64,000 bases of DNA, from positions 459,749 to 523,748 of the forward strand of contig NZ_FOSE01000001.1 of NCBI RefSeq assembly GCF_900114185.1, in the 5' to 3' direction. Position numbers and translations under genes: made by a program. Under the pieces are notes generated by a model. It searched no databases and was not told the DNA's origin. It saw nothing but the letters and a program-made list of their open reading frames with translations. Shown piece after piece: positions 1 through 64,000 of the stretch (positions within the stretch are counted from its first letter, which is position 1; each line of letters starts with the position of its first letter). Source of the stretch: Cellulomonas sp. KH9 (GTDB lineage Bacteria > Actinomycetota > Actinomycetes > Actinomycetales > Cellulomonadaceae).

Positions 1-2
1 GG

Positions 3-443
3 CTGCCCGTCGGCTACTACCGCGCCAAGGCCGCCGCCGAGCGCGCCGTGCAGCGGTCGGGCGTCCCGTCCACCGTGGTGCGCCCGGCGCAGTTCCACGA
101 CTTCGTGCTCCGCACGCTGGGGCGGCTCGCGGCCTGGCCCGTCGTGCCCGCGCCCCGGGCCGTGTGGGCCGAGCCGGTCGAGGTCGCGGCCGTGGCACGC
201 CGACTCGTCGAGGTCACGCTCGGGCCTCCGCAGGGCCGTGTCCCGGACGTCGTCGGGCCGCAGGTGCTCTCCGCGGAGCAGCTCCTGCGCACCCTGCTGC
301 GGGCCCGCGGCCGGGACGCGCGGGTCGTGCGTGTCCCGGTCCCCGGGCCCGTCGGGCGGGCGTGCCGGGAGCGCGTGAACCTCGCCGGGCCCGACGCCCT
401 GCGCACGGGCGGGACCTGGGAGGAGTTCGTCGCGGGGGTGTGA
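3..443 (+). CDS. SDR-type NAD(P)-dependent oxidoreductase, C-terminal part
   Basis: The reading frame is open from the window edge and ends with TGA at 441-443, so only about 146 C-terminal residues are present. A Tyr-x3-Lys pair (Tyr codon at 15, Lys codon at 27) is the classic SDR catalytic motif and is followed by an alanine-rich helix. A VVRPAQFHDF stretch resembles the substrate-side region of NmrA/epimerase-like extended SDRs. Seen: motif and frame. Inferred: membership of the atypical NAD(P)H-binding SDR group. The Rossmann N-terminus and the true start lie outside the window, so substrate and cofactor cannot be judged. Confidence 0.7.
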   Translation: MPVGYYRAKAAAERAVQRSGVPSTVVRPAQFHDFVLRTLGRLAAWPVVPAPRAVWAEPVEVAAVARRLVEVTLGPPQGRVPDVVGPQVLSAEQLLRTLLRARGRDARVVRVPVPGPVGRACRERVNLAGPDALRTGGTWEEFVAGV

Positions 444-484
444 GGGGAACCTGCGATCGTTCCCTGCCGCATCCGTGTGGGAGA

Positions 485-516
485 CTCCCGGCGTCGGCTC
501 ACGTCGACGCCGGGAG
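485..516. terminator. 11-bp perfect hairpin between the SDR gene and tRNA-Ser
   Basis: Bases 485-495 pair perfectly with 506-516 around a 10-nt loop. The hairpin lies 42 bases after the SDR stop and could end that transcript, but no T-run follows. Its 3' arm includes the first four bases of the tRNA (513-516). Confidence 0.5.
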
Positions 517-602
517 GGCTGGCTGAGCGGCCGAAAGCGACGGTCTTGAAAACCGTTGGTGCGGTGACCCCGTACTCAAGGGTTCGAATCCCTTGCCCTC
601 CG
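513..602 (+). tRNA. tRNA-Ser(TGA)
   Basis: A 90-nt cloverleaf. The acceptor GGAGGGC (513-519) pairs with GCCCTCC (595-601), with G602 as discriminator. The anticodon stem is ACGGT/ACCGT with loop CTTGAAA, giving anticodon TGA at 547-549. A long variable arm typical of class II tRNA-Ser precedes the GGTTCGAATCC T-arm. CCA is not encoded. Confidence 0.96.
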
Positions 603-678
603 CACAGGTGCCGACCGACGGCGGCAGACCGGCCGCCCGTTCACCCGGACGCCGCGGCGGGGTGCGTGCCCGGAGGCA

Positions 679-684
679 TAGCCT
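679..684 (+). promoter_or_regulatory. -10 box TAGCCT, predicted leaderless start of MFS gene
   Basis: TAGCCT ends 6 bases before the ATG at 691, which places transcription start at the A of the start codon. No Shine-Dalgarno sequence fits between. Confidence 0.55.
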
Positions 685-690
685 TCGCCC

Positions 691-2079
691 ATGGGTCACC
701 CCGCCGCCGAGGCTCCCGTCGACGCCGCCGTCGAGCCCGCACCCGCCCGCCGTCAGATCGCCGCCTGGGCGGCCTGGGACTGGGGGTCGGCGGCGTTCAA
801 CGCCGTCGTCACCACGTTCGTGTTCACGACGTGGCTGACGAGCAGCGCGTTCGCCGAGCCGGGTGAGGACCCGGTCGCCGTCACCGCGCTGCACAGCCAG
901 TGGCTCGGCTGGGGTCTCGCGGCGGCGGGCATCCTCGTCGCGCTCACCGCACCCGCGCTCGGCACGCTGGCGGACGCCGGTGGGCGCCGACGTCCCATGC
1001 TCGCGGTGACGTCCGGGATCGTGGGCCTGTGCATCCTGGCGCTGTGGTTCGTGCAGCCCGTCGAGGGCGGCATGGCCGACGCGGTCCGGCTCGGCGTCAT
1101 CCTCCTGGGCATCGGCACCATCGCGTTCGAGATCGGGTCCGTCGCCTACAACGCGCTGCTGCTGCAGATCAGCGGGCCGCGGACGATCGGGCGCGTCAGC
1201 GGCATCGGGTGGGGCGCCGGGTACGTCGGGGGGATCGTCCTGCTCGTGATCCTGTTCGTCGGCTTCATCGACCCGGACGTCGGGTGGTTCGGCGTCACCT
1301 CGGAGGGCGGGCTGGACATCCGGGTCTCCATGCTCCTCGCCGGCGTGTGGTTCCTGGTCTTCGCGGTGCCCGTGCTCGTGATGGTCCCGGACCGTCGCCG
1401 TCCCGGGGCGCCCGCGCGCGTCAGCATCGCCGGGGCCTACGTCGCGGTCGGGCGGCACGTCGCCGAGCTGTGGCGCGGGCGGCGCTCGACCCTGCGGTTC
1501 CTCATCGCGTCCGCGGTGTTCCGTGACGGGCTGACGGGCGTCTTCACGTTCGGCGGGGTGCTCGCGGCCGGCTCGTTCGGGTTCTCCGCGAGCGACGTCA
1601 TCATGTTCGGCATCGCCGCCAACGTCGTCGCGGGCGCGTCGACCATCGGCGCCGGCTGGCTCGACGACCGGTACGGCCCGCGACGGCTGGTCACCTCCGC
1701 CCTCGTGGTGCTCGTGATCGCCGGTACCGCCGTGTTCCTGCTGCACGACGCGGGCACGCAGGCGTTCTGGGTCGGGGGCCTGGTGCTCTCGGCGTGCGTG
1801 GGGCCGGCGCAGTCCGCGTCGCGCGGCCTGCTGGCACGCCTCGCCGAGCCCGGGCGCGAGACCGAGCTGTTCGGCCTGTACGCCACGACGGGCCGCGCGG
1901 CCACCTTCCTCGCGCCCGCCGCGTTCTCGATCGCGATCGGCCTGGGCGGTGCGCAGTACTGGGGGATCCTCGGGATCGTCGCGGTCCTGGCCCTCGGGCT
2001 CGTGCTGTTCGTCCCCGTGCGGTACCCGCGCGGGCTGGGCGTCGACGGGCGGCGGGACGTGACGACAGGCGGCGCGTGA
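691..2079 (+). CDS. Atg22/UMF1-like MFS transporter
   Basis: 462 residues with about twelve hydrophobic segments. The N-terminal AAWAAWDWGSAAFN motif is typical of the UMF1/Atg22-like branch of the major facilitator superfamily, some members of which are annotated as effluxers. The family length is usually 420-480 residues, so the gene looks complete. A large extracytoplasmic loop around residues 190-210 and an IRVSMLLAGVWFLVFAVPV helix in the middle agree with the fold. It overlaps the next gene by four bases (GTGA), so the two are probably co-translated. The ATG at 691 is chosen because a -10 box sits just before it. Substrate is unknown; direction of transport is inferred only from family names. 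Confidence 0.85.
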   Translation: MGHPAAEAPVDAAVEPAPARRQIAAWAAWDWGSAAFNAVVTTFVFTTWLTSSAFAEPGEDPVAVTALHSQWLGWGLAAAGILVALTAPALGTLADAGGRRRPMLAVTSGIVGLCILALWFVQPVEGGMADAVRLGVILLGIGTIAFEIGSVAYNALLLQISGPRTIGRVSGIGWGAGYVGGIVLLVILFVGFIDPDVGWFGVTSEGGLDIRVSMLLAGVWFLVFAVPVLVMVPDRRRPGAPARVSIAGAYVAVGRHVAELWRGRRSTLRFLIASAVFRDGLTGVFTFGGVLAAGSFGFSASDVIMFGIAANVVAGASTIGAGWLDDRYGPRRLVTSALVVLVIAGTAVFLLHDAGTQAFWVGGLVLSACVGPAQSASRGLLARLAEPGRETELFGLYATTGRAATFLAPAAFSIAIGLGGAQYWGILGIVAVLALGLVLFVPVRYPRGLGVDGRRDVTTGGA

Positions 2080-3077
2080 GCACCGTGGACCCCGGCTGGC
2101 TGCCGGACCGGTTGCTGCCGGGCTACGAGGCCCGGACGCTGCCGGGTCGACGGCCCGCGCCACCGGGCCCGCAGGCGCGTGCGGTCGCCGCCGGGGGCGC
2201 CGCGCCCGTGCTGACGCTCGTCCGGCCCGGACGCGCGCCGGCCTCGCCCCGCGGCGTCGTCGTGCACCTGCACGGCTACAACGACTACTTCTTCGCCACC
2301 CACCTGGTCGACGTGCTCGCGGACGCGGGCTGGGCGTTCCTCGCCGTGGACGCCCGCCGCGCGGGCCGCTCGTTGCGGGAGGGGGAGGTGCCGCACTACC
2401 AGGGCGACCTGCGCGAGCAGGCGTCCGACCTGGGGCAGGCGGTCGCCGCCGCGCGCGCCGCGTGGCCCGGGCTGCCGGTGGTCGTGCACGCCCACTCGAC
2501 GGGCGGCCTGGTCGCGGCGCTGTGGGCGCACGCCCACCGGGAGCGCGGCGGTGCGGACGCGATGGTGCTCGACAGCCCGTTCCTGTCCGTCGCGCGCTCC
2601 TGGGTGCGCCCGGTGCAGGACGGTGCGGTGCGGACCCTGGCGCGCCGGGCACCGCTGCGGGTCGTCGCCCGCAGGCCGTCGCGGTACGCCGCGCGGCTGG
2701 CGGAGCGGTGGGACGTCGACACGACGCTCAAGCGCCCGCAGGGGGTGGCCGTGCGGGCCGGGTGGCTGGCGGCGCTGCGCGAGGGGCAGCTGCGGGTGGC
2801 CCGCGGGCTCGCCGTGGGTGTGCCCGTGCTGGTCGCGCGGTCGGCGCGCTCGGCCGTCGAGCACGGCGAGGGTGCCGTCGCGGACGGGCCGGCCCTCGAC
2901 CACGCCGACACGGTGCTCGACGTCGCGACCATCGCCGCGCTCGCCCCGCGGCTGGGGACGGACGTGCGCGAGGTCGTCGTCGACGGGGGCGTGCACGACC
3001 TGGCGCTGTCGCTGGACGGGCCGCGCGCGGTGTACCTGGGCGCGGTGGTGGAGTTCCTCGACGCCGTCGCGCGCTGA
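2076..3077 (+). CDS. alpha/beta hydrolase (serine aminopeptidase S33-like)
   Basis: 333 residues from a GTG at 2076 that overlaps the upstream stop. The start GVVVHLHGYNDYFF resembles the oxyanion-side strand of lysophospholipase-like hydrolases. HAHSTGG gives the nucleophile elbow with Ser141, and GGVHDL near the end gives the likely catalytic His307. No signal peptide or membrane segment is seen, so the enzyme is probably cytoplasmic. The family (Hydrolase_4) includes monoacylglycerol lipases and esterases; the substrate here is not known. Coupling to the transporter suggests a shared substrate or lipid-related role, which is only an inference. Confidence 0.85.
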   Translation: MSTVDPGWLPDRLLPGYEARTLPGRRPAPPGPQARAVAAGGAAPVLTLVRPGRAPASPRGVVVHLHGYNDYFFATHLVDVLADAGWAFLAVDARRAGRSLREGEVPHYQGDLREQASDLGQAVAAARAAWPGLPVVVHAHSTGGLVAALWAHAHRERGGADAMVLDSPFLSVARSWVRPVQDGAVRTLARRAPLRVVARRPSRYAARLAERWDVDTTLKRPQGVAVRAGWLAALREGQLRVARGLAVGVPVLVARSARSAVEHGEGAVADGPALDHADTVLDVATIAALAPRLGTDVREVVVDGGVHDLALSLDGPRAVYLGAVVEFLDAVAR

Positions 3078-3086
3078 CGGGACCAC

Positions 3087-3139
3087 GCACGGCGAGGGCC
3101 GGACCCCTCCCGGTGGAGGTGGCCCGGCCCGTGCCGTGC
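3087..3139. terminator. Bidirectional hairpin terminator
   Basis: Nested arms GCACGGC/CCGTGC and GGGCCGG/CCGGCCC with a CCTCC/GGAGG inner stem lie between the convergent hydrolase and metQ genes. Confidence 0.65.
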
Positions 3140-3154
3140 TGCGTGTTGCGTGCG

Positions 3155-3985
3155 TCAGAAGGCGGGGACGACCTCGCCGTCCGGCCAGCGCTCCTCGATG
3201 AAGGCGCGGACCTCGTCGGAGTGCAGCAGCTCGTCGAGCGTGACGAGCGCCGGGTCGTCGAGGTCCTCCGTGCGGACCACCACGACGTTGGCGTACGGGT
3301 TGTCCTCGCCCGACTCGAGCAGGATCGCGTCCGTCGCCGGGTTCAGCCCGGCCTCCAGCGCGTAGTTGCCGTTGATGATCGCGATGTCGACGTCGGCCAG
3401 CGACACGACGAGCTGCTCGGGTGCCGTCTCGACGAACTCCAGGTTCTTCGGGTTCTCGTCGATGTCGAGCAGCGTGGGGTCGCCGTCGGTCTCGTCGAGC
3501 GTGATGAGGCCGGCGTCGACCAGCAGGTCGAGCGCCCGTCCCTGGTTGCCCGGGTCGTTGGTGATGCCGACGACGCCGCCGTCGGCCAGGTCGTCGAGGT
3601 CCTCGATCTTCTCGGAGTAGATGCCGTACGGCTCGATGTGCACGCCGTCGTAGTGGTCGAAGTCGAAGCCGTTCTCCGCGATCTGCGCGTCGAGGTACGG
3701 CAGGTGCTGGAAGAAGTTGGCGTCGATCTCGCCCTCGGCGAGTGCCGTGTTGGGCAGCACGTAGTCGGTGAACTCCTGGATCTCCAGGTCGATCCCGGCG
3801 TCCTTCGCGAGCTCGTCCTGCACGAACTGCAGGATCTCCGCGTGCGGAACGGGGCTGGCGCCGATGGTGATCGTGGTCAGCCCGCCCTCCGACGGCTCGG
3901 CGGACTCGGTGCCACCGGCGGAGCACCCCGTCATCACCAGGGCCGCAGCGGACAGGACGGCGGCGGCGCGGACGGTTCTCTTCAT
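3155..3985 (-). CDS. metQ: Methionine ABC transporter substrate-binding lipoprotein MetQ (NlpA family)
   Basis: 276 residues. A lipoprotein signal peptide ends in LVMTGC, with Cys21 as lipidation site. The mature part has the NlpA signatures TIGASPVPHAEIL, the TDYVLPNTAL segment, NFFQHLPYL and GITNDPGNQGRAL, which form the two lobes that bind D/L-methionine. ATG at 3985 is preceded by AGAGGAA. It is the last gene of a metN-metI-metQ operon on the minus strand, 71 bases after metI, and the promoter is presumably upstream of metN. The length equals the family norm. Methionine specificity is inferred from the family and from MetI/MetN neighbours; no S-box type leader was found upstream of the operon. 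Confidence 0.93.
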   Translation of the reverse strand: MKRTVRAAAVLSAAALVMTGCSAGGTESAEPSEGGLTTITIGASPVPHAEILQFVQDELAKDAGIDLEIQEFTDYVLPNTALAEGEIDANFFQHLPYLDAQIAENGFDFDHYDGVHIEPYGIYSEKIEDLDDLADGGVVGITNDPGNQGRALDLLVDAGLITLDETDGDPTLLDIDENPKNLEFVETAPEQLVVSLADVDIAIINGNYALEAGLNPATDAILLESGEDNPYANVVVVRTEDLDDPALVTLDELLHSDEVRAFIEERWPDGEVVPAF

Positions 3986-4056
3986 CTCAGGTGTTCCTCT
4001 CGGTGTGCCCCCGGGTGCGGGGCGGGTCTGGGGCGGCAGGGCGCGGACGGGCGCGC

Positions 4057-4737
4057 TCACCGGTGGTCGAGGCGGCGCGCGACGGCGTCGCCGACCAGCT
4101 GGACGACCGTGACCAGGACGATGATCACGACGACGGACGTGTAGAGGACGACGGGGTCGAACCGCTGGAAGCCGTAGGTGATGGCGAGGAAGCCCAGGCC
4201 GCCGCCCCCGATCGCGCCGACCATCGCGGAGAACCCGATGAGCGCGATGACGGTGACGGTGAATCCCGAGACGATGGCGGGCAGCGCCTCGCGCACCAGC
4301 ACGGACCGCAGGATCTTGGGCGTCGTCGAGCCCATGACCCGCGCGGCCTCGACCTTGCCCGGTGCGACGTCCCGCACGGCGGTCTCGACGAGGCGGGCGA
4401 AGAACGGGATGGTGCCGATGCTCAGCGGCACGACCGCGGCCTCCCAGCCCAGGGACGTCCCGACGATCGCGCGGGTCAGCGGGATCACGGCGACGGCGAG
4501 GATGATGAACGGCAGCGAGCGCAGCACGTTGACGACGAACCCGAGCACCGCCGACAGCGGGCGGTTCGGCAGCAGGCCGTCCGCGGCCAGGGAGCGCAGC
4601 AGGAGCCCGAGCGGCAGCCCGACGACCGCGGTGATGAGCGCGGACAGGCCCACCATCTGCAGCGTCTCGAGCGTCGCCTCGGGCAGCTTCTCGGTGATGA
4701 CGCGGTTGGTCGTGAGCTCGATCCACAGGTCGCCCAT
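4057..4737 (-). CDS. metI: Methionine ABC transporter permease MetI
   Basis: 226 residues with five to six membrane helices. The permease coupling loop EAARVMGSTTPKILRSVLVREALPAIVSG carries the EAA motif that contacts the ATPase. The N-terminus ETLQMVGLSALITAVVGLPLG is characteristic of MetI. The ATG at 4737 shares its A with the metN stop (TGATG), which gives translational coupling. The family usually has 215-230 residues. It forms the transmembrane dimer of the MetNIQ importer in the cytoplasmic membrane. Confidence 0.94.
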   Translation of the reverse strand: MGDLWIELTTNRVITEKLPEATLETLQMVGLSALITAVVGLPLGLLLRSLAADGLLPNRPLSAVLGFVVNVLRSLPFIILAVAVIPLTRAIVGTSLGWEAAVVPLSIGTIPFFARLVETAVRDVAPGKVEAARVMGSTTPKILRSVLVREALPAIVSGFTVTVIALIGFSAMVGAIGGGGLGFLAITYGFQRFDPVVLYTSVVVIIVLVTVVQLVGDAVARRLDHR

Positions 4738-5744
4738 CACGCCACCTCCTGCCCGGCGTCGTCCGCGGCGGGCGCCGCGAGGGGGTCGAGCCCGGCGGCG
4801 CGCAGCAGCGCCACGACCTCGTCGGTCCGCTCCTGCGGCGTGTCGACGAGGAGGCGGCCGACGCGCAGCGTGCCCAGCGGCTCGACGGTCGCGGACAGCA
4901 CCTCCACGTCGTCGCCGAGGGCCGCGACGGCGCCGAACGCGGTGGCGGTGCTGACGGCGTCGGTCGCGAAGACGGCCTCGACCAGGCGGCGGCGACGACC
5001 GGGCGGCACGTCGGGCACGGGGACCAGGGCGCGGGACAGCGGGGAGCCGACCTGCGTGACGACCTGTGCGAGGGCGCCGGACTGCACGATCCGCCCGTGC
5101 TCGAGCAGCGTCGCCGCGTCGCACGTCTCACGTACGACCGACGGCTCGTGGGTGATGACGACGACCGTGATGCCCAGCCGGTCGCGCAGGTCGCTGACCA
5201 GGCCGAGGATCTGCCGGGTGGTCTCGCCGTCGAGCGCGGACGTGGGCTCGTCGCACAGGAGCACGGCGGGCTCGGTGGCCAGCGCGCGGGCGATGCCGAC
5301 GCGCTGCTTCTGCCCGCCGGACAGCTGCGCCGGGTACGCGGAGGCGCGGTGGCCCAGGTCGACGAGGTCGAGCAGCTCGGCGACCCGGGCGGCGCGCTGC
5401 GCGCGGCGCACGCCGGCGACCTCCAGGGGGTACGCCACGTTGTCGGCGATGGTGCGCGAGTCGAGCAGGTTGACGTGCTGGAAGACCATGCCGGTCTTGC
5501 GGCGGGCGGTGCGCAGCCGGTTCTCCGCCAGGTCGGAGATGGTCACGCCGTCGACGGTGACGGTCCCGGCGGTCGGACGCTCGAGGCCCGTCAGGCACCG
5601 GATGAGCGTGGACTTGCCGGCGCCCGACCGTCCGACGATGCCGTGCACCGTGCCGCGCTCGACGGTGAGGTCGATGCCGTCGAGCGCGACGACGTCGCCG
5701 TCGGGGGACGGGTAGACCTTGCGGAGGCCGGACAGCTCGATCAC
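4737..5744 (-). CDS. metN: Methionine ABC transporter ATP-binding protein MetN
   Basis: 335 residues from a GTG at 5744, chosen over an upstream ATG because GAGGA lies at ideal distance and homologues start at the VIELSGL strand. Walker A GRSGAGKST is at residues 38-46, the signature LSGGQKQRVGIARAL around 138, and Walker B VLLCDEPTSALD around 158. The last ~90 residues, with VLSATVEPLGTLRVGRLLVD, match the NIL domain that senses methionine and trans-inhibits MetNI. First gene of the metNIQ operon. Energises methionine import. Confidence 0.94.
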   Translation of the reverse strand: MIELSGLRKVYPSPDGDVVALDGIDLTVERGTVHGIVGRSGAGKSTLIRCLTGLERPTAGTVTVDGVTISDLAENRLRTARRKTGMVFQHVNLLDSRTIADNVAYPLEVAGVRRAQRAARVAELLDLVDLGHRASAYPAQLSGGQKQRVGIARALATEPAVLLCDEPTSALDGETTRQILGLVSDLRDRLGITVVVITHEPSVVRETCDAATLLEHGRIVQSGALAQVVTQVGSPLSRALVPVPDVPPGRRRRLVEAVFATDAVSTATAFGAVAALGDDVEVLSATVEPLGTLRVGRLLVDTPQERTDEVVALLRAAGLDPLAAPAADDAGQEVA

Positions 5745-6116
5745 GGGAGGTCCTCGGGGGTCGCGCCGCACTGCCGGCCGGGGGCCGGTCGGCGGCGGGT
5801 GGGGTGACCCGGGCGCGGGTGCGCGACGTGCGGGTCAGGGGAGCGCGCGGGGCGCGCGGGGGGCCGCGGTCAGCGACACATTCGGCCACGACACATGCCG
5901 GCGGCGACGGCGGGGGCCGTGCGCGGGGCGGGCGTGTCGTGGGTGGCCATGGTCGTCATGGAAGCACGCGGCCTGCGTTCGGCCAAGTCGTCCCATAACG
6001 CGAGACGCCCGCCTCGTCGACGACGCCCGGATGCGCTGGGTGTCAGTGCAGGTCAGAAGCCTCTATCGGGTCGTTCGTCACGGGCCGAGGGTGGCTGTCT
6101 CGGATCGTGGACGGTG
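5745..6116. other. Intergenic region upstream of metN
   Basis: 372 bases with no supportable gene. It must hold the metNIQ promoter on the minus strand. I searched by eye for S-box (SAM-I) and SAM-IV cores on the minus strand and found none, and no clear TANNNT -10 box. The area near 5985-6000 is the least GC-rich part. Confidence 0.5.
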
Positions 6117-6995
6117 TCAGGCCGTGGTGAGGTGGTCCCGCAGCGCCGCGACCTCGACGTCCGTCAGACCCAGCCCGTCGCGCAGGTACCCCGCGAACGA
6201 CCCGAAGTGCTCGGTCACCGCGCCGAGGGCCGCGTCGAGGTACTCCTCGCGCACCTCCAGCAGCGGGACCAGCAGCGCCGGGTCGCCCCCGACGTCCGCG
6301 AAGCCCTGCAGGAGCGGCCCGTACATCGCCCGCAGCGCGGGGTTCACGGCCAGGTACTCCTCGCGCGCGACCGCCTCGTCGACGCCGGCCGCGAGCAGAA
6401 GCACGGTCGTCGCCCACCCGGTGCGGTCCTTGCCCGCGGTGCAGTGGTAGAGCACCGGTGTGGACCCGGGGTCGAGGAACCGGCGCAGCAACGTGGCGTA
6501 CCCCGTGCGCCCGGACTCCCCGACGACCAGGTCGACGTACGTGCGCTGCATCTGGGCCGCGGGGTCCAGCGCCGCGAGGAGCTGCGACGCCTCCTGCGGC
6601 CGGCGCAGCAGCTCGCCCAGGTCCGCCGCCGGGGCCTGCGTCGTGGCCTGCAGGACGTCGGCGTGCACACCGTGCGCACCCGGCGGCAGGACGTCGGGGG
6701 CAGCGGCCCGCTCGGCCGCGGTCCGCAGGTCCACGACCGTGCGCACCCCGAGACCGCCGACGACCGGGTCGTCGGCGATCGCCGCGGACCGCAGCTCGGC
6801 GGACCGCAGCACCAGGCCGCGGCGCACCTGCCTGCCGTCGGCGGTGGGCCGTCCGCCGACGTCGCGCAGGTTCGCGACCGTGTCGGACGCGATGCTGTGC
6901 GGGTCGGCCGTCGCGGTGGCCCCGTGGGCGGCGGGCACGGGCTCGCCCGTCGGGGTCGTCGGCGGGTGCGGGGGCAGCGTCGCGTCGTCGTCCAC
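6117..6995 (-). CDS. Tyrosine-protein phosphatase (PtpB/Siw14-like)
   Basis: 292 residues from a GTG at 6995. The P-loop HCTAGKDRTG with catalytic Cys185 is the signature of the mycobacterial PtpB-type family, in which the Lys and Asp after the Gly are characteristic. SIASDTVANLRDVGG and VLRSAELR near the N-terminus are family landmarks, and VVDLRTAAER is the strand before the acid loop. An in-frame ATG at 7082 would add 29 residues made of a VCRGAG repeat; I rejected it because those residues only translate an 18-bp DNA repeat. No signal peptide is seen. The gene is divergent from nei2, and the targets are unknown. Confidence 0.85.
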   Translation of the reverse strand: MDDDATLPPHPPTTPTGEPVPAAHGATATADPHSIASDTVANLRDVGGRPTADGRQVRRGLVLRSAELRSAAIADDPVVGGLGVRTVVDLRTAAERAAAPDVLPPGAHGVHADVLQATTQAPAADLGELLRRPQEASQLLAALDPAAQMQRTYVDLVVGESGRTGYATLLRRFLDPGSTPVLYHCTAGKDRTGWATTVLLLAAGVDEAVAREEYLAVNPALRAMYGPLLQGFADVGGDPALLVPLLEVREEYLDAALGAVTEHFGSFAGYLRDGLGLTDVEVAALRDHLTTA

Positions 6996-7007
6996 CCCGC
7001 GACCCTC

Positions 7008-7075
7008 GCACACCCCGGCGCCGCGGCACACCCCGGCGCCGCGGCACACCCCGGCGCCGCGGCACACCCGCCGCG
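7008..7075. repeat. 18-bp tandem repeat in divergent intergenic region
   Basis: Three perfect copies of GCACACCCCGGCGCCGCG (7008-7025, 7026-7043, 7044-7061) and a degenerate fourth copy lie between the phosphatase and nei2 starts. Confidence 0.9.
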
Positions 7076-7133
7076 AGGGCACGGCCGCCGCGCCCTCGTC
7101 CGCACACCCGCGGTCACCCGGGCGGAGCCGTCG

Positions 7134-7139
7134 TAGGGT
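7134..7139 (+). promoter_or_regulatory. -10 box TAGGGT before nei2
   Basis: TAGGGT ends 7 bases before the GTG at 7147, consistent with a leaderless transcript. Confidence 0.5.
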
Positions 7140-7146
7140 GGCGGCC

Positions 7147-8100
7147 GTGCCGGAGGGTCATACCGTTCATCGGGTCGCGCGCCAGCTCGCCCTCGACCTC
7201 GTCGGGCGGCCCCTGGCCGTCAGCTCGCCCCAGGGGCGGTTCGCCGCGGGCGCCGCGCGCCTGGACGGCCGCACGATGACCGGGGCCACCGCCGTCGGCA
7301 AGCAGCTGTTCTGCACGTTCGACACCGCCGACGTGCTGCGCGTCCACCTGGGGCTCTACGGCGCCTGGGACCTGTACGGCGACGTCAGCCCCCTGGGCGA
7401 CGGCGAGCGGGTGCGGGGCAGCCTGGGGGCCCCGCGCGTGCGGCCGGGGTCCGTCATGGACGCGCAGCCCTCGACGCGTCGCCTGCGCCTGGGGGAGGAC
7501 GAGTCCGAGCACGCCACCGCGGACGACGCGTGGCCGCCGCCCCCGCTGGGGCAGGTGCGGGTGCGCCTGGACTCCGGGCCGGTCGTCGCGGACCTGCGCG
7601 GACCGTCGGCGTGCGAGGTGCTGACGGCCGACGAGGCGGCGGCCGTCCGCGCGCGGCTGGGCCCGGACCCGCAGGACGTCGCGGACCTCGACGCCGCCGG
7701 TGAGGTCGTCGTCGAGCGCGTGACGCGCCGGCAGGTGGCCGTGGGGCAGCTGCTCATGGACCAGTCGGTGGTGGCCGGGATCGGCAACATCTACCGGGCG
7801 GAGCTGCTGTTCCGCGCCCGGCTGGACCCCTGGACGCCCGGGCGGCGGGTCCCGGCCGAGGTGGTCCGCGGGATCTGGCGGGACTGGGTCGTGCTGCTGG
7901 CCGACGGCATCCGGGACGGCGTCATGCTGACCCGGGAGGACCTCGACGACGCGGGGCGCCTGGCCGCCCGCCACGACCCGACGCTGCGGCACTGGGTCTA
8001 CGGCCGCGGCGGCCTGCCGTGCCGGGTGTGCGGCACGCCCGTGGTCGTCGAGGAGATGGCGACCCGCAAGCTGTACCGCTGCCCCGTCTGCCAGGTCTGA
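7147..8100 (+). CDS. nei2: Fpg/Nei-family DNA glycosylase, Nei2 type
   Basis: 317 residues. After removal of the initiator the protein starts PEGHTVHR, giving the catalytic N-terminal Pro and Glu3 of the Fpg/Nei family. MDQSVVAGIGNIYRAE is the helix-two-turn-helix. The C-terminal zinc finger has four Cys at 292, 295, 312 and 315, with the CPVC end of Nei-like enzymes. The GTG at 7147 is fixed by the need for Pro at position 2. The enzyme removes oxidised bases (mainly pyrimidines in the Nei branch) and nicks abasic sites in base excision repair. An insertion around residues 95-140 makes it a little longer than E. coli Nei (263 residues), as in actinobacterial Nei2. Confidence 0.92.
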   Translation: MPEGHTVHRVARQLALDLVGRPLAVSSPQGRFAAGAARLDGRTMTGATAVGKQLFCTFDTADVLRVHLGLYGAWDLYGDVSPLGDGERVRGSLGAPRVRPGSVMDAQPSTRRLRLGEDESEHATADDAWPPPPLGQVRVRLDSGPVVADLRGPSACEVLTADEAAAVRARLGPDPQDVADLDAAGEVVVERVTRRQVAVGQLLMDQSVVAGIGNIYRAELLFRARLDPWTPGRRVPAEVVRGIWRDWVVLLADGIRDGVMLTREDLDDAGRLAARHDPTLRHWVYGRGGLPCRVCGTPVVVEEMATRKLYRCPVCQV

Positions 8101-8161
8101 GCGCGCGGGGTCCGGGCGCGCGGGGCCCGGCCGCTCCGGACCACCGCGACGGCCTCCGGGC

Positions 8162-8809
8162 TCAGTCGACCGGTGCGTCCCCGGGCTCCGGCGTCCGCTC
8201 GCCGACGGGCACCGGCGCGGCCAGCGTGTTGGCGCGCGTGGCCAGCGGGCACGCCCAGGTCGGGTCGTACGCGCACGACGGGTTGTAGGCGAAGTTGAGG
8301 TCGACGACCAGGCGGCCCACCCGGTCGCACCCCAGGTCGGCCCCCTTGACCGTGTCGAGCACGTAGCGCCCGCCGCCGAACGTGCCGTGCCCGGCCAGCG
8401 CGTCGCGCACGGGCAGGAACAGCCCGCCGCCGTACCCCCGCAGCGACCACAGCGTGAGGCGTCCGAGGTCACCCAGCACCACGGTCCCGACACGGTCGAA
8501 CCCGACGACGCCGTCCGTGCCGGTGGCGACGTCCAGGCGCTGCGGGCCGGCCGGCTCGACGCCCACCTCGAACCGGAAGCGCGGGTCGTACGGGGCGACG
8601 TCGAGGCCCGCGAAGTCGGCGCGTGCGTCGGGGCTCAGCGGGGACGCGGGGTGGAACGCGAACAGCTCGTCGCGCTGCTGGACCCACACGGCGTGCGCGG
8701 CGGCCGGGTCCTCCACGGCCAGTGCCCGCACCTCCGCGTAGGTCTGGGACGTGCGCCGTCGCCAGTCCGTGACGTCCAGGGCGGCGCTGAGCGGGGTGGC
8801 GGCGTGCAC
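8162..8809 (-). CDS. DUF1684 family protein
   Basis: 215 residues. The pattern WRRRTSQTYAEVRAL, FHPASPLSPDAR, PYDPRFRF and DLNFAYNPSCAYDPTWACPLA matches the DUF1684 family, soluble proteins of about 200 residues in actinobacteria and flavobacteria. YNPSCAY and the ACPLA segment are the conserved core. No signal or membrane helix is visible. GTG at 8809 is preceded by GACGGT at a 6-base gap rather than by a ribosome site. The function of the family is not established. Confidence 0.8.
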   Translation of the reverse strand: MHAATPLSAALDVTDWRRRTSQTYAEVRALAVEDPAAAHAVWVQQRDELFAFHPASPLSPDARADFAGLDVAPYDPRFRFEVGVEPAGPQRLDVATGTDGVVGFDRVGTVVLGDLGRLTLWSLRGYGGGLFLPVRDALAGHGTFGGGRYVLDTVKGADLGCDRVGRLVVDLNFAYNPSCAYDPTWACPLATRANTLAAPVPVGERTPEPGDAPVD

Positions 8810-8866
8810 GTCCCCACCGTCCCAAGTCCGGCGGGGTCGCGCACGTCGAACGCGTCGGGGCGGCCC

Positions 8867-9061
8867 TCAGCGGGTGCGCCGCACGCGCCGCACCTCGCGC
8901 AGCGCGAGGAGGCCGGCGAGGGCGGCCGGCACGAGCGCGGCGGGCCGCCCGCGCACGGCGACGACCAGGCACACCAGCACGAGCACCACGCACCCGGTGA
9001 CCAGCAGGAGAGAGGACCACGACAGGGTCCGCGGCCTGCGGTCGGACGTCCACCTGCGCAC
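8867..9061 (-). CDS. Small membrane protein, unknown
   Basis: 64 residues: a basic N-terminus, one or two hydrophobic helices (LLLVTGCVVLVLVCLVVAV and AALVPAALAGLLAL), and a basic tail VRRVRR. The GTG at 9061 is supported by a TAGCGT -10 box exactly 6 bases upstream. I do not recognise the family. It probably sits in the membrane with a positive C-terminus in the cytoplasm. It is short and GC-rich, so it could be a chance frame, but promoter placement and membrane topology favour a real gene. Confidence 0.5.
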   Translation of the reverse strand: MRRWTSDRRPRTLSWSSLLLVTGCVVLVLVCLVVAVRGRPAALVPAALAGLLALREVRRVRRTR

Positions 9062-9067
9062 GGGGCG

Positions 9068-9073
9068 ACGCTA
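9068..9073 (-). promoter_or_regulatory. -10 box TAGCGT before the 64-residue membrane protein
   Basis: Minus-strand TAGCGT lies 6 bases before the GTG at 9061, indicating leaderless transcription. Confidence 0.5.
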
Positions 9074-9144
9074 CCGCGACGGCCCCGGGTGCGGTCCGCG
9101 CTCCACGGCGGGAGCCGTCCGGGTCCGCGTGCGAGGGTGGCGGC

Positions 9145-10098
9145 ATGGATCTGCGCATCTTCACCGAGCCCCAGCAGGGCGCCACGTACGACGACGTCCT
9201 CGCGGTCGCCCGCGCCACCGAGGACCTCGGCTTCGACGCCTTCTTCCGCTCCGACCACTACCTGGCGATGGGTGACGGCGACGGTCTGCCCGGCCCCACC
9301 GACGCCTGGACGACGCTCGCCGGCCTCGCGCGCGAGACGAGCCGCATCCGCCTGGGGACCCTGGTGTCCTCCGCGACGTTCCGGCACCCCGGGGTGCTCG
9401 CGATCCAGGTCGCGCAGGTCGACCAGATGTCCGGTGGCCGCGTGGAGCTGGGCCTCGGCGCCGGCTGGTTCGCCGCCGAGCACGCCGCGTACGGCATCCC
9501 GTTCCCGGCCAAGCGCTTCGGCCTGCTCACCGAGCAGCTCGAGGTCGTCACCGGGCTGTGGGGCACGCCGGTGGGCGAGACCTTCTCCTTCGCGGGCGAG
9601 CACTACACGCTGACGGACTCGCCGGCCCTGCCCAAGCCGGTGCAGCGCTCGCCGCTGGACCCGTCGCGTGCCGGCGTCCCGGTGATCGTCGGGGGCGATG
9701 GCCCCACCCGCACACCGCGGCTGGCCGCGCGGTTCGGCGCCGAGTACAACCAGTCGTTCCCGGAGATCGCGGCGGTGCCCGGTCGCATCGCGCACATCCG
9801 CGAGGCGTGCGTCGAGGTCGGGCGGGACCCGGAGACGCTCGTGCAGTCGGTCGCGCTGGTGCTGTGCGTCGGCCGGGACGAGGCCGAGCTGGCGCGCCGC
9901 GCGGCGGCGATCGGCCGTGAGGTCCCCGAGCTGCGGGAGCACGGCATCGCGGGCACCCCGGACGAGGCCGTCGAGCGGCTGACGTGGCTGGCCGAGCAGG
10001 GCGTGCAGCGGGTGTACCTGCAGGTCCTGGACCTGGCGGACCTCGAGCACCTGCAGCTGGTGGCCGACGCCGTCGCGCCGCACCTGCCGCAGGGCTGA
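9145..10098 (+). CDS. F420-dependent LLM-class oxidoreductase
   Basis: 317 residues with a luciferase-like TIM-barrel pattern: MDLRIFTEPQ first strand, FDAFFRSDHY, TSRIRLGTLVSSATFRHP, VDQMSGGRVELGLGAGW and VIVGGDGPTRTPRLAARF. These match the actinobacterial group usually annotated as TIGR03560 F420-dependent oxidoreductases. The enzyme would use reduced F420 to reduce an unknown substrate in the cytoplasm. The gene stands alone; the ATG at 9145 follows a GAGGGT element at a 6-base gap. F420 dependence is from the family and not shown by the sequence. Confidence 0.87.
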   Translation: MDLRIFTEPQQGATYDDVLAVARATEDLGFDAFFRSDHYLAMGDGDGLPGPTDAWTTLAGLARETSRIRLGTLVSSATFRHPGVLAIQVAQVDQMSGGRVELGLGAGWFAAEHAAYGIPFPAKRFGLLTEQLEVVTGLWGTPVGETFSFAGEHYTLTDSPALPKPVQRSPLDPSRAGVPVIVGGDGPTRTPRLAARFGAEYNQSFPEIAAVPGRIAHIREACVEVGRDPETLVQSVALVLCVGRDEAELARRAAAIGREVPELREHGIAGTPDEAVERLTWLAEQGVQRVYLQVLDLADLEHLQLVADAVAPHLPQG

Positions 10099-10454
10099 GG
10101 CCTCGCGGGCTCCCTGCGGGGCGCCCGGAATGTCCGGATGGTGGGACGGGCCTGCTCGGGCCCGAAAGTTCACAGGACGGACATATCCGGACGTCCCCGC
10201 AGGTGAGAGCGTTCCCAGGGGGCCGCGAACCTGGTCGAGCACCCCCGTTCGGCCCTGTTCCGCCGCCCTCGGATGTGACTCCCGGGGCGCAACGCTCCTA
10301 CCGTCGGGCACATCCACGGGGACGAAACCCCCGATCGGGAACGTTCCGGTCGGTGTCACCGTGAACCGGACGCCAACGAGGCCGTCGCGACCGTGACGTC
10401 GGCCCCGATCCCGGGGACGTCGTCGCACCTCACGACGACACCCAGGGGGCGCAC
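10099..10454 (+). promoter_or_regulatory. Promoter and operator region of the glucan operon
   Basis: 356 bases without a gene. A promoter is plausible at 10275-10304 (GTGACT, 18-bp spacer, TACCGT), giving a leader of about 145 nt. TGAGAGCGTTCCCA at 10204-10217 matches the CelR/CebR-type operator TGGGAGCGCTCCCA at 12 of 14 positions. GGAACGTTCC at 10338-10347 is a perfect palindrome inside the leader. No known riboswitch core was recognised. Confidence 0.5.
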
Positions 10455-12284
10455 GTGGCCACGACCTTCGACCGACTGATCCTCGACCCGCGGCGGACGG
10501 ACGACACCCGGGCCCGGCCGCACACGCGCCGGGCCCCCGAGAACGAGGCGGCGCAGAGCCCCTCGCTCATGCTGCTGGTCCTGCTGGCCGCGGCGGGCAT
10601 CCTCGTCTACGCCGTCTTCCTGCTGAACCCCGGCAACCGGGGCGACTGGCTGCCGTACGCGCTGGTCATGACCGCCGAGTCGATCCTCATCCTGCACGGG
10701 CTGCTGGCGATGTGGACCGTGCTGTCGTCGGGCTGGAACCCGCGCGGCTTCGCCTTCCACCACGCCCAGGAGCGGCTCTACGACCTCGCGGAGATCCTGC
10801 GCGACGGCGCGGAGGACGAGCCGTGGCGCTGGCAGATGTACCTCGAGGACCGCCCGCTCGCCGTCGACGTCTTCATCACGACCTACGGCGAGGACCTCGG
10901 CACCATCCGCCGCACCGTGTCGGCCGCCGTGCGGATGCAGGGCAAGCACGCCACCTGGGTGCTCGACGACGGCCGCTCGGACGACGTCCGCGACCTGGCC
11001 GCCGAGCTCGGCGCCCGGTACGTCCGCCGCCTGTCGAGCGGCGGCGCCAAGGCCGGCAACATCAACCACGCCCTGTCCCTCACCCGCGGCGACTTCTTCG
11101 TCGTCCTCGACGCGGACTTCGTGCCGAAGCCCGAGTTCCTCCACGAGACCGTGCCGTTCTTCGCCGGGTCCGACGTCGCCTTCGTCCAGACGCCGCAGAC
11201 GTACGGCAACTTCGACACCGTCATCAGCCGCGGTGCGGGGTACATGCAGGCGGTCTTCTACCGGTACGTCCAGCCGGGCCGTAACCGGTTCAACGCCGCC
11301 TTCTGCGTCGGCACCAACGTCATCTACCGGCGTGCGGCGGTCGACTCGATCGGCGGCATCTACACCGACTCGAAGTCCGAGGACGTGTGGACCTCCCTGA
11401 TGATGCACGAGCAGGGCTGGCGCACCGTCTACATCCCCACCACGCTCGCCGTCGGGGACACCCCCGAGACAGTCGAGGCGTACACCAAGCAGCAGCTGCG
11501 CTGGGCCACCGGCGGGTTCGAGATCATGCTCACCCACAACCCGCTGTCACCGAGGCGCAACCTCACGATGGACCAGCGCATCGCGTACTTCGTGACCGCC
11601 ACCCACTACCTCACGGGCATCGCACCGCTGCTGCTGCTGCTGGTGCCGCCGCTCGAGATCTACTTCGACCTGTCACCGATGAACCTCACGCTGACGCCGG
11701 CGATGTGGGCGATGTACTACGCGGGCTTCTACGTCATGCAGATCCTGCTCGCGTTCTACACGCTCGGGTCGTTCCGGTGGGAGGTCCTGCTGCTGGCGTC
11801 CGTGTCGTTCCCCATCTACGTGCGCGCCCTGGTGAACGCCGTGCTGGGCCGCGAGCAGGCGTGGCACGTCACCGGACGCAAGGGCGCCTACCGCTCACCC
11901 TTCGCGTTCATGCTCCCGCAGGTCCTGGTGTTCCAGTTCCTGCTCGTGACGACCCTCGTGGCGCTGTGGAAGACCCACACGTCGGGCGTCTTCACCCTGG
12001 CCCTGGCGTGGAACGCCACGAACACCGTCATCCTCGGCGGCTTCATCATCACCGCCTGGCGGGAGGGTCGGCGCGCCCGTGCCGAGACACGCACGCAGCG
12101 GCGTGCCGACGCCCTCGCCGCCCGCACGACCGCCGCACAGGCGGCCGAGGCCGCCCTGCTCGGCCTCGACCCCGCCGCGGCTCCCGCCGCGGTCCCGTCC
12201 GACCACCGCAGCCGCCGCGCCTCCGCCGCGCTGCCCGCTGCGCCGGCGGCCACCGAGTCGCGCGCCGACTTCCCGCCCCGCTGA
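10455..12284 (+). CDS. GT2 family processive glycosyltransferase, curdlan/cellulose synthase-like
   Basis: 609 residues from a GTG with GGGGG upstream. Two helices near the N-terminus, a cytoplasmic GT-A domain and about five C-terminal helices give the cellulose-synthase architecture. Catalytic signatures are VLDDG (Asp171-172), DAD (219-221), SED (308-310) and QQLRW (346-350), the QxxRW motif of processive synthases. It has no C-terminal PilZ domain, unlike BcsA, which agrees better with curdlan (beta-1,3-glucan) synthase CrdS, about 650 residues. It heads an operon with a HlyD-like protein and a GH81 beta-1,3-glucanase. Product linkage is inferred from that partner. Confidence 0.85.
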   Translation: MATTFDRLILDPRRTDDTRARPHTRRAPENEAAQSPSLMLLVLLAAAGILVYAVFLLNPGNRGDWLPYALVMTAESILILHGLLAMWTVLSSGWNPRGFAFHHAQERLYDLAEILRDGAEDEPWRWQMYLEDRPLAVDVFITTYGEDLGTIRRTVSAAVRMQGKHATWVLDDGRSDDVRDLAAELGARYVRRLSSGGAKAGNINHALSLTRGDFFVVLDADFVPKPEFLHETVPFFAGSDVAFVQTPQTYGNFDTVISRGAGYMQAVFYRYVQPGRNRFNAAFCVGTNVIYRRAAVDSIGGIYTDSKSEDVWTSLMMHEQGWRTVYIPTTLAVGDTPETVEAYTKQQLRWATGGFEIMLTHNPLSPRRNLTMDQRIAYFVTATHYLTGIAPLLLLLVPPLEIYFDLSPMNLTLTPAMWAMYYAGFYVMQILLAFYTLGSFRWEVLLLASVSFPIYVRALVNAVLGREQAWHVTGRKGAYRSPFAFMLPQVLVFQFLLVTTLVALWKTHTSGVFTLALAWNATNTVILGGFIITAWREGRRARAETRTQRRADALAARTTAAQAAEAALLGLDPAAAPAAVPSDHRSRRASAALPAAPAATESRADFPPR

Positions 12285-12299
12285 CCGAGAGGTGATCCC

Positions 12300-13031
12300 A
12301 TGACCTGGGCCAGCCGCATCCGCCTGCTCGCGGGCACGATCCTCGTGCTCGTCGTCGCCGCCCTGGCGACCTACCACCTCAACGAGACCCGGGGCCGCGC
12401 CACCAGCGCCTCGGCACAGATCCTCGCCGAGTCCTACGCCGTCGGGACGCCGTACGCCGGGCTGGTCGCCGACCAGCTCGTCGACGTCGGCGACGACGTC
12501 GTCGAGGGCCAGCCGCTCTTCGTCATCGACTCCGCCGCCCTCACCTACGACCGGGCGCACGGCTTCGTCACCGAGCCCCCCGAGTTCACGCAGGTCGACG
12601 AGCACGGCCGCCTGGTCGTGCTCGCCAGCGGGGACGGCCGCCTCACGCAGATCACCGGGCAGCGCGGCACCTTCGTGCCGTCCGCCTCGACGCTCGCGAC
12701 CGTGCAGCGTGCCGACACCCTCTACGTGCAGGGGGAGTACACGCTGACGGCGAAGGAGTACTCCCGGCTGCCCGACGGCGCGGACGTCACCATCACCCTG
12801 CCCAACGAGACCGCGCTGCAGGGCACGGTCGAGCGCGTCGAGGTCACCACGGTCGCGGGCCAGGCCCAGGCGGTCGTCCGCATGACCTCCGAGGCGCTCG
12901 AGGACGGGTCCGACAACGGCCTGGTGTCCGCCGGCACCCCGGTGGTCGCGCAGATCGAGCTGACCAACGAGGGCATGGTGACGACCGTCGCCGGCAAGGT
13001 CCGCACCTACGTCGAGGGGCTGCTGCGATGA
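12300..13031 (+). CDS. HlyD/membrane-fusion-like single-pass protein
   Basis: 243 residues. One N-terminal helix (IRLLAGTILVLVVAALATY) anchors a periplasm-side domain. The segment TPYAGLVADQLVDVGDDVVEGQPLFVIDS is a biotinyl/lipoyl-like half-motif of membrane-fusion (HlyD/EmrA) proteins, and the C-terminal beta region resembles their barrel domain. The long coiled coil of typical HlyD proteins is missing. It lies 15 bases after the synthase and overlaps the GH81 start by four bases (ATGA). By analogy with accessory subunits of other synthases it may guide the glucan chain across the envelope; that is inference. Confidence 0.7.
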   Translation: MTWASRIRLLAGTILVLVVAALATYHLNETRGRATSASAQILAESYAVGTPYAGLVADQLVDVGDDVVEGQPLFVIDSAALTYDRAHGFVTEPPEFTQVDEHGRLVVLASGDGRLTQITGQRGTFVPSASTLATVQRADTLYVQGEYTLTAKEYSRLPDGADVTITLPNETALQGTVERVEVTTVAGQAQAVVRMTSEALEDGSDNGLVSAGTPVVAQIELTNEGMVTTVAGKVRTYVEGLLR

Positions 13032-15154
13032 CGGCCGCCCGCACGGGGCTGCCGGCCACCGGGAGAGGTCGCCGGATGCTCGTCGTCGGAGCGCTCGTCG
13101 CTGCCGTCCTGGTCGCCGCGCTGCTCGTCGCGCGGCCGTGGTCCGGGGGAGGGGCCGCACCCGCGGCCGGCGCCCCCGGCGGCGGCGCTCCCGGCGCCCC
13201 CGTCACGGGGCCACCGGACGCCTCACCGCCGGAGGTCGACACCGCGGCGCTGACCGGTGCGCTCGTCCAGGCGGCGGACGCCACGATCGACCCTGTGCGT
13301 CTCGCCGACGGGGTCGCGCCGCCGTCGAACCGCTGGTACTCGGGGCTCGTCTTCGGCAAGGAGCCGCAGCCGGTGTTCCCGCTGCCGCTGTCCTTCGGGC
13401 TCACCGCCGGCGGGTTCACCGTCGGGCTGCCCGACCCGGTGACCAGCGCCCGGGCCGTCGTCGGACCGCACGTGCCGGCCGTCACGGTCGACGTGGGGGC
13501 CGCGTCCGCCCAGGTCGTCGCGGCGGACCCCGTCGCGGTGACCACCCGCCTGCTCGACGCCGCGGGCGATCCGCTCGGTGACGTCACCGTCGCCGCGGGC
13601 TCGCCGTTCGTGTCGTTCACCGCGGCGACGGACGTCGAGGTCGCCGCGGGCGAGGGGTTCGACGCCCTCACCGACGGTGTCGCCACCGCCGAGGTCGGCG
13701 GCACCACCTGGGGCCTGGCCGCCTCGGCCGGGTCGCTCGCCGACGGCACGCTCGTGCTGCCCGCGGGCGCGACGGCCGCCTGGTACGCGCTGCCCGACGA
13801 CGCGTCCGACGACGCGGCCGAGGTGCTCGCCGCCGCCGCCGTCGACCCCGTCGTGGGCGTGGACGTCACCTACGGCGTCGGCGACGACGTGGCCCGCACG
13901 ACGCTCACCTACCGCACCGCCGGGTCGACGTCCACCGCGTACGTGCTCATGCGGCACCACACCACCGGCAGCCAGCCGGACCGCGACGGGTGCGGCCTGG
14001 GGACGTACCGCAGCGTGCACGGGACCCTGGAGCTGTGCGCGGGGTCGACGCTCACGTCCTACGCCCCGACGCTGCGCCCGACCGGTGCGCTCGACCTCGA
14101 CGGGATCCCGGCGGAGCGGCGCGACGCGGTCCTCGCGCAGCTCGAGAAGGACGTGGCCGGGACGGAGGCGTTCGCCTCCGACACCTACTTCGGCGGCAAG
14201 CACCTGTACCGCGCGGCCACCCTCGTCGTGCTGGGTGAGCAGCTCGGGGCCGACGACCTGGTGGCCGACCTGCGCACCCGGGTGTCGGACGCGCTGCGGG
14301 AGTGGTCCGAGCCCACCGGCTGCGACGAGCGCGACGCGCGCTGCTTCGTCTACGACGCGGCGGCCCGGTCCGTGATCGGGCGGACCCCGTCCTTCGGGTC
14401 CGAGGAGCTCAACGACCACCACTTCCACTACGGCTACCTGCTGTCGGCCGCCGGGCTGCTGGGTGCCGACGACCCGGACCTGGTCGACGACGTGGCCCCG
14501 GTCATGGACGTGCTCGCGGCCGACATCGCCGCCGCGCAGCCGTCCGACGAGCTGCCGCAGCTGCGCACGTTCGACCCCTACGCGGGCCACGCGTGGGCGT
14601 CGGGCACGTCACCGTTCGCCGACGGCAACAACCAGGAGTCCGCGTCGGAGGCCGTCAACGCGTGGAACGGCGTCGGGCTGTGGGCCGAGGCGTCCGGCCA
14701 GGACGACCTGCTGACCCAGGCGACGTGGCTCGCGTCCGCGGAGGCCGCGTCGGCGCGCGACTACTGGACCGACCCCGACCTCGACGACCCCGTCATGGAC
14801 GGCTTCGAGCACCGCGTCGTCGCCCTCAACTGGGGCGGCAAGCGCGACTGGGCCACGTGGTTCAGCGCCGAGCCCAGCGCGATGCTGGGGATCCTGCTCA
14901 TCCCGATGGGCCCGGTGTCCGACTACCTGGCCGTCGACGTCGACCCGGAGACGATCCGGGCGGCGGTCGAGGAGGCGTCACCCGACGGCCCCGACGTCAT
15001 GTTCGGCGACTACCTGCTGATGTACCGGGCGCTCGCCGGCCCGCAGGATGCCGCGGCGGCCTGGCAGGACGCGCTCGACCTGCCGGACACGTCGATCGAC
15101 GACGGCAGCTCACGCGCGTACCTGCTGGCCTGGCTCGTCGCCCACGGCGCCTGA
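13028..15154 (+). CDS. Membrane-anchored GH81 endo-beta-1,3-glucanase
   Basis: 708 residues. A single N-terminal helix (residues 16-37) and a Gly/Ala/Pro linker precede a GH81 catalytic domain. Landmarks are PPSNRWYSGLVFGK and FPLPLSF in the N-terminal beta-sandwich, DTYFGGKHLYRAA, ELNDHHFHYGY and DPYAGHAWASG, and the acidic NNQESASEAVNAW motif carrying the catalytic glutamates. GH81 enzymes hydrolyse beta-1,3-glucans (laminarin, curdlan) by inversion. No cleavable signal is obvious, so it probably stays tethered outside the membrane next to the synthase. It overlaps the downstream convergent gene by 45 bases. Confidence 0.9.
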   Translation: MTAARTGLPATGRGRRMLVVGALVAAVLVAALLVARPWSGGGAAPAAGAPGGGAPGAPVTGPPDASPPEVDTAALTGALVQAADATIDPVRLADGVAPPSNRWYSGLVFGKEPQPVFPLPLSFGLTAGGFTVGLPDPVTSARAVVGPHVPAVTVDVGAASAQVVAADPVAVTTRLLDAAGDPLGDVTVAAGSPFVSFTAATDVEVAAGEGFDALTDGVATAEVGGTTWGLAASAGSLADGTLVLPAGATAAWYALPDDASDDAAEVLAAAAVDPVVGVDVTYGVGDDVARTTLTYRTAGSTSTAYVLMRHHTTGSQPDRDGCGLGTYRSVHGTLELCAGSTLTSYAPTLRPTGALDLDGIPAERRDAVLAQLEKDVAGTEAFASDTYFGGKHLYRAATLVVLGEQLGADDLVADLRTRVSDALREWSEPTGCDERDARCFVYDAAARSVIGRTPSFGSEELNDHHFHYGYLLSAAGLLGADDPDLVDDVAPVMDVLAADIAAAQPSDELPQLRTFDPYAGHAWASGTSPFADGNNQESASEAVNAWNGVGLWAEASGQDDLLTQATWLASAEAASARDYWTDPDLDDPVMDGFEHRVVALNWGGKRDWATWFSAEPSAMLGILLIPMGPVSDYLAVDVDPETIRAAVEEASPDGPDVMFGDYLLMYRALAGPQDAAAAWQDALDLPDTSIDDGSSRAYLLAWLVAHGA

Positions 15155-16618
15155 CGGGTCGGCGCCCGGTGTCCCCTCGGTGGCCGGACCCTCTCCGGCC
15201 ACCGGGGGCACCCGTGGGACGCGCGCGAGGTGCACCACCGTGACGACGAGCAGCACGACGAGGGCGACGTTGCGCCCCACCAGCACCATCGTGCTCAACG
15301 GCTGGCCACCCATCACGAGCGGGTAGTACCAGGGGTAGACCCACTGGGTCGCGCCCGCGACGACCGCCACCGCCACGGCGGTGGCGCGCCAGCGCGGCAG
15401 CCCGAACGCCAGGGCTGCCGCCACGGGCGGCGCCAGCCAGGAGATGAACTGGGGGCTGCCGACCTTGTTGGCGACGATCAGCACGAGCGTGAGCGCGAAC
15501 GTGCCGCGGACCACGAAGTCGGCGCGCACCGCGGCGTCGGACCACAGGTGCTGCCCCTCGCGCCTGCGCCGCCACCACAGCAGGGCGGTCGTCAGCAGCA
15601 CCGCGATCGGCAGGACGGCGCCGAGCACGTCGGCCGCGGCCTGCGTGCCCGGCCCGTAGATCTCGACCGAGATGATGTCGGGGTTGAACTCCCGGCGGAT
15701 CGTCGGGGTCCACAGCCCGGCCACGAGCCAGCCGGTCGCGGCCACGGACTCCACCTGCAGGCCGCGCTCGCCCTGCGTGCGGACGAACGACAGCACCTCG
15801 TCGCCGCCGCTCAGCGCGACGACCGTGCCGACCACCACGGCGCACACCAGCACCGCCGGCTGGACGACGTCCCGCCAGGGCCGGCGGGAGGCCAGCAGCA
15901 GGGGGATGATCGCCGCACCCGGCGAGACCTTGATCCAGGCCGCGGCGGTGATCAGCACGGCCGACGTGCGCGGGTGCGTCAGCGCCACCAGCAGGGCGAC
16001 CACCGTCATCGGGGCGATCACCGCGTCGAGCCTGCCCATCGCGACGGGGCCCAGCAGCAGCAGGAACGCGATCCACCAGGTCGCCGCGAGGTGGCCCCGA
16101 CGCCGGCGCAGCAGCATCGCCACGGCCACGGCGTCGAGGACGGTCACCAGCGCGCACCATCCGAGCGTGTACGCCACGGTGGACGTGGTGCTCACGACGG
16201 CGGGGACCAGGATCGGCAGCAACGCCCCCGCGGGGTACACCCACGCCCCGTCCAGCACGGGCCACTGACCGTACTCCAGACCCGTCTGCGCCCACGAGCG
16301 GTACAGCTCGACGTCGGTGTACGCGCCCGCCATCGGTCCGGTACCCAGGTGGGCGCCCCACACGTGCACGGCCACGAAGAACAGCCACACCAGCGCGTCA
16401 CGCGCCAGGCGGGGCCCGCGGGGCGGCGCGGACGGCACCGGGTCCGTCGGTCCGGCGGGAGCCGGGGGAACGGCGGGTGGCTGGGCGGCGGCGGCCGCGG
16501 GTGGCTGGGCGGCGGCGGCCGCGGGTGGCTGGGCGGCGGCGGCCGCGGGTGGCTGGGCGGCGGCGGCCGCGGGTGGCTGGGCGGCGGCGGGCGCGTCGGG
16601 GCCCGGGGCTGTCGTCAC
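15110..16618 (-). CDS. GT87-like polyprenol-dependent membrane glycosyltransferase
   Basis: 502 residues from a GTG at 16618 with GGGAGA upstream. Residues ~10-50 are an AQPPAAAA repeat tail, then about ten membrane helices follow. The first lumenal loop YTDVELYRSWAQTG with acidic residues and the GRLDAVIAPMTV segment fit GT-C enzymes of the GT87/DUF2029 type, which in mycobacteria are mannosyl- or arabinofuranosyltransferases using polyprenyl-phosphate sugars. The acceptor is unknown. It is convergent with and overlaps the GH81 gene, and divergent from the uracil permease. Confidence 0.78.
   Translation of the reverse strand: MTTAPGPDAPAAAQPPAAAAAQPPAAAAAQPPAAAAAQPPAAAAAQPPAVPPAPAGPTDPVPSAPPRGPRLARDALVWLFFVAVHVWGAHLGTGPMAGAYTDVELYRSWAQTGLEYGQWPVLDGAWVYPAGALLPILVPAVVSTTSTVAYTLGWCALVTVLDAVAVAMLLRRRRGHLAATWWIAFLLLLGPVAMGRLDAVIAPMTVVALLVALTHPRTSAVLITAAAWIKVSPGAAIIPLLLASRRPWRDVVQPAVLVCAVVVGTVVALSGGDEVLSFVRTQGERGLQVESVAATGWLVAGLWTPTIRREFNPDIISVEIYGPGTQAAADVLGAVLPIAVLLTTALLWWRRRREGQHLWSDAAVRADFVVRGTFALTLVLIVANKVGSPQFISWLAPPVAAALAFGLPRWRATAVAVAVVAGATQWVYPWYYPLVMGGQPLSTMVLVGRNVALVVLLVVTVVHLARVPRVPPVAGEGPATEGTPGADPSGAVGDEPGQQVRA
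16475..16590. repeat. 24-bp in-frame tandem repeat
   Basis: Four full copies (16475, 16499, 16523, 16547) and a 20-base partial copy code for an AQPPAAAA tail at the N-terminus of the GT87-like protein. The copies are identical at DNA level, so the expansion is recent. Confidence 0.93.
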
Positions 16619-16806
16619 GGAGGTTCTCCCGGGTCGGTGAGCGCTGCTGGACCACGGTACGGGAGGCACGCCCGCAGCACGAGAGCCGTAACATTTCGGG
16701 CAACGGCCGCGCGCGGGCCGGCGCCCCGCCCGGGTCCGTCGGGGCGGGCCGTCGCGTGGGCCGCCACTGCGGACGTCGGTCCCTGCTGCGCAGCGCGCGG
16801 CATCGC

Positions 16807-16812
16807 TACCCT
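16807..16812 (+). promoter_or_regulatory. -10 box TACCCT of the uracil permease gene
   Basis: TACCCT would start transcription near 16819, a short leader that keeps the GGGAGAGGGAG ribosome site before ATG 16846. Confidence 0.45.
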
Positions 16813-16845
16813 CGCGTCGGCATCACCACGGGAGAGGGAGCGGAC

Positions 16846-18183
16846 ATGAGCAGCTGGGGCTGGACCGTGCACGGCGACGGGCGGACCGTCCTGCCCGGTG
16901 AGGTGGTGGCACCGGAGGAGAGACTCGCGTGGGGCCGCACCGTCAGCATCGGCATGCAGCACGTGGTCGCGATGTTCGGGGCGACGTTCCTCGTGCCGCT
17001 CATCACGGGCTTCTCCCCGCAGACCACCCTGTTCTTCTCGGCGCTGGGCACCGCGCTGTTCCTGCTCGTGACGCGCAACCGGCTCCCCAGCTACCTCGGG
17101 TCGAGCTTCGCGTTCATCGCGCCGGTCACGGCCGCGACGGCCACCGGCGGGCAGTCCGTCGCCGTCGGCGGCATCCTCGTCACGGGTCTGGCGCTGCTCG
17201 TCGTCGGCATCGTCGCGCACCTGGCCGGCACCCGGTGGATCGACGCGCTCATGCCGCCTGTCGTCACCGGCACGATCGTGGCGCTCATCGGCCTGAACCT
17301 CGCGCCGGCGGCGTGGGGGTCCTGCGAGCCCGACGGCACCTGCTCGGGCTTCCGGGCCGCGCCGGTGACGGCGACGGTCACGCTGCTCGCGATCGTGCTG
17401 GTCACGGTGCTGTTCCGCGGTCTGCTGGGCCGGCTGTCGATCCTCGTCGGTGTGCTCGTGGGCTACGCCGTGGCGCTCGTCCGCGGCGAGGTCGACCTCG
17501 CCGCGGTGCGTGAGGCCGCCTGGATCGGTCTGCCGCCGTTCGTCACCCCCACGGTGGACTGGTCGGTGCTCGGCCTGTTCCTGCCCGTCGTGCTCGTCCT
17601 GGTGGCCGAGAACGTCGGCCACGTGAAGTCCGTCGCGGCGATGACCGGCAAGGACCTCGACCCGATGGTCGGCCGCGCCCTCATGGCCGACGGCCTGGCC
17701 ACGACGCTCGCCGGCACCGGCGGCGGTTCCGGCACCACCACGTACGCGGAGAACATCGGCGTGATGGCCGCCTCGCGCGTCTACTCCACGGCCGCCTACT
17801 GGGTGGCGGCCGCGACCGCGCTCGTGCTGGCGTTGTCGCCCAAGTTCGGTGCCGTCGTCGCGACCATCCCGGCCGGCGTGCTCGGCGGTGTGGCCACGGT
17901 GCTCTACGGCATGATCGGCCTGCTCGGGGCCCGGATCTGGGTGCAGAACCGGGTCGACTTCTCGGCGCCGGTCAACCTGATGCCGGCCGCCGTCGCCCTC
18001 ATCGTGGGCATCGCCAACTTCACCTGGGACGCCGGTGACCTGCGCTTCGAGGGCATCGCGATCGGCACGGCCGTGGCGATCGGGCTCTACCACCTCATGC
18101 GGGTGGTCGCCCGGTGGCGCGGCACCCACGACGAGCCGGCCACACCCGCGTCCGTCCCGGGCGGCGACGAGCTGACCCGCTGA
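16846..18183 (+). CDS. Uracil-xanthine permease (NCS2/UraA family)
   Basis: 445 residues, about fourteen membrane helices. The N-terminus GRTVSIGMQHVVAMFGATFLVP, the QHVxAMF motif, VAENVGHVKSVAAMTGKDLDP and TGGGSGTTTYAENIGVMAASRVYS are the NCS2 signatures, with the conserved Glu of the VAENVGH helix and the TTYAENIG loop shaping the nucleobase site. Transports uracil or a purine with protons. ATG at 16846 follows a strong ribosome site. Uracil is favoured because the closest motif pattern is UraA-like; there is no pyrimidine gene nearby to confirm it. Confidence 0.88.
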   Translation: MSSWGWTVHGDGRTVLPGEVVAPEERLAWGRTVSIGMQHVVAMFGATFLVPLITGFSPQTTLFFSALGTALFLLVTRNRLPSYLGSSFAFIAPVTAATATGGQSVAVGGILVTGLALLVVGIVAHLAGTRWIDALMPPVVTGTIVALIGLNLAPAAWGSCEPDGTCSGFRAAPVTATVTLLAIVLVTVLFRGLLGRLSILVGVLVGYAVALVRGEVDLAAVREAAWIGLPPFVTPTVDWSVLGLFLPVVLVLVAENVGHVKSVAAMTGKDLDPMVGRALMADGLATTLAGTGGGSGTTTYAENIGVMAASRVYSTAAYWVAAATALVLALSPKFGAVVATIPAGVLGGVATVLYGMIGLLGARIWVQNRVDFSAPVNLMPAAVALIVGIANFTWDAGDLRFEGIAIGTAVAIGLYHLMRVVARWRGTHDEPATPASVPGGDELTR

Positions 18184-18186
18184 CCG

Positions 18187-18242
18187 CCCTGGGGTCGCCT
18201 GCGGGTGGCCCCAGGGCCGGTGCGCCGCCTGCGGGCGCACCG
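18187..18242. terminator. Tandem hairpins with the same loop
   Basis: Hairpin 18187-18216 has stem CCCTGGGG/CCCCAGGG. Hairpin 18218-18242 has stem CGGTGCGC/GCGCACCG. Both loops contain CGCCTGCGG. They lie between the convergent uracil permease and LytR_C genes and may terminate both. Confidence 0.65.
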
Positions 18243-18283
18243 GGACGGTGCACCGCGAGGCATGCCGCGGCGGGACGGGGCAG

Positions 18284-18964
18284 TCAGCCCTCGGCGGGCT
18301 GCTCCTCGGCGGGCTGCTCCTCCGCCGGCTGCTCCTCGGCGGGCTGCTCCGCGGCCGGCTGCTGCGCGGCCCCCGCGTCGGCGAACTCCTGGAACGGGAT
18401 GCAGCCCTCGGGGCCGACGAGCGGCGTGGCGGGGTCCAGGAGGACCTCCTCCTGCGGCGCCAGCCCGGCGAACTCGCTGCCGACCACCAGGTCGACGACG
18501 GCCTCCTGCCGGGAGTCGGGCGTCAGGACCGCGTCCGGAACGTACGCCTGCAGCGTGTACGCCGCCGCGCTGCCGGCCACGCCGTAGATGATGCGTCCGA
18601 CGCCGCTGACCTTCGCGGCGTTGTCCGTCTGACCGATGACGAAGCCGCGCTCGGTCAGCAGGGACGCGGCCTGGCCCGCGAGACCGTCGATGCCCGCGCC
18701 GTTGAAGACGTCGACCGTGATCCCGTTCGTCGCGACGGGCAGCGCGCCCTCCGGCGGGCAGTACGTCCGCACGTCCTCCGCGTCCTCCGTCGGCAGCGCC
18801 GTGAACTCGCGCTCGAGGAAGGGCAGGGACAGGCTGTCGGTGTACAGCGCGGCCGCGCCGAGCCCGGACACCGCCAGGCCGGCGAGCAGCACGCCGAACA
18901 CCACGGCCTGCCGCTCGTGCATGTGCCGCCGCCGCAGCGCGCGCGCACGGTCCTGGTCGCTCAC
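18284..18964 (-). CDS. LytR_C domain membrane protein
   Basis: 226 residues from a GTG at 18964. A basic cytoplasmic N-terminus (ALRRRHMHERQ) is followed by one helix and a LytR_C domain with VDVFNGAGIDGLAGQAASLL and ERGF, the conserved N-GaG start of the domain found at the ends of LCP cell-wall ligases and alone in actinobacteria. A tail of AEEQP repeats closes the protein. Probably extracytoplasmic and cell-wall linked; the precise role is unknown. It follows the 97-residue gene by 34 bases and is probably co-transcribed with it. Confidence 0.83.
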   Translation of the reverse strand: MSDQDRARALRRRHMHERQAVVFGVLLAGLAVSGLGAAALYTDSLSLPFLEREFTALPTEDAEDVRTYCPPEGALPVATNGITVDVFNGAGIDGLAGQAASLLTERGFVIGQTDNAAKVSGVGRIIYGVAGSAAAYTLQAYVPDAVLTPDSRQEAVVDLVVGSEFAGLAPQEEVLLDPATPLVGPEGCIPFQEFADAGAAQQPAAEQPAEEQPAEEQPAEEQPAEG

Positions 18965-18998
18965 GAGGCCCCGCCCTTCCGTCGCCCCCGGCCCACGG

Positions 18999-19292
18999 TC
19001 ACAGCACCAGCACCCGTGCGTGCAGCAGGCCACGCTGGTGGAGGGCTGCGCGCACCGCCCGGTGCAGGCCGTCCTCGAGGTACAGGATCCCCTTGTACTC
19101 CACGACGTGGGCGAAGAGGTCGCCGTAGAACGTCGAGTCCTCCGCCAGCAGCGCGTCGAGGTCGAGGGTCCGCTTCGTCGTGACCAGCTCGTCGAGCCGC
19201 ACCTGACGCGGTGGGACGTCCGCCCACTGCGCGGGGGTCGTCAACCCGTGGTCCGGGTACGGGCGCCCCTCGCCCACCGCCTTGAAGATCAC
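18999..19292 (-). CDS. Conserved actinobacterial 97-residue protein
   Basis: The sequence MIFKAVGEGRPYPDHGLTT, then VRLDELVTTKRTLDL, DSTFYGDLFAHVVEYKG and YLEDGLHRAVRAAL is a highly conserved small actinobacterial protein. Databases often call it a VapB-type antitoxin, but no toxin partner is beside it. The DGLHR end resembles a ParB/Srx nuclease motif (DGxHR), so a nucleotide-binding fold is possible; this is inference. GTG at 19292 is supported by TACACT 7 bases upstream. It heads an operon with the LytR_C gene. Confidence 0.82.
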   Translation of the reverse strand: MIFKAVGEGRPYPDHGLTTPAQWADVPPRQVRLDELVTTKRTLDLDALLAEDSTFYGDLFAHVVEYKGILYLEDGLHRAVRAALHQRGLLHARVLVL

Positions 19293-19299
19293 GGGCCCG

Positions 19300-19305
19300 A
19301 GTGTA
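19300..19305 (-). promoter_or_regulatory. -10 box TACACT, leaderless start of the 97-residue gene
   Basis: Minus-strand TACACT ends 7 bases before the GTG at 19292. It is divergent from the TACAGT box at 19408. Confidence 0.55.
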
Positions 19306-19407
19306 GGGGGTGGCCGCCGTCCGGCCTGGGACGGTCCGCCCAGGGATCACCCGCATGCCGTGGGTGACGGGCACCCGCGGCGCCCCGGGCCCGCCCCCGT
19401 CGGTGGG

Positions 19408-19413
19408 TACAGT
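19408..19413 (+). promoter_or_regulatory. -10 box TACAGT, leaderless start of the lipid operon
   Basis: TACAGT ends 7 bases before ATG 19421; no ribosome site lies between. Confidence 0.55.
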
Positions 19414-19420
19414 CGCCGCC

Positions 19421-20026
19421 ATGCCGTCGCTGTACGCGCTGAAGCCCTGGTACACCCGGCGGCTGCGCCTCGTCGTGGACCGTGCCGTCGCACGCGGGAC
19501 GACGCCCGACGTCTTCACCGCGGTCGGTGTCGCCGGTGCGGCGCTGGCGGGTGTCGCGCTGGCCCTCGGGTGGTGGCTGCCCGCCCTCGTGCTGCTCGCG
19601 GTCCGGCTCGCCGGGGCCAACCTCGACGGTGCGGTGGCCCGCGCCCGCGGGGTGTCGCGGCCCTGGGGGTTCGTGCTCAACGAGCTCGGCGACCGCGCGT
19701 CGGACCTGCTGATGCTCGCCGGGCTGGCGGTGCTCGCCGCACGCACGGGCGGTGACCCCGTGGCGGGTCTGACACCCCTGGACTGGGTGCTGGTGGCCAC
19801 GGTCGCCGCGACCCTGCCGACGTTCGTCTCGCTCGCCGGCGCCGGCGCCGGTGCGCCGCGGCTGAACGGCGGCCCCCTCGGCAAGACGGAGCGCTGCGCG
19901 CTCGCCGTGCTGGGTGCCGCCGTGCCCGCGCTGCTGACGCCCGTGGCCGTCGTCGTCGTCGTGGGATCGGTCCTGACGGCCGTCGTCCGGGCGCGCCGCA
20001 TCCGTCACGCGCCGGGCGTCGCGTGA
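19421..20026 (+). CDS. CDP-alcohol phosphatidyltransferase-like protein with degenerate motif
   Basis: 201 residues with about six helices. The CDP-alcohol phosphatidyltransferase motif (D-x2-D-G-x2-A-R-x8-G-x3-D-x3-D) is recognisable at residues 66-91, but the first Asp is Ala66 and the third is Asn87; only Asp69 and Asp91 remain of the four metal-binding acids. In the family these Asps bind two metal ions needed to transfer the phospho-alcohol. So this may be an altered or non-catalytic member. It overlaps the next gene by four bases (GTGA) and heads a three-gene lipid operon with CdsA-like and PlsC-like proteins. Confidence 0.8.
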   Translation: MPSLYALKPWYTRRLRLVVDRAVARGTTPDVFTAVGVAGAALAGVALALGWWLPALVLLAVRLAGANLDGAVARARGVSRPWGFVLNELGDRASDLLMLAGLAVLAARTGGDPVAGLTPLDWVLVATVAATLPTFVSLAGAGAGAPRLNGGPLGKTERCALAVLGAAVPALLTPVAVVVVVGSVLTAVVRARRIRHAPGVA

Positions 20027-20958
20027 GCGTCGAGCCGACGCAACGGCCGGGTGTCCTCGACCCGCTCGCGGCGTGGACCGGTCTGGACCGCACCGCGTAC
20101 GCCCTCGACCTGCGGCTCGGGTCCTGGCACCTCGACCTCGACGGGCGCGCGGTCTTCCTGCTCGCCCTCACCGCCGCCATCCTCGCGGTGGCCGCGGTGC
20201 CCGTGCTCGCGTCCCGCCGGCCCGAGCTGCGGCGGCGCTGGACGACGTGGGCGCTGATCCTGCCGGTCATCGGGATCCCGATGTGGCTGGGGCCCGGGCC
20301 CACCGCACTGCTGGCGGTGCTGCTCGCGCTGCAGGCGGTCCGCGAGTTCGCGGCGATGACACGCCTGCCGCGCCCCGAGACGGCCCTCCTGCTCGTGCTG
20401 GCCGTCGCCTACCCGCTGGCCGCGTGGCTCGACCCCGGGCTGCTGGCGCTGGTCCCGCTGGTGGCGCTGCTGTGCGCCGTGCCCGCCGTCCTCGTCGGGG
20501 ACGCCGACCGCGGCGTCGAGCGCGCGACGGGTGCCGCGTTCGGCTCCATCTGGCTGTGCTGGTCGCTCGCGCACCTCGTGCTGGTCGGGTCCGACGCGTT
20601 CCTGCTGTGCTTCGCCGCGGCGGCGACCGACGTCGCCGCGTGGTGCGGGGGACAGGGGCTCAAGCGGTTCGCGTGGGCCAGACGCCCGTTGTCGCCGCTC
20701 AGCCCTCACAAGACCGTGGGTGGTCTGGTGGGGGCGGCCGTGGGTGGGACGATCGTGCTGCTCGTCCTCGGCGCGTTCTCCGCGGGCCTGGTCGTGGCGG
20801 TGGTCCTCGGTGGTGTGGGAGGTGACCTGGTGGAGTCGATGGTGAAACGGCGTGCGGGCGTCAAGGACGCGGGCACGTGGCTGCCCGGGTTCGGTGGGCT
20901 GCTCGACCGCGTGGACTCCTTGCTGCTGGTCCTGCCGCTGGCGTGGGTGCTGGCATGA
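20023..20958 (+). CDS. Phosphatidate cytidylyltransferase (CdsA)-like membrane protein
   Basis: 311 residues, about eight helices. The C-terminal signature S-x-V-K-R-x4-K-D-x-G-x2-L-P-x-H-G-G-x2-D-R-x-D is present except that the His is Phe290. CdsA makes CDP-diacylglycerol from phosphatidate and CTP. All other signature positions, including the K-D pair and the final D-R-V-D, are kept. An N-terminal extension of ~60 residues is unusual. GTG at 20023 overlaps the upstream stop and its own stop overlaps the next ATG. Possibly a specialised second CdsA. Confidence 0.8.
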   Translation: MSVEPTQRPGVLDPLAAWTGLDRTAYALDLRLGSWHLDLDGRAVFLLALTAAILAVAAVPVLASRRPELRRRWTTWALILPVIGIPMWLGPGPTALLAVLLALQAVREFAAMTRLPRPETALLLVLAVAYPLAAWLDPGLLALVPLVALLCAVPAVLVGDADRGVERATGAAFGSIWLCWSLAHLVLVGSDAFLLCFAAAATDVAAWCGGQGLKRFAWARRPLSPLSPHKTVGGLVGAAVGGTIVLLVLGAFSAGLVVAVVLGGVGGDLVESMVKRRAGVKDAGTWLPGFGGLLDRVDSLLLVLPLAWVLA

Positions 20959-22286
20959 GCGCCGACGAGCCGCGGACCGCGGGCGCCGACGAGCCCCGCG
21001 CCGACGGCCCGGAGGCGACCCCCGACGCCGCGTCCGGTGCCGAGGGCCACCACGGGCACGCACCGGCCGAGGCGTTCCGCCGGCTGCGCCGCCGCGTGGG
21101 GCTGCCGCCCGGCTTCAACGTGGCGGGCGCCGTCCGGCACCTCGTGTGGCGCAACGCGTTCCACCTCGTCGGCGGGTTCCGGGTCGTCGGTGCGGCCCCG
21201 TACGAGCCGATGGTCGTCGTCGCCAACCACTCGTCGCACGCCGACACCCCGGCGCTGCTCGCCGCGTTCCCGGCGCCGTACAAGCCGGTCGTCGTCGCCG
21301 CGGGCGACTACTGGTTCGACGCGGCCTGGAAGGCGCGGTTCCTGCAGATCGCGATCGGTGCCGTCCCGGTGCGTCGCAAGGGCGGCGGCGGGTACGAGTC
21401 GCTGATCGAGGGCGCCACGCAGGTCCTGGGCAGCGGGTCCAGCCTGTTCGTCTTCCCCGAGGGCACGCGATCCACGGACGGCCGGCTGGGTCGGTTCCGC
21501 AGCGGTGCGCTGCGGATCGCGCAGGAGTTCGACGTACCGATCCTGCCCGTGGCGATCGTCGGGACGCACGAGCTGCTGGCCAAGAAGGGGCGGCTCACGC
21601 CCGGCCCCGTCGAGGTGCGCGTGGGGCACCCCGTCGACCCGCACACGCTCACGGACATGAAGCCGCTGGTCGCGCAGATCGAGGGGATGCTGGCGGCCGG
21701 TCCGCCGGTGCCGTCGCGCTCGGCGACGTGGCGCGTGCTGCGCGGCGTGATGTCCGGCCCCGGCGGCCTGGTCGGTGCGGTGGTCTGGGGCTTCGCGGAG
21801 GCGGTGAGCCTGCCCGTGACCTCGGAGATGTACCTGGTGCTGGTGGCGGCGGCGCACCCGCGCCGGGTCGTCCCCGCGGCGGCGTGCCTGGCGGTCGGGT
21901 CCGTGGCCGGTGTGCTCGTCACGCGTGCGCTCACCGCGCGCGGGCACCGTCCGCTCGCACCGCTGACGACCGGGGCGATGCGCGAGCGCGCCGCCCTGGA
22001 CCTGGCGGCCGCCGGCGCGCGGGGGATCTGGCGGCAGGCGCTCAACGGCGTGCCGGTCAAGGTCTACGCCGCGGAGGCGGGCGCCGCGCACGTGCCCGCC
22101 GCGCCGCTGGCGCTGCACGCGCTGGGCGCCCGGGGTGCGCGCTCCCTCGCCGTCGGTGGTGCCGTCGCCGCCGCGTCCGGTGCCGCTGCGCCGCTCCTGC
22201 GCCGCTTCTACGGCCCGTACCTGGGCATCGCGGGGGCGACGTTCGCCGTGGGCCTCGGCCTGGTCGTCCGGCGCTGGAGCCGCTGA
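20955..22286 (+). CDS. PlsC-type acyltransferase fused to a YqaA-like membrane domain
   Basis: 443 residues. Residues ~40-260 are a lysophosphatidic acid acyltransferase: NHSSHAD gives the HX4D motif (His92, Asp97), FPEGTRS is the glycerol-phosphate motif, and VPILPVAIVGTHELL is motif IV. Residues ~270-443 are hydrophobic, with VWGFAEAVSLPVTSEMYLV, NGVPVKVYA and RFYGPYLGIAG, which look like YqaA/SNARE-associated membrane proteins. The start ATG overlaps the CdsA stop. Together the operon suggests synthesis of a phosphatidate-derived lipid; the fused domain may place the enzyme or move lipid. Confidence 0.82.
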   Translation: MSADEPRTAGADEPRADGPEATPDAASGAEGHHGHAPAEAFRRLRRRVGLPPGFNVAGAVRHLVWRNAFHLVGGFRVVGAAPYEPMVVVANHSSHADTPALLAAFPAPYKPVVVAAGDYWFDAAWKARFLQIAIGAVPVRRKGGGGYESLIEGATQVLGSGSSLFVFPEGTRSTDGRLGRFRSGALRIAQEFDVPILPVAIVGTHELLAKKGRLTPGPVEVRVGHPVDPHTLTDMKPLVAQIEGMLAAGPPVPSRSATWRVLRGVMSGPGGLVGAVVWGFAEAVSLPVTSEMYLVLVAAAHPRRVVPAAACLAVGSVAGVLVTRALTARGHRPLAPLTTGAMRERAALDLAAAGARGIWRQALNGVPVKVYAAEAGAAHVPAAPLALHALGARGARSLAVGGAVAAASGAAAPLLRRFYGPYLGIAGATFAVGLGLVVRRWSR

Positions 22287-22343
22287 GGCGTCCGGCGCCG
22301 GGGCGGGCAGGCCGGGGTTCGGCGGACCGGGCCCGTCCCGGGC

Positions 22344-23063
22344 TCAGGGCAGGAGCAGCGCGAGCGCGGCGGCCACGAGCAGCGCGACCGCCGGCAGGGC
22401 GGCGCTCAGCAGGGCGGCGCGCAGGCGTGCGCGCGGGCGGGGTGCGTCGGCCGGGCCGCGGACCTCGTCGCTCAGGGTGGCGTCCAGGAACAGGGTGACG
22501 GCGCCCACCGCCAGCAGCAGGACGCTCACCGCGGCGAGCGGTGCGGACGGGGCCGTCAGCGGCGCGTTCGGCAGCAGCGCCCCCGGGGCGACGACCACCG
22601 CGGTCATCCCGGTCCCGGCGAGCGCGACCTGCCACCACCGGGCGCGCGCGAACCATCGCAGCGGACGTGCGGGCGCGAGGCACAGCACGACCGCGACCAC
22701 GAGGCACAGGGCCGCGGTCACCACGGGTCCGGTCGACGCGGTCAGGGGCTCACCGCGCAGCCACGGCCGCACGGACCACACCGTCCCCATGACGCCGGCG
22801 GTCTGGAGCACCACCGCGACGACGTCCCGCACGGGCGTGCGACGGTGGGTGGGCAGCACGTCGGCCAGCCCGCCGGCGTACCCGGCGGGGTCGCCGAACG
22901 CCGTCATCGCGTCCTGCCCGGAGTCGGCGCAGTGCGCGTCGACCTCCGCGAGGGCGTCGCCGATCGCGTCGCCGCGTACGTCCCGCAGGCGCAGCTCGAC
23001 GACGAACGCGTCGCGCCAGGTGGGGGTCACGTGCGGTGCGAGAGAGGTGCTGTCGCTGCTCAT
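22344..23063 (-). CDS. HAAS-domain membrane protein, PadR partner
   Basis: 239 residues. The N-terminal ~80 residues (WRDAFVVELRLRDVRGDAIGDALAEVDAHCADSG, then AFGDPAGYAGGL) match the HAAS/DUF1700 signalling fold, which is typically encoded next to PadR regulators. About five helices follow. The start overlaps the padR stop (ATGA). In such pairs the membrane protein is thought to respond to envelope stress or to lie under PadR control. Role inferred from pairing. Confidence 0.8.
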   Translation of the reverse strand: MSSDSTSLAPHVTPTWRDAFVVELRLRDVRGDAIGDALAEVDAHCADSGQDAMTAFGDPAGYAGGLADVLPTHRRTPVRDVVAVVLQTAGVMGTVWSVRPWLRGEPLTASTGPVVTAALCLVVAVVLCLAPARPLRWFARARWWQVALAGTGMTAVVVAPGALLPNAPLTAPSAPLAAVSVLLLAVGAVTLFLDATLSDEVRGPADAPRPRARLRAALLSAALPAVALLVAAALALLLP

Positions 23064-23437
23064 CGGGGGGCCTCCTGGTCCGTCACGAACGTCTGGGTGA
23101 GCTCGGCGAAGCGTGCCCAGCGCACGGCCTCGTGGTGCAGGTGGGTGCGTCCGGCGTCGGTGAGCGCGTAGTACTTGCGCCCGGGGCCGCCGTCACCCGG
23201 CCGCCACTCCTCGTCGAGGAGGCCCGCCGCGTGCAGGCGGCCGAGCAGCGGGTAGAGCGTGCCGCCCTTGATGTCGCCCAGGCCCGCGTCCGCGAGCCGC
23301 TGGGCGATGTCGTAGCCGTAGGTGGGGCCGTCCGCCAGGACGCGCAGCGTGCACAGCGACAGCACCCCGCGCAGCCACTCACCGGGCCACGGGGGACCGA
23401 GGGGCTCGGCGTCGGGCGGCGGGGTGCGTCGGGGCAT
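23060..23437 (-). CDS. PadR-family transcriptional regulator
   Basis: 125 residues. The winged-helix pattern LRGVLSLCTLRVLADGPTYGYDIAQRL, IKGGTLYPLLGRLHAAGLL, GRKYYALTDAGR is the PadR N-terminal domain; the C-terminal helix EAVRWARFAELTQTF would dimerise. It is leaderless: the -10 box ends 7 bases before ATG and no ribosome site is visible. An operator-like palindrome sits between -35 and -10, so autorepression is likely. It regulates the overlapping HAAS gene. Confidence 0.9.
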   Translation of the reverse strand: MPRRTPPPDAEPLGPPWPGEWLRGVLSLCTLRVLADGPTYGYDIAQRLADAGLGDIKGGTLYPLLGRLHAAGLLDEEWRPGDGGPGRKYYALTDAGRTHLHHEAVRWARFAELTQTFVTDQEAPR

Positions 23438-23440
23438 GGA

Positions 23441-23473
23441 CTAGACAGTACGCCTGACTAGATAGGCGCACAA
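23441..23473 (-). promoter_or_regulatory. padR promoter with internal operator palindrome
   Basis: On the minus strand, -35 TTGTGC (23473-23468), a 17-bp spacer, and -10 TACTGT (23450-23445), 7 bases from ATG. The spacer holds CGCCT/AGGCG arms around ATCTAGTC, and a second CTAG lies at 23441-23444. Confidence 0.7.
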
Positions 23474-23553
23474 CCGATGAACGGCCTGCGGCGGAGCTCG
23501 GCGGCATCGGTGACGGTGGGGCCGTCCCGCCGGGACGTCCTCTCCCGGGAACG

Positions 23554-23593
23554 GCGAAAGGGCGCCCCGACCAGTGGTCGGGACGCCCTTCGC
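23554..23593. terminator. Terminator hairpin of the cold-shock gene
   Basis: GCGAAAGGGCG...CGACCA pairs with TGGTCG...CGCCCTTCGC; about 17 bp with one or two mismatches. Located 33 bases after the csp stop on the minus strand. Confidence 0.8.
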
Positions 23594-23625
23594 GTGAGCC
23601 CTCAGGGCTCAGTGAGCTGTGTGGC

Positions 23626-23829
23626 TCAGGCAGGCGCGACGTTGGAGGCCTGCGGACCCTTGGGGCCGGCCTGCACGTCGAACTGCACGCGCTGGTTCTC
23701 CTCGAGCGAGCGGTAGCCCTGCGTCTGGATGGCCGAGTAGTGGACGAAGACGTCCGGGCCGCCGTCCTCGGGGGCGATGAAGCCGAAGCCCTTCTCAGCG
23801 TTGAACCACTTCACGATGCCAGTGGGCAC
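23626..23829 (-). CDS. Cold-shock protein, CspA family
   Basis: 67 residues, the standard length. KGFGFI (RNP1) and DVFVHYSAI (RNP2) are intact and [12 protein letters not shown] is the N-terminal strand. It acts as a single-stranded nucleic-acid chaperone. ATG at 23829 has GAGAATG context. A leader of about 107 nt is predicted from TAGGCT at 23943-23948, as usual for cold-shock genes with leader-based control. Followed by a strong hairpin terminator. Confidence 0.96.
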
Positions 23830-24144
23830 GTCATTCTCCTCATGCGGTTACTACGGACCCGACGACCGGGACCGGTGAATCACGGTGGCCGTCGTCCGCT
23901 CCGGAGAACGTGGACAAGCTATGCACTGCGACTACGACCGACAGCCTAGCGGGAGGTCACCGTCCTGCGCGAGGGTTTCCCCCGGGCGGTCTACGTCACG
24001 TTCCAGGACCCGGACAGCGCCGCCACACCGCGCCCACAGGCCGTCCACATCCGGCGCCGAATCACCCACGCCGACCGTCCCGGCGCCGCTACGCTCCGCC
24101 CGGACGGGGACGCAGGGGCCCCCGGAGGAGCCCGGGAGGCACCG
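23830..24144. promoter_or_regulatory. Divergent region: csp leader and M48 promoter
   Basis: 315 bases without a gene. The csp leader (minus) runs from about 23936, after a TAGGCT box at 23943-23948. On the plus strand TACGCT at 24090-24095 is a candidate -10 for the M48 gene, with a ~43-nt leader. Confidence 0.5.
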
Positions 24145-26037
24145 ATGAGCACCAGACTGCGCGCCGCCGTCGCGGTCCTGACACTGGCCGGGTTCTACGT
24201 CGTGGCGCTGCTCGTCCTGGGAGGCCTGGCCGCGCTGACGGTCCTGGCGTTCCGGCTGGGCGCCGGCGTCCTGGGCGGCAAGCTCGGCTTCGTGACGATC
24301 GCCGCGATGGTCGGCGTCGTCGTCGCGCTGTGGAAGGTCGCCCGGGCGCGGCCCGGGACGCCCGCCGGGCCCGTGCTGCTGCGGGCCGACGCCCCCGAGC
24401 TCTGGGCGCTGGTCGACGAGGTCGCCGAGCTGACCGGCACCCGCCCGCCCGACGAGATCCGCCTCGCACCGGACGTCAACGCCGGCGTCATGGAGCACGC
24501 ACGCCTGCTCGGCCTGGTCGGCGGTACGCGCCACATGGTGATCGGCGTGCCCCTGCTGCAGGGGCTCACCGTGGACCAGGTCCGTGCCGTCCTCGCGCAC
24601 GAGATGGGGCACTACGCGCACGACGACACGCGGCTGTCGGTCGTGGTGCACCGCGGGCGTGCCGTCATCGGGCAGACGCTGGCCCAGCTGTCGGGCTCGC
24701 TGCCCGGCTGGCTGCTGCGGCAGTACGGCAAGCTCTACCTGCTGGTGTCCGCCGCCACGGGCCGCCGCCAGGAGCTGGCGGCCGACGCCCTGATGGTCGC
24801 CGCCGTGGGCCGTGCGACCGCGCAGTCGGCGCTGCGCGAGAGCGAGGTCGTCGACCTGGCGTGGCGGTTCTACCTGGGCGCCTACGTGGACATCGGCTGG
24901 GACGCGGGCCTGGCCCCCACGTCCGAGGGCTTCTACGGCGGGTTCGGTCGGCTGCTCGCGGCGCGCTCCGACGAGCTCGCGTCGCTGCGGACGGCGCCGG
25001 TCGACGAGGCCCGCAGCCGCTGGGACAGCCATCCCCCGACGGGGGCGCGCGTGCTGGCGATGGAGCGGCTGGCGGACGTCCCGCACGCGCCCGACGCCCG
25101 GCCCGCGACCGTGCTGGTGCCCCACCTCGACGCGCTCGCCGCCCACCTCGCCGACGAGTACCTGGCCGTCGAGGACCGGCGGCGGCTGCCGTGGGACGAG
25201 CTCGTGGCGACCGGCGTCGCCATCGAGAAGCAGCGGGCCGCCGACGGCGTCCACCGCACCGCCGCCCGGCTGGCGGGCGTGCCGCGCGCGACCCTGGGCA
25301 CCGTCCTCGACCTCGTCGCGCAGGGGCGCAACGACCAGCTCGCCCGCGAGCTCGGCGTCGACACCGCCGAGCCGGAGCCCGTCCTGCCCGGGCAGCCCGC
25401 CCCGCACCCGCTCGCGGACGTCCTCGAGACGGTCCTGGCCGCGGCGCTCGTCGCCGGCGGTGCCGCCCGCTGGCGGCTGGACTGGGCGGGTCCGGCGACG
25501 CTGTGCGACCGCGAGGGCGACCGCATCGACCTGGCGGCCTGGGCGCGGCTGGCGGCGGTGCCCGCAGGCACCGAGCCCGTGCGGGCCTGGCTCGCGGGCC
25601 TCGGGGTCGACGCGCACGCCGTCGGCCAGGTGCACGACACCGCCACGGCCCACGGCGCCTCGGTCGTCGCGGGACTCTCCAACATGACGGTCGGCGGCGC
25701 CCCGCACGACGTCCTGGTGCTCGACCGCGGGCTGGTGCTGCTGCCGTGCCCCAAGAAGACGGACGGCGGCAAGGCTCGGCTGATCGGCGTCCTGCAGTCG
25801 CAGCCCGTGCACGTCCTGGCCGCCGTCCACCGGTACGTCGCCTACGAGGACGTGCGGGAGGCGACCGTGCAACGGCCGTTCCCGCTGCGCGCCACCGTCG
25901 ACCTGCACGACGGCACGCGCCTGGAGCTCAAGGAGCGGCTGGCGGGGGAGTACCTCACCAAGGACTCGCAGACCGTCCTGCTCGGTCACCTGTCCTCGTT
26001 GACCGCCGTCCGGCACCCGGAGGCTGCGGGGACCTGA
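24145..26037 (+). CDS. M48-family zinc metalloprotease, extended
   Basis: 630 residues. Two N-terminal helices precede a zinc protease domain with HEMGH (His152, Glu153, His156) and the third ligand Glu210 in QELAAD, the HtpX/Ste24 pattern. Members such as HtpX are ~290 residues; this one carries about 350 extra residues after the protease domain, with a helix at VLAAALVAGGAARW and no domain I recognise. The active site would face the cytoplasm as in HtpX. ATG has GGGAGG upstream. Likely involved in membrane protein quality control. Confidence 0.85.
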   Translation: MSTRLRAAVAVLTLAGFYVVALLVLGGLAALTVLAFRLGAGVLGGKLGFVTIAAMVGVVVALWKVARARPGTPAGPVLLRADAPELWALVDEVAELTGTRPPDEIRLAPDVNAGVMEHARLLGLVGGTRHMVIGVPLLQGLTVDQVRAVLAHEMGHYAHDDTRLSVVVHRGRAVIGQTLAQLSGSLPGWLLRQYGKLYLLVSAATGRRQELAADALMVAAVGRATAQSALRESEVVDLAWRFYLGAYVDIGWDAGLAPTSEGFYGGFGRLLAARSDELASLRTAPVDEARSRWDSHPPTGARVLAMERLADVPHAPDARPATVLVPHLDALAAHLADEYLAVEDRRRLPWDELVATGVAIEKQRAADGVHRTAARLAGVPRATLGTVLDLVAQGRNDQLARELGVDTAEPEPVLPGQPAPHPLADVLETVLAAALVAGGAARWRLDWAGPATLCDREGDRIDLAAWARLAAVPAGTEPVRAWLAGLGVDAHAVGQVHDTATAHGASVVAGLSNMTVGGAPHDVLVLDRGLVLLPCPKKTDGGKARLIGVLQSQPVHVLAAVHRYVAYEDVREATVQRPFPLRATVDLHDGTRLELKERLAGEYLTKDSQTVLLGHLSSLTAVRHPEAAGT

Positions 26038-26058
26038 CCCTGGTGCGACGCTGAGGGC

Positions 26059-27102
26059 ATGAGCGCGACGACGCCCCGGCCGCAGGCGCCCAGCGGTGCC
26101 GATGCGATCTCCGACGTCCACGGCGTGCGCGTCGGCCACGCGCACCGCAGCGGCGGCGGCTGGCTGACCGGGGTGACCGTGGTGCTGCCGCCGCCGGGCA
26201 CCGTGGGAGGTGTCGACGTGCGCGGCGGCGGGCCCGGCACGCACGAGACCGACGCGCTCGACCCGACGACGCTCGTCCCCACCGTCGACGCGGTCGTGCT
26301 CACGGGCGGCAGCGCGTTCGGCCTGGTCAGCGTCCACGGTGCGATGCGCTGGTGCGCGGAGCGAGGGCGCGGGTTCCCGGTGACGCCCGACCCGCCCGGG
26401 CACGTCGTGCCGATCGTGCCCGCGGCAGCCCTGTTCGACCTGGGGCGGGGCGGGGACTTCCGCGCGCTGCCCACCGCGGAGATGGGGTACGAGGCGGCCG
26501 GGGCGGCCTTCGCGCTCGGGGACCACGCACCGGTCGCGCGCGGCTGCGTGGGCGCCGGCACGGGTGCCGCGATCGCGGGTGCCGCCTACAAGGGCGGCGC
26601 GGGCACCGCCTCCGTGCGGCTGCCCGAGGGACCGGGCGGCGGGGTGGTCGTGGGTGCGCTCGTCGTCGTCAACGCCGCCGGGGCGCCCACCGGGCTGGGC
26701 CCGCCGGCGGTGCCGCCCGGGGGCCTGCTCGACGCCGCCGAGGGCCGGGTCTGGCCGGGCGGCGGGGCCCCGACGTCCGGCGCACCGCTGAACACGACCC
26801 TGGTCGTCGTCGCCACCGACGCCGCGCTGGACCCGGCCGAGACCACCCGCACGGCGTCGGCCGCGCACGACGGCCTCGCGCGGGCCCTGGACCCGGTGCA
26901 CACGCTCGCCGACGGGGACGCCGTGTTCGCCCTCGCCACGCAGGCCGTCGCGCTGCCCGGGCCCCGCTCCGAGCGGGTCGCCGCCCTCGTCGCCGTGCAG
27001 GCGGCGGCCGCCACGGTGGTCGAGCGGGCGGTCGCGGACGCGGTCCGCTCCGCGACCCGCACGACCACGTCGGCGGTCGACCTGCCGGTGTGGACGGGCT
27101 GA
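26059..27102 (+). CDS. P1-family (DmpA/nylon hydrolase type) peptidase
   Basis: 347 residues. ISDVHGVRVGHAH at the start, VVLTGGSAFGLVSVHGAMRW in the middle and NTTLVVVATDA late are the landmarks of the DmpA/NylC N-terminal nucleophile family. Autocleavage would fall between Asn245 and Thr246, freeing Thr246 as nucleophile. Such enzymes act on small peptides or amides, and specificity varies. ATG follows GACGCT at a 6-base gap. It lies 21 bases after the M48 gene but probably has its own start. Cytoplasmic. Confidence 0.88.
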   Translation: MSATTPRPQAPSGADAISDVHGVRVGHAHRSGGGWLTGVTVVLPPPGTVGGVDVRGGGPGTHETDALDPTTLVPTVDAVVLTGGSAFGLVSVHGAMRWCAERGRGFPVTPDPPGHVVPIVPAAALFDLGRGGDFRALPTAEMGYEAAGAAFALGDHAPVARGCVGAGTGAAIAGAAYKGGAGTASVRLPEGPGGGVVVGALVVVNAAGAPTGLGPPAVPPGGLLDAAEGRVWPGGGAPTSGAPLNTTLVVVATDAALDPAETTRTASAAHDGLARALDPVHTLADGDAVFALATQAVALPGPRSERVAALVAVQAAAATVVERAVADAVRSATRTTTSAVDLPVWTG

Positions 27103-27130
27103 CCGCCGGTGCGGTCGGTCGACGGTGCCG

Positions 27131-27616
27131 TCAGCCGACGGTCGCCGTCAGCCGCAGGCGCTCGCCCAGGGTGACGTCGTCGACGCGCAGCCGCACCCCG
27201 CGCGCGGCGGGCAGCATCTCGCCGACGAGCGGACCCAGCCGGTCGAGGGAGACCTCGACGACGGTCGCGCCGTCCTGCGTGTGCACGGTCGCGACTCCCG
27301 CCGGCAGCTTGCCGAGCTGACCGCGGACCGCCTCGGTCACGAACCCGCTGAGGTCCATGCGCAGGACGGGGTGGGACGCCACCACGGCGACGCGCCACGT
27401 GCGGTCCGCCACCCCGCGGTCCTCGACCCGCACGTCGACCGGCCCGGCCATCCGCGTCGCCATGCGCACCGCGCCGGGGACCCCCGGCAGCTCGTGCACC
27501 TTCACCTGCGCCTGCACCAGCCGCGGGCCGCCGCGCACGTCGGTCACGGCGGACGGGATCGCGTCGGCGGCACGGGCCAGCGTGAGGGCCTCGTCGAGGC
27601 CGAGGGTGAGCTCCAT
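27131..27616 (-). CDS. Hypothetical protein, 161 residues
   Basis: A soluble protein without signal or membrane helix. It contains TRMAGPVDVRVEDR, VLRMDLSGFVTEAVRGQLGKLP and VRLRVDDVTLGERLRL, an alternating beta pattern reminiscent of lipid-binding DUF2993-like proteins, but I am not confident of that. The ATG at 27616 is chosen over longer starts because TACCCT lies exactly 7 bases before it, a leaderless arrangement. Function unknown. Confidence 0.65.
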   Translation of the reverse strand: MELTLGLDEALTLARAADAIPSAVTDVRGGPRLVQAQVKVHELPGVPGAVRMATRMAGPVDVRVEDRGVADRTWRVAVVASHPVLRMDLSGFVTEAVRGQLGKLPAGVATVHTQDGATVVEVSLDRLGPLVGEMLPAARGVRLRVDDVTLGERLRLTATVG

Positions 27617-27623
27617 GCCGGTC

Positions 27624-27629
27624 AGGGTA
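27624..27629 (-). promoter_or_regulatory. -10 box TACCCT for the 161-residue gene
   Basis: Minus-strand TACCCT ends 7 bases before ATG 27616. Confidence 0.5.
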
Positions 27630-27767
27630 CGGGCGCGAGGCGGCCGCCGCGCCGGCAGGCGCGGGCGGCGCTCGGTGACCTCCGGACCTGTTGCCGCCGC
27701 GCGGGGGCAGGGCACGATGGACCTGCAGCCGTCCGCGCGCTCGCGCGCCCGTCCCCGGAGGTCCGAC

Positions 27768-27992
27768 GTGTCCCTGAAGAAGACGACGTGGCGTGAGATG
27801 AGCGGCAAGCAGCGCGGCCTCACGGCGGTGGTCGGTGCGGCGCAGGTGGCGCTGACGGCGGCCGCCTTCCGGGACCTCGTCAAGCGCCCGGCCGACCAGG
27901 TGAACGGGCCCAAGATCGCGTGGGGGCTCGCACTGCTGGTCAACTGGGTGGGGCCGCTGGCGTACTTCGCGAAGGGTCGCACCGCGTCCTGA
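27768..27992 (+). CDS. Small two-helix membrane protein, PLDc_N-like
   Basis: 74 residues from GTG at 27768 with GGAGG six bases before it. Helix one covers GLTAVVGAAQVALTAAAF. Helix two, GPKIAWGLALLVNWVGPLAYFAKGR, has the N-x2-GP-x-A/LY pattern of the PLDc_N (phospholipase D N-terminal) domain that is often found alone in actinobacteria. Function of the lone domain is unknown. Convergent with the next gene, six bases apart. Confidence 0.75.
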   Translation: MSLKKTTWREMSGKQRGLTAVVGAAQVALTAAAFRDLVKRPADQVNGPKIAWGLALLVNWVGPLAYFAKGRTAS

Positions 27993-27998
27993 GGTGCG

Positions 27999-28295
27999 TC
28001 ACACGTCGACGAGCCGGAGGTGGACCCGCACCACGTCGCCGGCGTCGACGCCCGCCGCGGTCCGCACCGCCTTCTTGACCGGTAGCACGAACGTCTCCCG
28101 TCCCTTGTCAGGGAACAGCGACGTGCGCCAGGTCGTGGGCCCCAGGGTGACCTCGACGCGCACGGAGCCGAAGCCGCCCTGCCGTCCGCGGGTCACGTCG
28201 TCGATCTCGTCGGCGACGTCGAAGGGCAGGGACCCGAACACCCAGGACCCGTTCTCCGACCGCCACAGCGGGACGTCGACCTCGAACTCCGCCAC
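27999..28295 (-). CDS. DUF1905 domain protein
   Basis: 98 residues. WRSENGSWVFGSLPFDVADEI, GGFGSVRVEVTLG, TTWRTSLFPDKG and ETFVLPVKKAVR match DUF1905, a small beta-barrel domain often fused to YdeI/OmpD-associated helices. The usual C-terminal YdeI part is absent. GTG at 28295 was chosen because TACGGT sits 7 bases upstream; a longer start would overlap that promoter. Function unknown, cytoplasmic. Confidence 0.85.
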   Translation of the reverse strand: MAEFEVDVPLWRSENGSWVFGSLPFDVADEIDDVTRGRQGGFGSVRVEVTLGPTTWRTSLFPDKGRETFVLPVKKAVRTAAGVDAGDVVRVHLRLVDV

Positions 28296-28302
28296 GGCTG
28301 CG

Positions 28303-28308
28303 ACCGTA
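28303..28308 (-). promoter_or_regulatory. -10 box TACGGT for the DUF1905 gene
   Basis: Minus-strand TACGGT ends 7 bases before GTG 28295. Confidence 0.5.
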
Positions 28309-28394
28309 CCGCGTGGTGCCCACACCCGGTCCCCGCGCGGCAGAGGGCGGTGCCGGACCCGTCGGTGACGGCCACCGGGCTGGCCGACGCCGGC

Positions 28395-28420
28395 TCATAT
28401 TTGATAACTTATAGAACAAG
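28395..28420 (+). promoter_or_regulatory. AT-rich operator-like island before the CAAX protease
   Basis: 26 bases with only six G/C, in DNA that is otherwise about three-quarters G/C. It contains ATTTGATAACTTATAGAACA and a TAACTT -10 candidate at 28405-28410. Probably promoter plus binding site for an unknown regulator. Confidence 0.5.
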
Positions 28421-28443
28421 TAGCCCACCGGGAGGAGCGCCTC

Positions 28444-29499
28444 GTGACCGTCCACCCCGCCGTGCCCCCGCCCGCACCGGGCGGACCGCCGTCCGGCCCC
28501 GCCGCCCCCTCGACGCACGCCGGCCCGCCCGTGCCCACAGCCGGCGGGACGGGCGAGCCCGCGCCGGACGCCCCCGCCGACCCCTGGCCCGCCCGCGTCC
28601 CGTGGCCCGCGGTTGCCGTGTTCGTCGCGGTCGCCTGCGGGCTCGCCTGGCTCGTCGCGCTGCCGCTGTGGCTCGGTGACGGGCTCACGTCGCCCCTCAG
28701 GACGCTCGTGGCCCTCGCCATGATGTGGACGCCGGCGGCGGCCGTCGCGGTGGTCACGCCGGCGCTGCGCGTGCCCGCGCGGGAGCGGCTGCGCGCGCTC
28801 GGGGCATGGCCGCTGCGTCCGGTGGGTCGGACCCTCGGGTTCGTCGCCCTGGCGATCGTCGTCCCGATCCTGCTGGTCGCCGCCGTCACCTTCGTCTCCG
28901 CCGCCCTCGGCCTCGTCCGGCTGGACCTCGTGACGTTCTCGGGCTTCGCCGAGCAGCTCGAGCAGGCGCTGCCCCCGGGAGGCGTGCTGCCGCCGGTCGG
29001 CGTGCTCGTCGCCCTGCAGCTCGTGTCCATCCCGGTGGCGGCGCTGGTCAACAGCGTCGCGGCGCTGGGGGAGGAGGTCGGCTGGCGCGGCTGGCTGCTG
29101 CCCGCGCTGCTGCCGCTGGGCACCTGGCCCGCGCTGCTGGTCAGCGGGGTCGTCTGGGGGCTGTGGCACTCGCCGCTGATCCTGCTGGGCTACAACTTCG
29201 GGCGCACCGACGTCACGGGCGTGCTGCTCATGGTCGGCGGGTGCGTCGCCTGGGGCGTGGTGCTCGGGTGGCTGCGGGTGCGCAGCGGGTCGCTGTGGCC
29301 GGCGGTCGTGGGCCACGGCGCGCTCAACGCGGCCGCAGGGCTGGTGCTGCTGCTCTCGGCCGCCGGCGACGTGCCGGACATGGCGGTCGTCGGGCCGCTG
29401 GGCGTCGTCAGCTGGGGTGTGCTCGCCGTGGTCGTGGGCGTCCTGGCGGCCACCGGGCAGCTCACCCGGCGGCCGGCCACCTCTCCCACGGCGGTCTGA
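28444..29499 (+). CDS. CPBP-family intramembrane metalloprotease (CAAX protease-like)
   Basis: 351 residues. A Pro/Ala-rich cytoplasmic tail of ~55 residues precedes about eight helices. The ABI/CPBP motifs are clear: motif 1 EEVGWRGWLLPAL, motif 2 VWGLWHSPLIL with the metal His, and motif 4 HGALNAAAG. In other bacteria such proteins process membrane anchors or provide self-immunity to bacteriocins; no bacteriocin is seen nearby. GTG at 28444 has GGGAGGAG at good spacing. Promoter lies in an AT-rich island. Confidence 0.9.
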   Translation: MTVHPAVPPPAPGGPPSGPAAPSTHAGPPVPTAGGTGEPAPDAPADPWPARVPWPAVAVFVAVACGLAWLVALPLWLGDGLTSPLRTLVALAMMWTPAAAVAVVTPALRVPARERLRALGAWPLRPVGRTLGFVALAIVVPILLVAAVTFVSAALGLVRLDLVTFSGFAEQLEQALPPGGVLPPVGVLVALQLVSIPVAALVNSVAALGEEVGWRGWLLPALLPLGTWPALLVSGVVWGLWHSPLILLGYNFGRTDVTGVLLMVGGCVAWGVVLGWLRVRSGSLWPAVVGHGALNAAAGLVLLLSAAGDVPDMAVVGPLGVVSWGVLAVVVGVLAATGQLTRRPATSPTAV

Positions 29500-29507
29500 G
29501 CGGTCGC

Positions 29508-29547
29508 GGGCGGCCCGGCACCCACGAGGGTGACGGGCCGGCCGCCC
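29508..29547. terminator. Bidirectional terminator
   Basis: GGGCGGCCCGG and GGGCCGGCCGCCC form a long stem between the convergent CPBP and DinB-like genes. Confidence 0.7.
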
Positions 29548-29549
29548 CG

Positions 29550-30074
29550 TCAGCCGAGCAGCTCGCGCGGGAGCAGGCCGCGCAGGTAGCCGGCCTGCCC
29601 CGCGTGCTGCACGCAGTCGTCGAGGATGCTCACCAGCCGCACGCCCAGCGTCACCGGCGGGTCCCACGACTCGTCGACGACGGTGCCGAGGTCGTCGTCC
29701 TCGACGCGCTCCAGGTAGGCCAGCGTCTGCGCGGTCGTCGCGTCGAGGTAGCCCAGCAGCAGGTCCACCGGGGCGTCGACCTGCGCGGCCTCGTCCGGCG
29801 ACTGCCCGTAGCCCGTGGCGTCCTCACCGAACGGCAGCGCGAACCGCTCGGCCCAGCCGCCCGCGGTCCACACCTCGGGCGTCCCGGCCAGGGCCGCCAC
29901 CTGGGAGTCCTGACCGCGGGCGATGTGCCAGGCCAGCCAGGCCAGCGTGTTCGCCCCCGGCGCGGGGCGCCACGTGCGCGCCGCGTCGGTGGTCCCCTCC
30001 AGGGCGGCGGCGACCACCGGCCCGACCCGCTCGAACCCGTCCGTCAGCACCTCGCGCGCACCTGTTCCCGTCAT
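29550..30074 (-). CDS. DinB-like metal-dependent transferase (mycothiol transferase type)
   Basis: 174 residues in a four-helix pattern. AWLAWHIARGQD and DCVQHAGQAGYLRGLL supply the first and last metal His residues of the DinB/DUF664 fold, which in actinobacteria includes mycothiol-dependent S-transferases. ATG at 30074 follows TAGCGT at an 8-base gap; upstream codons in frame are arginine-rich and look non-coding. Cytoplasmic; substrate unknown. Confidence 0.82.
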   Translation of the reverse strand: MTGTGAREVLTDGFERVGPVVAAALEGTTDAARTWRPAPGANTLAWLAWHIARGQDSQVAALAGTPEVWTAGGWAERFALPFGEDATGYGQSPDEAAQVDAPVDLLLGYLDATTAQTLAYLERVEDDDLGTVVDESWDPPVTLGVRLVSILDDCVQHAGQAGYLRGLLPRELLG

Positions 30075-30082
30075 GGCGACCG

Positions 30083-30088
30083 ACGCTA
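30083..30088 (-). promoter_or_regulatory. -10 box TAGCGT for the DinB-like gene
   Basis: Minus-strand TAGCGT lies 8 bases before ATG 30074, near-leaderless. Confidence 0.45.
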
Positions 30089-30144
30089 CGACCGGCCGAT
30101 GGGCCGCGCACGGCGGACGACCGGCATCGGCGACCCGGCCGGGC

Positions 30145-30432
30145 TCACACGGGTCGCGTCGCGCGGCCGTCCAGCCAGAGGGTGTCCGACGCGTCCCGGT
30201 GCGTGCCGGTGGTCCCCACGTGCGCACCGCTGATCCGGGGCCCCGTGGTGATGACGTGGACCATCGCCATGCCGTGCCCACGGCCCAGGCCGTGCTCCTC
30301 GGCGAGCCAGGCGAGGATCGGTGCCGCCGTCGTCGTCTCGTCGACGCCGCGCTCGTGCGCCTGGTCGAGGAGCTGGCGGGGTGTCAGGCCGGTCTTCTGC
30401 TCGACCGCGTCGAGGTACGCCTGGAAGGACAT
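30145..30432 (-). CDS. DUF4287 domain protein
   Basis: 95 residues. SFQAYLDAVEQKTGLTPRQLLDQA and AAPILAWLAEEHGLGRGHGMAMVHVI match DUF4287, a small helical domain common in actinobacteria, sometimes fused to a DUF5655 transport-like domain. ATG at 30432 has GGAG close upstream. Function not established; cytoplasmic. Same strand as the DinB-like gene, 70 bases upstream of it. Confidence 0.85.
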   Translation of the reverse strand: MSFQAYLDAVEQKTGLTPRQLLDQAHERGVDETTTAAPILAWLAEEHGLGRGHGMAMVHVITTGPRISGAHVGTTGTHRDASDTLWLDGRATRPV

Positions 30433-30565
30433 GTGACCGTCTCCTGTCTCCGGTGGTGGTGCAGGGTCCGACCCGCCCCGCTCGGCGGACTCGTCGGGTG
30501 CACGCCGCCGGGTCCCCCTCCGGCCGTGCCGCCGGGGGACGTGCGGGGCGCGCGCGTTCCTCGGC

Positions 30566-30571
30566 TAGACT
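30566..30571 (+). promoter_or_regulatory. -10 box TAGACT of tRNA-Ser(GGA)
   Basis: TAGACT lies 39 bases before the mature tRNA 5' end, giving a precursor leader of about 33 nt. Confidence 0.5.
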
Positions 30572-30610
30572 CCTACCCGCAGTGCGCCCGCTCGCCCGGG
30601 TGCGCAGCCA

Positions 30611-30695
30611 GGAGGATTCGCCTAGTGGCCTATGGCGCACGCTTGGAAAGCGTGTTGGGTTAACGCCCTCGGGGGTTCGAATCCCCCATCCTCCG
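30611..30695 (+). tRNA. tRNA-Ser(GGA)
   Basis: 85 nt. Acceptor GGAGGAT (30611-30617) pairs with ATCCTCC (30688-30694), discriminator G30695. Anticodon stem CACGC/GCGTG with loop TTGGAAA gives GGA at 30645-30647. A long variable arm and GGTTCGAATCC T-loop follow. CCA is not encoded. Confidence 0.96.
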
Positions 30696-30700
30696 CCGGA

Positions 30701-30743
30701 CGAAGGGCCCGCACCCGCACACGTGGGTGGCGGGCCCTTCGCG
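30701..30743 (+). terminator. Terminator of tRNA-Ser(GGA)
   Basis: CGAAGGGCCCGC pairs with GCGGGCCCTTCG around an ACCC/GGGT inner stem, six bases after the tRNA. Confidence 0.8.
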
Positions 30744-30807
30744 TGCCTGCACGGGCGGCGGCCGGTGGGGCGTGCGCGGTGTCGGCCGTCCGTGGTGGGG
30801 TGTGCGC

Positions 30808-31554
30808 ATGGTCGCGCGTACGGGTCCCTGGAGCACGCTGCCCGTCCGACGGGTCCAGGCGCGGACGGGCGTCTGCGGGCTCGACGACGAGCGCGGCGGG
30901 GACTGGCACCTGAGCGTCCCCGCGGTGCGGCAGGTCCTCGAGCAGGGCTGGGACCTCGGGCCGGCGACCGTGCTGGTGGGGGACAACGGCGCGGGGAAGT
31001 CGACGCTCGTCGAGGGGATCGCGCACGCGTTCGGCATGGGCGTCGAGGGCGGGTCGACCGGGTCGATGCACCGCACGCGCCCCACGGAGTCCGGGTTCGC
31101 GCACGACCTCCAGCTGGTCCGCGGCGCCGGGGCGCCCAGGCGCGGGTTCTTCCTGCGGGCCGAGACGATGCACGGCTTCTACACCTACCTCGACGAGCAC
31201 CCGGGCGGCTCCGACCCGATGTTCCACGAGATGTCGCACGGGGAGTCGTTCCTCGAGCTCATCGGCTCCCGGATGATGTACCCGGGCCTGTACGTGCTCG
31301 ACGAGCCGGAGTCGGCGCTGTCCTTCACCGGCAGCCTGGCGCTCCTGCGGCACCTGCACGACCTCGTCCGGCACGACTCCCAGGTGATCCTGTCGACCCA
31401 CTCGCCGCTGCTCGCGGCCCTGCCCGGCGCGACGATCCACGAGGTCGGGGAGTGGGGGCTGCGCGAGTGCGCGTGGGAGGACCTGGACCTCGTCGTCGGG
31501 TGGCGCGGGTTCCTCGACGCCCCCGAGCGCTACCTGCGCCACGTCCTCGACTGA
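30808..31554 (+). CDS. Orphan AAA ATPase (ABC-like, AAA_21 type)
   Basis: 248 residues. Walker A GDNGAGKST near residue 60, Walker B LYVLDEPESALS near 165 with the catalytic Glu, and VILSTHSPLLAAL as the switch/H-loop region. A short inserted region with FFLRAETMHGFYTYL replaces the long coiled coil of SMC/RecF proteins. The FLELIGSRM segment takes the place of an ABC signature. The 5' longer frame from 30727 runs through the tRNA terminator, so ATG 30808 is used. No nuclease or toxin partner is adjacent; similar small ATPases are common as single genes. Role unknown. Confidence 0.82.
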   Translation: MVARTGPWSTLPVRRVQARTGVCGLDDERGGDWHLSVPAVRQVLEQGWDLGPATVLVGDNGAGKSTLVEGIAHAFGMGVEGGSTGSMHRTRPTESGFAHDLQLVRGAGAPRRGFFLRAETMHGFYTYLDEHPGGSDPMFHEMSHGESFLELIGSRMMYPGLYVLDEPESALSFTGSLALLRHLHDLVRHDSQVILSTHSPLLAALPGATIHEVGEWGLRECAWEDLDLVVGWRGFLDAPERYLRHVLD

Positions 31555-31584
31555 GAGCCGCCGCCTGGGACGGCCCCGCCGCGA

Positions 31585-31634
31585 GACCGGGCCGAGGTCG
31601 CTCACGGGCAGGGTCGCGGGACCTCGGCCCGGTC
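31585..31634. terminator. 15-bp perfect bidirectional terminator
   Basis: GACCGGGCCGAGGTC (31585-31599) pairs perfectly with GACCTCGGCCCGGTC (31620-31634) around a 20-nt loop, between convergent genes. Confidence 0.85.
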
Positions 31635-31669
31635 GCGTGGGGCGACGGTTCCAGGACGTGGACAGGGCC

Positions 31670-32956
31670 TCAGGAGGCGAAGCGTTCCGCGCGCTCGCGG
31701 ACGTGCCCGGCGCCCAGGCCGCCGCGGTCGGTCGGGTCCCACGTGTAGACCTCGGTGCCGGTGACGAAGACCTGCTCCGCGCGGGACGTGACGTCCAGCG
31801 GGTCGCCCGACCACACGACGACGTCACCGTCCAGGCCCGGGGCCAGCGCACCGACGCGGTCCGCCAGGCCCATGAACGACGCCGGGTTGACCGTGAGCGC
31901 CCGCAGCGCGGTGTCCCGGTCCAGCCCCTCCTTGACCGCCAGCGACGCCTGGTGGACCAGGAAGTTGATGGGGACGACCGGGTGGTCGGTGGTGATGGCC
32001 ACGCGCACGCCCGCACGGGCGAGGACGCCGAGGTGCGCGATCGAGCGGTCCCGCAGCTCGACCTTGGAGCGCGACGTGAACAGCGGGCCGAAGATCACGG
32101 GCACGTCCCGCTCCGCCAGCACGTCCGCGACCGCCGCGCCGTCCGTGCCGTGGTTCACGACCAGGCGGTACCCGAACTCGTCGGCCAGGCGCAGCGCGGT
32201 CGCGATGTCGTCGGCCCGGTGCGTGTGCTGGTCCCACGCGAGCTCGCCGGCCAGCACCGCCGCGAGCGTCTCCTTGCCCAGGTCGCGGTCGAACGGCTCA
32301 CCCTTGGCTGTCGCGGCGTCCCGGCGGGCCGCGTACGACTGCGCGTCGACGAACGCCTTGCGGATGACCGCCGCCACGCCCAGCCGGGTGGAGGGCAGCT
32401 GCTTGCGGTCCCCGTAGACGCGCTTGGGGTTCTCGCCCAGCGCCGACTTCACCGACACGTCGTACCGGATCACCTGCTCGTCGACGGTCCGCCCGCCCCA
32501 CGTCTTGATCGCCACGGTGCGCCCGCCGATCGGGTTGCCCGAGCCGGGCTTCACGACGGCCGACGTGACACCGCCCACGAGCGCGTCACGGAAGCCCTCG
32601 TCCTCGACGTTGATGCCGTCGACCGCGCGCAGCGCCGAGCCGTCCGGGTCGGTCATCTCGTTCGTGTCCTGCCCGGCCCAGCCCTCGGCCTCCTCCGCGA
32701 CCCCCATGTGCGCGTGCGCCTCCACGAACCCGGGCAGCACCCAGCGCCCGCGTGCGTCGACCACGCGCACCCCGTCGGGCACGACGACGTCGGTGCCGAC
32801 GGCCGTGACCACACCGTCCTCGACGAGCACCGTCGCGCCCTCGAGGGGCGGGGACGCGACCGGGACGACGTAGCCGCCGACCAGCGCGACCGACCCGCGG
32901 GCGGTCCGGATGGGCTCGGTGGGGGAGGACGTGGCGGTGCGGTCGTGGGTGGACAT
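31670..32956 (-). CDS. Amidohydrolase-family protein (imidazolonepropionase-like)
   Basis: 428 residues. The beta-sandwich start VALVGGYVVPVASPPLEGATVLVEDGVVTAVG and the strand ending in GFVEAHAHMG supply the metal-binding H-x-H. Later, LVVNHGTDG, and ITTDHPVVPINFL carry a further His and the Asp ligand region, and LTVNPASFMGLADRVGAL closes the barrel. Bacterial members close to this one are annotated only as amidohydrolase. No signal peptide, so probably cytoplasmic. ATG at 32956 follows GATGAT at a 6-base gap. Substrate unknown. Confidence 0.88.
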   Translation of the reverse strand: MSTHDRTATSSPTEPIRTARGSVALVGGYVVPVASPPLEGATVLVEDGVVTAVGTDVVVPDGVRVVDARGRWVLPGFVEAHAHMGVAEEAEGWAGQDTNEMTDPDGSALRAVDGINVEDEGFRDALVGGVTSAVVKPGSGNPIGGRTVAIKTWGGRTVDEQVIRYDVSVKSALGENPKRVYGDRKQLPSTRLGVAAVIRKAFVDAQSYAARRDAATAKGEPFDRDLGKETLAAVLAGELAWDQHTHRADDIATALRLADEFGYRLVVNHGTDGAAVADVLAERDVPVIFGPLFTSRSKVELRDRSIAHLGVLARAGVRVAITTDHPVVPINFLVHQASLAVKEGLDRDTALRALTVNPASFMGLADRVGALAPGLDGDVVVWSGDPLDVTSRAEQVFVTGTEVYTWDPTDRGGLGAGHVRERAERFAS

Positions 32957-33088
32957 GCCCCCATCATCGCGCGCCGTGCGGGACGTCCGGCGGTCGCGTC
33001 GCGGGATCGTCCCCCGGGCCGGTGTGAGAGGTCCGTGCAGGTCGGCGGCGATCCTGCCGGACGGATGTCCGGATCGTCCCGCAGTCGT

Positions 33089-33094
33089 TAGCGT
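33089..33094 (+). promoter_or_regulatory. -10 box TAGCGT before the 326-residue membrane protein
   Basis: TAGCGT ends 6 bases before ATG 33101, a leaderless arrangement. Confidence 0.5.
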
Positions 33095-33100
33095 GGACCC

Positions 33101-34081
33101 ATGACCCAGGACCACTCGCACCCGACCCCCGAGGGCCGCGCACCCGGCGGCGCCCCGCCCGACGGCACACCCGCGTGGCTCGCCGACCGCTGGGCCGACG
33201 ACGCGTGGCGCAGCCCTGTCGCGGGCGGCCTGGTGGGTCTGCTGACGCTGCCGGCGCTCGCGATGGTCCTCGTGGGGCTCGTCGTGCTCGCCGTCGAGGG
33301 CAGGGCGACCTGGCTCCTCGTCGTCGCGGCGGCGCTGGTGACCACGGCGCTCGGCACGTTCGGCGCCATCCAGGGGCTGCGCCGCGGGCACCGCGGCGTG
33401 GTGCACCGTCTCGCCCTCCTCACCGGCGTCTGGGGCGTCCTGGTGGTCGTCGCCGGCATCGTCGTGGCGCTCACGCTGGACGTGCCCGAGCGCGGCGGGG
33501 TCGCCGTGCTCCTCGTCCTCGGCGGGACGTACACCGTGGTGCTCGCCCTCGGCCTGTGGGGCGCCGCCCGCCTGATGCCCGCGCCCGCGGAGCCGGCCGC
33601 TGCGGACACCCCGGCGTCCGACGACGCCGATGGACCGACGCCTGGTACCGGCCCCTCCGGTGACGCCACCGAGGAGGAGCTGGCCGAGTGGCCCGAGTGG
33701 GGCGGCGAGCCCGCCGGGCACGACTCCGGCCACCCCGCCGACCCGTCGAGCCTGCCGGGCCGTCCGGCCGCACCCACCGGTCGCTCGACGCCGCCCACGC
33801 CGGCGCGCGCCACGGGGCCCACGCCGGTCCGCTCGACGCCCGTCCCCACGCCCGGCCGCTCGACCCCCGCCGTGGGCGCGCGCGACGAGGACGTGGTGGA
33901 GGCCGTCGTCGTCGAGGCGCCCGAGCCGTCGCCCCCACCCCCGCCGCAGCGTCGCAGCGTGACCTCCGGCGGTGCCACCCGCCGGGCGCCGCAGCCGCCC
34001 GGGCCGGCCACCGAGCGGATCGCCCGGCAGGACGGCGACGAGGGTCCGCCCACGCAGCGCATCCCCCCGGTCGTCGGCTGA
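33101..34081 (+). CDS. Membrane protein with long acidic/proline tail, unknown
   Basis: 326 residues. About four helices between residues 40 and 160 (VAGGLVGLLTLPALAMVLVGLVV, WLLVVAAALVTTALG, LLTGVWGVLVVVAGIVVAL, VLLVLGGTYTVVLALGLWG). The remaining 160 residues are a disordered Pro/Thr/Ser/Glu tail that includes EEELAEWPEWGGEP and PTPxRSTP repeats. I do not recognise the family. The tail is cytoplasmic if the short N-terminus is. Stands alone between the amidohydrolase and the SRP RNA. Confidence 0.72.
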   Translation: MTQDHSHPTPEGRAPGGAPPDGTPAWLADRWADDAWRSPVAGGLVGLLTLPALAMVLVGLVVLAVEGRATWLLVVAAALVTTALGTFGAIQGLRRGHRGVVHRLALLTGVWGVLVVVAGIVVALTLDVPERGGVAVLLVLGGTYTVVLALGLWGAARLMPAPAEPAAADTPASDDADGPTPGTGPSGDATEEELAEWPEWGGEPAGHDSGHPADPSSLPGRPAAPTGRSTPPTPARATGPTPVRSTPVPTPGRSTPAVGARDEDVVEAVVVEAPEPSPPPPPQRRSVTSGGATRRAPQPPGPATERIARQDGDEGPPTQRIPPVVG

Positions 34082-34167
34082 CGCGCCGGCCGTCCGCGGT
34101 CCGGCGAGGGCGGCACCCGCCCCGGGTGTCACGTCGCCGCGGCGCACCGGAGCACCGTCACCTGCGT

Positions 34168-34173
34168 TAAGGT
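34168..34173 (+). promoter_or_regulatory. -10 box TAAGGT of the SRP RNA
   Basis: TAAGGT would start transcription near 34180, at the 5' end of the RNA helix. Confidence 0.5.
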
Positions 34174-34177
34174 GGTG

Positions 34178-34272
34178 CTCAGACCCCTCGTGCGGCGTCA
34201 TCTCGCTGAACCCCCCCAGGGCCGGAAGGCAGCAAGGGCAGGTGAGCTCTGGCGGGTGTGCGGGGGGTCCTT
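34178..34272 (+). ncRNA. ffs: Signal recognition particle RNA, small (4.5S) type
   Basis: The conserved domain IV hairpin is present: CCCCCAGGGCCGGAAGGCAG followed by CAAGGGCAGGTGAGCTCTGGCGGG, with the GGAA-type tetraloop region and asymmetric loop that bind Ffh. The outer helix pairs GACCCC near 34182 with GGGGGGTC at 34262-34269. About 95 nt, the usual length of the short bacterial form. The ends are estimated to within a few bases. Confidence 0.93.
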
Positions 34273-34413
34273 GCATGCCCGGGGACACCCGGCACGTGCG
34301 ACCCCGGTCGGGTGACGCGTCGCCACCCGTCCCCCCGCGGTCGCAGACCCGTCGCGCACGGACCGGTCCGTCGCCGGACGCGCCGGGACCCGCCCGGTCG
34401 CGACGATCGAGGC

Positions 34414-35277
34414 ATGACGCCCACAGCCCGGCCCAGCGGTCCGACGACCGCGCCCCCCGACGTCCCGCACCCCGGCGCGACGCCCCTGTCCGCGGACGCG
34501 CGGCTCGCGGCCCGAGGGCTGGTGCACCGGTTCGGGGCCACGACCGCGCTCGCGGGCGTCGACGTGGACCTCGGGGCGGGGGAGCACCTCGCCGTCATGG
34601 GCCCCTCCGGCTCGGGCAAGTCGACGCTGCTGCACGTGCTGGCGGGGATCGTCGTGCCCACCGCCGGGGTCGTGACCCTGTCCGGCCAGGAGGTGCAGGG
34701 CCTCTCGGAGAAGAAGCGCTCGCTGCTGCGTCGCCGCCGCTACGGGTTCGTGTTCCAGTTCGGCCAGCTGCTGTCCGAGCTGTCGGCGCTGGAGAACGTG
34801 GCCCTGCCCGCGATGCTCACGGGGACGTCACGTCGTGACGCGGAGGCCGAGGCGGCCCGCTGGCTCGCGACGCTCGGGCTGACCGACGCGCAGGGCCGAC
34901 GCCCCGGTGAGCTGTCCGGCGGCCAGGCGCAGCGGGTCGCCGTGGCACGTGCGCTGGTCACCCGCCCCGAGGTGGTCTTCGCGGACGAGCCGACCGGCTC
35001 CCTCGACCAGACCACCGGCCACGACGTCATGAGCCTGCTCGTGTCCTCGACGCGGGCGGTCGGCGCGTCGCTCGTGGTCGTCACGCACGACGCGGACGTC
35101 GCCGCCTGGTGCGACCGCCGCATCGACATGCGCGACGGGCTCGTGGTCCCGGCCGGGTCGACGACGGGCGGCGGCGTGGGACCGCGCCCCGGGGAGCGGG
35201 AGGCCCACGCGGCCGGCGGGCCGCGCGACCTCGGCAGCGCGTCCGCGAGCGGCGCCCTCGGTGGCGGTGCGCGATGA
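34414..35277 (+). CDS. ABC transporter ATP-binding protein, LolD/MacB type
   Basis: 287 residues. Walker A GPSGSGKST, Q-loop FVFQFGQLLSELSALENV, signature LSGGQAQRVAVARAL and Walker B VVFADEPTGSLD, followed by VVVTHDADVAAWCDRR. The E-N-V-A-L-P segment after the Q-loop is typical of the FtsX-coupled mechanotransmission class. A 40-residue Gly-rich tail follows the domain. The stop overlaps the permease ATG (ATGA). ATG 34414 is preceded by GACGAT at a 6-base gap. Confidence 0.92.
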   Translation: MTPTARPSGPTTAPPDVPHPGATPLSADARLAARGLVHRFGATTALAGVDVDLGAGEHLAVMGPSGSGKSTLLHVLAGIVVPTAGVVTLSGQEVQGLSEKKRSLLRRRRYGFVFQFGQLLSELSALENVALPAMLTGTSRRDAEAEAARWLATLGLTDAQGRRPGELSGGQAQRVAVARALVTRPEVVFADEPTGSLDQTTGHDVMSLLVSSTRAVGASLVVVTHDADVAAWCDRRIDMRDGLVVPAGSTTGGGVGPRPGEREAHAAGGPRDLGSASASGALGGGAR

Positions 35278-36632
35278 GCGCGAACCCGGTGCTGGCCCTG
35301 GCCCCTCGGCTGCAACGGGCCGGGGGCCGTGACGGGCGCACGACGACAGCCCTCGCCGCCACCGCGTTCACCGTGTCGACGGCGCTCACGCTGTCCGTCG
35401 TCGGGGCGCTGACGGGGTTCGTGGAGCGCGCCGCGCACCCGGTGACCGAGCTGGAGCGCGAGGCCGGCTCGTTCTACGTCGTCCTGGCCGTGACGGCCAC
35501 GATCCTGCTGGTCGTGCCGCTGCTCACCCTCGGCGGTGCCGCTGCACGGCTCGGGGTCGCCCGGCGCGACGCGCGGCTGGCCGCCCTGCGGCTGCTCGGC
35601 GCCACGCCCCGCGAGGTCGTGGGGCTGGCCCTCGTCGAGACCGCCCTGCAGGGCCTGGCCGGTGCGGTGGCGGGGACCGCGCTGTACGGCGCGCTGCTGC
35701 CGGTGTGGACGCAGGTCCCGTTCCAGGGGCGCGCGTTCACGGCCGGCGAGCTGTGGGTCGGGGTGCCCGTCGTGCTGGCGGCGTGGGTCGCGGTGCCGCT
35801 GCTCGCGGCGGTCAGCGGTGCCGTGTCGCTGCGGCGCGTCGTCGTCTCACCCCTGGGGGTGGCGCAGCGGACCACCCGGCCCGGGCTGCGCGCCGTGCGC
35901 GTGGTCGTCGCGGTCGTCGCCGTGGGGGCCTTCATGGTCGTCTCGGCCGTCGGCCAGATGGCTGCGGCGGTGCTGATCACCGTGCTGCTCACCGGGCTCG
36001 CGCTCGCGTTCCTCACGATGAACGCGGTGGGGCCCTGGGTGCTGGGGGTGCTGGGACGGCTGCAGCTGCGGTGGGCGCGCACCCCCGCGCAGCTGCTCGC
36101 CGCGCGGCGGCTGCTCGACGACCCGCGGGCCGTCTGGCGCGTCGTCGGCGGGCTCGGGCTGGCCTCCTTCGTGGCCGGGTGCCTGGCGGTCGTCCCGGTG
36201 CTCGCGGGCGGCGGCGGTGACCCCGTCGGGGACGTCGTCGCGCGCGACCTGCTGACCGGTGCGCTCCTCACGCTCGGCATCACCTTCCTGCTCGCGGCCG
36301 CGTCCGCCGGCATCGCGCAGGCCGCCGCGGTGCTCGACCGCCGTCGCGAGCTGGCCCTGGCCCGCCTCGCCGGGGTGCCGGGCGAGCTGTTCGACCAGGT
36401 CCGGCGACGTGAGGTGCTGGTGCCGCTGCTCGTGGTGTCCGTGGGGTCGGCCGTCGCGGCGCTCGTGATGTTCTTCCCGCTGTTCGGCCTCGCGGCCGTC
36501 ACCGCACCGTCGGGCATCCTGCTCCTGGTGGGCTGCCTGGGCGGGGGCGTCGCAATGGTGCTGGCGGCGACGGAGGCGTCCCGTCCGCTGCTGCGCCGCG
36601 TGCTGGCGGACACGGTGGTGCGCGCCGACTGA
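35274..36632 (+). CDS. FtsX-like ABC transporter permease
   Basis: 452 residues with about ten helices. The FtsX domain pattern is seen twice: ARRDARLAALRLLGATPREVVGLALVETALQGL and DRRRELALARLAGVPGELFDQVRRREVLVPLLV, each followed by helices, as in the fused DUF214-type permeases of actinobacteria. There is no large extracytoplasmic sensor domain. Works with the overlapping ATPase in one complex; substrate unknown (lipid, lipoprotein or antimicrobial export are all known for the class). Confidence 0.88.
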   Translation: MSANPVLALAPRLQRAGGRDGRTTTALAATAFTVSTALTLSVVGALTGFVERAAHPVTELEREAGSFYVVLAVTATILLVVPLLTLGGAAARLGVARRDARLAALRLLGATPREVVGLALVETALQGLAGAVAGTALYGALLPVWTQVPFQGRAFTAGELWVGVPVVLAAWVAVPLLAAVSGAVSLRRVVVSPLGVAQRTTRPGLRAVRVVVAVVAVGAFMVVSAVGQMAAAVLITVLLTGLALAFLTMNAVGPWVLGVLGRLQLRWARTPAQLLAARRLLDDPRAVWRVVGGLGLASFVAGCLAVVPVLAGGGGDPVGDVVARDLLTGALLTLGITFLLAAASAGIAQAAAVLDRRRELALARLAGVPGELFDQVRRREVLVPLLVVSVGSAVAALVMFFPLFGLAAVTAPSGILLLVGCLGGGVAMVLAATEASRPLLRRVLADTVVRAD

Positions 36633-36750
36633 GGGGGCCGCGCCGGCGGCCGTCGGGCCACGGACCGGACCGTCGGCGGCCGCGGGACCGCGCCGTGGGC
36701 GGCGGCGGTCCGGGGTGGGGACGGCGGTGCCCACCGTGGGCGTCGGCGCA

Positions 36751-36756
36751 TAGGCT
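36751..36756 (+). promoter_or_regulatory. -10 box TAGGCT, leaderless start of dnaX
   Basis: TAGGCT ends 6 bases before the GTG at 36763. Confidence 0.55.
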
Positions 36757-36762
36757 CGGGGG

Positions 36763-39381
36763 GTGACCACAGCGCTGTACCGGCGGTACCGGCCCGAGTC
36801 CTTCGCCGAGGTGATCGGGCAGGACCACGTGACCGCACCCCTGCGGCAGGCGCTCCGCTCGGGGCAGGCCAACCACGCCTACCTGTTCTCCGGGCCGCGC
36901 GGCTGCGGCAAGACGACGAGCGCGCGCATCCTCGCGCGCTGCCTGAACTGCGCCGAGGGCCCCACGGACACCCCGTGCGGCGTCTGCCCGTCGTGCGTCG
37001 AGCTGGCCCGCGGCGGGTCCGGGTCGCTCGACGTCGTCGAGATCGACGCGGCCAGCCACGGCGGCGTCGACGACGCCCGTGAGCTGCGCGAGCGTGCGAC
37101 GTTCGCCCCCGCCCGCGACCGGTACAAGGTGTTCATCCTCGACGAGGCGCACATGGTCTCGCCGCAGGGCTTCAACGCGCTGCTGAAGATCGTCGAGGAG
37201 CCGCCGCCGCACGTGAAGTTCATCTTCGCGACGACGGAGCCCGACAAGGTCATCGGCACCATCCGCTCGCGCACCCACCACTACCCGTTCCGGCTGGTGC
37301 CGCCCGACGTGCTGGTGCCGTACCTGGAGCAGCTGTGCGCCGCGGAGGGTGTGCCCGTGGGACCGGGGGTGCTGTCCCTCGTGGTCCGGGCCGGTGGCGG
37401 CTCCGTGCGTGACACGCTCTCCGTGCTCGACCAGCTGATCGCCGGTTCCGGCGACGCGGGCCTGGAGTACGAGGGTGCCGTCGCGCTGCTGGGCTACACC
37501 CACACCTCGCTGCTGGACGACCTGGTCGACGCGGTCTCCGCCCGCGACGGCGCCTCGGCGTTCCGCGTGGTCGAGCGCGTGATCGCGACCGGCCACGAGC
37601 CGCGCCGGTTCGTCGAGGACCTGCTGGAGCGCCTGCGCGACCTCATCGTCATCACCGCGTCCGGCGACGCGGCCGGGGCCGTGCTGCGCGACGTGCCGGC
37701 CGACCAGCTCGACCGGATGCGCCGCCAGGCCACGCACCTCGGCATGTCCGAGCTGTCGCGCTCCGCCGACCTGGCCAACGCCGCGCTCACGGAGATGGTC
37801 GGGGCGACGTCGCCGCGGCTGCACCTCGAGCTGCTCATGGCGCGCCTGCTGCTGCCCTCCGTCGACGACTCGCGCACCGGCCTCGGGGCACGGATCGACC
37901 GGCTGGAGCGCGGGCTGCCCGCGGGGGCACCGGCTGGTGCGGCGCCCGTCGCGCCCGCACGTGCTGCTGAGAGCCCGGCTGCTGAGAGCCCGGCTGCTGA
38001 GACCCCTGCTGCTGAGACCCCTGCTGCTCCGGCGCCCGTCGCCGCAGCGCCTGAGCCGGTGCCCGGCAGGCCGGCGCCGGGTCGACCGGCGCCCGAGGTC
38101 GCGCCGCCCAGCGCCGCCGCGGAGGACACCGCCGGTCCGAGCGGCGCAGGTGCGCCGGACCACGCCCCCACGAGGGACGACGCCGTGGCGCCCGACGAGG
38201 TGCGGACCGTGCCCGCCGAGGCACCCGGAGGGTCGACCTCTGCCCCGGCACCCGCCCCGGTGGCGTCCGCACCCGCCCCGGTGACCCCGGCTGCCGCGCC
38301 CGCGTCCGCGTCCGCGCCCGGTGCTGCGGCCGTACCCGGTGCCGCGGCCGCGGCGGCGGACACGGAGATGCTGCGCCGTCGCTGGCCGGACGTCCTGACG
38401 ACCCTCCGCCGGCTGCGCCTGCCGTCCTGGGCGCTGGTCAACCAGCACGCCCAGATCCTCGAGCTCGACGCCACGACGCTGCGCCTCGGGTTCGCCCAGC
38501 CCGGCCTGGTGACGACCTTCCGCAACAGCAACCACGGCGAGGTCGTCGCGCGGGCGCTGTCCGAGACGCTCGGGGTCACCGCACGCGTCGAGGCCGTGCT
38601 CGACGAGCCCGGTGCCGGCTCGCGGCCGGCGCCCTCGGCCGCGCCCGACACCCGGCAGGCGCCGCGGGCGATGACCCCCGAGCGGGCTGCCGCGTCCTGG
38701 GACGAGCCCGTGCCCGCCGGCCCGACCGCCCCGGTCGCCGACGCCCCTGCCGCGCCCCCCGCCGCCGCGCCCCCCGCCGCCGCGGCCCCCGTCCCCGCTG
38801 CGGCGCCGTCCGGCGCGCGGCCCGCGCCCGGCGACACCGGTGCACCCGCACGCTCGGCGTCGGGCGCTCCCGACGCGGTGACCGCGGGGCGGAGCGGTGA
38901 GCACGCCGCACGGCCCGTCCCGCCGTGGGAGCCGACGCCCGACGCGACGCCGACGGCCACCGGCGCTGCCGAGCCGACCGCCACCGACGGTCCGCGGGGC
39001 GGTGGCGACGAGCGCGTCGTGGCCCACGCCGACGACGACATCCCGCCCGGCGACGAGCCCGACGACCCCTGGCGCGACGCGCCGGCCCCGGCACGCGTGC
39101 CCGGCGGCGGGCCCGAGCGGGGTGCACCGTCGGTGCGGCCGTCCGCCCCGCAGGCGCCGCCGCCGGCCGCACGTCCGGCGCCCGCTGCGTCCGGCGGGAC
39201 GGCCCGGGAGCGGGGCGTCGCGGCCGCGCGGGCGGCCGCCGCGCAGTCCCGCGGCCGCACGCAGGAGCCCGACGAGCCCTCGCCGGACGACCCGACGATC
39301 GGCCAGTCCGGCCTGGTCGGCGTGCCGCTGGTCGCGCAGATGCTGGGCGGGCGCGTCATCGACGAGCAGATCGAGATCTGA
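36763..39381 (+). CDS. dnaX: DNA polymerase III subunit gamma/tau
   Basis: 872 residues from GTG at 36763. The clamp-loader AAA+ module fills residues 1-370: ALYRRYRPESFAEVIGQ, Walker A GPRGCGKTTSAR, the zinc-binding Cys cluster CLNC-x8-CGVCPSC, DEAHM (Walker B) and ATTEPDKV (sensor 1). Residues ~390-530 and 620-830 are Ala/Pro-rich and low-complexity, flanking a folded tau-like segment MLRRRWPDVLTTLRRLRLPSWALV near residue 535. It loads the beta clamp and tethers the polymerase core. No A-rich slippery site was found, so a separate gamma product by frameshift is not supported. Confidence 0.97.
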   Translation: MTTALYRRYRPESFAEVIGQDHVTAPLRQALRSGQANHAYLFSGPRGCGKTTSARILARCLNCAEGPTDTPCGVCPSCVELARGGSGSLDVVEIDAASHGGVDDARELRERATFAPARDRYKVFILDEAHMVSPQGFNALLKIVEEPPPHVKFIFATTEPDKVIGTIRSRTHHYPFRLVPPDVLVPYLEQLCAAEGVPVGPGVLSLVVRAGGGSVRDTLSVLDQLIAGSGDAGLEYEGAVALLGYTHTSLLDDLVDAVSARDGASAFRVVERVIATGHEPRRFVEDLLERLRDLIVITASGDAAGAVLRDVPADQLDRMRRQATHLGMSELSRSADLANAALTEMVGATSPRLHLELLMARLLLPSVDDSRTGLGARIDRLERGLPAGAPAGAAPVAPARAAESPAAESPAAETPAAETPAAPAPVAAAPEPVPGRPAPGRPAPEVAPPSAAAEDTAGPSGAGAPDHAPTRDDAVAPDEVRTVPAEAPGGSTSAPAPAPVASAPAPVTPAAAPASASAPGAAAVPGAAAAAADTEMLRRRWPDVLTTLRRLRLPSWALVNQHAQILELDATTLRLGFAQPGLVTTFRNSNHGEVVARALSETLGVTARVEAVLDEPGAGSRPAPSAAPDTRQAPRAMTPERAAASWDEPVPAGPTAPVADAPAAPPAAAPPAAAAPVPAAAPSGARPAPGDTGAPARSASGAPDAVTAGRSGEHAARPVPPWEPTPDATPTATGAAEPTATDGPRGGGDERVVAHADDDIPPGDEPDDPWRDAPAPARVPGGGPERGAPSVRPSAPQAPPPAARPAPAASGGTARERGVAAARAAAAQSRGRTQEPDEPSPDDPTIGQSGLVGVPLVAQMLGGRVIDEQIEI
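37963..38028. repeat. 15-bp repeat inside dnaX linker
   Basis: Four 15-bp units code AAESP, AAESP, AAETP, AAETP. They use the GCT alanine codon, which is rare elsewhere in the window. Confidence 0.85.
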
Positions 39382-39384
39382 CCC

Positions 39385-40047
39385 GTGGGGCGTGCGGCGG
39401 GGGGCGCGAGCGCGCGCCGCGTCGCGCGGGGCGTCGTCCTCGTCGGGGCGGGTGCGCTCCTGGTCGGGTGCACGACGCCCGTCGAGCAGACCGTGGAGCT
39501 CACGCTCACCGTCGAGGGGGCGACGGCACGACCGGACGCCGAGGCGGCGGTGCGCCTGCCCGACGGCACCGGCCGGGTCGTCGAGCGGCCCCGCGAACCG
39601 GCGACGCCCCCCGGTGCGGCTGCGCACGCGGGGCCGGTGACGCGCGCCGGTGCCGACACCGAGGGCGCCCCGGCCGATGCCACGACGACCGGGGCCGGGC
39701 TGCCGCGGGTCCTCGACCGTGCGTGGCTGCAGGAGGGCGTCACCGAGACGCTGGTCTGCGCCGGGGCCGACCTGGTGCTCGCGACGTCCGCGGCGGTGGA
39801 GGTCGTCGGCCCCTGCGGCACGCTGCGCGTCGAGGGTACGGGTGCGCACGTGCTCGCGGCCCAGGTCGACCGGCTCGTCGTGCGGGGGGACGGCGCGCGC
39901 GTGGTCGTCGCCGACGTCGACCAGGTCGACGTCGCGGCCGACGGCGTGCGGGTGGCCTGGGAGGACGGCACCCCGCAGGTCGACAGCACGGGTGCCGACC
40001 TCGGCTACGGGCCCGTCGGTGTGGTCCGGCTCGACGCCCGCCCCTGA
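39385..40047 (+). CDS. Lipoprotein with DUF3060-like beta-repeat region
   Basis: 220 residues from GTG at 39385, four bases after the dnaX stop. A signal peptide ends in ALLVGC, the lipobox. After a ~90-residue Thr/Pro/Ala-rich linker, residues ~115-215 have repeating short strands (LVLATSAAVEVVGPCGTLRV, HVLAAQVDRLVVRG, VVVADVDQVDVAADGVRV) typical of DUF3060/right-handed beta-helix proteins. Anchored outside the membrane. Probably co-transcribed with dnaX; role unknown. Its stop codon lies inside a 13-bp tandem repeat. Confidence 0.78.
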   Translation: MGRAAGGASARRVARGVVLVGAGALLVGCTTPVEQTVELTLTVEGATARPDAEAAVRLPDGTGRVVERPREPATPPGAAAHAGPVTRAGADTEGAPADATTTGAGLPRVLDRAWLQEGVTETLVCAGADLVLATSAAVEVVGPCGTLRVEGTGAHVLAAQVDRLVVRGDGARVVVADVDQVDVAADGVRVAWEDGTPQVDSTGADLGYGPVGVVRLDARP

Positions 40048-40072
40048 CGCCCGCCCCTGACGCCCGCCCCTG
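40034..40072. repeat. 13-bp tandem repeat spanning the lipoprotein stop codon
   Basis: Three perfect copies of ACGCCCGCCCCTG (40034, 40047, 40060). The TGA at 40045-40047 falls at the first junction. Confidence 0.93.
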
Positions 40073-40099
40073 ACGGACGGAGCGCCCCCGCGACGCGGC

Positions 40100-40105
40100 T
40101 ACGCT
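40100..40105 (+). promoter_or_regulatory. -10 box TACGCT, leaderless start of recR
   Basis: TACGCT ends 6 bases before GTG 40112. Confidence 0.55.
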
Positions 40106-40111
40106 GGCAGG

Positions 40112-40711
40112 GTGTACGAGGGTGCGATCCAGGACCTGGTCGACGAGCTCGGGCGGTTGCCCGGGGTCGGCCCCAAGAGCGCCCAGCGCATCGCGTTCCA
40201 CATCCTGGCCGCGGACCCGTCGGACGTCCGGCGCCTGGCGGACGCGCTGACCGAGGTCAAGGCCCGCGTGCAGTTCTGCGAGGTCTGCGGCAACGTCGCG
40301 CAGGAGCCGCAGTGCCGCATCTGCCGTGACCCCCGCCGGCTGCCGACGACGATCTGCGTGGTCGAGGAGGCCAAGGACGTGGTCGCGATCGAGCGGACGC
40401 GGGAGTTCCGCGGCAAGTACCACGTGCTCGGTGGCGCCATCAACCCGATCGCGGGCGTCGGACCCGACGACCTGCGGATCGCGCAGCTCATGTCGCGGCT
40501 GGCCGACGGCACGGTCACCGAGGTCATCCTCGCCACGGACCCGAACGTCGAGGGCGAGGCGACCGCCACGTACCTGGCGCGGCTGCTGGTCCCGATGGGG
40601 CTGACCGTCAGCCGGCTCGCCTCCGGCCTGCCCGTCGGCGGGGACCTGGAGTACGCCGACGAGGTGACGCTGGGGCGGGCGTTCGAGGGCCGCCGGCGGA
40701 TCAGCGCATGA
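40112..40711 (+). CDS. recR: Recombination protein RecR
   Basis: 199 residues, the family length. The helix-hairpin-helix [20 protein letters not shown], the zinc finger [16 protein letters not shown] and the Toprim domain [14 protein letters not shown] with [18 protein letters not shown] are complete. With RecO and RecF it loads RecA at gaps. In many actinobacteria recR lies downstream of dnaX, as here, with a lipoprotein inserted. GTG 40112 is set by the -10 box and by homologues. Confidence 0.97.
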
Positions 40712-40733
40712 CGACGACGAGGAGGGGGAACCG

Positions 40734-41315
40734 ATGAGCACCGACGACGAGCGTCCCGTGGCGGACGCGGACCTGCGGGACATCGCGGACAGCGTCGCGT
40801 CCGAGGCCCGCGGGTTCCTCACGACGGTCACCGAGGTGGCGGCCGGGTCGGCACCCGAGGCGTCGCTGCCGCTGCTGCTGCTCGCCCTGTCGGACCTGCT
40901 GGCCGCGGGCGCGCGCCTGGGCGCGACGACGGACGTCGTGCCGCCGTCGCGGTTCGAGCCCGACGTCGGCCCCGACGCCGACCTGGAGCCGCTGCGGGTC
41001 AACCTGGCCAACCTGTTCGACGGCATCGACGAGTACGTCGAGGTCGTCGACCCGCTGCTGGGCCCGGAGGTCGAGGAGTCGACCATCTCCGGCGACCTGG
41101 TCGCGATCGTCGGCGCCGTCACCCAGGGGCTGGCGCACCACGAGCGCGGGCACGTGCTCGAGGCGCTGTGGTGGTGGCAGTTCAGCTACCTGTCGGACTG
41201 GGGCGAGCGGGCGGCGTCCACGCTGCGCGCGATCCAGACGATCCTGGCGCACGTGCGGCTGGACGTGGCGGACGACGTCGCCACCGAGGCGGAGTACGAC
41301 GCGCTCCAGCCCTGA
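40734..41315 (+). CDS. DUF5063 domain protein
   Basis: 193 residues, largely helical and acidic. ALSDLLAAGARLGATTDVVPP, EYVEVVDPLL and LWWWQFSYLSDWGERAASTLRAIQTILAHV match DUF5063, which in actinobacteria is usually directly after recR. ATG has GAGGAGGGGGA upstream. It lies 22 bases after recR and is probably in its transcript. Function unknown, cytoplasmic. Its stop codon lies in a 7-bp repeat. Confidence 0.88.
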   Translation: MSTDDERPVADADLRDIADSVASEARGFLTTVTEVAAGSAPEASLPLLLLALSDLLAAGARLGATTDVVPPSRFEPDVGPDADLEPLRVNLANLFDGIDEYVEVVDPLLGPEVEESTISGDLVAIVGAVTQGLAHHERGHVLEALWWWQFSYLSDWGERAASTLRAIQTILAHVRLDVADDVATEAEYDALQP

Positions 41316-41344
41316 GCCCTGAGCCCTGAGCCCTGAGCCCTGAG
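41310..41344. repeat. 7-bp tandem repeat spanning the DUF5063 stop codon
   Basis: Five copies of CCCTGAG. The heptamer shifts frame at each copy, so TGA occurs in all three frames, and the DUF5063 stop (41313-41315) is in the first copy. Confidence 0.93.
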
Positions 41345-41492
41345 CCCCGCCGCCCGACGGCGAGGGTCGGGTCGCGCCCGGTCCGACGCGCACCGCGCGC
41401 TGGTCCGCCCGCCGGCCGCCGCCCGGTCCGCCGACCGGAGGGGACGACCGGGGGCGGGAGCGTCTGCGGCCGACGGGCGGCGTCGGGGTGCG

Positions 41493-42611
41493 TCAGGCGA
41501 CGCGGGTACCGCGTGCCAGGGTGCGCTGGGGGATCCGCAGGCGGCGGACGGCCGTGACGAACCCGGCCGCACCCAGCAGGAGGTTCACCGCGAGGCCGAA
41601 CGGCCACACCGGGCCACCGTGGGCCCCGGGGGGCACGGCGTGCGACGTGTCCTCCTCGACCCAGCACTCGTCCTGGACCTCCGGCGTGCCCAGGCGCAGG
41701 TCGCGCAGCGTCTGCACGGGGTTGGCGGAGCCCTCGAGCGCGGCGGGGGGCACGGCGCCGTCGGCGACGACGCCGAACGGGTTGATCGCCAGCAGCCACC
41801 ACGTCCACTCGGTCCGGGCGACGGCGCGCTCCTGCACGCTCAGCTCGCACGTCGGCTCCGCCGTGCTCGACCCGATGCCCTCGTCCTGCTGCGCCCAGTA
41901 GTCGTCGCTCACGCCGTACACCTGGACCTCCTGCGTGGTGCTGAGGAACGGGTAGGTCAGGCCGAAGAAGATCGGTGTGAACACCGTGAGCGCCGCGACC
42001 GTCACGAACGTCAGCACCGTGGAGCCGGCGGGCCGCGCCGCGAGCGTCGACCACCCCAGGCCCATCCCGCAGACCGCCGCCAGCAGCAGGGCCGTCAGCA
42101 CCACGACACGCGGCAGCGTCGTGACCGGGACGCCGCCCATGGCGAGCGCGACGAGGAAGAACGGCAGGCTCACCACGAGGAAGGCGCAGGCGCTCGCCCA
42201 GGCGGCCAGCAGCTTGCCGGTGGCGATCTCCGCGGGTGACAGCAGGGTGACCTGCAACGTCGCGAGGGTCCCCGCCGCCCGGTCGCCGTTGACGGCCGTC
42301 GACGTGAGGGTCGGCGTGACCAGCAGGCCCAGCCCCAGGACGAGCGCGGCCACGACGGCGAACAGCAGGGCTCCGCCGTCGTCGGGACGCGCCGTGTCCG
42401 CGCTGAAGAGGGCCAGGACGCCGCCCGCGAGGAGCGTGATCGCCCCCACGACGACGGCCCACACGACGAGCGCGGCCTTCCACCGCGACGAGCGGACCCG
42501 CTGGCGCAGCTCGAGGGCGGCGACGGTGCGCACGCCGTGCCACGTCAGGGTCCAGGTGTCGACCGCGGGCGTGGCCGGTGCGGGTGTCGGGGTGGTCGTC
42601 GTGGCGGTCAT
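41493..42611 (-). CDS. ABC-2 type transporter permease
   Basis: 372 residues with about six helices. ALELRQRVRSSRWKAALVVW, TSTAVNGDRAAGTLATLQVTLLSPAEIATGKLLAAW is the amphipathic segment seen in NosY/GldF-type ABC permeases, before the permease core. A ~120-residue extracytoplasmic loop with two Cys (PTCELS, DECWVEED) is inserted between the last helices. The ATG overlaps the ATPase stop. Substrate unknown. Confidence 0.87.
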   Translation of the reverse strand: MTATTTTPTPAPATPAVDTWTLTWHGVRTVAALELRQRVRSSRWKAALVVWAVVVGAITLLAGGVLALFSADTARPDDGGALLFAVVAALVLGLGLLVTPTLTSTAVNGDRAAGTLATLQVTLLSPAEIATGKLLAAWASACAFLVVSLPFFLVALAMGGVPVTTLPRVVVLTALLLAAVCGMGLGWSTLAARPAGSTVLTFVTVAALTVFTPIFFGLTYPFLSTTQEVQVYGVSDDYWAQQDEGIGSSTAEPTCELSVQERAVARTEWTWWLLAINPFGVVADGAVPPAALEGSANPVQTLRDLRLGTPEVQDECWVEEDTSHAVPPGAHGGPVWPFGLAVNLLLGAAGFVTAVRRLRIPQRTLARGTRVA

Positions 42612-43630
42612 CGCCGCTCCTCCTCCAGTGCGAGGTACGCCTGCTCGAGCGCACCGGCGGCGGGTGCCGACGACACGAGGGGGACACCGGCCGTGACCGC
42701 GTCGCGCAGCAGCGCGGCCGCACCGGTCTCGCCGTCGACGTCGACGAGCACACCGCCGGCGGCGTCGGGGTCGGTGGGGCGCCCGGCACCGTCCGGCCGG
42801 TACCCGACGCCGGACGCGTCGAGCCAGTCCGTCAGCGTGCGCAGCGACAGCGCACGCACGTGCCAGGTGCGCCGGCCCGCCGTCGCGTCGGCCTCGGACA
42901 TCCCGGCGACCGTGCGGCCGCGCGAGAGGAACACCGCGTCGTCGGCCATCTCGTCCAGCTCGGACAGCACGTGCGAGGACACGAGGACGGTGCGCCCCTC
43001 GTCGGCCAGCCGCCGCAGCAGGATCCGCAGGTCCACGCGGGAGCGCGGGTCCAGCCCGCTGGCCGGCTCGTCGAGCAGCAGCACCTGCGGGTCGTGGACC
43101 AGCGCCCGTGCCAGGCCGAGGCGCTGCTTCTGGCCCCGCGAGAGCACCGCGGCCGGCTGGTCGGCGTACTCGGACAGGTGCACGGTCGCCAGCAGCTCGT
43201 CGACGCGCGCCGCGGTGCGGGTGCGGTCCACGCGGTACGCGTCGGCGAAGGTGGTGAGGACCTCCCGCGCCGTCAGGGAGTCCCAGGTGCCGAACGCGTC
43301 CGGCATCCACCCGGTGCGCGCGCGGGCGGCGGCGCTGTCCGTCACGGGGTCGTGGCCCGCGACCCGCACCTGGCCGGAGTCGGGCACGAGGAGCCCGGCC
43401 AGCACGAGCAGGAGCGTCGTCTTGCCGGAGCCGTTGGGGCCGACGAGGGCGGTGACCGCCCCGGCCCGCGCGACGAGGTCGGCGCCGTCCAGCGCCCGCA
43501 CGGCGCCGAAGGCGCGGCGCAGGCCGACCACCTCGATGCCGGGGGCGGGGGTCGCGACGGCCTGCGCCGAGGGCCCGGGAGCAGCGGGGCCGGGGACGTC
43601 GGGTGGCGGGGGCGGTGCGTCGGCTGCCAT
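42608..43630 (-). CDS. ABC transporter ATP-binding protein
   Basis: 340 residues. A Pro-rich start of ~30 residues, Walker A GPNGSGKTT, signature LSRGQKQRLGLARAL, Walker B VLLLDEPASGLDPRSR and SSHVLSEL follow the CcmA/NatA layout. The C-terminal ~110 residues hold an extra DUF4162-like part. First gene of a two-gene operon with the permease; leaderless start at ATG 43630. Confidence 0.92.
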   Translation of the reverse strand: MAADAPPPPPDVPGPAAPGPSAQAVATPAPGIEVVGLRRAFGAVRALDGADLVARAGAVTALVGPNGSGKTTLLLVLAGLLVPDSGQVRVAGHDPVTDSAAARARTGWMPDAFGTWDSLTAREVLTTFADAYRVDRTRTAARVDELLATVHLSEYADQPAAVLSRGQKQRLGLARALVHDPQVLLLDEPASGLDPRSRVDLRILLRRLADEGRTVLVSSHVLSELDEMADDAVFLSRGRTVAGMSEADATAGRRTWHVRALSLRTLTDWLDASGVGYRPDGAGRPTDPDAAGGVLVDVDGETGAAALLRDAVTAGVPLVSSAPAAGALEQAYLALEEERR

Positions 43631-43636
43631 GACGCC

Positions 43637-43642
43637 ACGCTA
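43637..43642 (-). promoter_or_regulatory. -10 box TAGCGT for the ABC operon
   Basis: Minus-strand TAGCGT ends 6 bases before ATG 43630. Confidence 0.55.
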
Positions 43643-43794
43643 GGAGCCCACCCGGGGCGGCGGGGTCCCCCTGCGGGTGGACCGCACCCGAACGGCCCTG
43701 GGCCCCCGGAGGGACGGGGTGCCCTGACGGGTAGCCGGCCCACGGGCAGCCGGGTCACCCGTGGACGGCCCGTCCCGCGACGCTGACGCGGGGT

Positions 43795-43800
43795 TACCCT
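43795..43800 (+). promoter_or_regulatory. -10 box TACCCT of the thioredoxin-like gene
   Basis: Start near 43807 leaves a short leader with GGGAGGAGG before ATG 43831. Confidence 0.45.
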
Positions 43801-43830
43801 GGCGCCTCGCACCCGCGGGAGGAGGTCGGT

Positions 43831-44325
43831 ATGGCAGACGTCGCGCTCGTCGTCGCCGTCCTCGCCCTCGCGTCCGTCCTGGGGGCCGCGTGGCGTGCCC
43901 GCAACGGCCGCTTCCGGCCGGCGGACGTCGCACGACCCGCGGACCCGGCCGGGCCGGCGGTCGGCGGCCCCGGCACGCCGGCCGTCGACGTCCTGGGCGC
44001 CGCCGACGTCGGAGCGCCCCTGGGTGACCGGGCGACGTTCGTCCAGCTCTCGTCCGAGGTGTGCGCCGCCTGCCGCAGCACCCGGGTCGCGCTCGCGGGC
44101 GTCGCGGCCGACGAGCCCGGTGTCGTGCACGTCGAGCTCGACGTCGCGGAGCACCTGGACCTCGTCCGCCGGCTGGGTGTCATGCGCACCCCCACGACCC
44201 TCGTCCTCGGGCCCCGGGGCCGCATCGTCGGCCGCATGTCCGGCGCCACGGACCGGCGCCAGGCGCTCGCCGCACTGGAGTCCTGTCCGGCGCCCGAGTC
44301 CTGTCCGGGCGCCGCCGCAGCCTGA
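43831..44325 (+). CDS. Membrane-anchored thioredoxin-like protein
   Basis: 164 residues. An N-terminal helix (ALVVAVLALASVLGAAW) precedes a thioredoxin fold with the active site C-x2-C at Cys78-Cys81 in EVCAACRST. The cis-Pro loop MRTPTTLVLGPRGR and GATDRRQALAALESC close the domain. The topology puts the domain outside the membrane. It pairs with the downstream DUF4395 gene, a common actinobacterial combination for oxidative or thiol homeostasis. Confidence 0.85.
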   Translation: MADVALVVAVLALASVLGAAWRARNGRFRPADVARPADPAGPAVGGPGTPAVDVLGAADVGAPLGDRATFVQLSSEVCAACRSTRVALAGVAADEPGVVHVELDVAEHLDLVRRLGVMRTPTTLVLGPRGRIVGRMSGATDRRQALAALESCPAPESCPGAAAA

Positions 44326-44526
44326 CGCACCGCGCGCCCTGGGCGGCGTCGTCGTCACCGGCCGGTCCCGTCCCGGCGGCATCGGCCCACGCCCCGGTCC
44401 CGTCGGCCCGTCGGGACGTCCGCCTCCCGTGCCGGACCGCGACGCGCCGTCCGGCCGGGTCTCCCGGGGTCCTGCGCCCGCCCCGACGCCCTGCCTCCAG
44501 CCCCGTCCCCAGCAAGGAGCACTCCC

Positions 44527-44988
44527 GTGACCGCACTGCGTCCACCAGGTCCCCCCGCCGGCGGCATCGACCCGCGCGGTCCGCGCGTCGGCGCCGGCAT
44601 CAACGCCGTCCTGCTCGTCGTCGTCCTGCTGCTCGGCGGCGGCGCGCCCGCCACGGCCGTGCTCGCCGTCGTCGCCGCGGGCTTCGCGCTCGGCGCCGTG
44701 CGCGGCGTGCCGGGCACGTGGCAGGCGTGGGTGTTCGGGCGCGTCGTCCGTCCGCGCCTCGCTCCGCCGACCGACCTCGAGGACCCGCGGCCCCCGCGGT
44801 TCGCCCAGGTCGTGGGCCTCGTGATCACGGGTCTCGGCGTCGTGCTCGGCCTGCTCGGTCTCGCGTGGGCCGTGCCGGCCGCCGCGGCAGTCGCCCTCGC
44901 GGCGGCGTTCCTCAACGCGGCGTTCGGCCTGTGCCTCGGGTGCGAGATGTACCTCCTCGGCCTGCGCCTGCGGACCCGCTCCGCCTGA
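44527..44988 (+). CDS. DUF4395 membrane protein
   Basis: 153 residues, four helices. GIDPRGPRVGAGINAVLLVV, then FAQVVGLVITGLGVVLGLL and ALAAAFLNAAFGLCLGCEMYLL match DUF4395, whose C-terminal GLCLGCE has two Cys. The family is regularly beside thioredoxin-like proteins, as here, and may exchange thiols with them across the membrane. GTG at 44527 has AAGGAG upstream. The 201 bases between the two genes show no gene. Confidence 0.86.
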   Translation: MTALRPPGPPAGGIDPRGPRVGAGINAVLLVVVLLLGGGAPATAVLAVVAAGFALGAVRGVPGTWQAWVFGRVVRPRLAPPTDLEDPRPPRFAQVVGLVITGLGVVLGLLGLAWAVPAAAAVALAAAFLNAAFGLCLGCEMYLLGLRLRTRSA

Positions 44989-45042
44989 CGCCCGGCTCCG
45001 TCCTCCCGTCCCGCCGGTCGAGCGGGCGATCCACCGACCGGT

Positions 45043-45083
45043 GCCCGGCGCACTCTCCCCGTGGTGGGGAGGGGGCGCCGGGC
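45043..45083. terminator. Bidirectional terminator
   Basis: GCCCGGCGC and GCGCCGGGC enclose CTCCCC/GGGGAG, between convergent DUF4395 and CBM2 genes. Confidence 0.82.
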
Positions 45084-45093
45084 GGCCGCGGGG

Positions 45094-46356
45094 TCAGCAG
45101 CCCGTGCGGGACGTCCCGACGACCACGTCGTCGTACCAGAGCGTGTCCGCGCCGTCGCCGTAGCTCTCCCAGCCGAGCCGGAGGTCCACCAGGCGCGGGG
45201 TCCACGCCTTGGCGAGCCACTGGCCGTCGACGTCGTGCGTCGGGGTGCCGTCGGCGACCAGGCCGGTCACCTGGGTCCCGTCGAGCCAGGTCGTCAGGCG
45301 GCCGGCCGGGTCGACCAGGGCCTCGACGCACGCCCACTGCCCGGTCGGCAGCGGCCGGCTCAGCGCGACGCCCGCCGGGCTCTGCTCGGGCAGGGTGGCG
45401 TCGTCGGACGCGCGGTTCCACTGCAGGGCGCCGTTCTGGCCGCCCATGCGCAGGTCCTTGCCCCCGTCGGCGGCGTCCTGCAGGGCCATGAACGTCACGT
45501 GCGACGTCGGCAGCGGCGTGGTGTGACGCACCCAGAACCGCAGGTACGTGGGCTGACCGGCCGTGCCCGCGACCGCCCCGTCCGCGCGGACGAACACGTG
45601 GTTGCAGTAGCCGACCGCGCCGTTCACGCGCAGCGAGCGCGTCCCGGTGCGCGCCACCGCAGAGTCGATGCTCGCGGTCCCGGTGCCCGAGCAGTCCGGG
45701 TGCACGACGGTCCAGGGCGCGGCGGGCGTGGTGCCCGTCTGCTGCTCGAAGCCGTCGCAGAACGCGCCGGAGCAGGTGCCGGGCACCGGGGTGGGCGTGG
45801 GTGTGACGGTGGGCGTGGGCGTGACCGTCGGCGTGGGCGTGACCGACGGCGTCGGCGTGACCGACGGCGTCGGCGTGGCCGTCACCGTCGGCGTGGCCGA
45901 CGGGGTGGGTGTCGGGGTCGGGGTCCCGGTGGACCCGCCCTGGCCGTCGCACGGCACGCCGTCGAGCCGCACGTCGGCCGGCGGGGTGGGCGTCGACGTC
46001 GACGTCCCCTGGAACCCGAAGGACACGGTCGCGCCCGCCGCCAGCGCGCCGTTCCACGGCGCGTTGGTCACCGTGACCGTCGCGCCGGACTGGGTGGCCG
46101 TCGCGCTCCACGCGTTGCCGACCCGCGCCCCGGGGGCGAGGTCGAACGTGAGCGTCCAGCCGGACCGCGCCGGACCGGTGGTCAGGCGTGCCTCGGTGAC
46201 GAAGCCGCCGGGCCACGCGTTGGTGGCCCACTCGACGCGGCAGGTGTCGACGGCCTGGGCGCCGACGGCACCGGCGAGGCCGACGGCCGTCACGGCGACC
46301 GCCGCGAGCGCGGCGAGGAGCGCGCGGGCACGCGCGATCGGGCGGGTGGTGGTCAT
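45094..46356 (-). CDS. Secreted CBM2 protein with Cip1-like C-terminal domain
   Basis: 420 residues. Signal peptide to about residue 35 (AVGAQA), then a CBM2 cellulose-binding domain starting [14 protein letters not shown] with [30 protein letters not shown] and a closing Cys. A linker of TPTP repeats runs ~140-190. The last ~220 residues ([52 protein letters not shown]) look like a jelly-roll polysaccharide-lyase/Cip1-like domain; that match is tentative. Secreted. ATG 46356 has GGGGAGA upstream and a LacI-like half-site about 100 bases before it. Confidence 0.78.
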
Positions 46357-46455
46357 GGTTCTCCCCTGCGTGGCGCGTGGTGCGGCGCGTCCTGGGACGG
46401 CGTCGCGCTCGTCCCCGTGAGCGTGCGCCCCGGCCGCTGGTCGCCGCCAGGTCCC

Positions 46456-46469
46456 CAATCGCTTCACCA
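46456..46469. promoter_or_regulatory. Possible LacI-type operator before the CBM2 gene
   Basis: Read on the minus strand, GGTGAAGCGATTGG shares the GAAGCG core with the sites before the GH127 and GH48 genes. Nine of twelve positions agree; weak on its own. Confidence 0.3.
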
Positions 46470-46528
46470 GCGCCGGACCCTCGCGTCCGCCATGCGAAAT
46501 CGCGGGCGTCCGCATCCTGGGCCGGGCC

Positions 46529-46534
46529 TACACT
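46529..46534 (+). promoter_or_regulatory. -10 box TACACT of lysC
   Basis: Would start transcription near 46541 with a ~34-nt leader. Confidence 0.5.
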
Positions 46535-46574
46535 CGCGGGGTCCCTGACCGCCCGTCCGGAAGCGTCCGATCCC

Positions 46575-48897
<2,323 letters not shown>

Positions 48898-48912
48898 CGC
48901 ACCGCGCCCGGC

Positions 48913-49719
48913 CTACCGGTCCACGCCCTGCCCGAGCTCCTCGCCCGGCCGGGCGGGCCGGGCCGGTGCCGGTACCGCCGGCGGCAGCGAGGTGGCGTCG
49001 GGCCGGCCCGCAGGGGTGGCCGACGACGCCTCCCCGGACGGCCGGACCGGGAGCTCGCTGCCGCTGAGGAGCAACCGGCCGGCGTGCACCTTGGCCTCGG
49101 ACACGTCGTCCTGCTCCCACAGGGCCATGAGCAGACGCAGGTCCCCGCCCGTGTACCCGGCCGCCCAGAAGGCGTCGAGCGCCTCCTCCTGCTCGTGGGC
49201 TGCCACGTCCCCCGGCGAGTGGACGCCCGGCTCGACCGGCAGCGGCTCGCCGTCCAGCAGCAGCTGACCGGCGCGCGCCTTGGTCTCGATCATCTCGGTG
49301 CCCCACAGCTCGCTGAGCACCGCGGCGTCGTCGACGTCGTAGGAGCCCCAGAACGCCTCGTACTGCGCGCGGGTGTACCCCGGCGGCATGGGCGACCACT
49401 CGATGCCCACCGCCTGGGCCGCGCCCTCGACGGCCCGCGCCACGTTCGAGTACGGGTTGGCGGCGGCAGCCGCGCCGGCACCGGCGACCGCGAGCGTGCC
49501 GGTCACCAGCCCGGCCGCGAGGATCTTGCCCCCGCGGTGCAGCGCGCGCACGGGTGCCGGCTCCGCGGCCTGCGCGGCCGCGCGCAGGCGCGCGGCCGCG
49601 TCGTCGAGGCGCGGCTGCTGCGCGGCGGCCCGCGCGTGCAGGGTGCGGGTGATCCGTGCGGCCAGCTCGTCGTCGGTGGCCGGGAACGGGGGCGGGTCGC
49701 CCCGGTGCTGCTCGCTCAT
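48913..49719 (-). CDS. Membrane protein with cytoplasmic helix and extracellular FW/ETKARAG repeats (putative anti-sigma)
   Basis: 268 residues. Residues 1-62 are charged and helical (DDELAARITRTLHARAA, AAARLRAAAQ), 66-87 form one membrane helix, and the outside part holds two copies of a ~50-residue module at 114-163 and 176-225: (YT)xxQYxAFWxxxYxxxDxxxLxxLW, then ETKARAGQLLLDGxPLPV; the second copy is diverged. A Pro-rich tail follows. The start overlaps the sigma-factor stop (ATGA). Gene order and topology suggest an anti-sigma factor whose sensor domain is the repeat; I recognise no known anti-sigma motif. Confidence 0.7.
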   Translation of the reverse strand: MSEQHRGDPPPFPATDDELAARITRTLHARAAAQQPRLDDAAARLRAAAQAAEPAPVRALHRGGKILAAGLVTGTLAVAGAGAAAAANPYSNVARAVEGAAQAVGIEWSPMPPGYTRAQYEAFWGSYDVDDAAVLSELWGTEMIETKARAGQLLLDGEPLPVEPGVHSPGDVAAHEQEEALDAFWAAGYTGGDLRLLMALWEQDDVSEAKVHAGRLLLSGSELPVRPSGEASSATPAGRPDATSLPPAVPAPARPARPGEELGQGVDR

Positions 49720-50360
49720 CGTGGCTCCGGTGGGGTGGTGAGGTCGGTCTGGCGCAGCGCGGCCAGGGCGCGGGAGGCATGGGAACGGACGGTGGCGGCC
49801 GACGTGCCGAGGACGCTCGCGATCTCCGGGTCGGTCAGGCCCTCGTAGTAGCGCAGCACGAGGACCGTGCGCTGCCGTGGCGGCAACGAGGCGAGGTGCT
49901 GCCACATCGCGTCGTCCTGCGCGACGTCCGCGTGGTCGACGTACGGGTCGGCGTGCGCGGCCAGCACGTCGTCCGCGGCGGGGTGGATGGTCCGCACGTG
50001 CCAGCGTCGGCGCCACGACAGGTGCTCGTTGGTCACCATGCGCCGCAGGTACAGGTCGGGCCGGGCCATCAGCGAGATGCGGGTCCAGCGCACGTGGGCG
50101 CGCAGCAGCACCTCCTGCACGAGGTCGGCGGCCGTGTGGCCGTCGCCCGTGAGGACCGTGGCGTACCGCAGCAGGCCGGGCAGGTGGTCGCGGACGACGT
50201 CGTCGAGGGCGCGGGCCGCGTCGTCCCGCACGTCGCCGGCCGGTGCGTCGTCCGGCGGGCCGTGGACCGTCGCGGGTGCCCTGCGTGCGCGCACGCGCGC
50301 GGGCCCGACGAGGGGGACGGCGGCGCTGTCCGGCCCGGCGGACCGCATCCAGGTGGTCAT
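49716..50360 (-). CDS. SigE-family RNA polymerase sigma factor
   Basis: 214 residues. An extra ~55-residue N-terminus precedes region 2 (DHLPGLLRYATVLTGDGHTAADLVQEVLLRAHVRW and PDLYLRRMVTNEHLSWRRRW) and region 4 (LASLPPRQRTVLVLRYYEGLTDPEIASVLGTSAATVRSHASRAL). This is the compact two-domain layout of the actinobacterial SigE-family extracytoplasmic-function factors. It overlaps both neighbours by four bases, so amidoligase, sigma and membrane protein are translated as a unit. It may drive its own operon; a candidate site is the direct repeat at 52168-52201. Confidence 0.9.
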   Translation of the reverse strand: MTTWMRSAGPDSAAVPLVGPARVRARRAPATVHGPPDDAPAGDVRDDAARALDDVVRDHLPGLLRYATVLTGDGHTAADLVQEVLLRAHVRWTRISLMARPDLYLRRMVTNEHLSWRRRWHVRTIHPAADDVLAAHADPYVDHADVAQDDAMWQHLASLPPRQRTVLVLRYYEGLTDPEIASVLGTSAATVRSHASRALAALRQTDLTTPPEPR

Positions 50361-51442
50361 CGGGCGACCACCCCCGTGAGGTCGGCGAGCGCGGCGCGCG
50401 GGTCGTGCAGCGCCCGCGCCCCGGGTCGTGGCAGCGGCGCGGGGTCGAGGCAGCGCAGCAGCAGGCGCTCGACGAGCGCGGCGTCGCGGACGATCGCGCG
50501 TCCGTCGATCCTGCCGGGCAGGATGCGCACCTCGACGGTGTCGCGCAGGCGGCGCTCCGCGACGAGCTGGGTGAGGTTCACGTCGGCGTACTTGGTGAGG
50601 CCGATCGCGTGCGCCTCGGCCCGCAGCGCCGCCCAACCCGCGTCGTCGTCCGCCCACGGCCGCTCGACCAGCGCGACGAGGGCGTCGGGCAGGGGGGCCA
50701 GGCGGCGGCAGGCCCGGTTGGTGGCGAGCGCCGCCCACAGCGGCTCGCGCCAGTGCGCGAACAGCCGCACCAGGTTGGCGAACGCCGCGGGGCGGCGGAA
50801 GGGCGCACCGTCGACGTGGACATGCACGGCGGCCTCCTGCGGGACGGTGAAGCCGAGCTCGCGGGCCGGGGACAGCAGGCGCTCGAGGGCGTGCGCGTGG
50901 CCGGTGACGAGCGGTGGCGTGACGACCTCGCACGGGCGCTCCCGCCCGGTGGGCAGGGGCAGCGCGACGGCGATCGTCGCACCGGTCGCGTCGTTGACGC
51001 GCGCCGCCCGGGGGAAGACGTCCGCCCGCACGCCGAACAGGTCCGCGACGGGGTCGAGCACGGTGGCCAGCGGCGCGGCGGGGTCCGCGTGGCGGGCGAT
51101 CAGCCGCAGCAGCCTCGCGTCGTCCGAGAGCAGCCGGTACCACCCCCGGTGCCCGGGCCGCGCGTGCGACCCGGGCACCGGGGCGAGGTCCGCCTCGATG
51201 GTGATGTCGTCCACCAGACGTGCCACCGGCTCCCCTCGCGCGTCGACGACGTCGAACGCCGGTGACAGGTGGCGGAAGACACCCACGCCCGGCACCGCCG
51301 ACGGCTCGCTGTCCGTGTGGAAGGACCGGTGCACGGCGCCGCCGTGGCGCTCGGCGACGACGGTCGCCAGGTCCTGCCGGTCGGAGCCCGCGGGGGCCAG
51401 CAGCTCGATCTCGAACCCCGTGCGCAGCGACAGCTCGTCCAC
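50357..51442 (-). CDS. Amidoligase-fold enzyme (glutamine-synthetase-like ligase)
   Basis: 361 residues from GTG 51442 with GAGAGGA upstream. TGFEIELL at residues 8-15 is the first conserved acidic strand of the Amidoligase_2 family. AAVHVHVDGAPFRRPAAFANLVRLF supplies the H-x-H-x-D and N of the middle, and LTKYADVNLTQLV with RDTVEVRILPG gives the late E-x-R. These residues line the ATP/metal site in the glutamine-synthetase/GCS-like fold. Members are predicted to form amide or peptide bonds, sometimes modifying proteins. Next to two repeat proteins, it may modify one of them; that is inference. Confidence 0.82.
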   Translation of the reverse strand: MDELSLRTGFEIELLAPAGSDRQDLATVVAERHGGAVHRSFHTDSEPSAVPGVGVFRHLSPAFDVVDARGEPVARLVDDITIEADLAPVPGSHARPGHRGWYRLLSDDARLLRLIARHADPAAPLATVLDPVADLFGVRADVFPRAARVNDATGATIAVALPLPTGRERPCEVVTPPLVTGHAHALERLLSPARELGFTVPQEAAVHVHVDGAPFRRPAAFANLVRLFAHWREPLWAALATNRACRRLAPLPDALVALVERPWADDDAGWAALRAEAHAIGLTKYADVNLTQLVAERRLRDTVEVRILPGRIDGRAIVRDAALVERLLLRCLDPAPLPRPGARALHDPRAALADLTGVVAR

Positions 51443-51477
51443 GTCGGTCCTCTCGTCGGTGGTGCCGGGCGGTCGGG

Positions 51478-52119
51478 TCAGGAGCCGGTGACGGTGCTGC
51501 CGGGTGCGACGGGAAGAGTCTGCCCGTCGAGGAGCGCCTGGCCGGCGCGTGCCTTCGTCTCGATGATCTCCGTGCCCCAGAGCGCGGCCAGCGCCTTGGC
51601 GTCCTCGGAGGTGTAGCCGGCGTCCCAGAAGGCGTCGTACTGCGCGTCGGTGTACGCGACCGTCGGCTGCTCGGGTGCCGGCACGTCGCCGCCCTCGGGG
51701 CGGACGGGCACGTCGGCCGGGGCGGGCGCGGCGGCGTCCGACGACTCGGCCTCCGCCGGTGCGGTGGGCACGGTGCCGGTCGGGTCGACCGGCACCTGCT
51801 CGCCGTCGAGGAGCATCTGACCCGCGCGGGCCTTCGTCTCCGTGCTCTCCGTGCCCCACAGCGCGGAGAGCTCCTCGAGGTCCGCGACCGTGTAGCCGGC
51901 GCCCCAGAAGGCGACGTACTGCTCGCGGGTGTAGCCCTCGGGCATCCCCGACCAGTCGACGCCGACGAGGCCGAGCGCCTCCTCGACGGCCTGCCCGGCG
52001 ACGGAGTTCGGGTTGGCGGCGATCGCGGCGCCGGAGCCGGCGACGGTCAGCGTCGCGGCGATGACGCCGATCGCGACCATGCGGCGACGGCGGGGCTGGG
52101 GCGTGGTGCTGGGGTTCAT
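51478..52119 (-). CDS. Secreted protein with two FW/ETKARAG modules
   Basis: 213 residues. A basic start RRRR and hydrophobic stretch (14-35) form a signal peptide or anchor. Two modules at 62-112 and 155-205 share YT-x2-QY-x-AFW-x-AGYT-x2-D-x3-L-x-ALWGTE-x2-ETKARAGQ-x-LLDG-x3-PV, with about 60% identity between them; a Pro/Ala/Glu linker joins them. The membrane-proximal ANPxS...VGxxWSxMPxGYT segment is also shared with the membrane protein at 48913, so the two are paralogues. I recognise no named domain. ATG has GGAGGA upstream. First gene of the cassette. Confidence 0.78.
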   Translation of the reverse strand: MNPSTTPQPRRRRMVAIGVIAATLTVAGSGAAIAANPNSVAGQAVEEALGLVGVDWSGMPEGYTREQYVAFWGAGYTVADLEELSALWGTESTETKARAGQMLLDGEQVPVDPTGTVPTAPAEAESSDAAAPAPADVPVRPEGGDVPAPEQPTVAYTDAQYDAFWDAGYTSEDAKALAALWGTEIIETKARAGQALLDGQTLPVAPGSTVTGS

Positions 52120-52167
52120 CGGTCCTCCGTGGGGGCTCGTCGGTACGTGCCCCCTCACAACGCGGCT

Positions 52168-52201
52168 CGACCCCCGATGTGTGGAGTTCGTCCCCCGGTG
52201 T
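52168..52201. promoter_or_regulatory. Direct repeat 21 bp apart upstream of the cassette
   Basis: CGACCCCCGATGT (52168-52180) and CGTCCCCCGGTGT (52189-52201) match at 11 of 13 positions with starts 21 bp apart, two helical turns. They lie 49-82 bp before the ATG at 52119 and are a plausible regulator or sigma target. Confidence 0.45.
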
Positions 52202-52202
52202 C

Positions 52203-54467
52203 TCAGCCCCGCGGGTCGATGGGGAAGTTCTGGTCGAACACGTGGTCCGGGTCGTACGTGCGCTTGAGCGCGCGCAGCCGGTCGAGCGTGAGCTGCGGGA
52301 ACGCCTCGTGCAGCCGCTCGGGGCGCGGGTCGGTCTCGAACGACAGGTACAGCCCGTCCATGTGCGGGTGCGCGAGGCGGTCCCACGCGTCGTCCAGCCC
52401 GGTGCGGGACGAGCGCCCCGCGAAGGTGGTGACGGAGAACTGCTGGTGCCGGTGGGCGTACGCGGTCGCGTCGGGGGCGAGGTCGTTGCCGGCGCCCCCG
52501 GTGGCGCGCAGCTGCACCAGCATCGCCTCGCCGGAGCCGAGCAGGCGCCCGAGGTCGACGGCGGCGACGTCCGTCATGGCGGGCAGCAGCCCGGACCGGG
52601 TGACGGGCGGTGCCCCGCCGTCGTGGTGCTTGGCCACCGGCCCGACGACACCCGTGTAGGGCGTGAGCGTCGCGCGCTGGTCGAGCACGGGCCCCGCGCC
52701 GAGCAGCTCCTCGAGGGCGGCGACGGCGGACGTCGTGTCGTCGTCGGCCCACACCGTCATGGCCTGGGCGAGCGGCTGGCGTCCGCCGCTGCCGGCCTGC
52801 AGGTGCAGGAAGCTGGTGAGCTGCCGGGGCGCGTCCTGGACGGTGCGCCCCCAGCGCTCGATCAGCCGCGCGGGGTCCGACGCGTCGAACGTCATGGTCG
52901 CGAGGACGACGTCGGGCACCTCGGGCGCCTCGAGCTCCACCCACGTGACGACGCCCAGGTTGCCGCCGGCGCCGCGCAGCCCCCAGAACAGCTCGGGCTC
53001 GTGGTCGGCGTCGACGACGCGCACGGTGCCGTCCGCGGTGACCACCTCGTAGGCGACGACGTGGTCGATCGTCAGGCCCTGGGAGCGGCCGAGCAGCCCG
53101 ATCCCGCCGGTCGTCGCCAGCCCGCCCACGCCGACGCCGCCGTAGTCCCCGGACGAGATCGCCCAGCCGTGCGGTGCCAGGGTCGCGGCGACCTTGCCCC
53201 ACGTCGCACCCGCGCCGAGCCGCACCCGACGCGTCGGCTCGTCGACGACCGTCACCTCGTCCAGCGCGCCGACGTCGAGCACGACGCCGCCGTCGTTGGT
53301 CGACCGGCCGGAGATGCCGTGGCCGCCGGACCGCACGCCCAGGGGTCCGCGCTGCTCGCGGGCGTACCCGAGCGCGTCGACGACCTGCTGCGTGGTGCGG
53401 GGGAGCAGGATGAGCCCCGGGGCGCCGCGACGCATGTACGTGGAGCGCAGGGGCGCGTACGCGCGGTCCCCGGGCTCGACGGCGGGCACCTCGGCGGGCA
53501 CGGCGTCGTACGCGATCCCGTCGACGCGCTTGGCCAGTGCGGCGGCGGCGCGTGCCGGACCGGTGGACGTGCCCGACGACGCGCGCTCGGCCGCGACCAC
53601 GTCGCGGACGGCCGGTGCGACCTGCTCAGCGAACGTCCGGATGGTCGCGGGGTCGTCGGAGGCGAGGACGAACGTGCCGATGCCGTCCTCGAGCGCGTAC
53701 CGGACCAGGGCGTCGACCCACTGCTCGGGCGGGCCGTCGAGGCCGTCGCCGGGGGTGGGGGAGAACCGTCCGCTGATGTTGCCCAGGCGCCGGATCTCGC
53801 GCGGGTCGCGGCCGGCGGCCGTCGCGGCCTCGTCGATGGTCGCGTTGCCGCGGGCCAGGTCGCCCGGCTGCAGGTAGCCCAGCGAGGGCAGCCAGCCGTC
53901 GGCCTTGCGCCCGACCAGGCGCAGCATGCGGGGCTTGTAGGCACCGACCCAGATGCCGATGTCGTGCGCGGGTGCCGGTCCGCGCTTGGCGCCGGCGAGG
54001 TGGTGGTGCTCGCCGCCGACGCGCAGCGGACCGCGCGCGTCGGTGTCCCACAGGGCGCGGATGACGTCGATGGCCTCGTCGAGCGCGTCGACGGCCTGGC
54101 CGGGGGTGAGCCGCGGGAACCCCATGCCCTCGATCGCGTCCCAGAACGCCCCGGCGCCCAGGCCGAGCTCGACGCGCCCGCCGGACAGCAGGTCGAGGCT
54201 CGCGGCGGCGCGCGCGAGGACCGCCGGCGGGCGCATGGGCACGTTGAGCACGTTGCCGGACAGGTGGACGCGCTCGGTGCGCGCGGCGACGTACGACAGC
54301 AGGGTCCACGTGTCGAGGAACGAGGGCTGGTACGGGTGGTCCTGGAACGTCACGAGGTCGAGGCCGGCCTGCTCGGTGAGCACGGCCAGGTCGACCGGGG
54401 TCTGCGGGTCGGCGTTCTGCGGGGTGATGAACGTGCCGAGCTGCAGCTCGTGCCCGTAGTCGGTCAT
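52203..54467 (-). CDS. LLM oxidoreductase fused to a berberine-bridge-type FAD oxidase
   Basis: 754 residues. Residues 1-300 are a luciferase-like monooxygenase domain (LGTFITPQNADPQTPVDLAVLTEQAGLDLVTFQDHP, LDLLSGGRVELGLGAGAFWD, IWVGAYKPRMLRLVGRKADGWLPSLGYL). Residues ~350-754 are an FAD-linked oxidase: YMRRGAPGLILLPRTTQQV, GVRSGGHGISGRS (FAD-binding, usual site of the 8-alpha-His), GVGVGGLATTGGIGLLGRSQGLT, and a BBE C-terminus ending DPDHVFDQNFPI. The frame is continuous with a ~45-residue Ala-rich joint. Substrate unknown. Divergent from a MarR regulator that probably controls it. Confidence 0.88.
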   Translation of the reverse strand: MTDYGHELQLGTFITPQNADPQTPVDLAVLTEQAGLDLVTFQDHPYQPSFLDTWTLLSYVAARTERVHLSGNVLNVPMRPPAVLARAAASLDLLSGGRVELGLGAGAFWDAIEGMGFPRLTPGQAVDALDEAIDVIRALWDTDARGPLRVGGEHHHLAGAKRGPAPAHDIGIWVGAYKPRMLRLVGRKADGWLPSLGYLQPGDLARGNATIDEAATAAGRDPREIRRLGNISGRFSPTPGDGLDGPPEQWVDALVRYALEDGIGTFVLASDDPATIRTFAEQVAPAVRDVVAAERASSGTSTGPARAAAALAKRVDGIAYDAVPAEVPAVEPGDRAYAPLRSTYMRRGAPGLILLPRTTQQVVDALGYAREQRGPLGVRSGGHGISGRSTNDGGVVLDVGALDEVTVVDEPTRRVRLGAGATWGKVAATLAPHGWAISSGDYGGVGVGGLATTGGIGLLGRSQGLTIDHVVAYEVVTADGTVRVVDADHEPELFWGLRGAGGNLGVVTWVELEAPEVPDVVLATMTFDASDPARLIERWGRTVQDAPRQLTSFLHLQAGSGGRQPLAQAMTVWADDDTTSAVAALEELLGAGPVLDQRATLTPYTGVVGPVAKHHDGGAPPVTRSGLLPAMTDVAAVDLGRLLGSGEAMLVQLRATGGAGNDLAPDATAYAHRHQQFSVTTFAGRSSRTGLDDAWDRLAHPHMDGLYLSFETDPRPERLHEAFPQLTLDRLRALKRTYDPDHVFDQNFPIDPRG

Positions 54468-54496
54468 GGCGTCGCCTCCGTGGTCGTGTGCTGGGT

Positions 54497-54521
54497 AGAT
54501 CATATGCACGACCGACGATCT
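54497..54521. promoter_or_regulatory. Inverted repeat in the LLM-FAD/marR promoter
   Basis: AGATC at 54497-54501 and GATCT at 54517-54521, 15 bases apart, overlap the minus-strand -10 box TATGAT (54504-54499). Likely MarR operator. Confidence 0.5.
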
Positions 54522-54534
54522 GCGGGGCAACGGG

Positions 54535-54540
54535 TATGCT
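54535..54540 (+). promoter_or_regulatory. -10 box TATGCT, leaderless start of marR
   Basis: TATGCT ends 7 bases before GTG 54548. Confidence 0.6.
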
Positions 54541-54547
54541 GGGTGCC

Positions 54548-55018
54548 GTGACCGACACCACGACGCGCACGGGCGACGACCTCGGCTGGCAGCTGGGCAC
54601 GCTGCTCGGCCGGTGGCGCGACGCCGTCGGGGAGGCGCTCGGCCCGATCCCCGCCGGGCCGCGCGGCTACCACCTGCTGCGCGTCGTCGTCACCGCCGCG
54701 GAGCCGCCCAGCCAGGCCGCGCTCGCGGCCCACCTGGGCATCGACCGCACCGTCATGACCTACCTGCTCGACGACCTGTGCGCCGCCGGCCTCGTCGCGC
54801 GCTGCCCCGACCCGGCGGACCGCCGCGTGCGGCGCATCGCCGCGACCGACGCCGGCAGGAACGTCCTCGCGGACGTCGAGGGCCGCATCGCCGCGGCCGA
54901 GGACGACGTCCTGCAGGGGCTGACCCCCGTCGAGCGCGACACCCTGCGGGCCCTGCTCGCGCGTGCCAGCGGCCCCGCCGAGCCCGGCGAGGACCGCTGC
55001 GCGGTGGTCACGGGCTGA
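54548..55018 (+). CDS. MarR-family transcriptional regulator
   Basis: 156 residues. The winged helix shows PSQAALAAHLGIDRTVMTYLLDDLCAAGLVARCPDPADRRVRRIAATDAGRNVL, with DxRxxR of the MarR wing (PADRRVRRI). Flanking helices form the dimer. GTG at 54548 fits the leaderless promoter; an upstream ATG at 54539 would sit inside the -10 box. Divergent from the LLM-FAD fusion with an inverted repeat between, so it probably represses both and responds to a small aromatic or redox ligand. Confidence 0.92.
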   Translation: MTDTTTRTGDDLGWQLGTLLGRWRDAVGEALGPIPAGPRGYHLLRVVVTAAEPPSQAALAAHLGIDRTVMTYLLDDLCAAGLVARCPDPADRRVRRIAATDAGRNVLADVEGRIAAAEDDVLQGLTPVERDTLRALLARASGPAEPGEDRCAVVTG

Positions 55019-55036
55019 CGGGGCCGCCGGGGGCCG

Positions 55037-57817
55037 TCAGACGAACCGCCACAGGTGGTCGGCGGTGCCGGTGTCGTCCCAGATCAGCACCGCGGCGCCC
55101 TGGGTCGTCGACATGGCGTCGACGCCGAGCACCCGGCCGGTCGCGCTCTGCAGCCGGAAGTACCCGCCGGAGCCGTACCGCAGGCGCCACCGCTGCGTGC
55201 TCGCGCCCGTGTCGGTGGTCGACACCGCACGCCCGCCGTTGCCCGTGCCGTCGACGGCCAGCACCTTGCCCGTGTGCTGGTTGCGCACGCGCAGCAGACC
55301 GTCGCCGCCCAGCACGGCCGTCCACAGGTGGTCCGCCGTGCCCGTGTCGCCCCACTGCAGCACGCGCGCACCGTCGGCCGTGGACATGTCCGTGACGCCC
55401 AGCACCAGGCCGCTGTTCCGGTTCTGGATGCGGCGCGCGCCGGTGGGCACGACGCGCCAGCGGTTGTCGGTGGTGCCGTCGTCGCCCGTCATGACGGCCT
55501 GGGCGCCCTGCGCGGTGCTGTTGCCGGCCAGGCCCAGCAGGCGCGACGTGTGCGCGTTGCGGACGCGGTGCGTGCCGTCGCCCGCGTCGAGCAGCGTCCA
55601 GCGGTGGTCGGCCGTGCCCGTGTCGCCCCACTGCAGGACGCGCGCACCGTCGGCGGTCGACATGTTCTCGACGCCCAGCACCTTGCCGCTGTGCACGTTG
55701 CGCAGCGTGAGGCCGTCGCCGTCGGGCACGAGCACCCAGTCGTGGTCGGCGGACCCGTTGTCGGACCACTGCAGCGCCAGGCCGCCGTCGGCCGTGGACA
55801 TCGAGGCGATGCCGAGCACCAGGCCGCTGGCCGCGTTGACCAGGCGGTACGGGCCGGACCCGCCCGCGGGGGTGCCGCCGGACCCGTTCGTGCGCCAGTA
55901 GACCGTGTAGTTGTGGCCGTGCGCGTCGTAGAACGGGCCGAGCGCGACGTCCTGGCCGTCGGCCCTCGCGGTGAACGCCAGCGCGGTGGCGCTGGTGCGG
56001 GTGACGGACGCGACGTCGAGCGCCGGCGGCCCGGACAGCGTGCGGTCGCCGTAGTTGCCGGACAGCACGGTGGGACCGAAGAAGACCGCGCCCACGCCGG
56101 GGTCGTCGTTCGTCGGCTCGACCCGCAAGGTCATCGGCAGCCGGACGCCGAGCGCGTCGCCCGCCGCCCAGGTGCGGGTGACCGACGCGTACGACCCCGG
56201 GGCGGCCGCGACGGCCAGCGCCGCACCGTTCAGGGTCAGCGAGGCCCCCGTGGCCCAGGACGGGATGCGCACCCGGACCGTCCAGGACCCCGACGGGCTC
56301 CCGCCGATGGTCAGCGTCGTGGTGTCCCCGACGGGGTACGTCGTCGCCTGCGTGACCGTCACGTTGCGGGCGGACCACGTCAGGGTCGACGGCATGAACA
56401 GGTTGACCGTCAGCGTCGTGCCCTCGAAGAAGTAGATCGAGTCCATGAGCTTGGTGTTGGTCTCGATCCCGGTGCCCTGGCAGCACCAGAACGTCGAGTA
56501 GGGCGTGGAGAACGTGCCGCCGCCCCAGGCCGGGCCGGTGGACGGCGTGCCGCGCCGGCCGCCGGGACGCAGCGGCGTGAAGTACGAGAAGCCGCCCATC
56601 GGGTCGGACGGGTTCTGCCCGCCGAGCAGGTGGTTGAGCAGAGCCCGCTCGTAGTAGTCGAAGTAGCGCGCGTCGTCGGGGTCGAGCGTCCACAGCTCGC
56701 GCGTGAGCTTGAGCATGTTGTACGTGTTGCACTGCTCGGCCGTGTCGTTGTCGAGGTACGTTGAGATCGCGTTCGGGGGCCGGAAGTGCTCGGCCTCGCT
56801 GTTGCCGCCGATGGCGTACGTGTGCGCCCCGACGGTGATCGCCCAGGCGTTGCGGGCGATGTCCCGGTAGCGGGTCGTGCCGGTGGACTTGTACTCGCGT
56901 GCCGCCCCCACCCACTTGGGCACCTGCGTGTTGGCGTGCGACCCGTTCAGCTGGTCGCGGTTGGCGGCGAGCGGGTCGAACGACGCGGCGTGGTCGAAGC
57001 GCTGCGCCACGGTGAGCCAGCGCCGGTCGTCCGTCAGGAGGTAGAGGTCGGCGAAGACCGCGTTCATGCCGCCGAACTCCACCCGCAGGGCGGTCTGCAT
57101 CTGCGACTGCGACAGCCGGCCGGTGCGGGCGTCCACCCAGGCCGCGAACCGCAGCAGGACGTCGCGCGCCTGCGTGCTGCCCAGCAGCCGCCAGACGTCC
57201 AGCAGGCCGGCGAGCGTCTTGTGGATCGCGTAGTACGAGACGTTGCCGCTGCCGGTCTCGACGGCGTTGAAGTCGGACTCGGGGAAGCCGGACAGGTAGC
57301 CCGGGGTGAACCCGGCGGCGCCGTTGTTGGCCTGGCACTTCGCCAGCTCCGCGACCATGGTGGTGGCCTTGTCGCGGCACGTCGTGTCGCCGAGCACGGC
57401 CCACGCCTGGGCCCAGGCCGTGAGGAAGTGGCCCTGGCTGTGGGTGCGGAACGGGAAGCTCGGGGCCTCCCAGCCGCCGAGCGCCTGGGCGCCCTGCGTG
57501 GACAGCCGGTGGTTGGCGCGGAAGTTGTAGAGCAGCCGGTCGACGTCGACGCTGCGGAGGTACGCGAGCGTGCGGTCCTGGTTCTGGGTCCAGCGGCTCG
57601 CGGCCAGGCGCACCTGGCCGAGCTCGAACGGCCGCGCCCGGGTGCCGATCTCCGCGCGGGCCAGCGGCGTCTCGGCGGCCAGCGCGCGGGGGAGGGGGCC
57701 GAGGTGCGGCCCGGCCGCGGCGACGAGTCCCGCGACGCCCGCGAGCTGGAGGAGGCGTCGGCGGGTGAGCGGTGCGCGTGGGTCGCCGCCTGCGTGCGGG
57801 TCGGGCTGCTGGGGCAT
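55037..57817 (-). CDS. Secreted GH127/GH146-like beta-L-arabinofuranosidase with two ricin-type lectin domains
   Basis: 926 residues. Tat signal: TRRRLLQLAGVAG near residue 20. The catalytic (alpha/alpha)6 region has TPGYLSGFPES, GGMNAVFADLYLLTDD, HANTQVPKWVG, EQCNTYNMLKLTRELW and FWCCQGTGIET, where the Cys pair and Glu agree with the Cys-nucleophile, zinc-binding GH127 family. Residues ~650-926 contain six ~45-residue repeats (SGxVLGVxxMSTADGARVLQWGDTGTADHxW), i.e. two beta-trefoils of CBM13/ricin type. Removes arabinose from plant or arabinan chains after sugar binding. ATG 57817 has GGAGAGG upstream. A LacI-like site lies 99 bases before it. Confidence 0.9.
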   Translation of the reverse strand: MPQQPDPHAGGDPRAPLTRRRLLQLAGVAGLVAAAGPHLGPLPRALAAETPLARAEIGTRARPFELGQVRLAASRWTQNQDRTLAYLRSVDVDRLLYNFRANHRLSTQGAQALGGWEAPSFPFRTHSQGHFLTAWAQAWAVLGDTTCRDKATTMVAELAKCQANNGAAGFTPGYLSGFPESDFNAVETGSGNVSYYAIHKTLAGLLDVWRLLGSTQARDVLLRFAAWVDARTGRLSQSQMQTALRVEFGGMNAVFADLYLLTDDRRWLTVAQRFDHAASFDPLAANRDQLNGSHANTQVPKWVGAAREYKSTGTTRYRDIARNAWAITVGAHTYAIGGNSEAEHFRPPNAISTYLDNDTAEQCNTYNMLKLTRELWTLDPDDARYFDYYERALLNHLLGGQNPSDPMGGFSYFTPLRPGGRRGTPSTGPAWGGGTFSTPYSTFWCCQGTGIETNTKLMDSIYFFEGTTLTVNLFMPSTLTWSARNVTVTQATTYPVGDTTTLTIGGSPSGSWTVRVRIPSWATGASLTLNGAALAVAAAPGSYASVTRTWAAGDALGVRLPMTLRVEPTNDDPGVGAVFFGPTVLSGNYGDRTLSGPPALDVASVTRTSATALAFTARADGQDVALGPFYDAHGHNYTVYWRTNGSGGTPAGGSGPYRLVNAASGLVLGIASMSTADGGLALQWSDNGSADHDWVLVPDGDGLTLRNVHSGKVLGVENMSTADGARVLQWGDTGTADHRWTLLDAGDGTHRVRNAHTSRLLGLAGNSTAQGAQAVMTGDDGTTDNRWRVVPTGARRIQNRNSGLVLGVTDMSTADGARVLQWGDTGTADHLWTAVLGGDGLLRVRNQHTGKVLAVDGTGNGGRAVSTTDTGASTQRWRLRYGSGGYFRLQSATGRVLGVDAMSTTQGAAVLIWDDTGTADHLWRFV

Positions 57818-57915
57818 CGTCGGGACCTCTCCGTCGAGGTGGTGTGAACGATCACAACGTGACGTCGGCGAACGTAACCCCGCCCGCGCGGGGCCGTACA
57901 CGCCCCGGTCGACGT

Positions 57916-57927
57916 CGAAACGCTTCG
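57916..57927. promoter_or_regulatory. LacI-type operator before the GH127 gene
   Basis: CGAAACGCTTCG, palindromic at 10 of 12 positions. Its reverse complement matches the GH48 upstream site at 11 of 12 positions. Confidence 0.55.
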
Positions 57928-57958
57928 CACGCGCGGATCCGGGCCTTGTGGTCCGCAC

Positions 57959-57998
57959 GGTTCTGTGGTTCATTAGTCGAGTAATGAACCACAGAACC
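57959..57998. promoter_or_regulatory. 40-bp perfect palindrome, operator of the GntR/ABC locus
   Basis: GGTTCTGTGGTTCATTA (57959-57975), 6-bp spacer GTCGAG, and its exact reverse complement (57982-57998). It ends 11 bases before the GntR start. The AT content is far above its surroundings. Confidence 0.9.
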
Positions 57999-58009
57999 AG
58001 CAGGAAGGG

Positions 58010-58399
58010 GTGACCGTGTTCGACGGCCGCGACCCCGTGTACCTGCAGATCGCCGACCAGATCCGCCAGGACGTGCTCTCGGGTGCCCTGGCCGCCGAGG
58101 AGCAGGTCATGTCCACGACGCAGTACGCGACGACGTTCCGCATCAACCCCGCGACGGCCGCCAAGGCCTTCGCGCAGCTGGTCGACGAGGGCGTGCTCTA
58201 CAAGCGGCGCGGCGTCGGCATGTTCGTCGCCCCGGGCGCCCGCGAGCGCCTGCTCGCCGACGCCCGCGAGTCGTTCTTCGCCGACAGCGTCGACCCGGTG
58301 GCCGACGCGGCCCGCGTCCTGGGCATCGACGTCGAGGACGTCGTCGCCCGCCTCCGCGCCCGCACTGCCGCACCCGCACCCCAGGGAGAGCCCCGATGA
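58010..58399 (+). CDS. GntR-family regulator, YtrA type
   Basis: 129 residues, the short YtrA length. The winged helix PVYLQIADQIRQDVLSGALAAEEQVMSTTQYATTFRINPATAAKAFAQLVDEGVLYKRRGVGMFVA is complete; the C-terminal ~50 residues form the small dimer domain, with no ligand-binding domain of other GntR classes. GTG at 58010 has AGGAAGG upstream. The 40-bp palindrome just before it is the obvious operator, so it likely represses the whole locus. Its stop overlaps the ATPase ATG. Confidence 0.93.
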   Translation: MTVFDGRDPVYLQIADQIRQDVLSGALAAEEQVMSTTQYATTFRINPATAAKAFAQLVDEGVLYKRRGVGMFVAPGARERLLADARESFFADSVDPVADAARVLGIDVEDVVARLRARTAAPAPQGEPR

Positions 58400-59322
58400 C
58401 CGCGACGACCACCGGCTGGGGCGTCGAGCTGCACGGCGTCACGCAGCGCTACGGCGACGTCGTCGCGCTCGACGACGTCGCGTTGACCGTCCGCCCCGGC
58501 ACCATCACCGGCCTGCTCGGCCGCAACGGCTCCGGCAAGTCGACGCTCGGCTCCCTGCTCGCCGCCTTCCGCCGCCCGACCGCGGGTCGCGTGCTCGTCG
58601 ACGGTGAGGACCCGTGGGAGAACGAGCGGGTCGCGCCGGGGGTGTGCTTCGTCCGCGAGTCCGGCGACGTGCTCGACGACTACTCCCTCAAGGACAACGT
58701 CGCCTACCTCTCGGGTGCCCGCCCGCACTTCTCGCACGAGCTGGCCGGCGAGCTGCTCGAGCTGTTCGAGCTCGACCTGAAGCGCAAGCCGTCCAAGCTG
58801 TCGCGCGGCAAGAAGTCGGCGTTCGGGATCGTCGTCGGGCTGGCCTCGCGCGCCCCGCTGACCATCCTCGACGAGGTCCACCTGGGTCTCGACGCGCCCA
58901 GCCGGTACGCGTTCTACGACGCGCTGCTCGCCGACTACGCCGAGCACCCGCGCACCGTCGTGCTGTCGAGCCACCTGATCGACGAGGTCGAGCGGCTGCT
59001 CGAGGACGTCGTGGTGCTCGACCGCGGCCGCGTCCTCATCGCCCAGGACGCCGAGTCCCTGCGCGCCGAGGGCGTCTCGGTCACCGGCCCCACGGCCGCC
59101 GTCGCGGACTTCGTCGCGGGGCGGGACGTGCTCGCCACGCAGCGCCTCGGCGGCACCACCCAGACCACCGTGCGCGGCGCGCTCGTGGAGGGCGACGCGC
59201 GCCGCGCACGGGAGGCCGGGCTCGAGCTGGGCCCGGTCCCGCTGCAGGACCTGTTCGTCCACCTCACCGACCCGGTCCGCACCGGCGGCGCGGCGGCGCA
59301 CGCGCAGGGGGTGGACCGATGA
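58396..59322 (+). CDS. ABC transporter ATP-binding protein, YtrB-like
   Basis: 308 residues. Walker A GRNGSGKST, signature LSRGKKSAFGIVVGLASR, Walker B LTILDEVHLGLDAPSR and VLSSHLIDEVERL. The signature LSRGK and the D-E-V instead of D-E-P are as in the YtrB/EcsA-like class paired with GntR regulators. Translationally coupled to GntR (ATGA) and to the membrane protein (ATGA). Probably part of a drug- or cell-wall-stress exporter. Confidence 0.9.
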   Translation: MTATTTGWGVELHGVTQRYGDVVALDDVALTVRPGTITGLLGRNGSGKSTLGSLLAAFRRPTAGRVLVDGEDPWENERVAPGVCFVRESGDVLDDYSLKDNVAYLSGARPHFSHELAGELLELFELDLKRKPSKLSRGKKSAFGIVVGLASRAPLTILDEVHLGLDAPSRYAFYDALLADYAEHPRTVVLSSHLIDEVERLLEDVVVLDRGRVLIAQDAESLRAEGVSVTGPTAAVADFVAGRDVLATQRLGGTTQTTVRGALVEGDARRAREAGLELGPVPLQDLFVHLTDPVRTGGAAAHAQGVDR

Positions 59323-60056
59323 CGACGACCGTCGCCGCACGCCCGTCGCCCACGGCGCACACCGCGCGCCGGCTGGGCGCGGCGCTGGCGACCATGGCCT
59401 GGATCTTCTGGGCGATCGCGGTCGTGGCGGCCGTGACCGCCACCCTCGTCGCCTGGCGGGTCGCCGGCAGCGTCGACGTGTCGATCATGGTCTACGCCCG
59501 GCAGGCGGCGACCTGGTTCCCGTTCTCGCTCGGCATCATGCTGGTCGCCGCCTACCTGCGGGTGCACATCGCGTCGGGCATGACGCGCCGGACGTTCGTC
59601 CGGGCCGCGCTGCTCGTCGAGGTGGCCGCCGGTGTCGGGTACGCGGCCGTCTTCACGGCCCTCGTGCTGCTGGAGCGGGCCGTCCACGACGCCCTGGGCT
59701 GGGGGGCGGTGATCACCGAGGTCCAGCTCGCCGACGAGTACGCATCCGCCGGGGCGATGCTGCTCGAGATGTCCGTGACCTGCGTCGTCGCGAACCTGTC
59801 CGGGCTGCTCGTCGGAGCCGTCTACCAGCGGTTCGGCGCCTGGGCCGGCACGCTCACGCTCCCGCTGACCGTGGGTCCGCTCGTGCTGCTGCTCTACATC
59901 CCCGGCGTCCGGTTCGTCGACCTGCCGGGCGTCTGGACCACGACCGCGGCGGGCCACCTGGCCCTGGCGGTCGGCGTGGGCGTCGTCCTGGCCGCGGTGA
60001 TGGCGGCGGTCTTCGCCGCCCTCGTGCGGCGGCTGCAGCTCGCCCCGGCGCCCTGA
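59319..60056 (+). CDS. Membrane protein of the YtrA-like locus, paralogue 1
   Basis: 245 residues, six helices. MVYARQAATWFPFSLGIMLVAAYLRVHIASGMTRRTFVRAALLVEV and LSGLLVGAVYQRFGAWAGTLTLPLTVGPL are shared with the next gene at roughly 45% identity, so they are tandem paralogues. I recognise no transporter family beyond a permease-like topology. ATG overlaps the ATPase stop, which suggests it forms the membrane part of that ATPase complex, perhaps as a heterodimer with its paralogue. Confidence 0.82.
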   Translation: MTTTVAARPSPTAHTARRLGAALATMAWIFWAIAVVAAVTATLVAWRVAGSVDVSIMVYARQAATWFPFSLGIMLVAAYLRVHIASGMTRRTFVRAALLVEVAAGVGYAAVFTALVLLERAVHDALGWGAVITEVQLADEYASAGAMLLEMSVTCVVANLSGLLVGAVYQRFGAWAGTLTLPLTVGPLVLLLYIPGVRFVDLPGVWTTTAAGHLALAVGVGVVLAAVMAAVFAALVRRLQLAPAP

Positions 60057-60114
60057 CGACCGACCACCCGACCCCCGACCACCGGACACCCCGACCACGA
60101 GAGAGGAGGCGACG

Positions 60115-60861
60115 ATGACCGCCACCGCCACCGCCGCACCGGCGGGCCGCACCGGCCCGCTGCGGCACACCGTCACCCGGCTCGCCGCCGCCAACCTCAC
60201 GCTGCTCGTCTGGTTCTGGGTGTGCTCGGTGCCGGTCGTCGTGGTCGCGAGCGTCCTGGTCGACCGGCTGCTGGGCGTCGACGACGCGTCCGTCGTGCTC
60301 TACGCGCGGCACGCGGCCATCTGGTTCCCGTTCTCCCAGGCCATCGCCCTCGTCGCGCTCTACCTGCGGCTGCACGTCGCCGCCGGCATGACGCGCAGGA
60401 CGTTCGCGCGGGCGACGGTGCTCGTCGGGGTCGGCACGGGCGCGGCCTACGGCGTCGTGCTCACCGTGCTCGCGGTCGTCGAGCGCGGCATCCACACGGC
60501 CCTCGGCCGGGGCTGGCGGGTGACCGACGGCTTCCTCGCCGACGAGTCCTCACCCCTCGGCCTGCTGCTCGCCGAGCTCGTCGTGTGCTGCGTCGTCGGG
60601 AACGTCTCCGCCCTGCTCGTCGGGGCCGCCTACCAGCGCTGGGGCGGACTGCGCGGCACGCTCGCGCTGCCGCTCACCGTGGGCCCCGTGTTCCTGGTCT
60701 TCGCCCTGCTCGGCGCGTCCGGCGGCTGGGGCCCGCTGCCCGCCGCCGCCCCTGGCCCGCCGTGGCCCGCGCTCGGCTGGTCCGCGCTCGTCGTCGCCCT
60801 CACCGCCGCGGCCTACACCGCCGTCGTCCGCCGCACGCAGCTGCGGCCACCGCACCCGTAA
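60115..60861 (+). CDS. Membrane protein of the YtrA-like locus, paralogue 2
   Basis: 248 residues, six helices. VVLYARHAAIWFPFSQAIALVALYLRLHVAAGMTRRTFARATVLVGV parallels the upstream protein segment by segment, including GMTRRTF after helix two and VGAAYQRWGGLRGTLALPLTVGPV. The conserved cytoplasmic GMTRRTF loop may contact the ATPase. ATG has GAGAGGAGGC upstream. 58 bases separate the two genes. Confidence 0.82.
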   Translation: MTATATAAPAGRTGPLRHTVTRLAAANLTLLVWFWVCSVPVVVVASVLVDRLLGVDDASVVLYARHAAIWFPFSQAIALVALYLRLHVAAGMTRRTFARATVLVGVGTGAAYGVVLTVLAVVERGIHTALGRGWRVTDGFLADESSPLGLLLAELVVCCVVGNVSALLVGAAYQRWGGLRGTLALPLTVGPVFLVFALLGASGGWGPLPAAAPGPPWPALGWSALVVALTAAAYTAVVRRTQLRPPHP

Positions 60862-60979
60862 CCGCCCACCGCGTCACCCCGCGTCACCCGTCACCACGGA
60901 CCCGGCACCCGCCGGGGCCGCGGCACCCCGCACCCACGCGCCGGTCCCCGGCGCGCCCACCGCCCACCCGGAGGTCAGC

Positions 60980-61969
60980 ATGAGCACCACCCCGGTCGTC
61001 CGCGCGGAGCACCTGCGCAAGTCCTACGGCACCACCCTGGCCGTGCGGGACGTGTCCCTCACCGTCGAGCGCGGCGAGATCTACGGCGTCCTCGGGCGCA
61101 ACGGCGCCGGCAAGACGACGACGGTCGAGATGATCGCCGGCCTGCGGCGCCCCGACGGCGGCACGGTCGAGGTCCTCGGTCTCGACCCGACGACGCAGGC
61201 CGCGGCGCTGCACGAGAGGGTCGGCCTGCAGCTGCAGGAGTCCGCGATGCCGGACCGGCTGCGGGTGCGCGAGGCGCTCGACCTGTACGCGTCGTTCTAC
61301 CCCGACCCCGCCGACCCCGCGGACCTCCTGGACCTGCTGGGGCTGACGGACAAGAAGGACACCGCCTTCAAGGACCTGTCCGGCGGTCAGAAGCAGCGGC
61401 TGTCGGTCGCCCTCGCGCTCGTCGGGCGTCCGGAGCTCGCGATCCTCGACGAGCTCACCACCGGGCTGGACCCCCACGCCCGGCGCGAGACGTGGGCCGT
61501 GGTCGAGGCGATCCGCGACGCGGGCGTCACGATCATCCTGGTCACCCACCTCATGGAGGAGGCCGAGCGGCTGTGCGACCGGATCGCGCTCATCGCGTCC
61601 GGCCAGGTCGCGGCCGTCGGCACGCCGGCGGAGATCGTCACCCTGGCGCAGGGCGAGCAGGTGCTGCGCGTACGGCCGCACACCCCGGTCGCCGACGCGG
61701 TCCTCCTGGCGGCGGTGGCCGGCGTCCCGGGCGTCCGCGACGCGGTCGTCGAGGACCGGGCGCTGGTCGTCCGCGGGGGCGGCACGGTCGTGCAGGACGT
61801 CATGGTCGCTCTCTCGCGGCACGACGTCCGGGCGCAGGACGTCCGTCTGGAGCGTGCGTCCCTCGAGGACGCGTTCGTCTCCCTCACCGGCACCGGCACC
61901 CCCGGCGCCACGACCACGCCGCCGACGACGCCGGCGGCCACCCCGACGACCGCTCCTGCGGAGGTGTGA
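60980..61969 (+). CDS. ABC transporter ATP-binding protein, DrrA/CcmA-like
   Basis: 329 residues. LRKSYGTTLAVRDVSLTVERGEIYGVLGRNGAGKTTT holds Walker A, LSGGQKQRLSVALALVGRPELAILDELTTGLDPHARR the signature and Walker B, then VTHLMEEAERLCD. The last ~90 residues are a DUF4162-like domain (VLRVRPHTPVADAVL to LEDAFVSLTG) and a Thr/Pro tail. Works with the permease one base downstream. Drug-export ATPases of actinobacteria share this layout. Confidence 0.93.
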   Translation: MSTTPVVRAEHLRKSYGTTLAVRDVSLTVERGEIYGVLGRNGAGKTTTVEMIAGLRRPDGGTVEVLGLDPTTQAAALHERVGLQLQESAMPDRLRVREALDLYASFYPDPADPADLLDLLGLTDKKDTAFKDLSGGQKQRLSVALALVGRPELAILDELTTGLDPHARRETWAVVEAIRDAGVTIILVTHLMEEAERLCDRIALIASGQVAAVGTPAEIVTLAQGEQVLRVRPHTPVADAVLLAAVAGVPGVRDAVVEDRALVVRGGGTVVQDVMVALSRHDVRAQDVRLERASLEDAFVSLTGTGTPGATTTPPTTPAATPTTAPAEV

Positions 61970-61970
61970 C

Positions 61971-62852
61971 ATGACGACCCCCACGACCCCGACCCCCGGC
62001 CCGACGTCGAGCACGGCCACCGGCACGACGCCCGACGCCGCCGTGCGCCGCCGCGCGCTCGCCCCGACCGCCGGCGTCGTCGCGCACCGCGCGCCGGGCG
62101 GTGCCCTGGCACGCATGATCGCCGTCGAGGCACGCCTGATGGTGCGCGACCCGTCCGTGCTGTTCTTCGCGCTGCTGTTCCCGGCGGTGCTGCTGACGGT
62201 GCTGGGCCTGGTGATGCCCTGGGCGGACCTGCCCTACGACGACAGCGACCCGCTCCTGGGCGCGATCACCGCCATCACGGGGTACACCCCGATCGTCCTG
62301 AGCCTGGCCGCCGCGACCGTCGCGGTCTCCACGTTCCCGGCGATCATCGCGACGTACCGCCAGCGCGGAGTGCTGCGCCGGCTGTCGACCACGCCGGTCG
62401 GGCCTGCGCGCCTGCTGGTGGCGCAGGTGGTCGTCAACCTCGCGGCACTGCTCCTCGCCGCCGCGCTCGCGGTCGCCTCGGGCGTGCTGGTGCTCGACAT
62501 CTCGCTGCCGGAGCAGCCGGCGACCGTCCTGCTGGCGTTCCTGCTGGCGGTGCTGTCGGCCTTCGCGCTGGGCTCGCTCGTGGCGGCCCGGGCCCCGACG
62601 GCGGCGGCGGCCAACGGGTGGGGGATGACGCTCTACTTCCTCTGCCTGTTCTTCGCCGGGGTGTGGCTGCCGCTGCCGCTGATGCCGGACCTCGTGCAGG
62701 ACATCGCGGGGTACACGCCGCTCGGCGCGGCCACGCAGGCGATGACCGCGGGGTGGGTCGGGCAGCCGTTCCCGACCACCCAGCTCCTGGTCATGGCGGT
62801 GTGGGCGCTGGTCGGCGTGCCCGTCGCCGTCCGGCTGTTCCGCTGGACCTGA
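61971..62852 (+). CDS. ABC-2 type export permease
   Basis: 293 residues. A ~45-residue Thr/Pro start, then six helices of an ABC-2 permease: MIAVEARLMVRDPSVLFFALLFPAVLLTVLGLVM, TYRQRGVLRRLSTTPVGPARLLVAQVVVN and GVWLPLPLMPDLVQDIAGYTPLGAATQAM are the standard DrrB/YadH-type signatures. ATG at 61971 has GGAGG upstream. Last gene of the locus, followed by a 12-bp hairpin. Confidence 0.91.
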   Translation: MTTPTTPTPGPTSSTATGTTPDAAVRRRALAPTAGVVAHRAPGGALARMIAVEARLMVRDPSVLFFALLFPAVLLTVLGLVMPWADLPYDDSDPLLGAITAITGYTPIVLSLAAATVAVSTFPAIIATYRQRGVLRRLSTTPVGPARLLVAQVVVNLAALLLAAALAVASGVLVLDISLPEQPATVLLAFLLAVLSAFALGSLVAARAPTAAAANGWGMTLYFLCLFFAGVWLPLPLMPDLVQDIAGYTPLGAATQAMTAGWVGQPFPTTQLLVMAVWALVGVPVAVRLFRWT

Positions 62853-62874
62853 TCGACGCGCCGGGGAGCCCGTC

Positions 62875-62926
62875 GACCGGGACCCGCCGTCCGTGCCGCC
62901 CCGCGGCCGGCGGCCGGGTCCCGGTC
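62875..62926 (+). terminator. 12-bp stem terminator after the ABC locus
   Basis: GACCGGGACCCG (62875-62886) pairs perfectly with CGGGTCCCGGTC (62915-62926); GC-rich loop, no T-run. Confidence 0.65.
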
Positions 62927-63001
62927 GTCGTCGTGCGCCGGGGTTCGCGGGGTGCGTCGCGGCGCCCACCAGGTTGGTCGCGCTCCCACGACCGCGGCTC
63001 C

Positions 63002-63013
63002 CTAAGCGTTTCG
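63002..63013. promoter_or_regulatory. LacI-type operator before the GH48 gene
   Basis: CTAAGCGTTTCG differs by one base from the reverse complement of the site at 57916-57927 upstream of the GH127 gene. Confidence 0.55.
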
Positions 63014-63203
63014 CGGCCTGGACGGTGCCTGTGGACCTGGTGAGAGTGAGCGTCGTCCAGACCGCTCACCGCGGGCGCGCGACGCTGCGCACCGCGGACC
63101 GGTCCGTTCCTTCGTGCAGGACTGTCGCCGGCTCCGAGGCCGTCGACAGGCTCCACGCCGGCACCGAGGCCGCGCGTGGTCGACGCCAGGAAAGGTACGG
63201 AAG

Positions 63204-64000
63204 ATGTCCTCAAGCACCCGACGGCGTGCCGTCAGAGCGGCCTGGGCCGTCCTGACCGCCACGACGCTCGTGGCCGCAGGCGGCATACAGGCCGCCCAGG
63301 CGCTCTCCGGCTCGACGTCGCAGGCAGCGGTCCCCGCTGCCGTGGCGGTCGACTCCGAGTACGCGCAGCGGTTCCTCGAGCAGTACGAGAAGATCAAGGA
63401 CCCCGCCAACGGGTACTTCAGCCCGCAGGGCATCCCGTACCACGCGGTCGAGACCCTCATGGTCGAGGCCCCGGACTACGGGCACATGACCACGTCGGAG
63501 GCGTACAGCTACTGGATCTGGCTCGAGGCCCTGTACGGGCAGGCCACCGGTGACTGGGACCCGCTGAACGAGGCGTGGACCAACATGGAGACGTACATGA
63601 TCCCCCAGCAGGCGGATCAGCCCACGAACTCCTTCTACAAGGCCGACGCCCCGGCCAGCTACGCCTCGGAGTACAACCACCCGAGCAACTACCCGTCGCA
63701 GATCGGCAGCAGCGGCAGCGTCGGCAAGGACCCGATCGCCGCCGAGCTCCGCGCGACCTACGGCAACAACGACATCTACCAGATGCACTGGCTGGGCGAC
63801 GTCGACAACATCTACGGCTTCGGTGCCGCACCCGGCCCCGGCTGCCAGCTCGGCCCGGACCACGAGGGCATGTCGCTCGTCAACACCTTCCAGCGCGGCC
63901 CGCAGGAGTCCGTGTGGGAGACCGTCCCCCACCCCACCTGCGACGACTTCACGTACGGCGGTCCGAACGGCTACCTGGACCTGTTCACGGGTGACGCGTC
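63204..64000 (+). CDS. GH48 reducing-end exocellulase, N-terminal part
   Basis: 265 residues up to the window edge, frame still open. Signal peptide: RRRAVRAAWAVLTATTLVAAGG, cleaved near AQA. The mature start SEYAQRFLEQYEKIKDPANGYFSPQGIPYHAVETLMVEAPDYGHMTTSEAYSYWIWLEALYG is the hallmark of GH48, and EAYSYWIWLEA contains the catalytic-acid Glu region. MHWLGDVDNIYGFG follows as in CelS/CbhB. The full protein is expected near 640 residues plus a CBM. It processively releases cellobiose from cellulose reducing ends outside the cell. Confidence 0.95.
   Translation, partial: MSSSTRRRAVRAAWAVLTATTLVAAGGIQAAQALSGSTSQAAVPAAVAVDSEYAQRFLEQYEKIKDPANGYFSPQGIPYHAVETLMVEAPDYGHMTTSEAYSYWIWLEALYGQATGDWDPLNEAWTNMETYMIPQQADQPTNSFYKADAPASYASEYNHPSNYPSQIGSSGSVGKDPIAAELRATYGNNDIYQMHWLGDVDNIYGFGAAPGPGCQLGPDHEGMSLVNTFQRGPQESVWETVPHPTCDDFTYGGPNGYLDLFTGDA

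Follow-up and report, generated by a model that had tools for sequence, protein, structure and literature searches.

The locus described here lies in Cellulomonas sp. KH9 (assembly GCF_900114185.1, contig NZ_FOSE01000001.1), in a stretch of 64,000 nt (positions 459,749–523,748 of the forward strand) referred to as the window. Four genes, A, B, C, and D, occupy positions 48913–52119 of the window, all on the minus strand, with a spacing of 35 bases between A and B. Genes were called with a simple script that misplaced some starts, with gene A called from position 52080. The features, in window coordinates, are as follows.

52159–52186, minus strand: promoter-like motif CTCCACA-N17-CGTT, ending 39 bases 5' of the start codon of gene A
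51478–52119, minus strand: gene A, encoding a 213-aa module protein whose N-terminus resembles a signal peptide
51781–51933, minus strand: module copy 1 of A (profile E 4.9e-29)
51502–51654, minus strand: module copy 2 of A (profile E 4.7e-29)
50357–51442, minus strand: gene B, amidoligase, 361 aa, GTG start, matching PF12224
49716–50360, minus strand: gene C, SigE-family sigma factor, 214 aa, matching TIGR02983, Sigma70_r2, and r4
48913–49719, minus strand: gene D, membrane-anchored module protein and candidate anti-sigma factor, 268 aa
49525–49719, minus strand: N-terminal tail of D, residues 1–65, predicted to be cytosolic and sigma-binding, with a long modelled helix at residues 16–51
49468–49524, minus strand: membrane segment of D, residues 66–84, from hydropathy, in a low-confidence region of the model
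49228–49377, minus strand: module copy 1 of D (profile E 6.3e-24), helices at residues 117–126, 129–139, and 143–155
49039–49191, minus strand: module copy 2 of D, degenerate (profile E 2.4e-16), helices at residues 169–186, 191–201, and 206–218

A sequence-only reading of this DNA had taken the last three genes to form one unit, and the overlaps of 4 bases between B and C, and between C and D, bear this out. Convergent to D, and apparently outside the operon, are genes for aspartate kinase and aspartate-semialdehyde dehydrogenase (46575–48897, plus strand).

The module and its amidoligase partner

The N-terminus of protein A comprises a run of arginines, a hydrophobic stretch, and an alanine-rich end, resembling a signal peptide, and A is predicted from these features to be secreted. 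A and D share a module of ~47–51 residues with the core AFxxAGYxYxDAxxLAxLWxxxDxxxAKxxAGxxLLxGxxLP, for which a first profile drew on 240 distinct modules from 120 relatives (the best 120 of 291 matches), and a later one on 41 diverse modules. The module had been noted from the sequence as unrecognised and present twice in each protein, a description that stands, with all four copies matched by profile and the module itself without a match in Pfam or the PDB. The full proteins A and D matched zero Pfam families at an E value of 10, and none in NCBIfam, bar a meaningless match for A (E 0.31). The conservation of the module across genomes shows that it is more than a chance resemblance. Among 262 modules from 79 loci the tryptophan is present in all 262 and the glycine in 98%, with percentages in the end columns inflated by the ends of local alignments, and the lysine is near-invariant (253 of 261 modules, ~96%). 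All 108 module reading frames retain at least one such lysine, and the eight modules that lack it all come from Frigoribacterium and Agreia loci with no sigma gene (L111, L120, L123, L128, and L131). AlphaFold2 models each module as three helices, with block pLDDT values of 84–98 in the module part of D, within a model of D that has a mean pLDDT of 80 and a pTM of 0.43.

LysM, the UniRef name of one relative (P0149), was considered as the identity of the module and rejected, with neither P0149 nor nine other module proteins matching LysM at an E value of 1, and LysM not among the 25 families that a capped Pfam listing gave for 48 module proteins; the helical model of the module also disfavours it.

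Protein B scores 62.9 bits against PF12224 (Amidoligase_2; cut-off 22) and is thereby a member of this Pfam family, which Iyer et al. in 2009 reportedly described as predicted protein- or metabolite-modifying amidoligases. Its model (pLDDT 92.7) has a glutamine-synthetase/GCS-like fold, with matches to YbdK, glutamine synthetases, plant glutamate-cysteine ligase, and Dop, at Foldseek TM-scores that are low (0.27). Residues E11, E13, E172, H207, E304, and R306 are invariant in 31 relatives of B, and are presumed catalytic, which would fit a working ligase. No signal peptide is visible in B.

The sequence-only reading had made its proposal depend on whether these neighbours are conserved together in related genomes, and for the module and the amidoligase they strongly are. 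Among 297 genomes of the order, B occurs in 20 and the module in 21, with 20 shared, none with B alone, and one with the module alone (a highly fragmented assembly that is 76% complete); a module protein adjoins B in all 20 genomes with B, and the PF12224 family occurs in 19 of the 297, every one among these 20. Relatives of B in named genomes gave 141 loci, of which the best-scoring 80 (79 distinct) were examined. All 79 have a same-strand module beside B, and in 77 it is found within 1.5 kb upstream of B, the exceptions being L077, where the contig begins inside B, and L078, where A lies ~4.4 kb beyond D, with D in place in both. Class and phylum samples yielded five further loci, all five with a module beside B, and showed B to be rare outside the order (5 of 394 and 2 of 396 genomes, our own genome being counted in both). 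Within the genus the module is patchy (16 of 36 genomes), with the partners gained and lost together, and in each of the other 15 module-bearing genomes the retrieved loci include B. In one of these genomes (G003) A is 6.8 kb from B, with four called genes between them in an apparent insertion (L031:7171–13088), and in another (G035) the operon is split over contigs.

Several further copies were also observed. A frame of 55 residues elsewhere in our own genome (L045:4848–5015, near position 50,850 of contig C2) encodes one full module, without a visible signal peptide or obvious ribosome-binding site, and is perhaps a remnant. A lone module frame in G003 (L055:4733–4882) lies between homologues of the upstream oxidoreductase and of asd-lysC, the place that the operon takes in the window; the operon of G003 is elsewhere (L031), and the lone frame is perhaps a relic of a lost operon. 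Genome G008 carries, besides a full operon (L034), a second module-amidoligase pair with no sigma gene (L048:4467–6199), the N-terminus of which is similar to the one at locus L106 of Cellulomonas fimi, likewise sigma-less. An orphan two-module protein in G018 (L046:4708–5229) has ASAC near its start, presumably resembling a lipoprotein signal. The amidoligase frame is interrupted in two genomes, being split into two frames in G177 (L075:1163–2214) and carrying one stop within the match in G113 (L071).

The sigma factor, a promoter-like motif, and protein D

Protein C carries Sigma70_r2 and r4, and scores 144.3 bits against the SigE-family model TIGR02983, only just above the cut-off of 141.55. 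An orthologue of C (at least 69% identity) is present in 15 of the 16 module-bearing members of the genus, with the next matches within the genus reaching at most 46%. Using a profile of C relatives, on the same strand and within 3 kb, a sigma gene was called at 63 of the 79 examined loci, which supports the linkage of sigma factor, module, and amidoligase proposed earlier; three of the other 16 loci end at a contig edge, leaving 13 of 79 module-B pairs that are sigma-less without that excuse. Sigma-based sensing is thus not essential to the pair, and the module and amidoligase are a constant pair that is more basic than the sigma factor.

Sigma-linked loci show two gene orders, module-B-sigma-module in Cellulomonadaceae, Promicromonosporaceae, and Sanguibacter, and sigma-module-B in Micromonosporaceae and two Kineococcus; module-B only is found in Microbacteriaceae, Kineosporia, one Cellulomonas fimi strain, and some metagenome bins. 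On a tree of B (74 of 81 rows) four changes are needed to explain the module-B-only state, supported branches forcing three or more of them, and the module is kept throughout. In Kineococcus vitellinus both B and the gene order are of the Cellulomonas type, suggesting that the operon was transferred as a whole.

A family motif, TSCACR-N14-18-CGTY, the CGTY element of which we take to resemble the -10 element of other ECF promoters, was scored in one uniform test of upstream regions. As the pattern was first seen upstream of these same loci, the sigma-less loci and control genes constitute the real test. The motif lies upstream of 52 of 63 sigma-linked operons, compared with 0 of 13 sigma-less loci (Fisher p 1.6e-8, uncorrected for relatedness) and 11 of 321 control genes. 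It is found in 27 of 30 module-first loci with a downstream sigma gene, with two of the misses (L077 and L089) cut by contig ends and one (L109) not, in 25 of 33 sigma-first loci (absent in 8), and in all three loci whose contig stops before a sigma gene could appear. At L078, where A is separated from B-C-D, each of the two parts has the motif upstream. The only strict match in the window is that upstream of gene A. Across our own genome the strict form matches only 27 times, against 44 times for a backward control, and a family-like position is found only at this operon; one other match (L189) lies 39 bases before a called frame, and another (L175) lies 68 bases before a gene, yet inside a second gene. 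Because the motif tracks the sigma gene, C very likely transcribes its own operon. With no other clear promoter marked in our own genome, the main output is probably the surface proteins of the operon itself.

Protein D had been read as occupying the place of an anti-sigma factor, and it is both placed and built like one, with its gene coupled to that of C by the 4-base overlap, a 65-residue tail, a membrane segment giving a predicted one-helix topology, and an outer domain, the architecture of a membrane-bound anti-sigma factor. With a tail defined as at least 35 residues ahead of the membrane segment by hydropathy, 55 of the 63 module proteins next to a sigma gene have one (28 of 30 module-first and 27 of 33 sigma-first), compared with 3 of 44 others (L087, L123, and L128), with the eight untailed sigma-adjacent proteins and the tailed L087 probably reflecting misplaced called starts. 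Furthermore, the tails of both gene-order clades match by profile (probability 77%, E 2e-5; reversed control 0.8%). Among relatives of an Actinoplanes tail, for which candidates were limited by length, 119 of the best 120 of 210 carry the module, and the sole module-less relative listed resembles a damaged read. The zinc anti-sigma (ZAS) motif is absent from D, which contains no cysteine, and D is without a Pfam match at an E value of 10; the ZAS motif is not present in all anti-sigma factors. Taken together, the motif, gene coupling, and tail argue that C is held by D and transcribes its own operon, and D is likely the anti-sigma factor of C, at a confidence slightly below that for autoregulation.

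Proposed mechanism and alternatives

The explanation we favour as a whole, to which we assign a little under an even chance, is that B likely amidates the module, and that the tail of D holds C, which likely transcribes the operon. Glutamine-synthetase-like ligases activate a carboxylate, which is then attacked by an amine. Since B pairs constantly with the module, a pairing more basic than the link to the sigma factor, a module protein is the most economical substrate, and the module itself, perhaps at its lysine, heads the candidates; that B acts on the module at all we consider somewhat more probable than the reverse. The lysine, near-invariant within the otherwise variable third helix, is a natural candidate for the acceptor amine, and that it is the site of action is proposed tentatively, with the balance lying against it. 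Judged by spacing, it would share a helix face with core residues and may instead be structural, and a conserved acid at module position 13 does not vary with it. Since B has no export signal and the modules are predicted to be extracellular, modification would precede export, with B acting on the module proteins in the cytoplasm. C would be inactive whilst bound by the tail of D, a change at the outer modules of D (modification, crowding, or binding, as the simplest guess) would free it, and the freed C would raise A, B, C, and D together. A more specific version, in which B builds an isopeptide-type bond on the lysine, the state of modification outside the cell is read by the sigma and anti-sigma factors, and modified surface proteins are the main output, is doubtful.

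The earlier idea that the sigma factor is released when secreted modules pair with membrane-bound ones is not general as written. Of 33 sigma-first loci among the 79, the 32 with called genes (L121 is uncalled) run from a sigma gene through a single tailed module protein to B, and a gene for a separate, secreted module protein is lacking in between; secreted and membrane kinds of module protein occur together in some other sigma-first genomes (L068, L069, and L071–L074).

B might alternatively make a small diffusible amide, such as a gamma-glutamyl compound, which the modules bind outside the cell and which D senses to release C. This is suggested by the small-molecule ligases among the nearest folds of B (YbdK, glutamine synthetase, and plant glutamate-cysteine ligase), the invariant tryptophan and lysine would suit a binding site, and an enzyme and its receptor would be expected to pair just as constantly. 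However, no exporter or further biosynthetic enzyme is conspicuous as a constant neighbour where gene order was called, and proteins with up to five modules, as at L110, exceed what a single receptor needs, leaving a diffusible amide unlikely. Sigma factors of the kind of C often respond to envelope stress, and secreted repeats often bind the cell wall, both of which would suit B modifying a wall precursor in the cytoplasm, modules that bind the changed wall, and an operon serving as a wall-stress response. Pfam scans reveal no wall-related neighbour or domain for any module or amidoligase, and the strict motif marks no wall genes in our own genome, making a wall-stress role less likely still. 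The SigE of S. coelicolor responds to cell-wall damage (PMC8999054), although it belongs to a different ECF group.

The genes could also be neighbours by common descent only, with unrelated roles. Many of the loci do come from related genera, such that the locus counts are not independent; however, the pair is retained in both gene orders and across no fewer than three forced gains or losses of the sigma gene, appears to have entered Kineococcus vitellinus as part of a whole operon, and is patchy in the genus (16 of 36), with partners that come and go jointly, and we consider unrelated roles highly improbable.

Relation to known systems

Every part of the operon but the module belongs to a known family. 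B resembles Amidoligase_2 (PF12224) in its score, well above the cut-off, and in the expected glutamine-synthetase-like fold of its model, but differs in having the module as its constant partner here and in finding no tblastn match in phage and plasmid collections. Its relation to the Pup ligase and Dop is one of fold only, at 12% identity, and nothing in the operon was recognised as a Pup-like tag. In the canonical ECF mechanism (PMC8999054), a sigma factor is paired with a membrane-bound anti-sigma factor. The operon resembles that scheme in coupling a sigma gene to a one-helix membrane protein whose tail is cytosolic and which carries an outer domain, and in its likely autoregulated promoter, but departs from it in that D, without cysteine, has no zinc anti-sigma motif, and in that the outer part of D is the very module that its operon exports, always beside an amidoligase. 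A literature search found no description of the module, amidoligase, and sigma factor together.

The module is one that is missing from Pfam, and a group of PF12224 amidoligases of unknown substrate gains in it a strongly supported candidate partner. The operon also offers a sigma circuit that is small and self-contained, its promoter being predicted. Should the module prove to be the substrate, the operon would represent a system that modifies exported proteins and has its own transcriptional sensor; scattered as it is across actinobacteria, it would be an unrecognised route of cell-surface modification and sensing.
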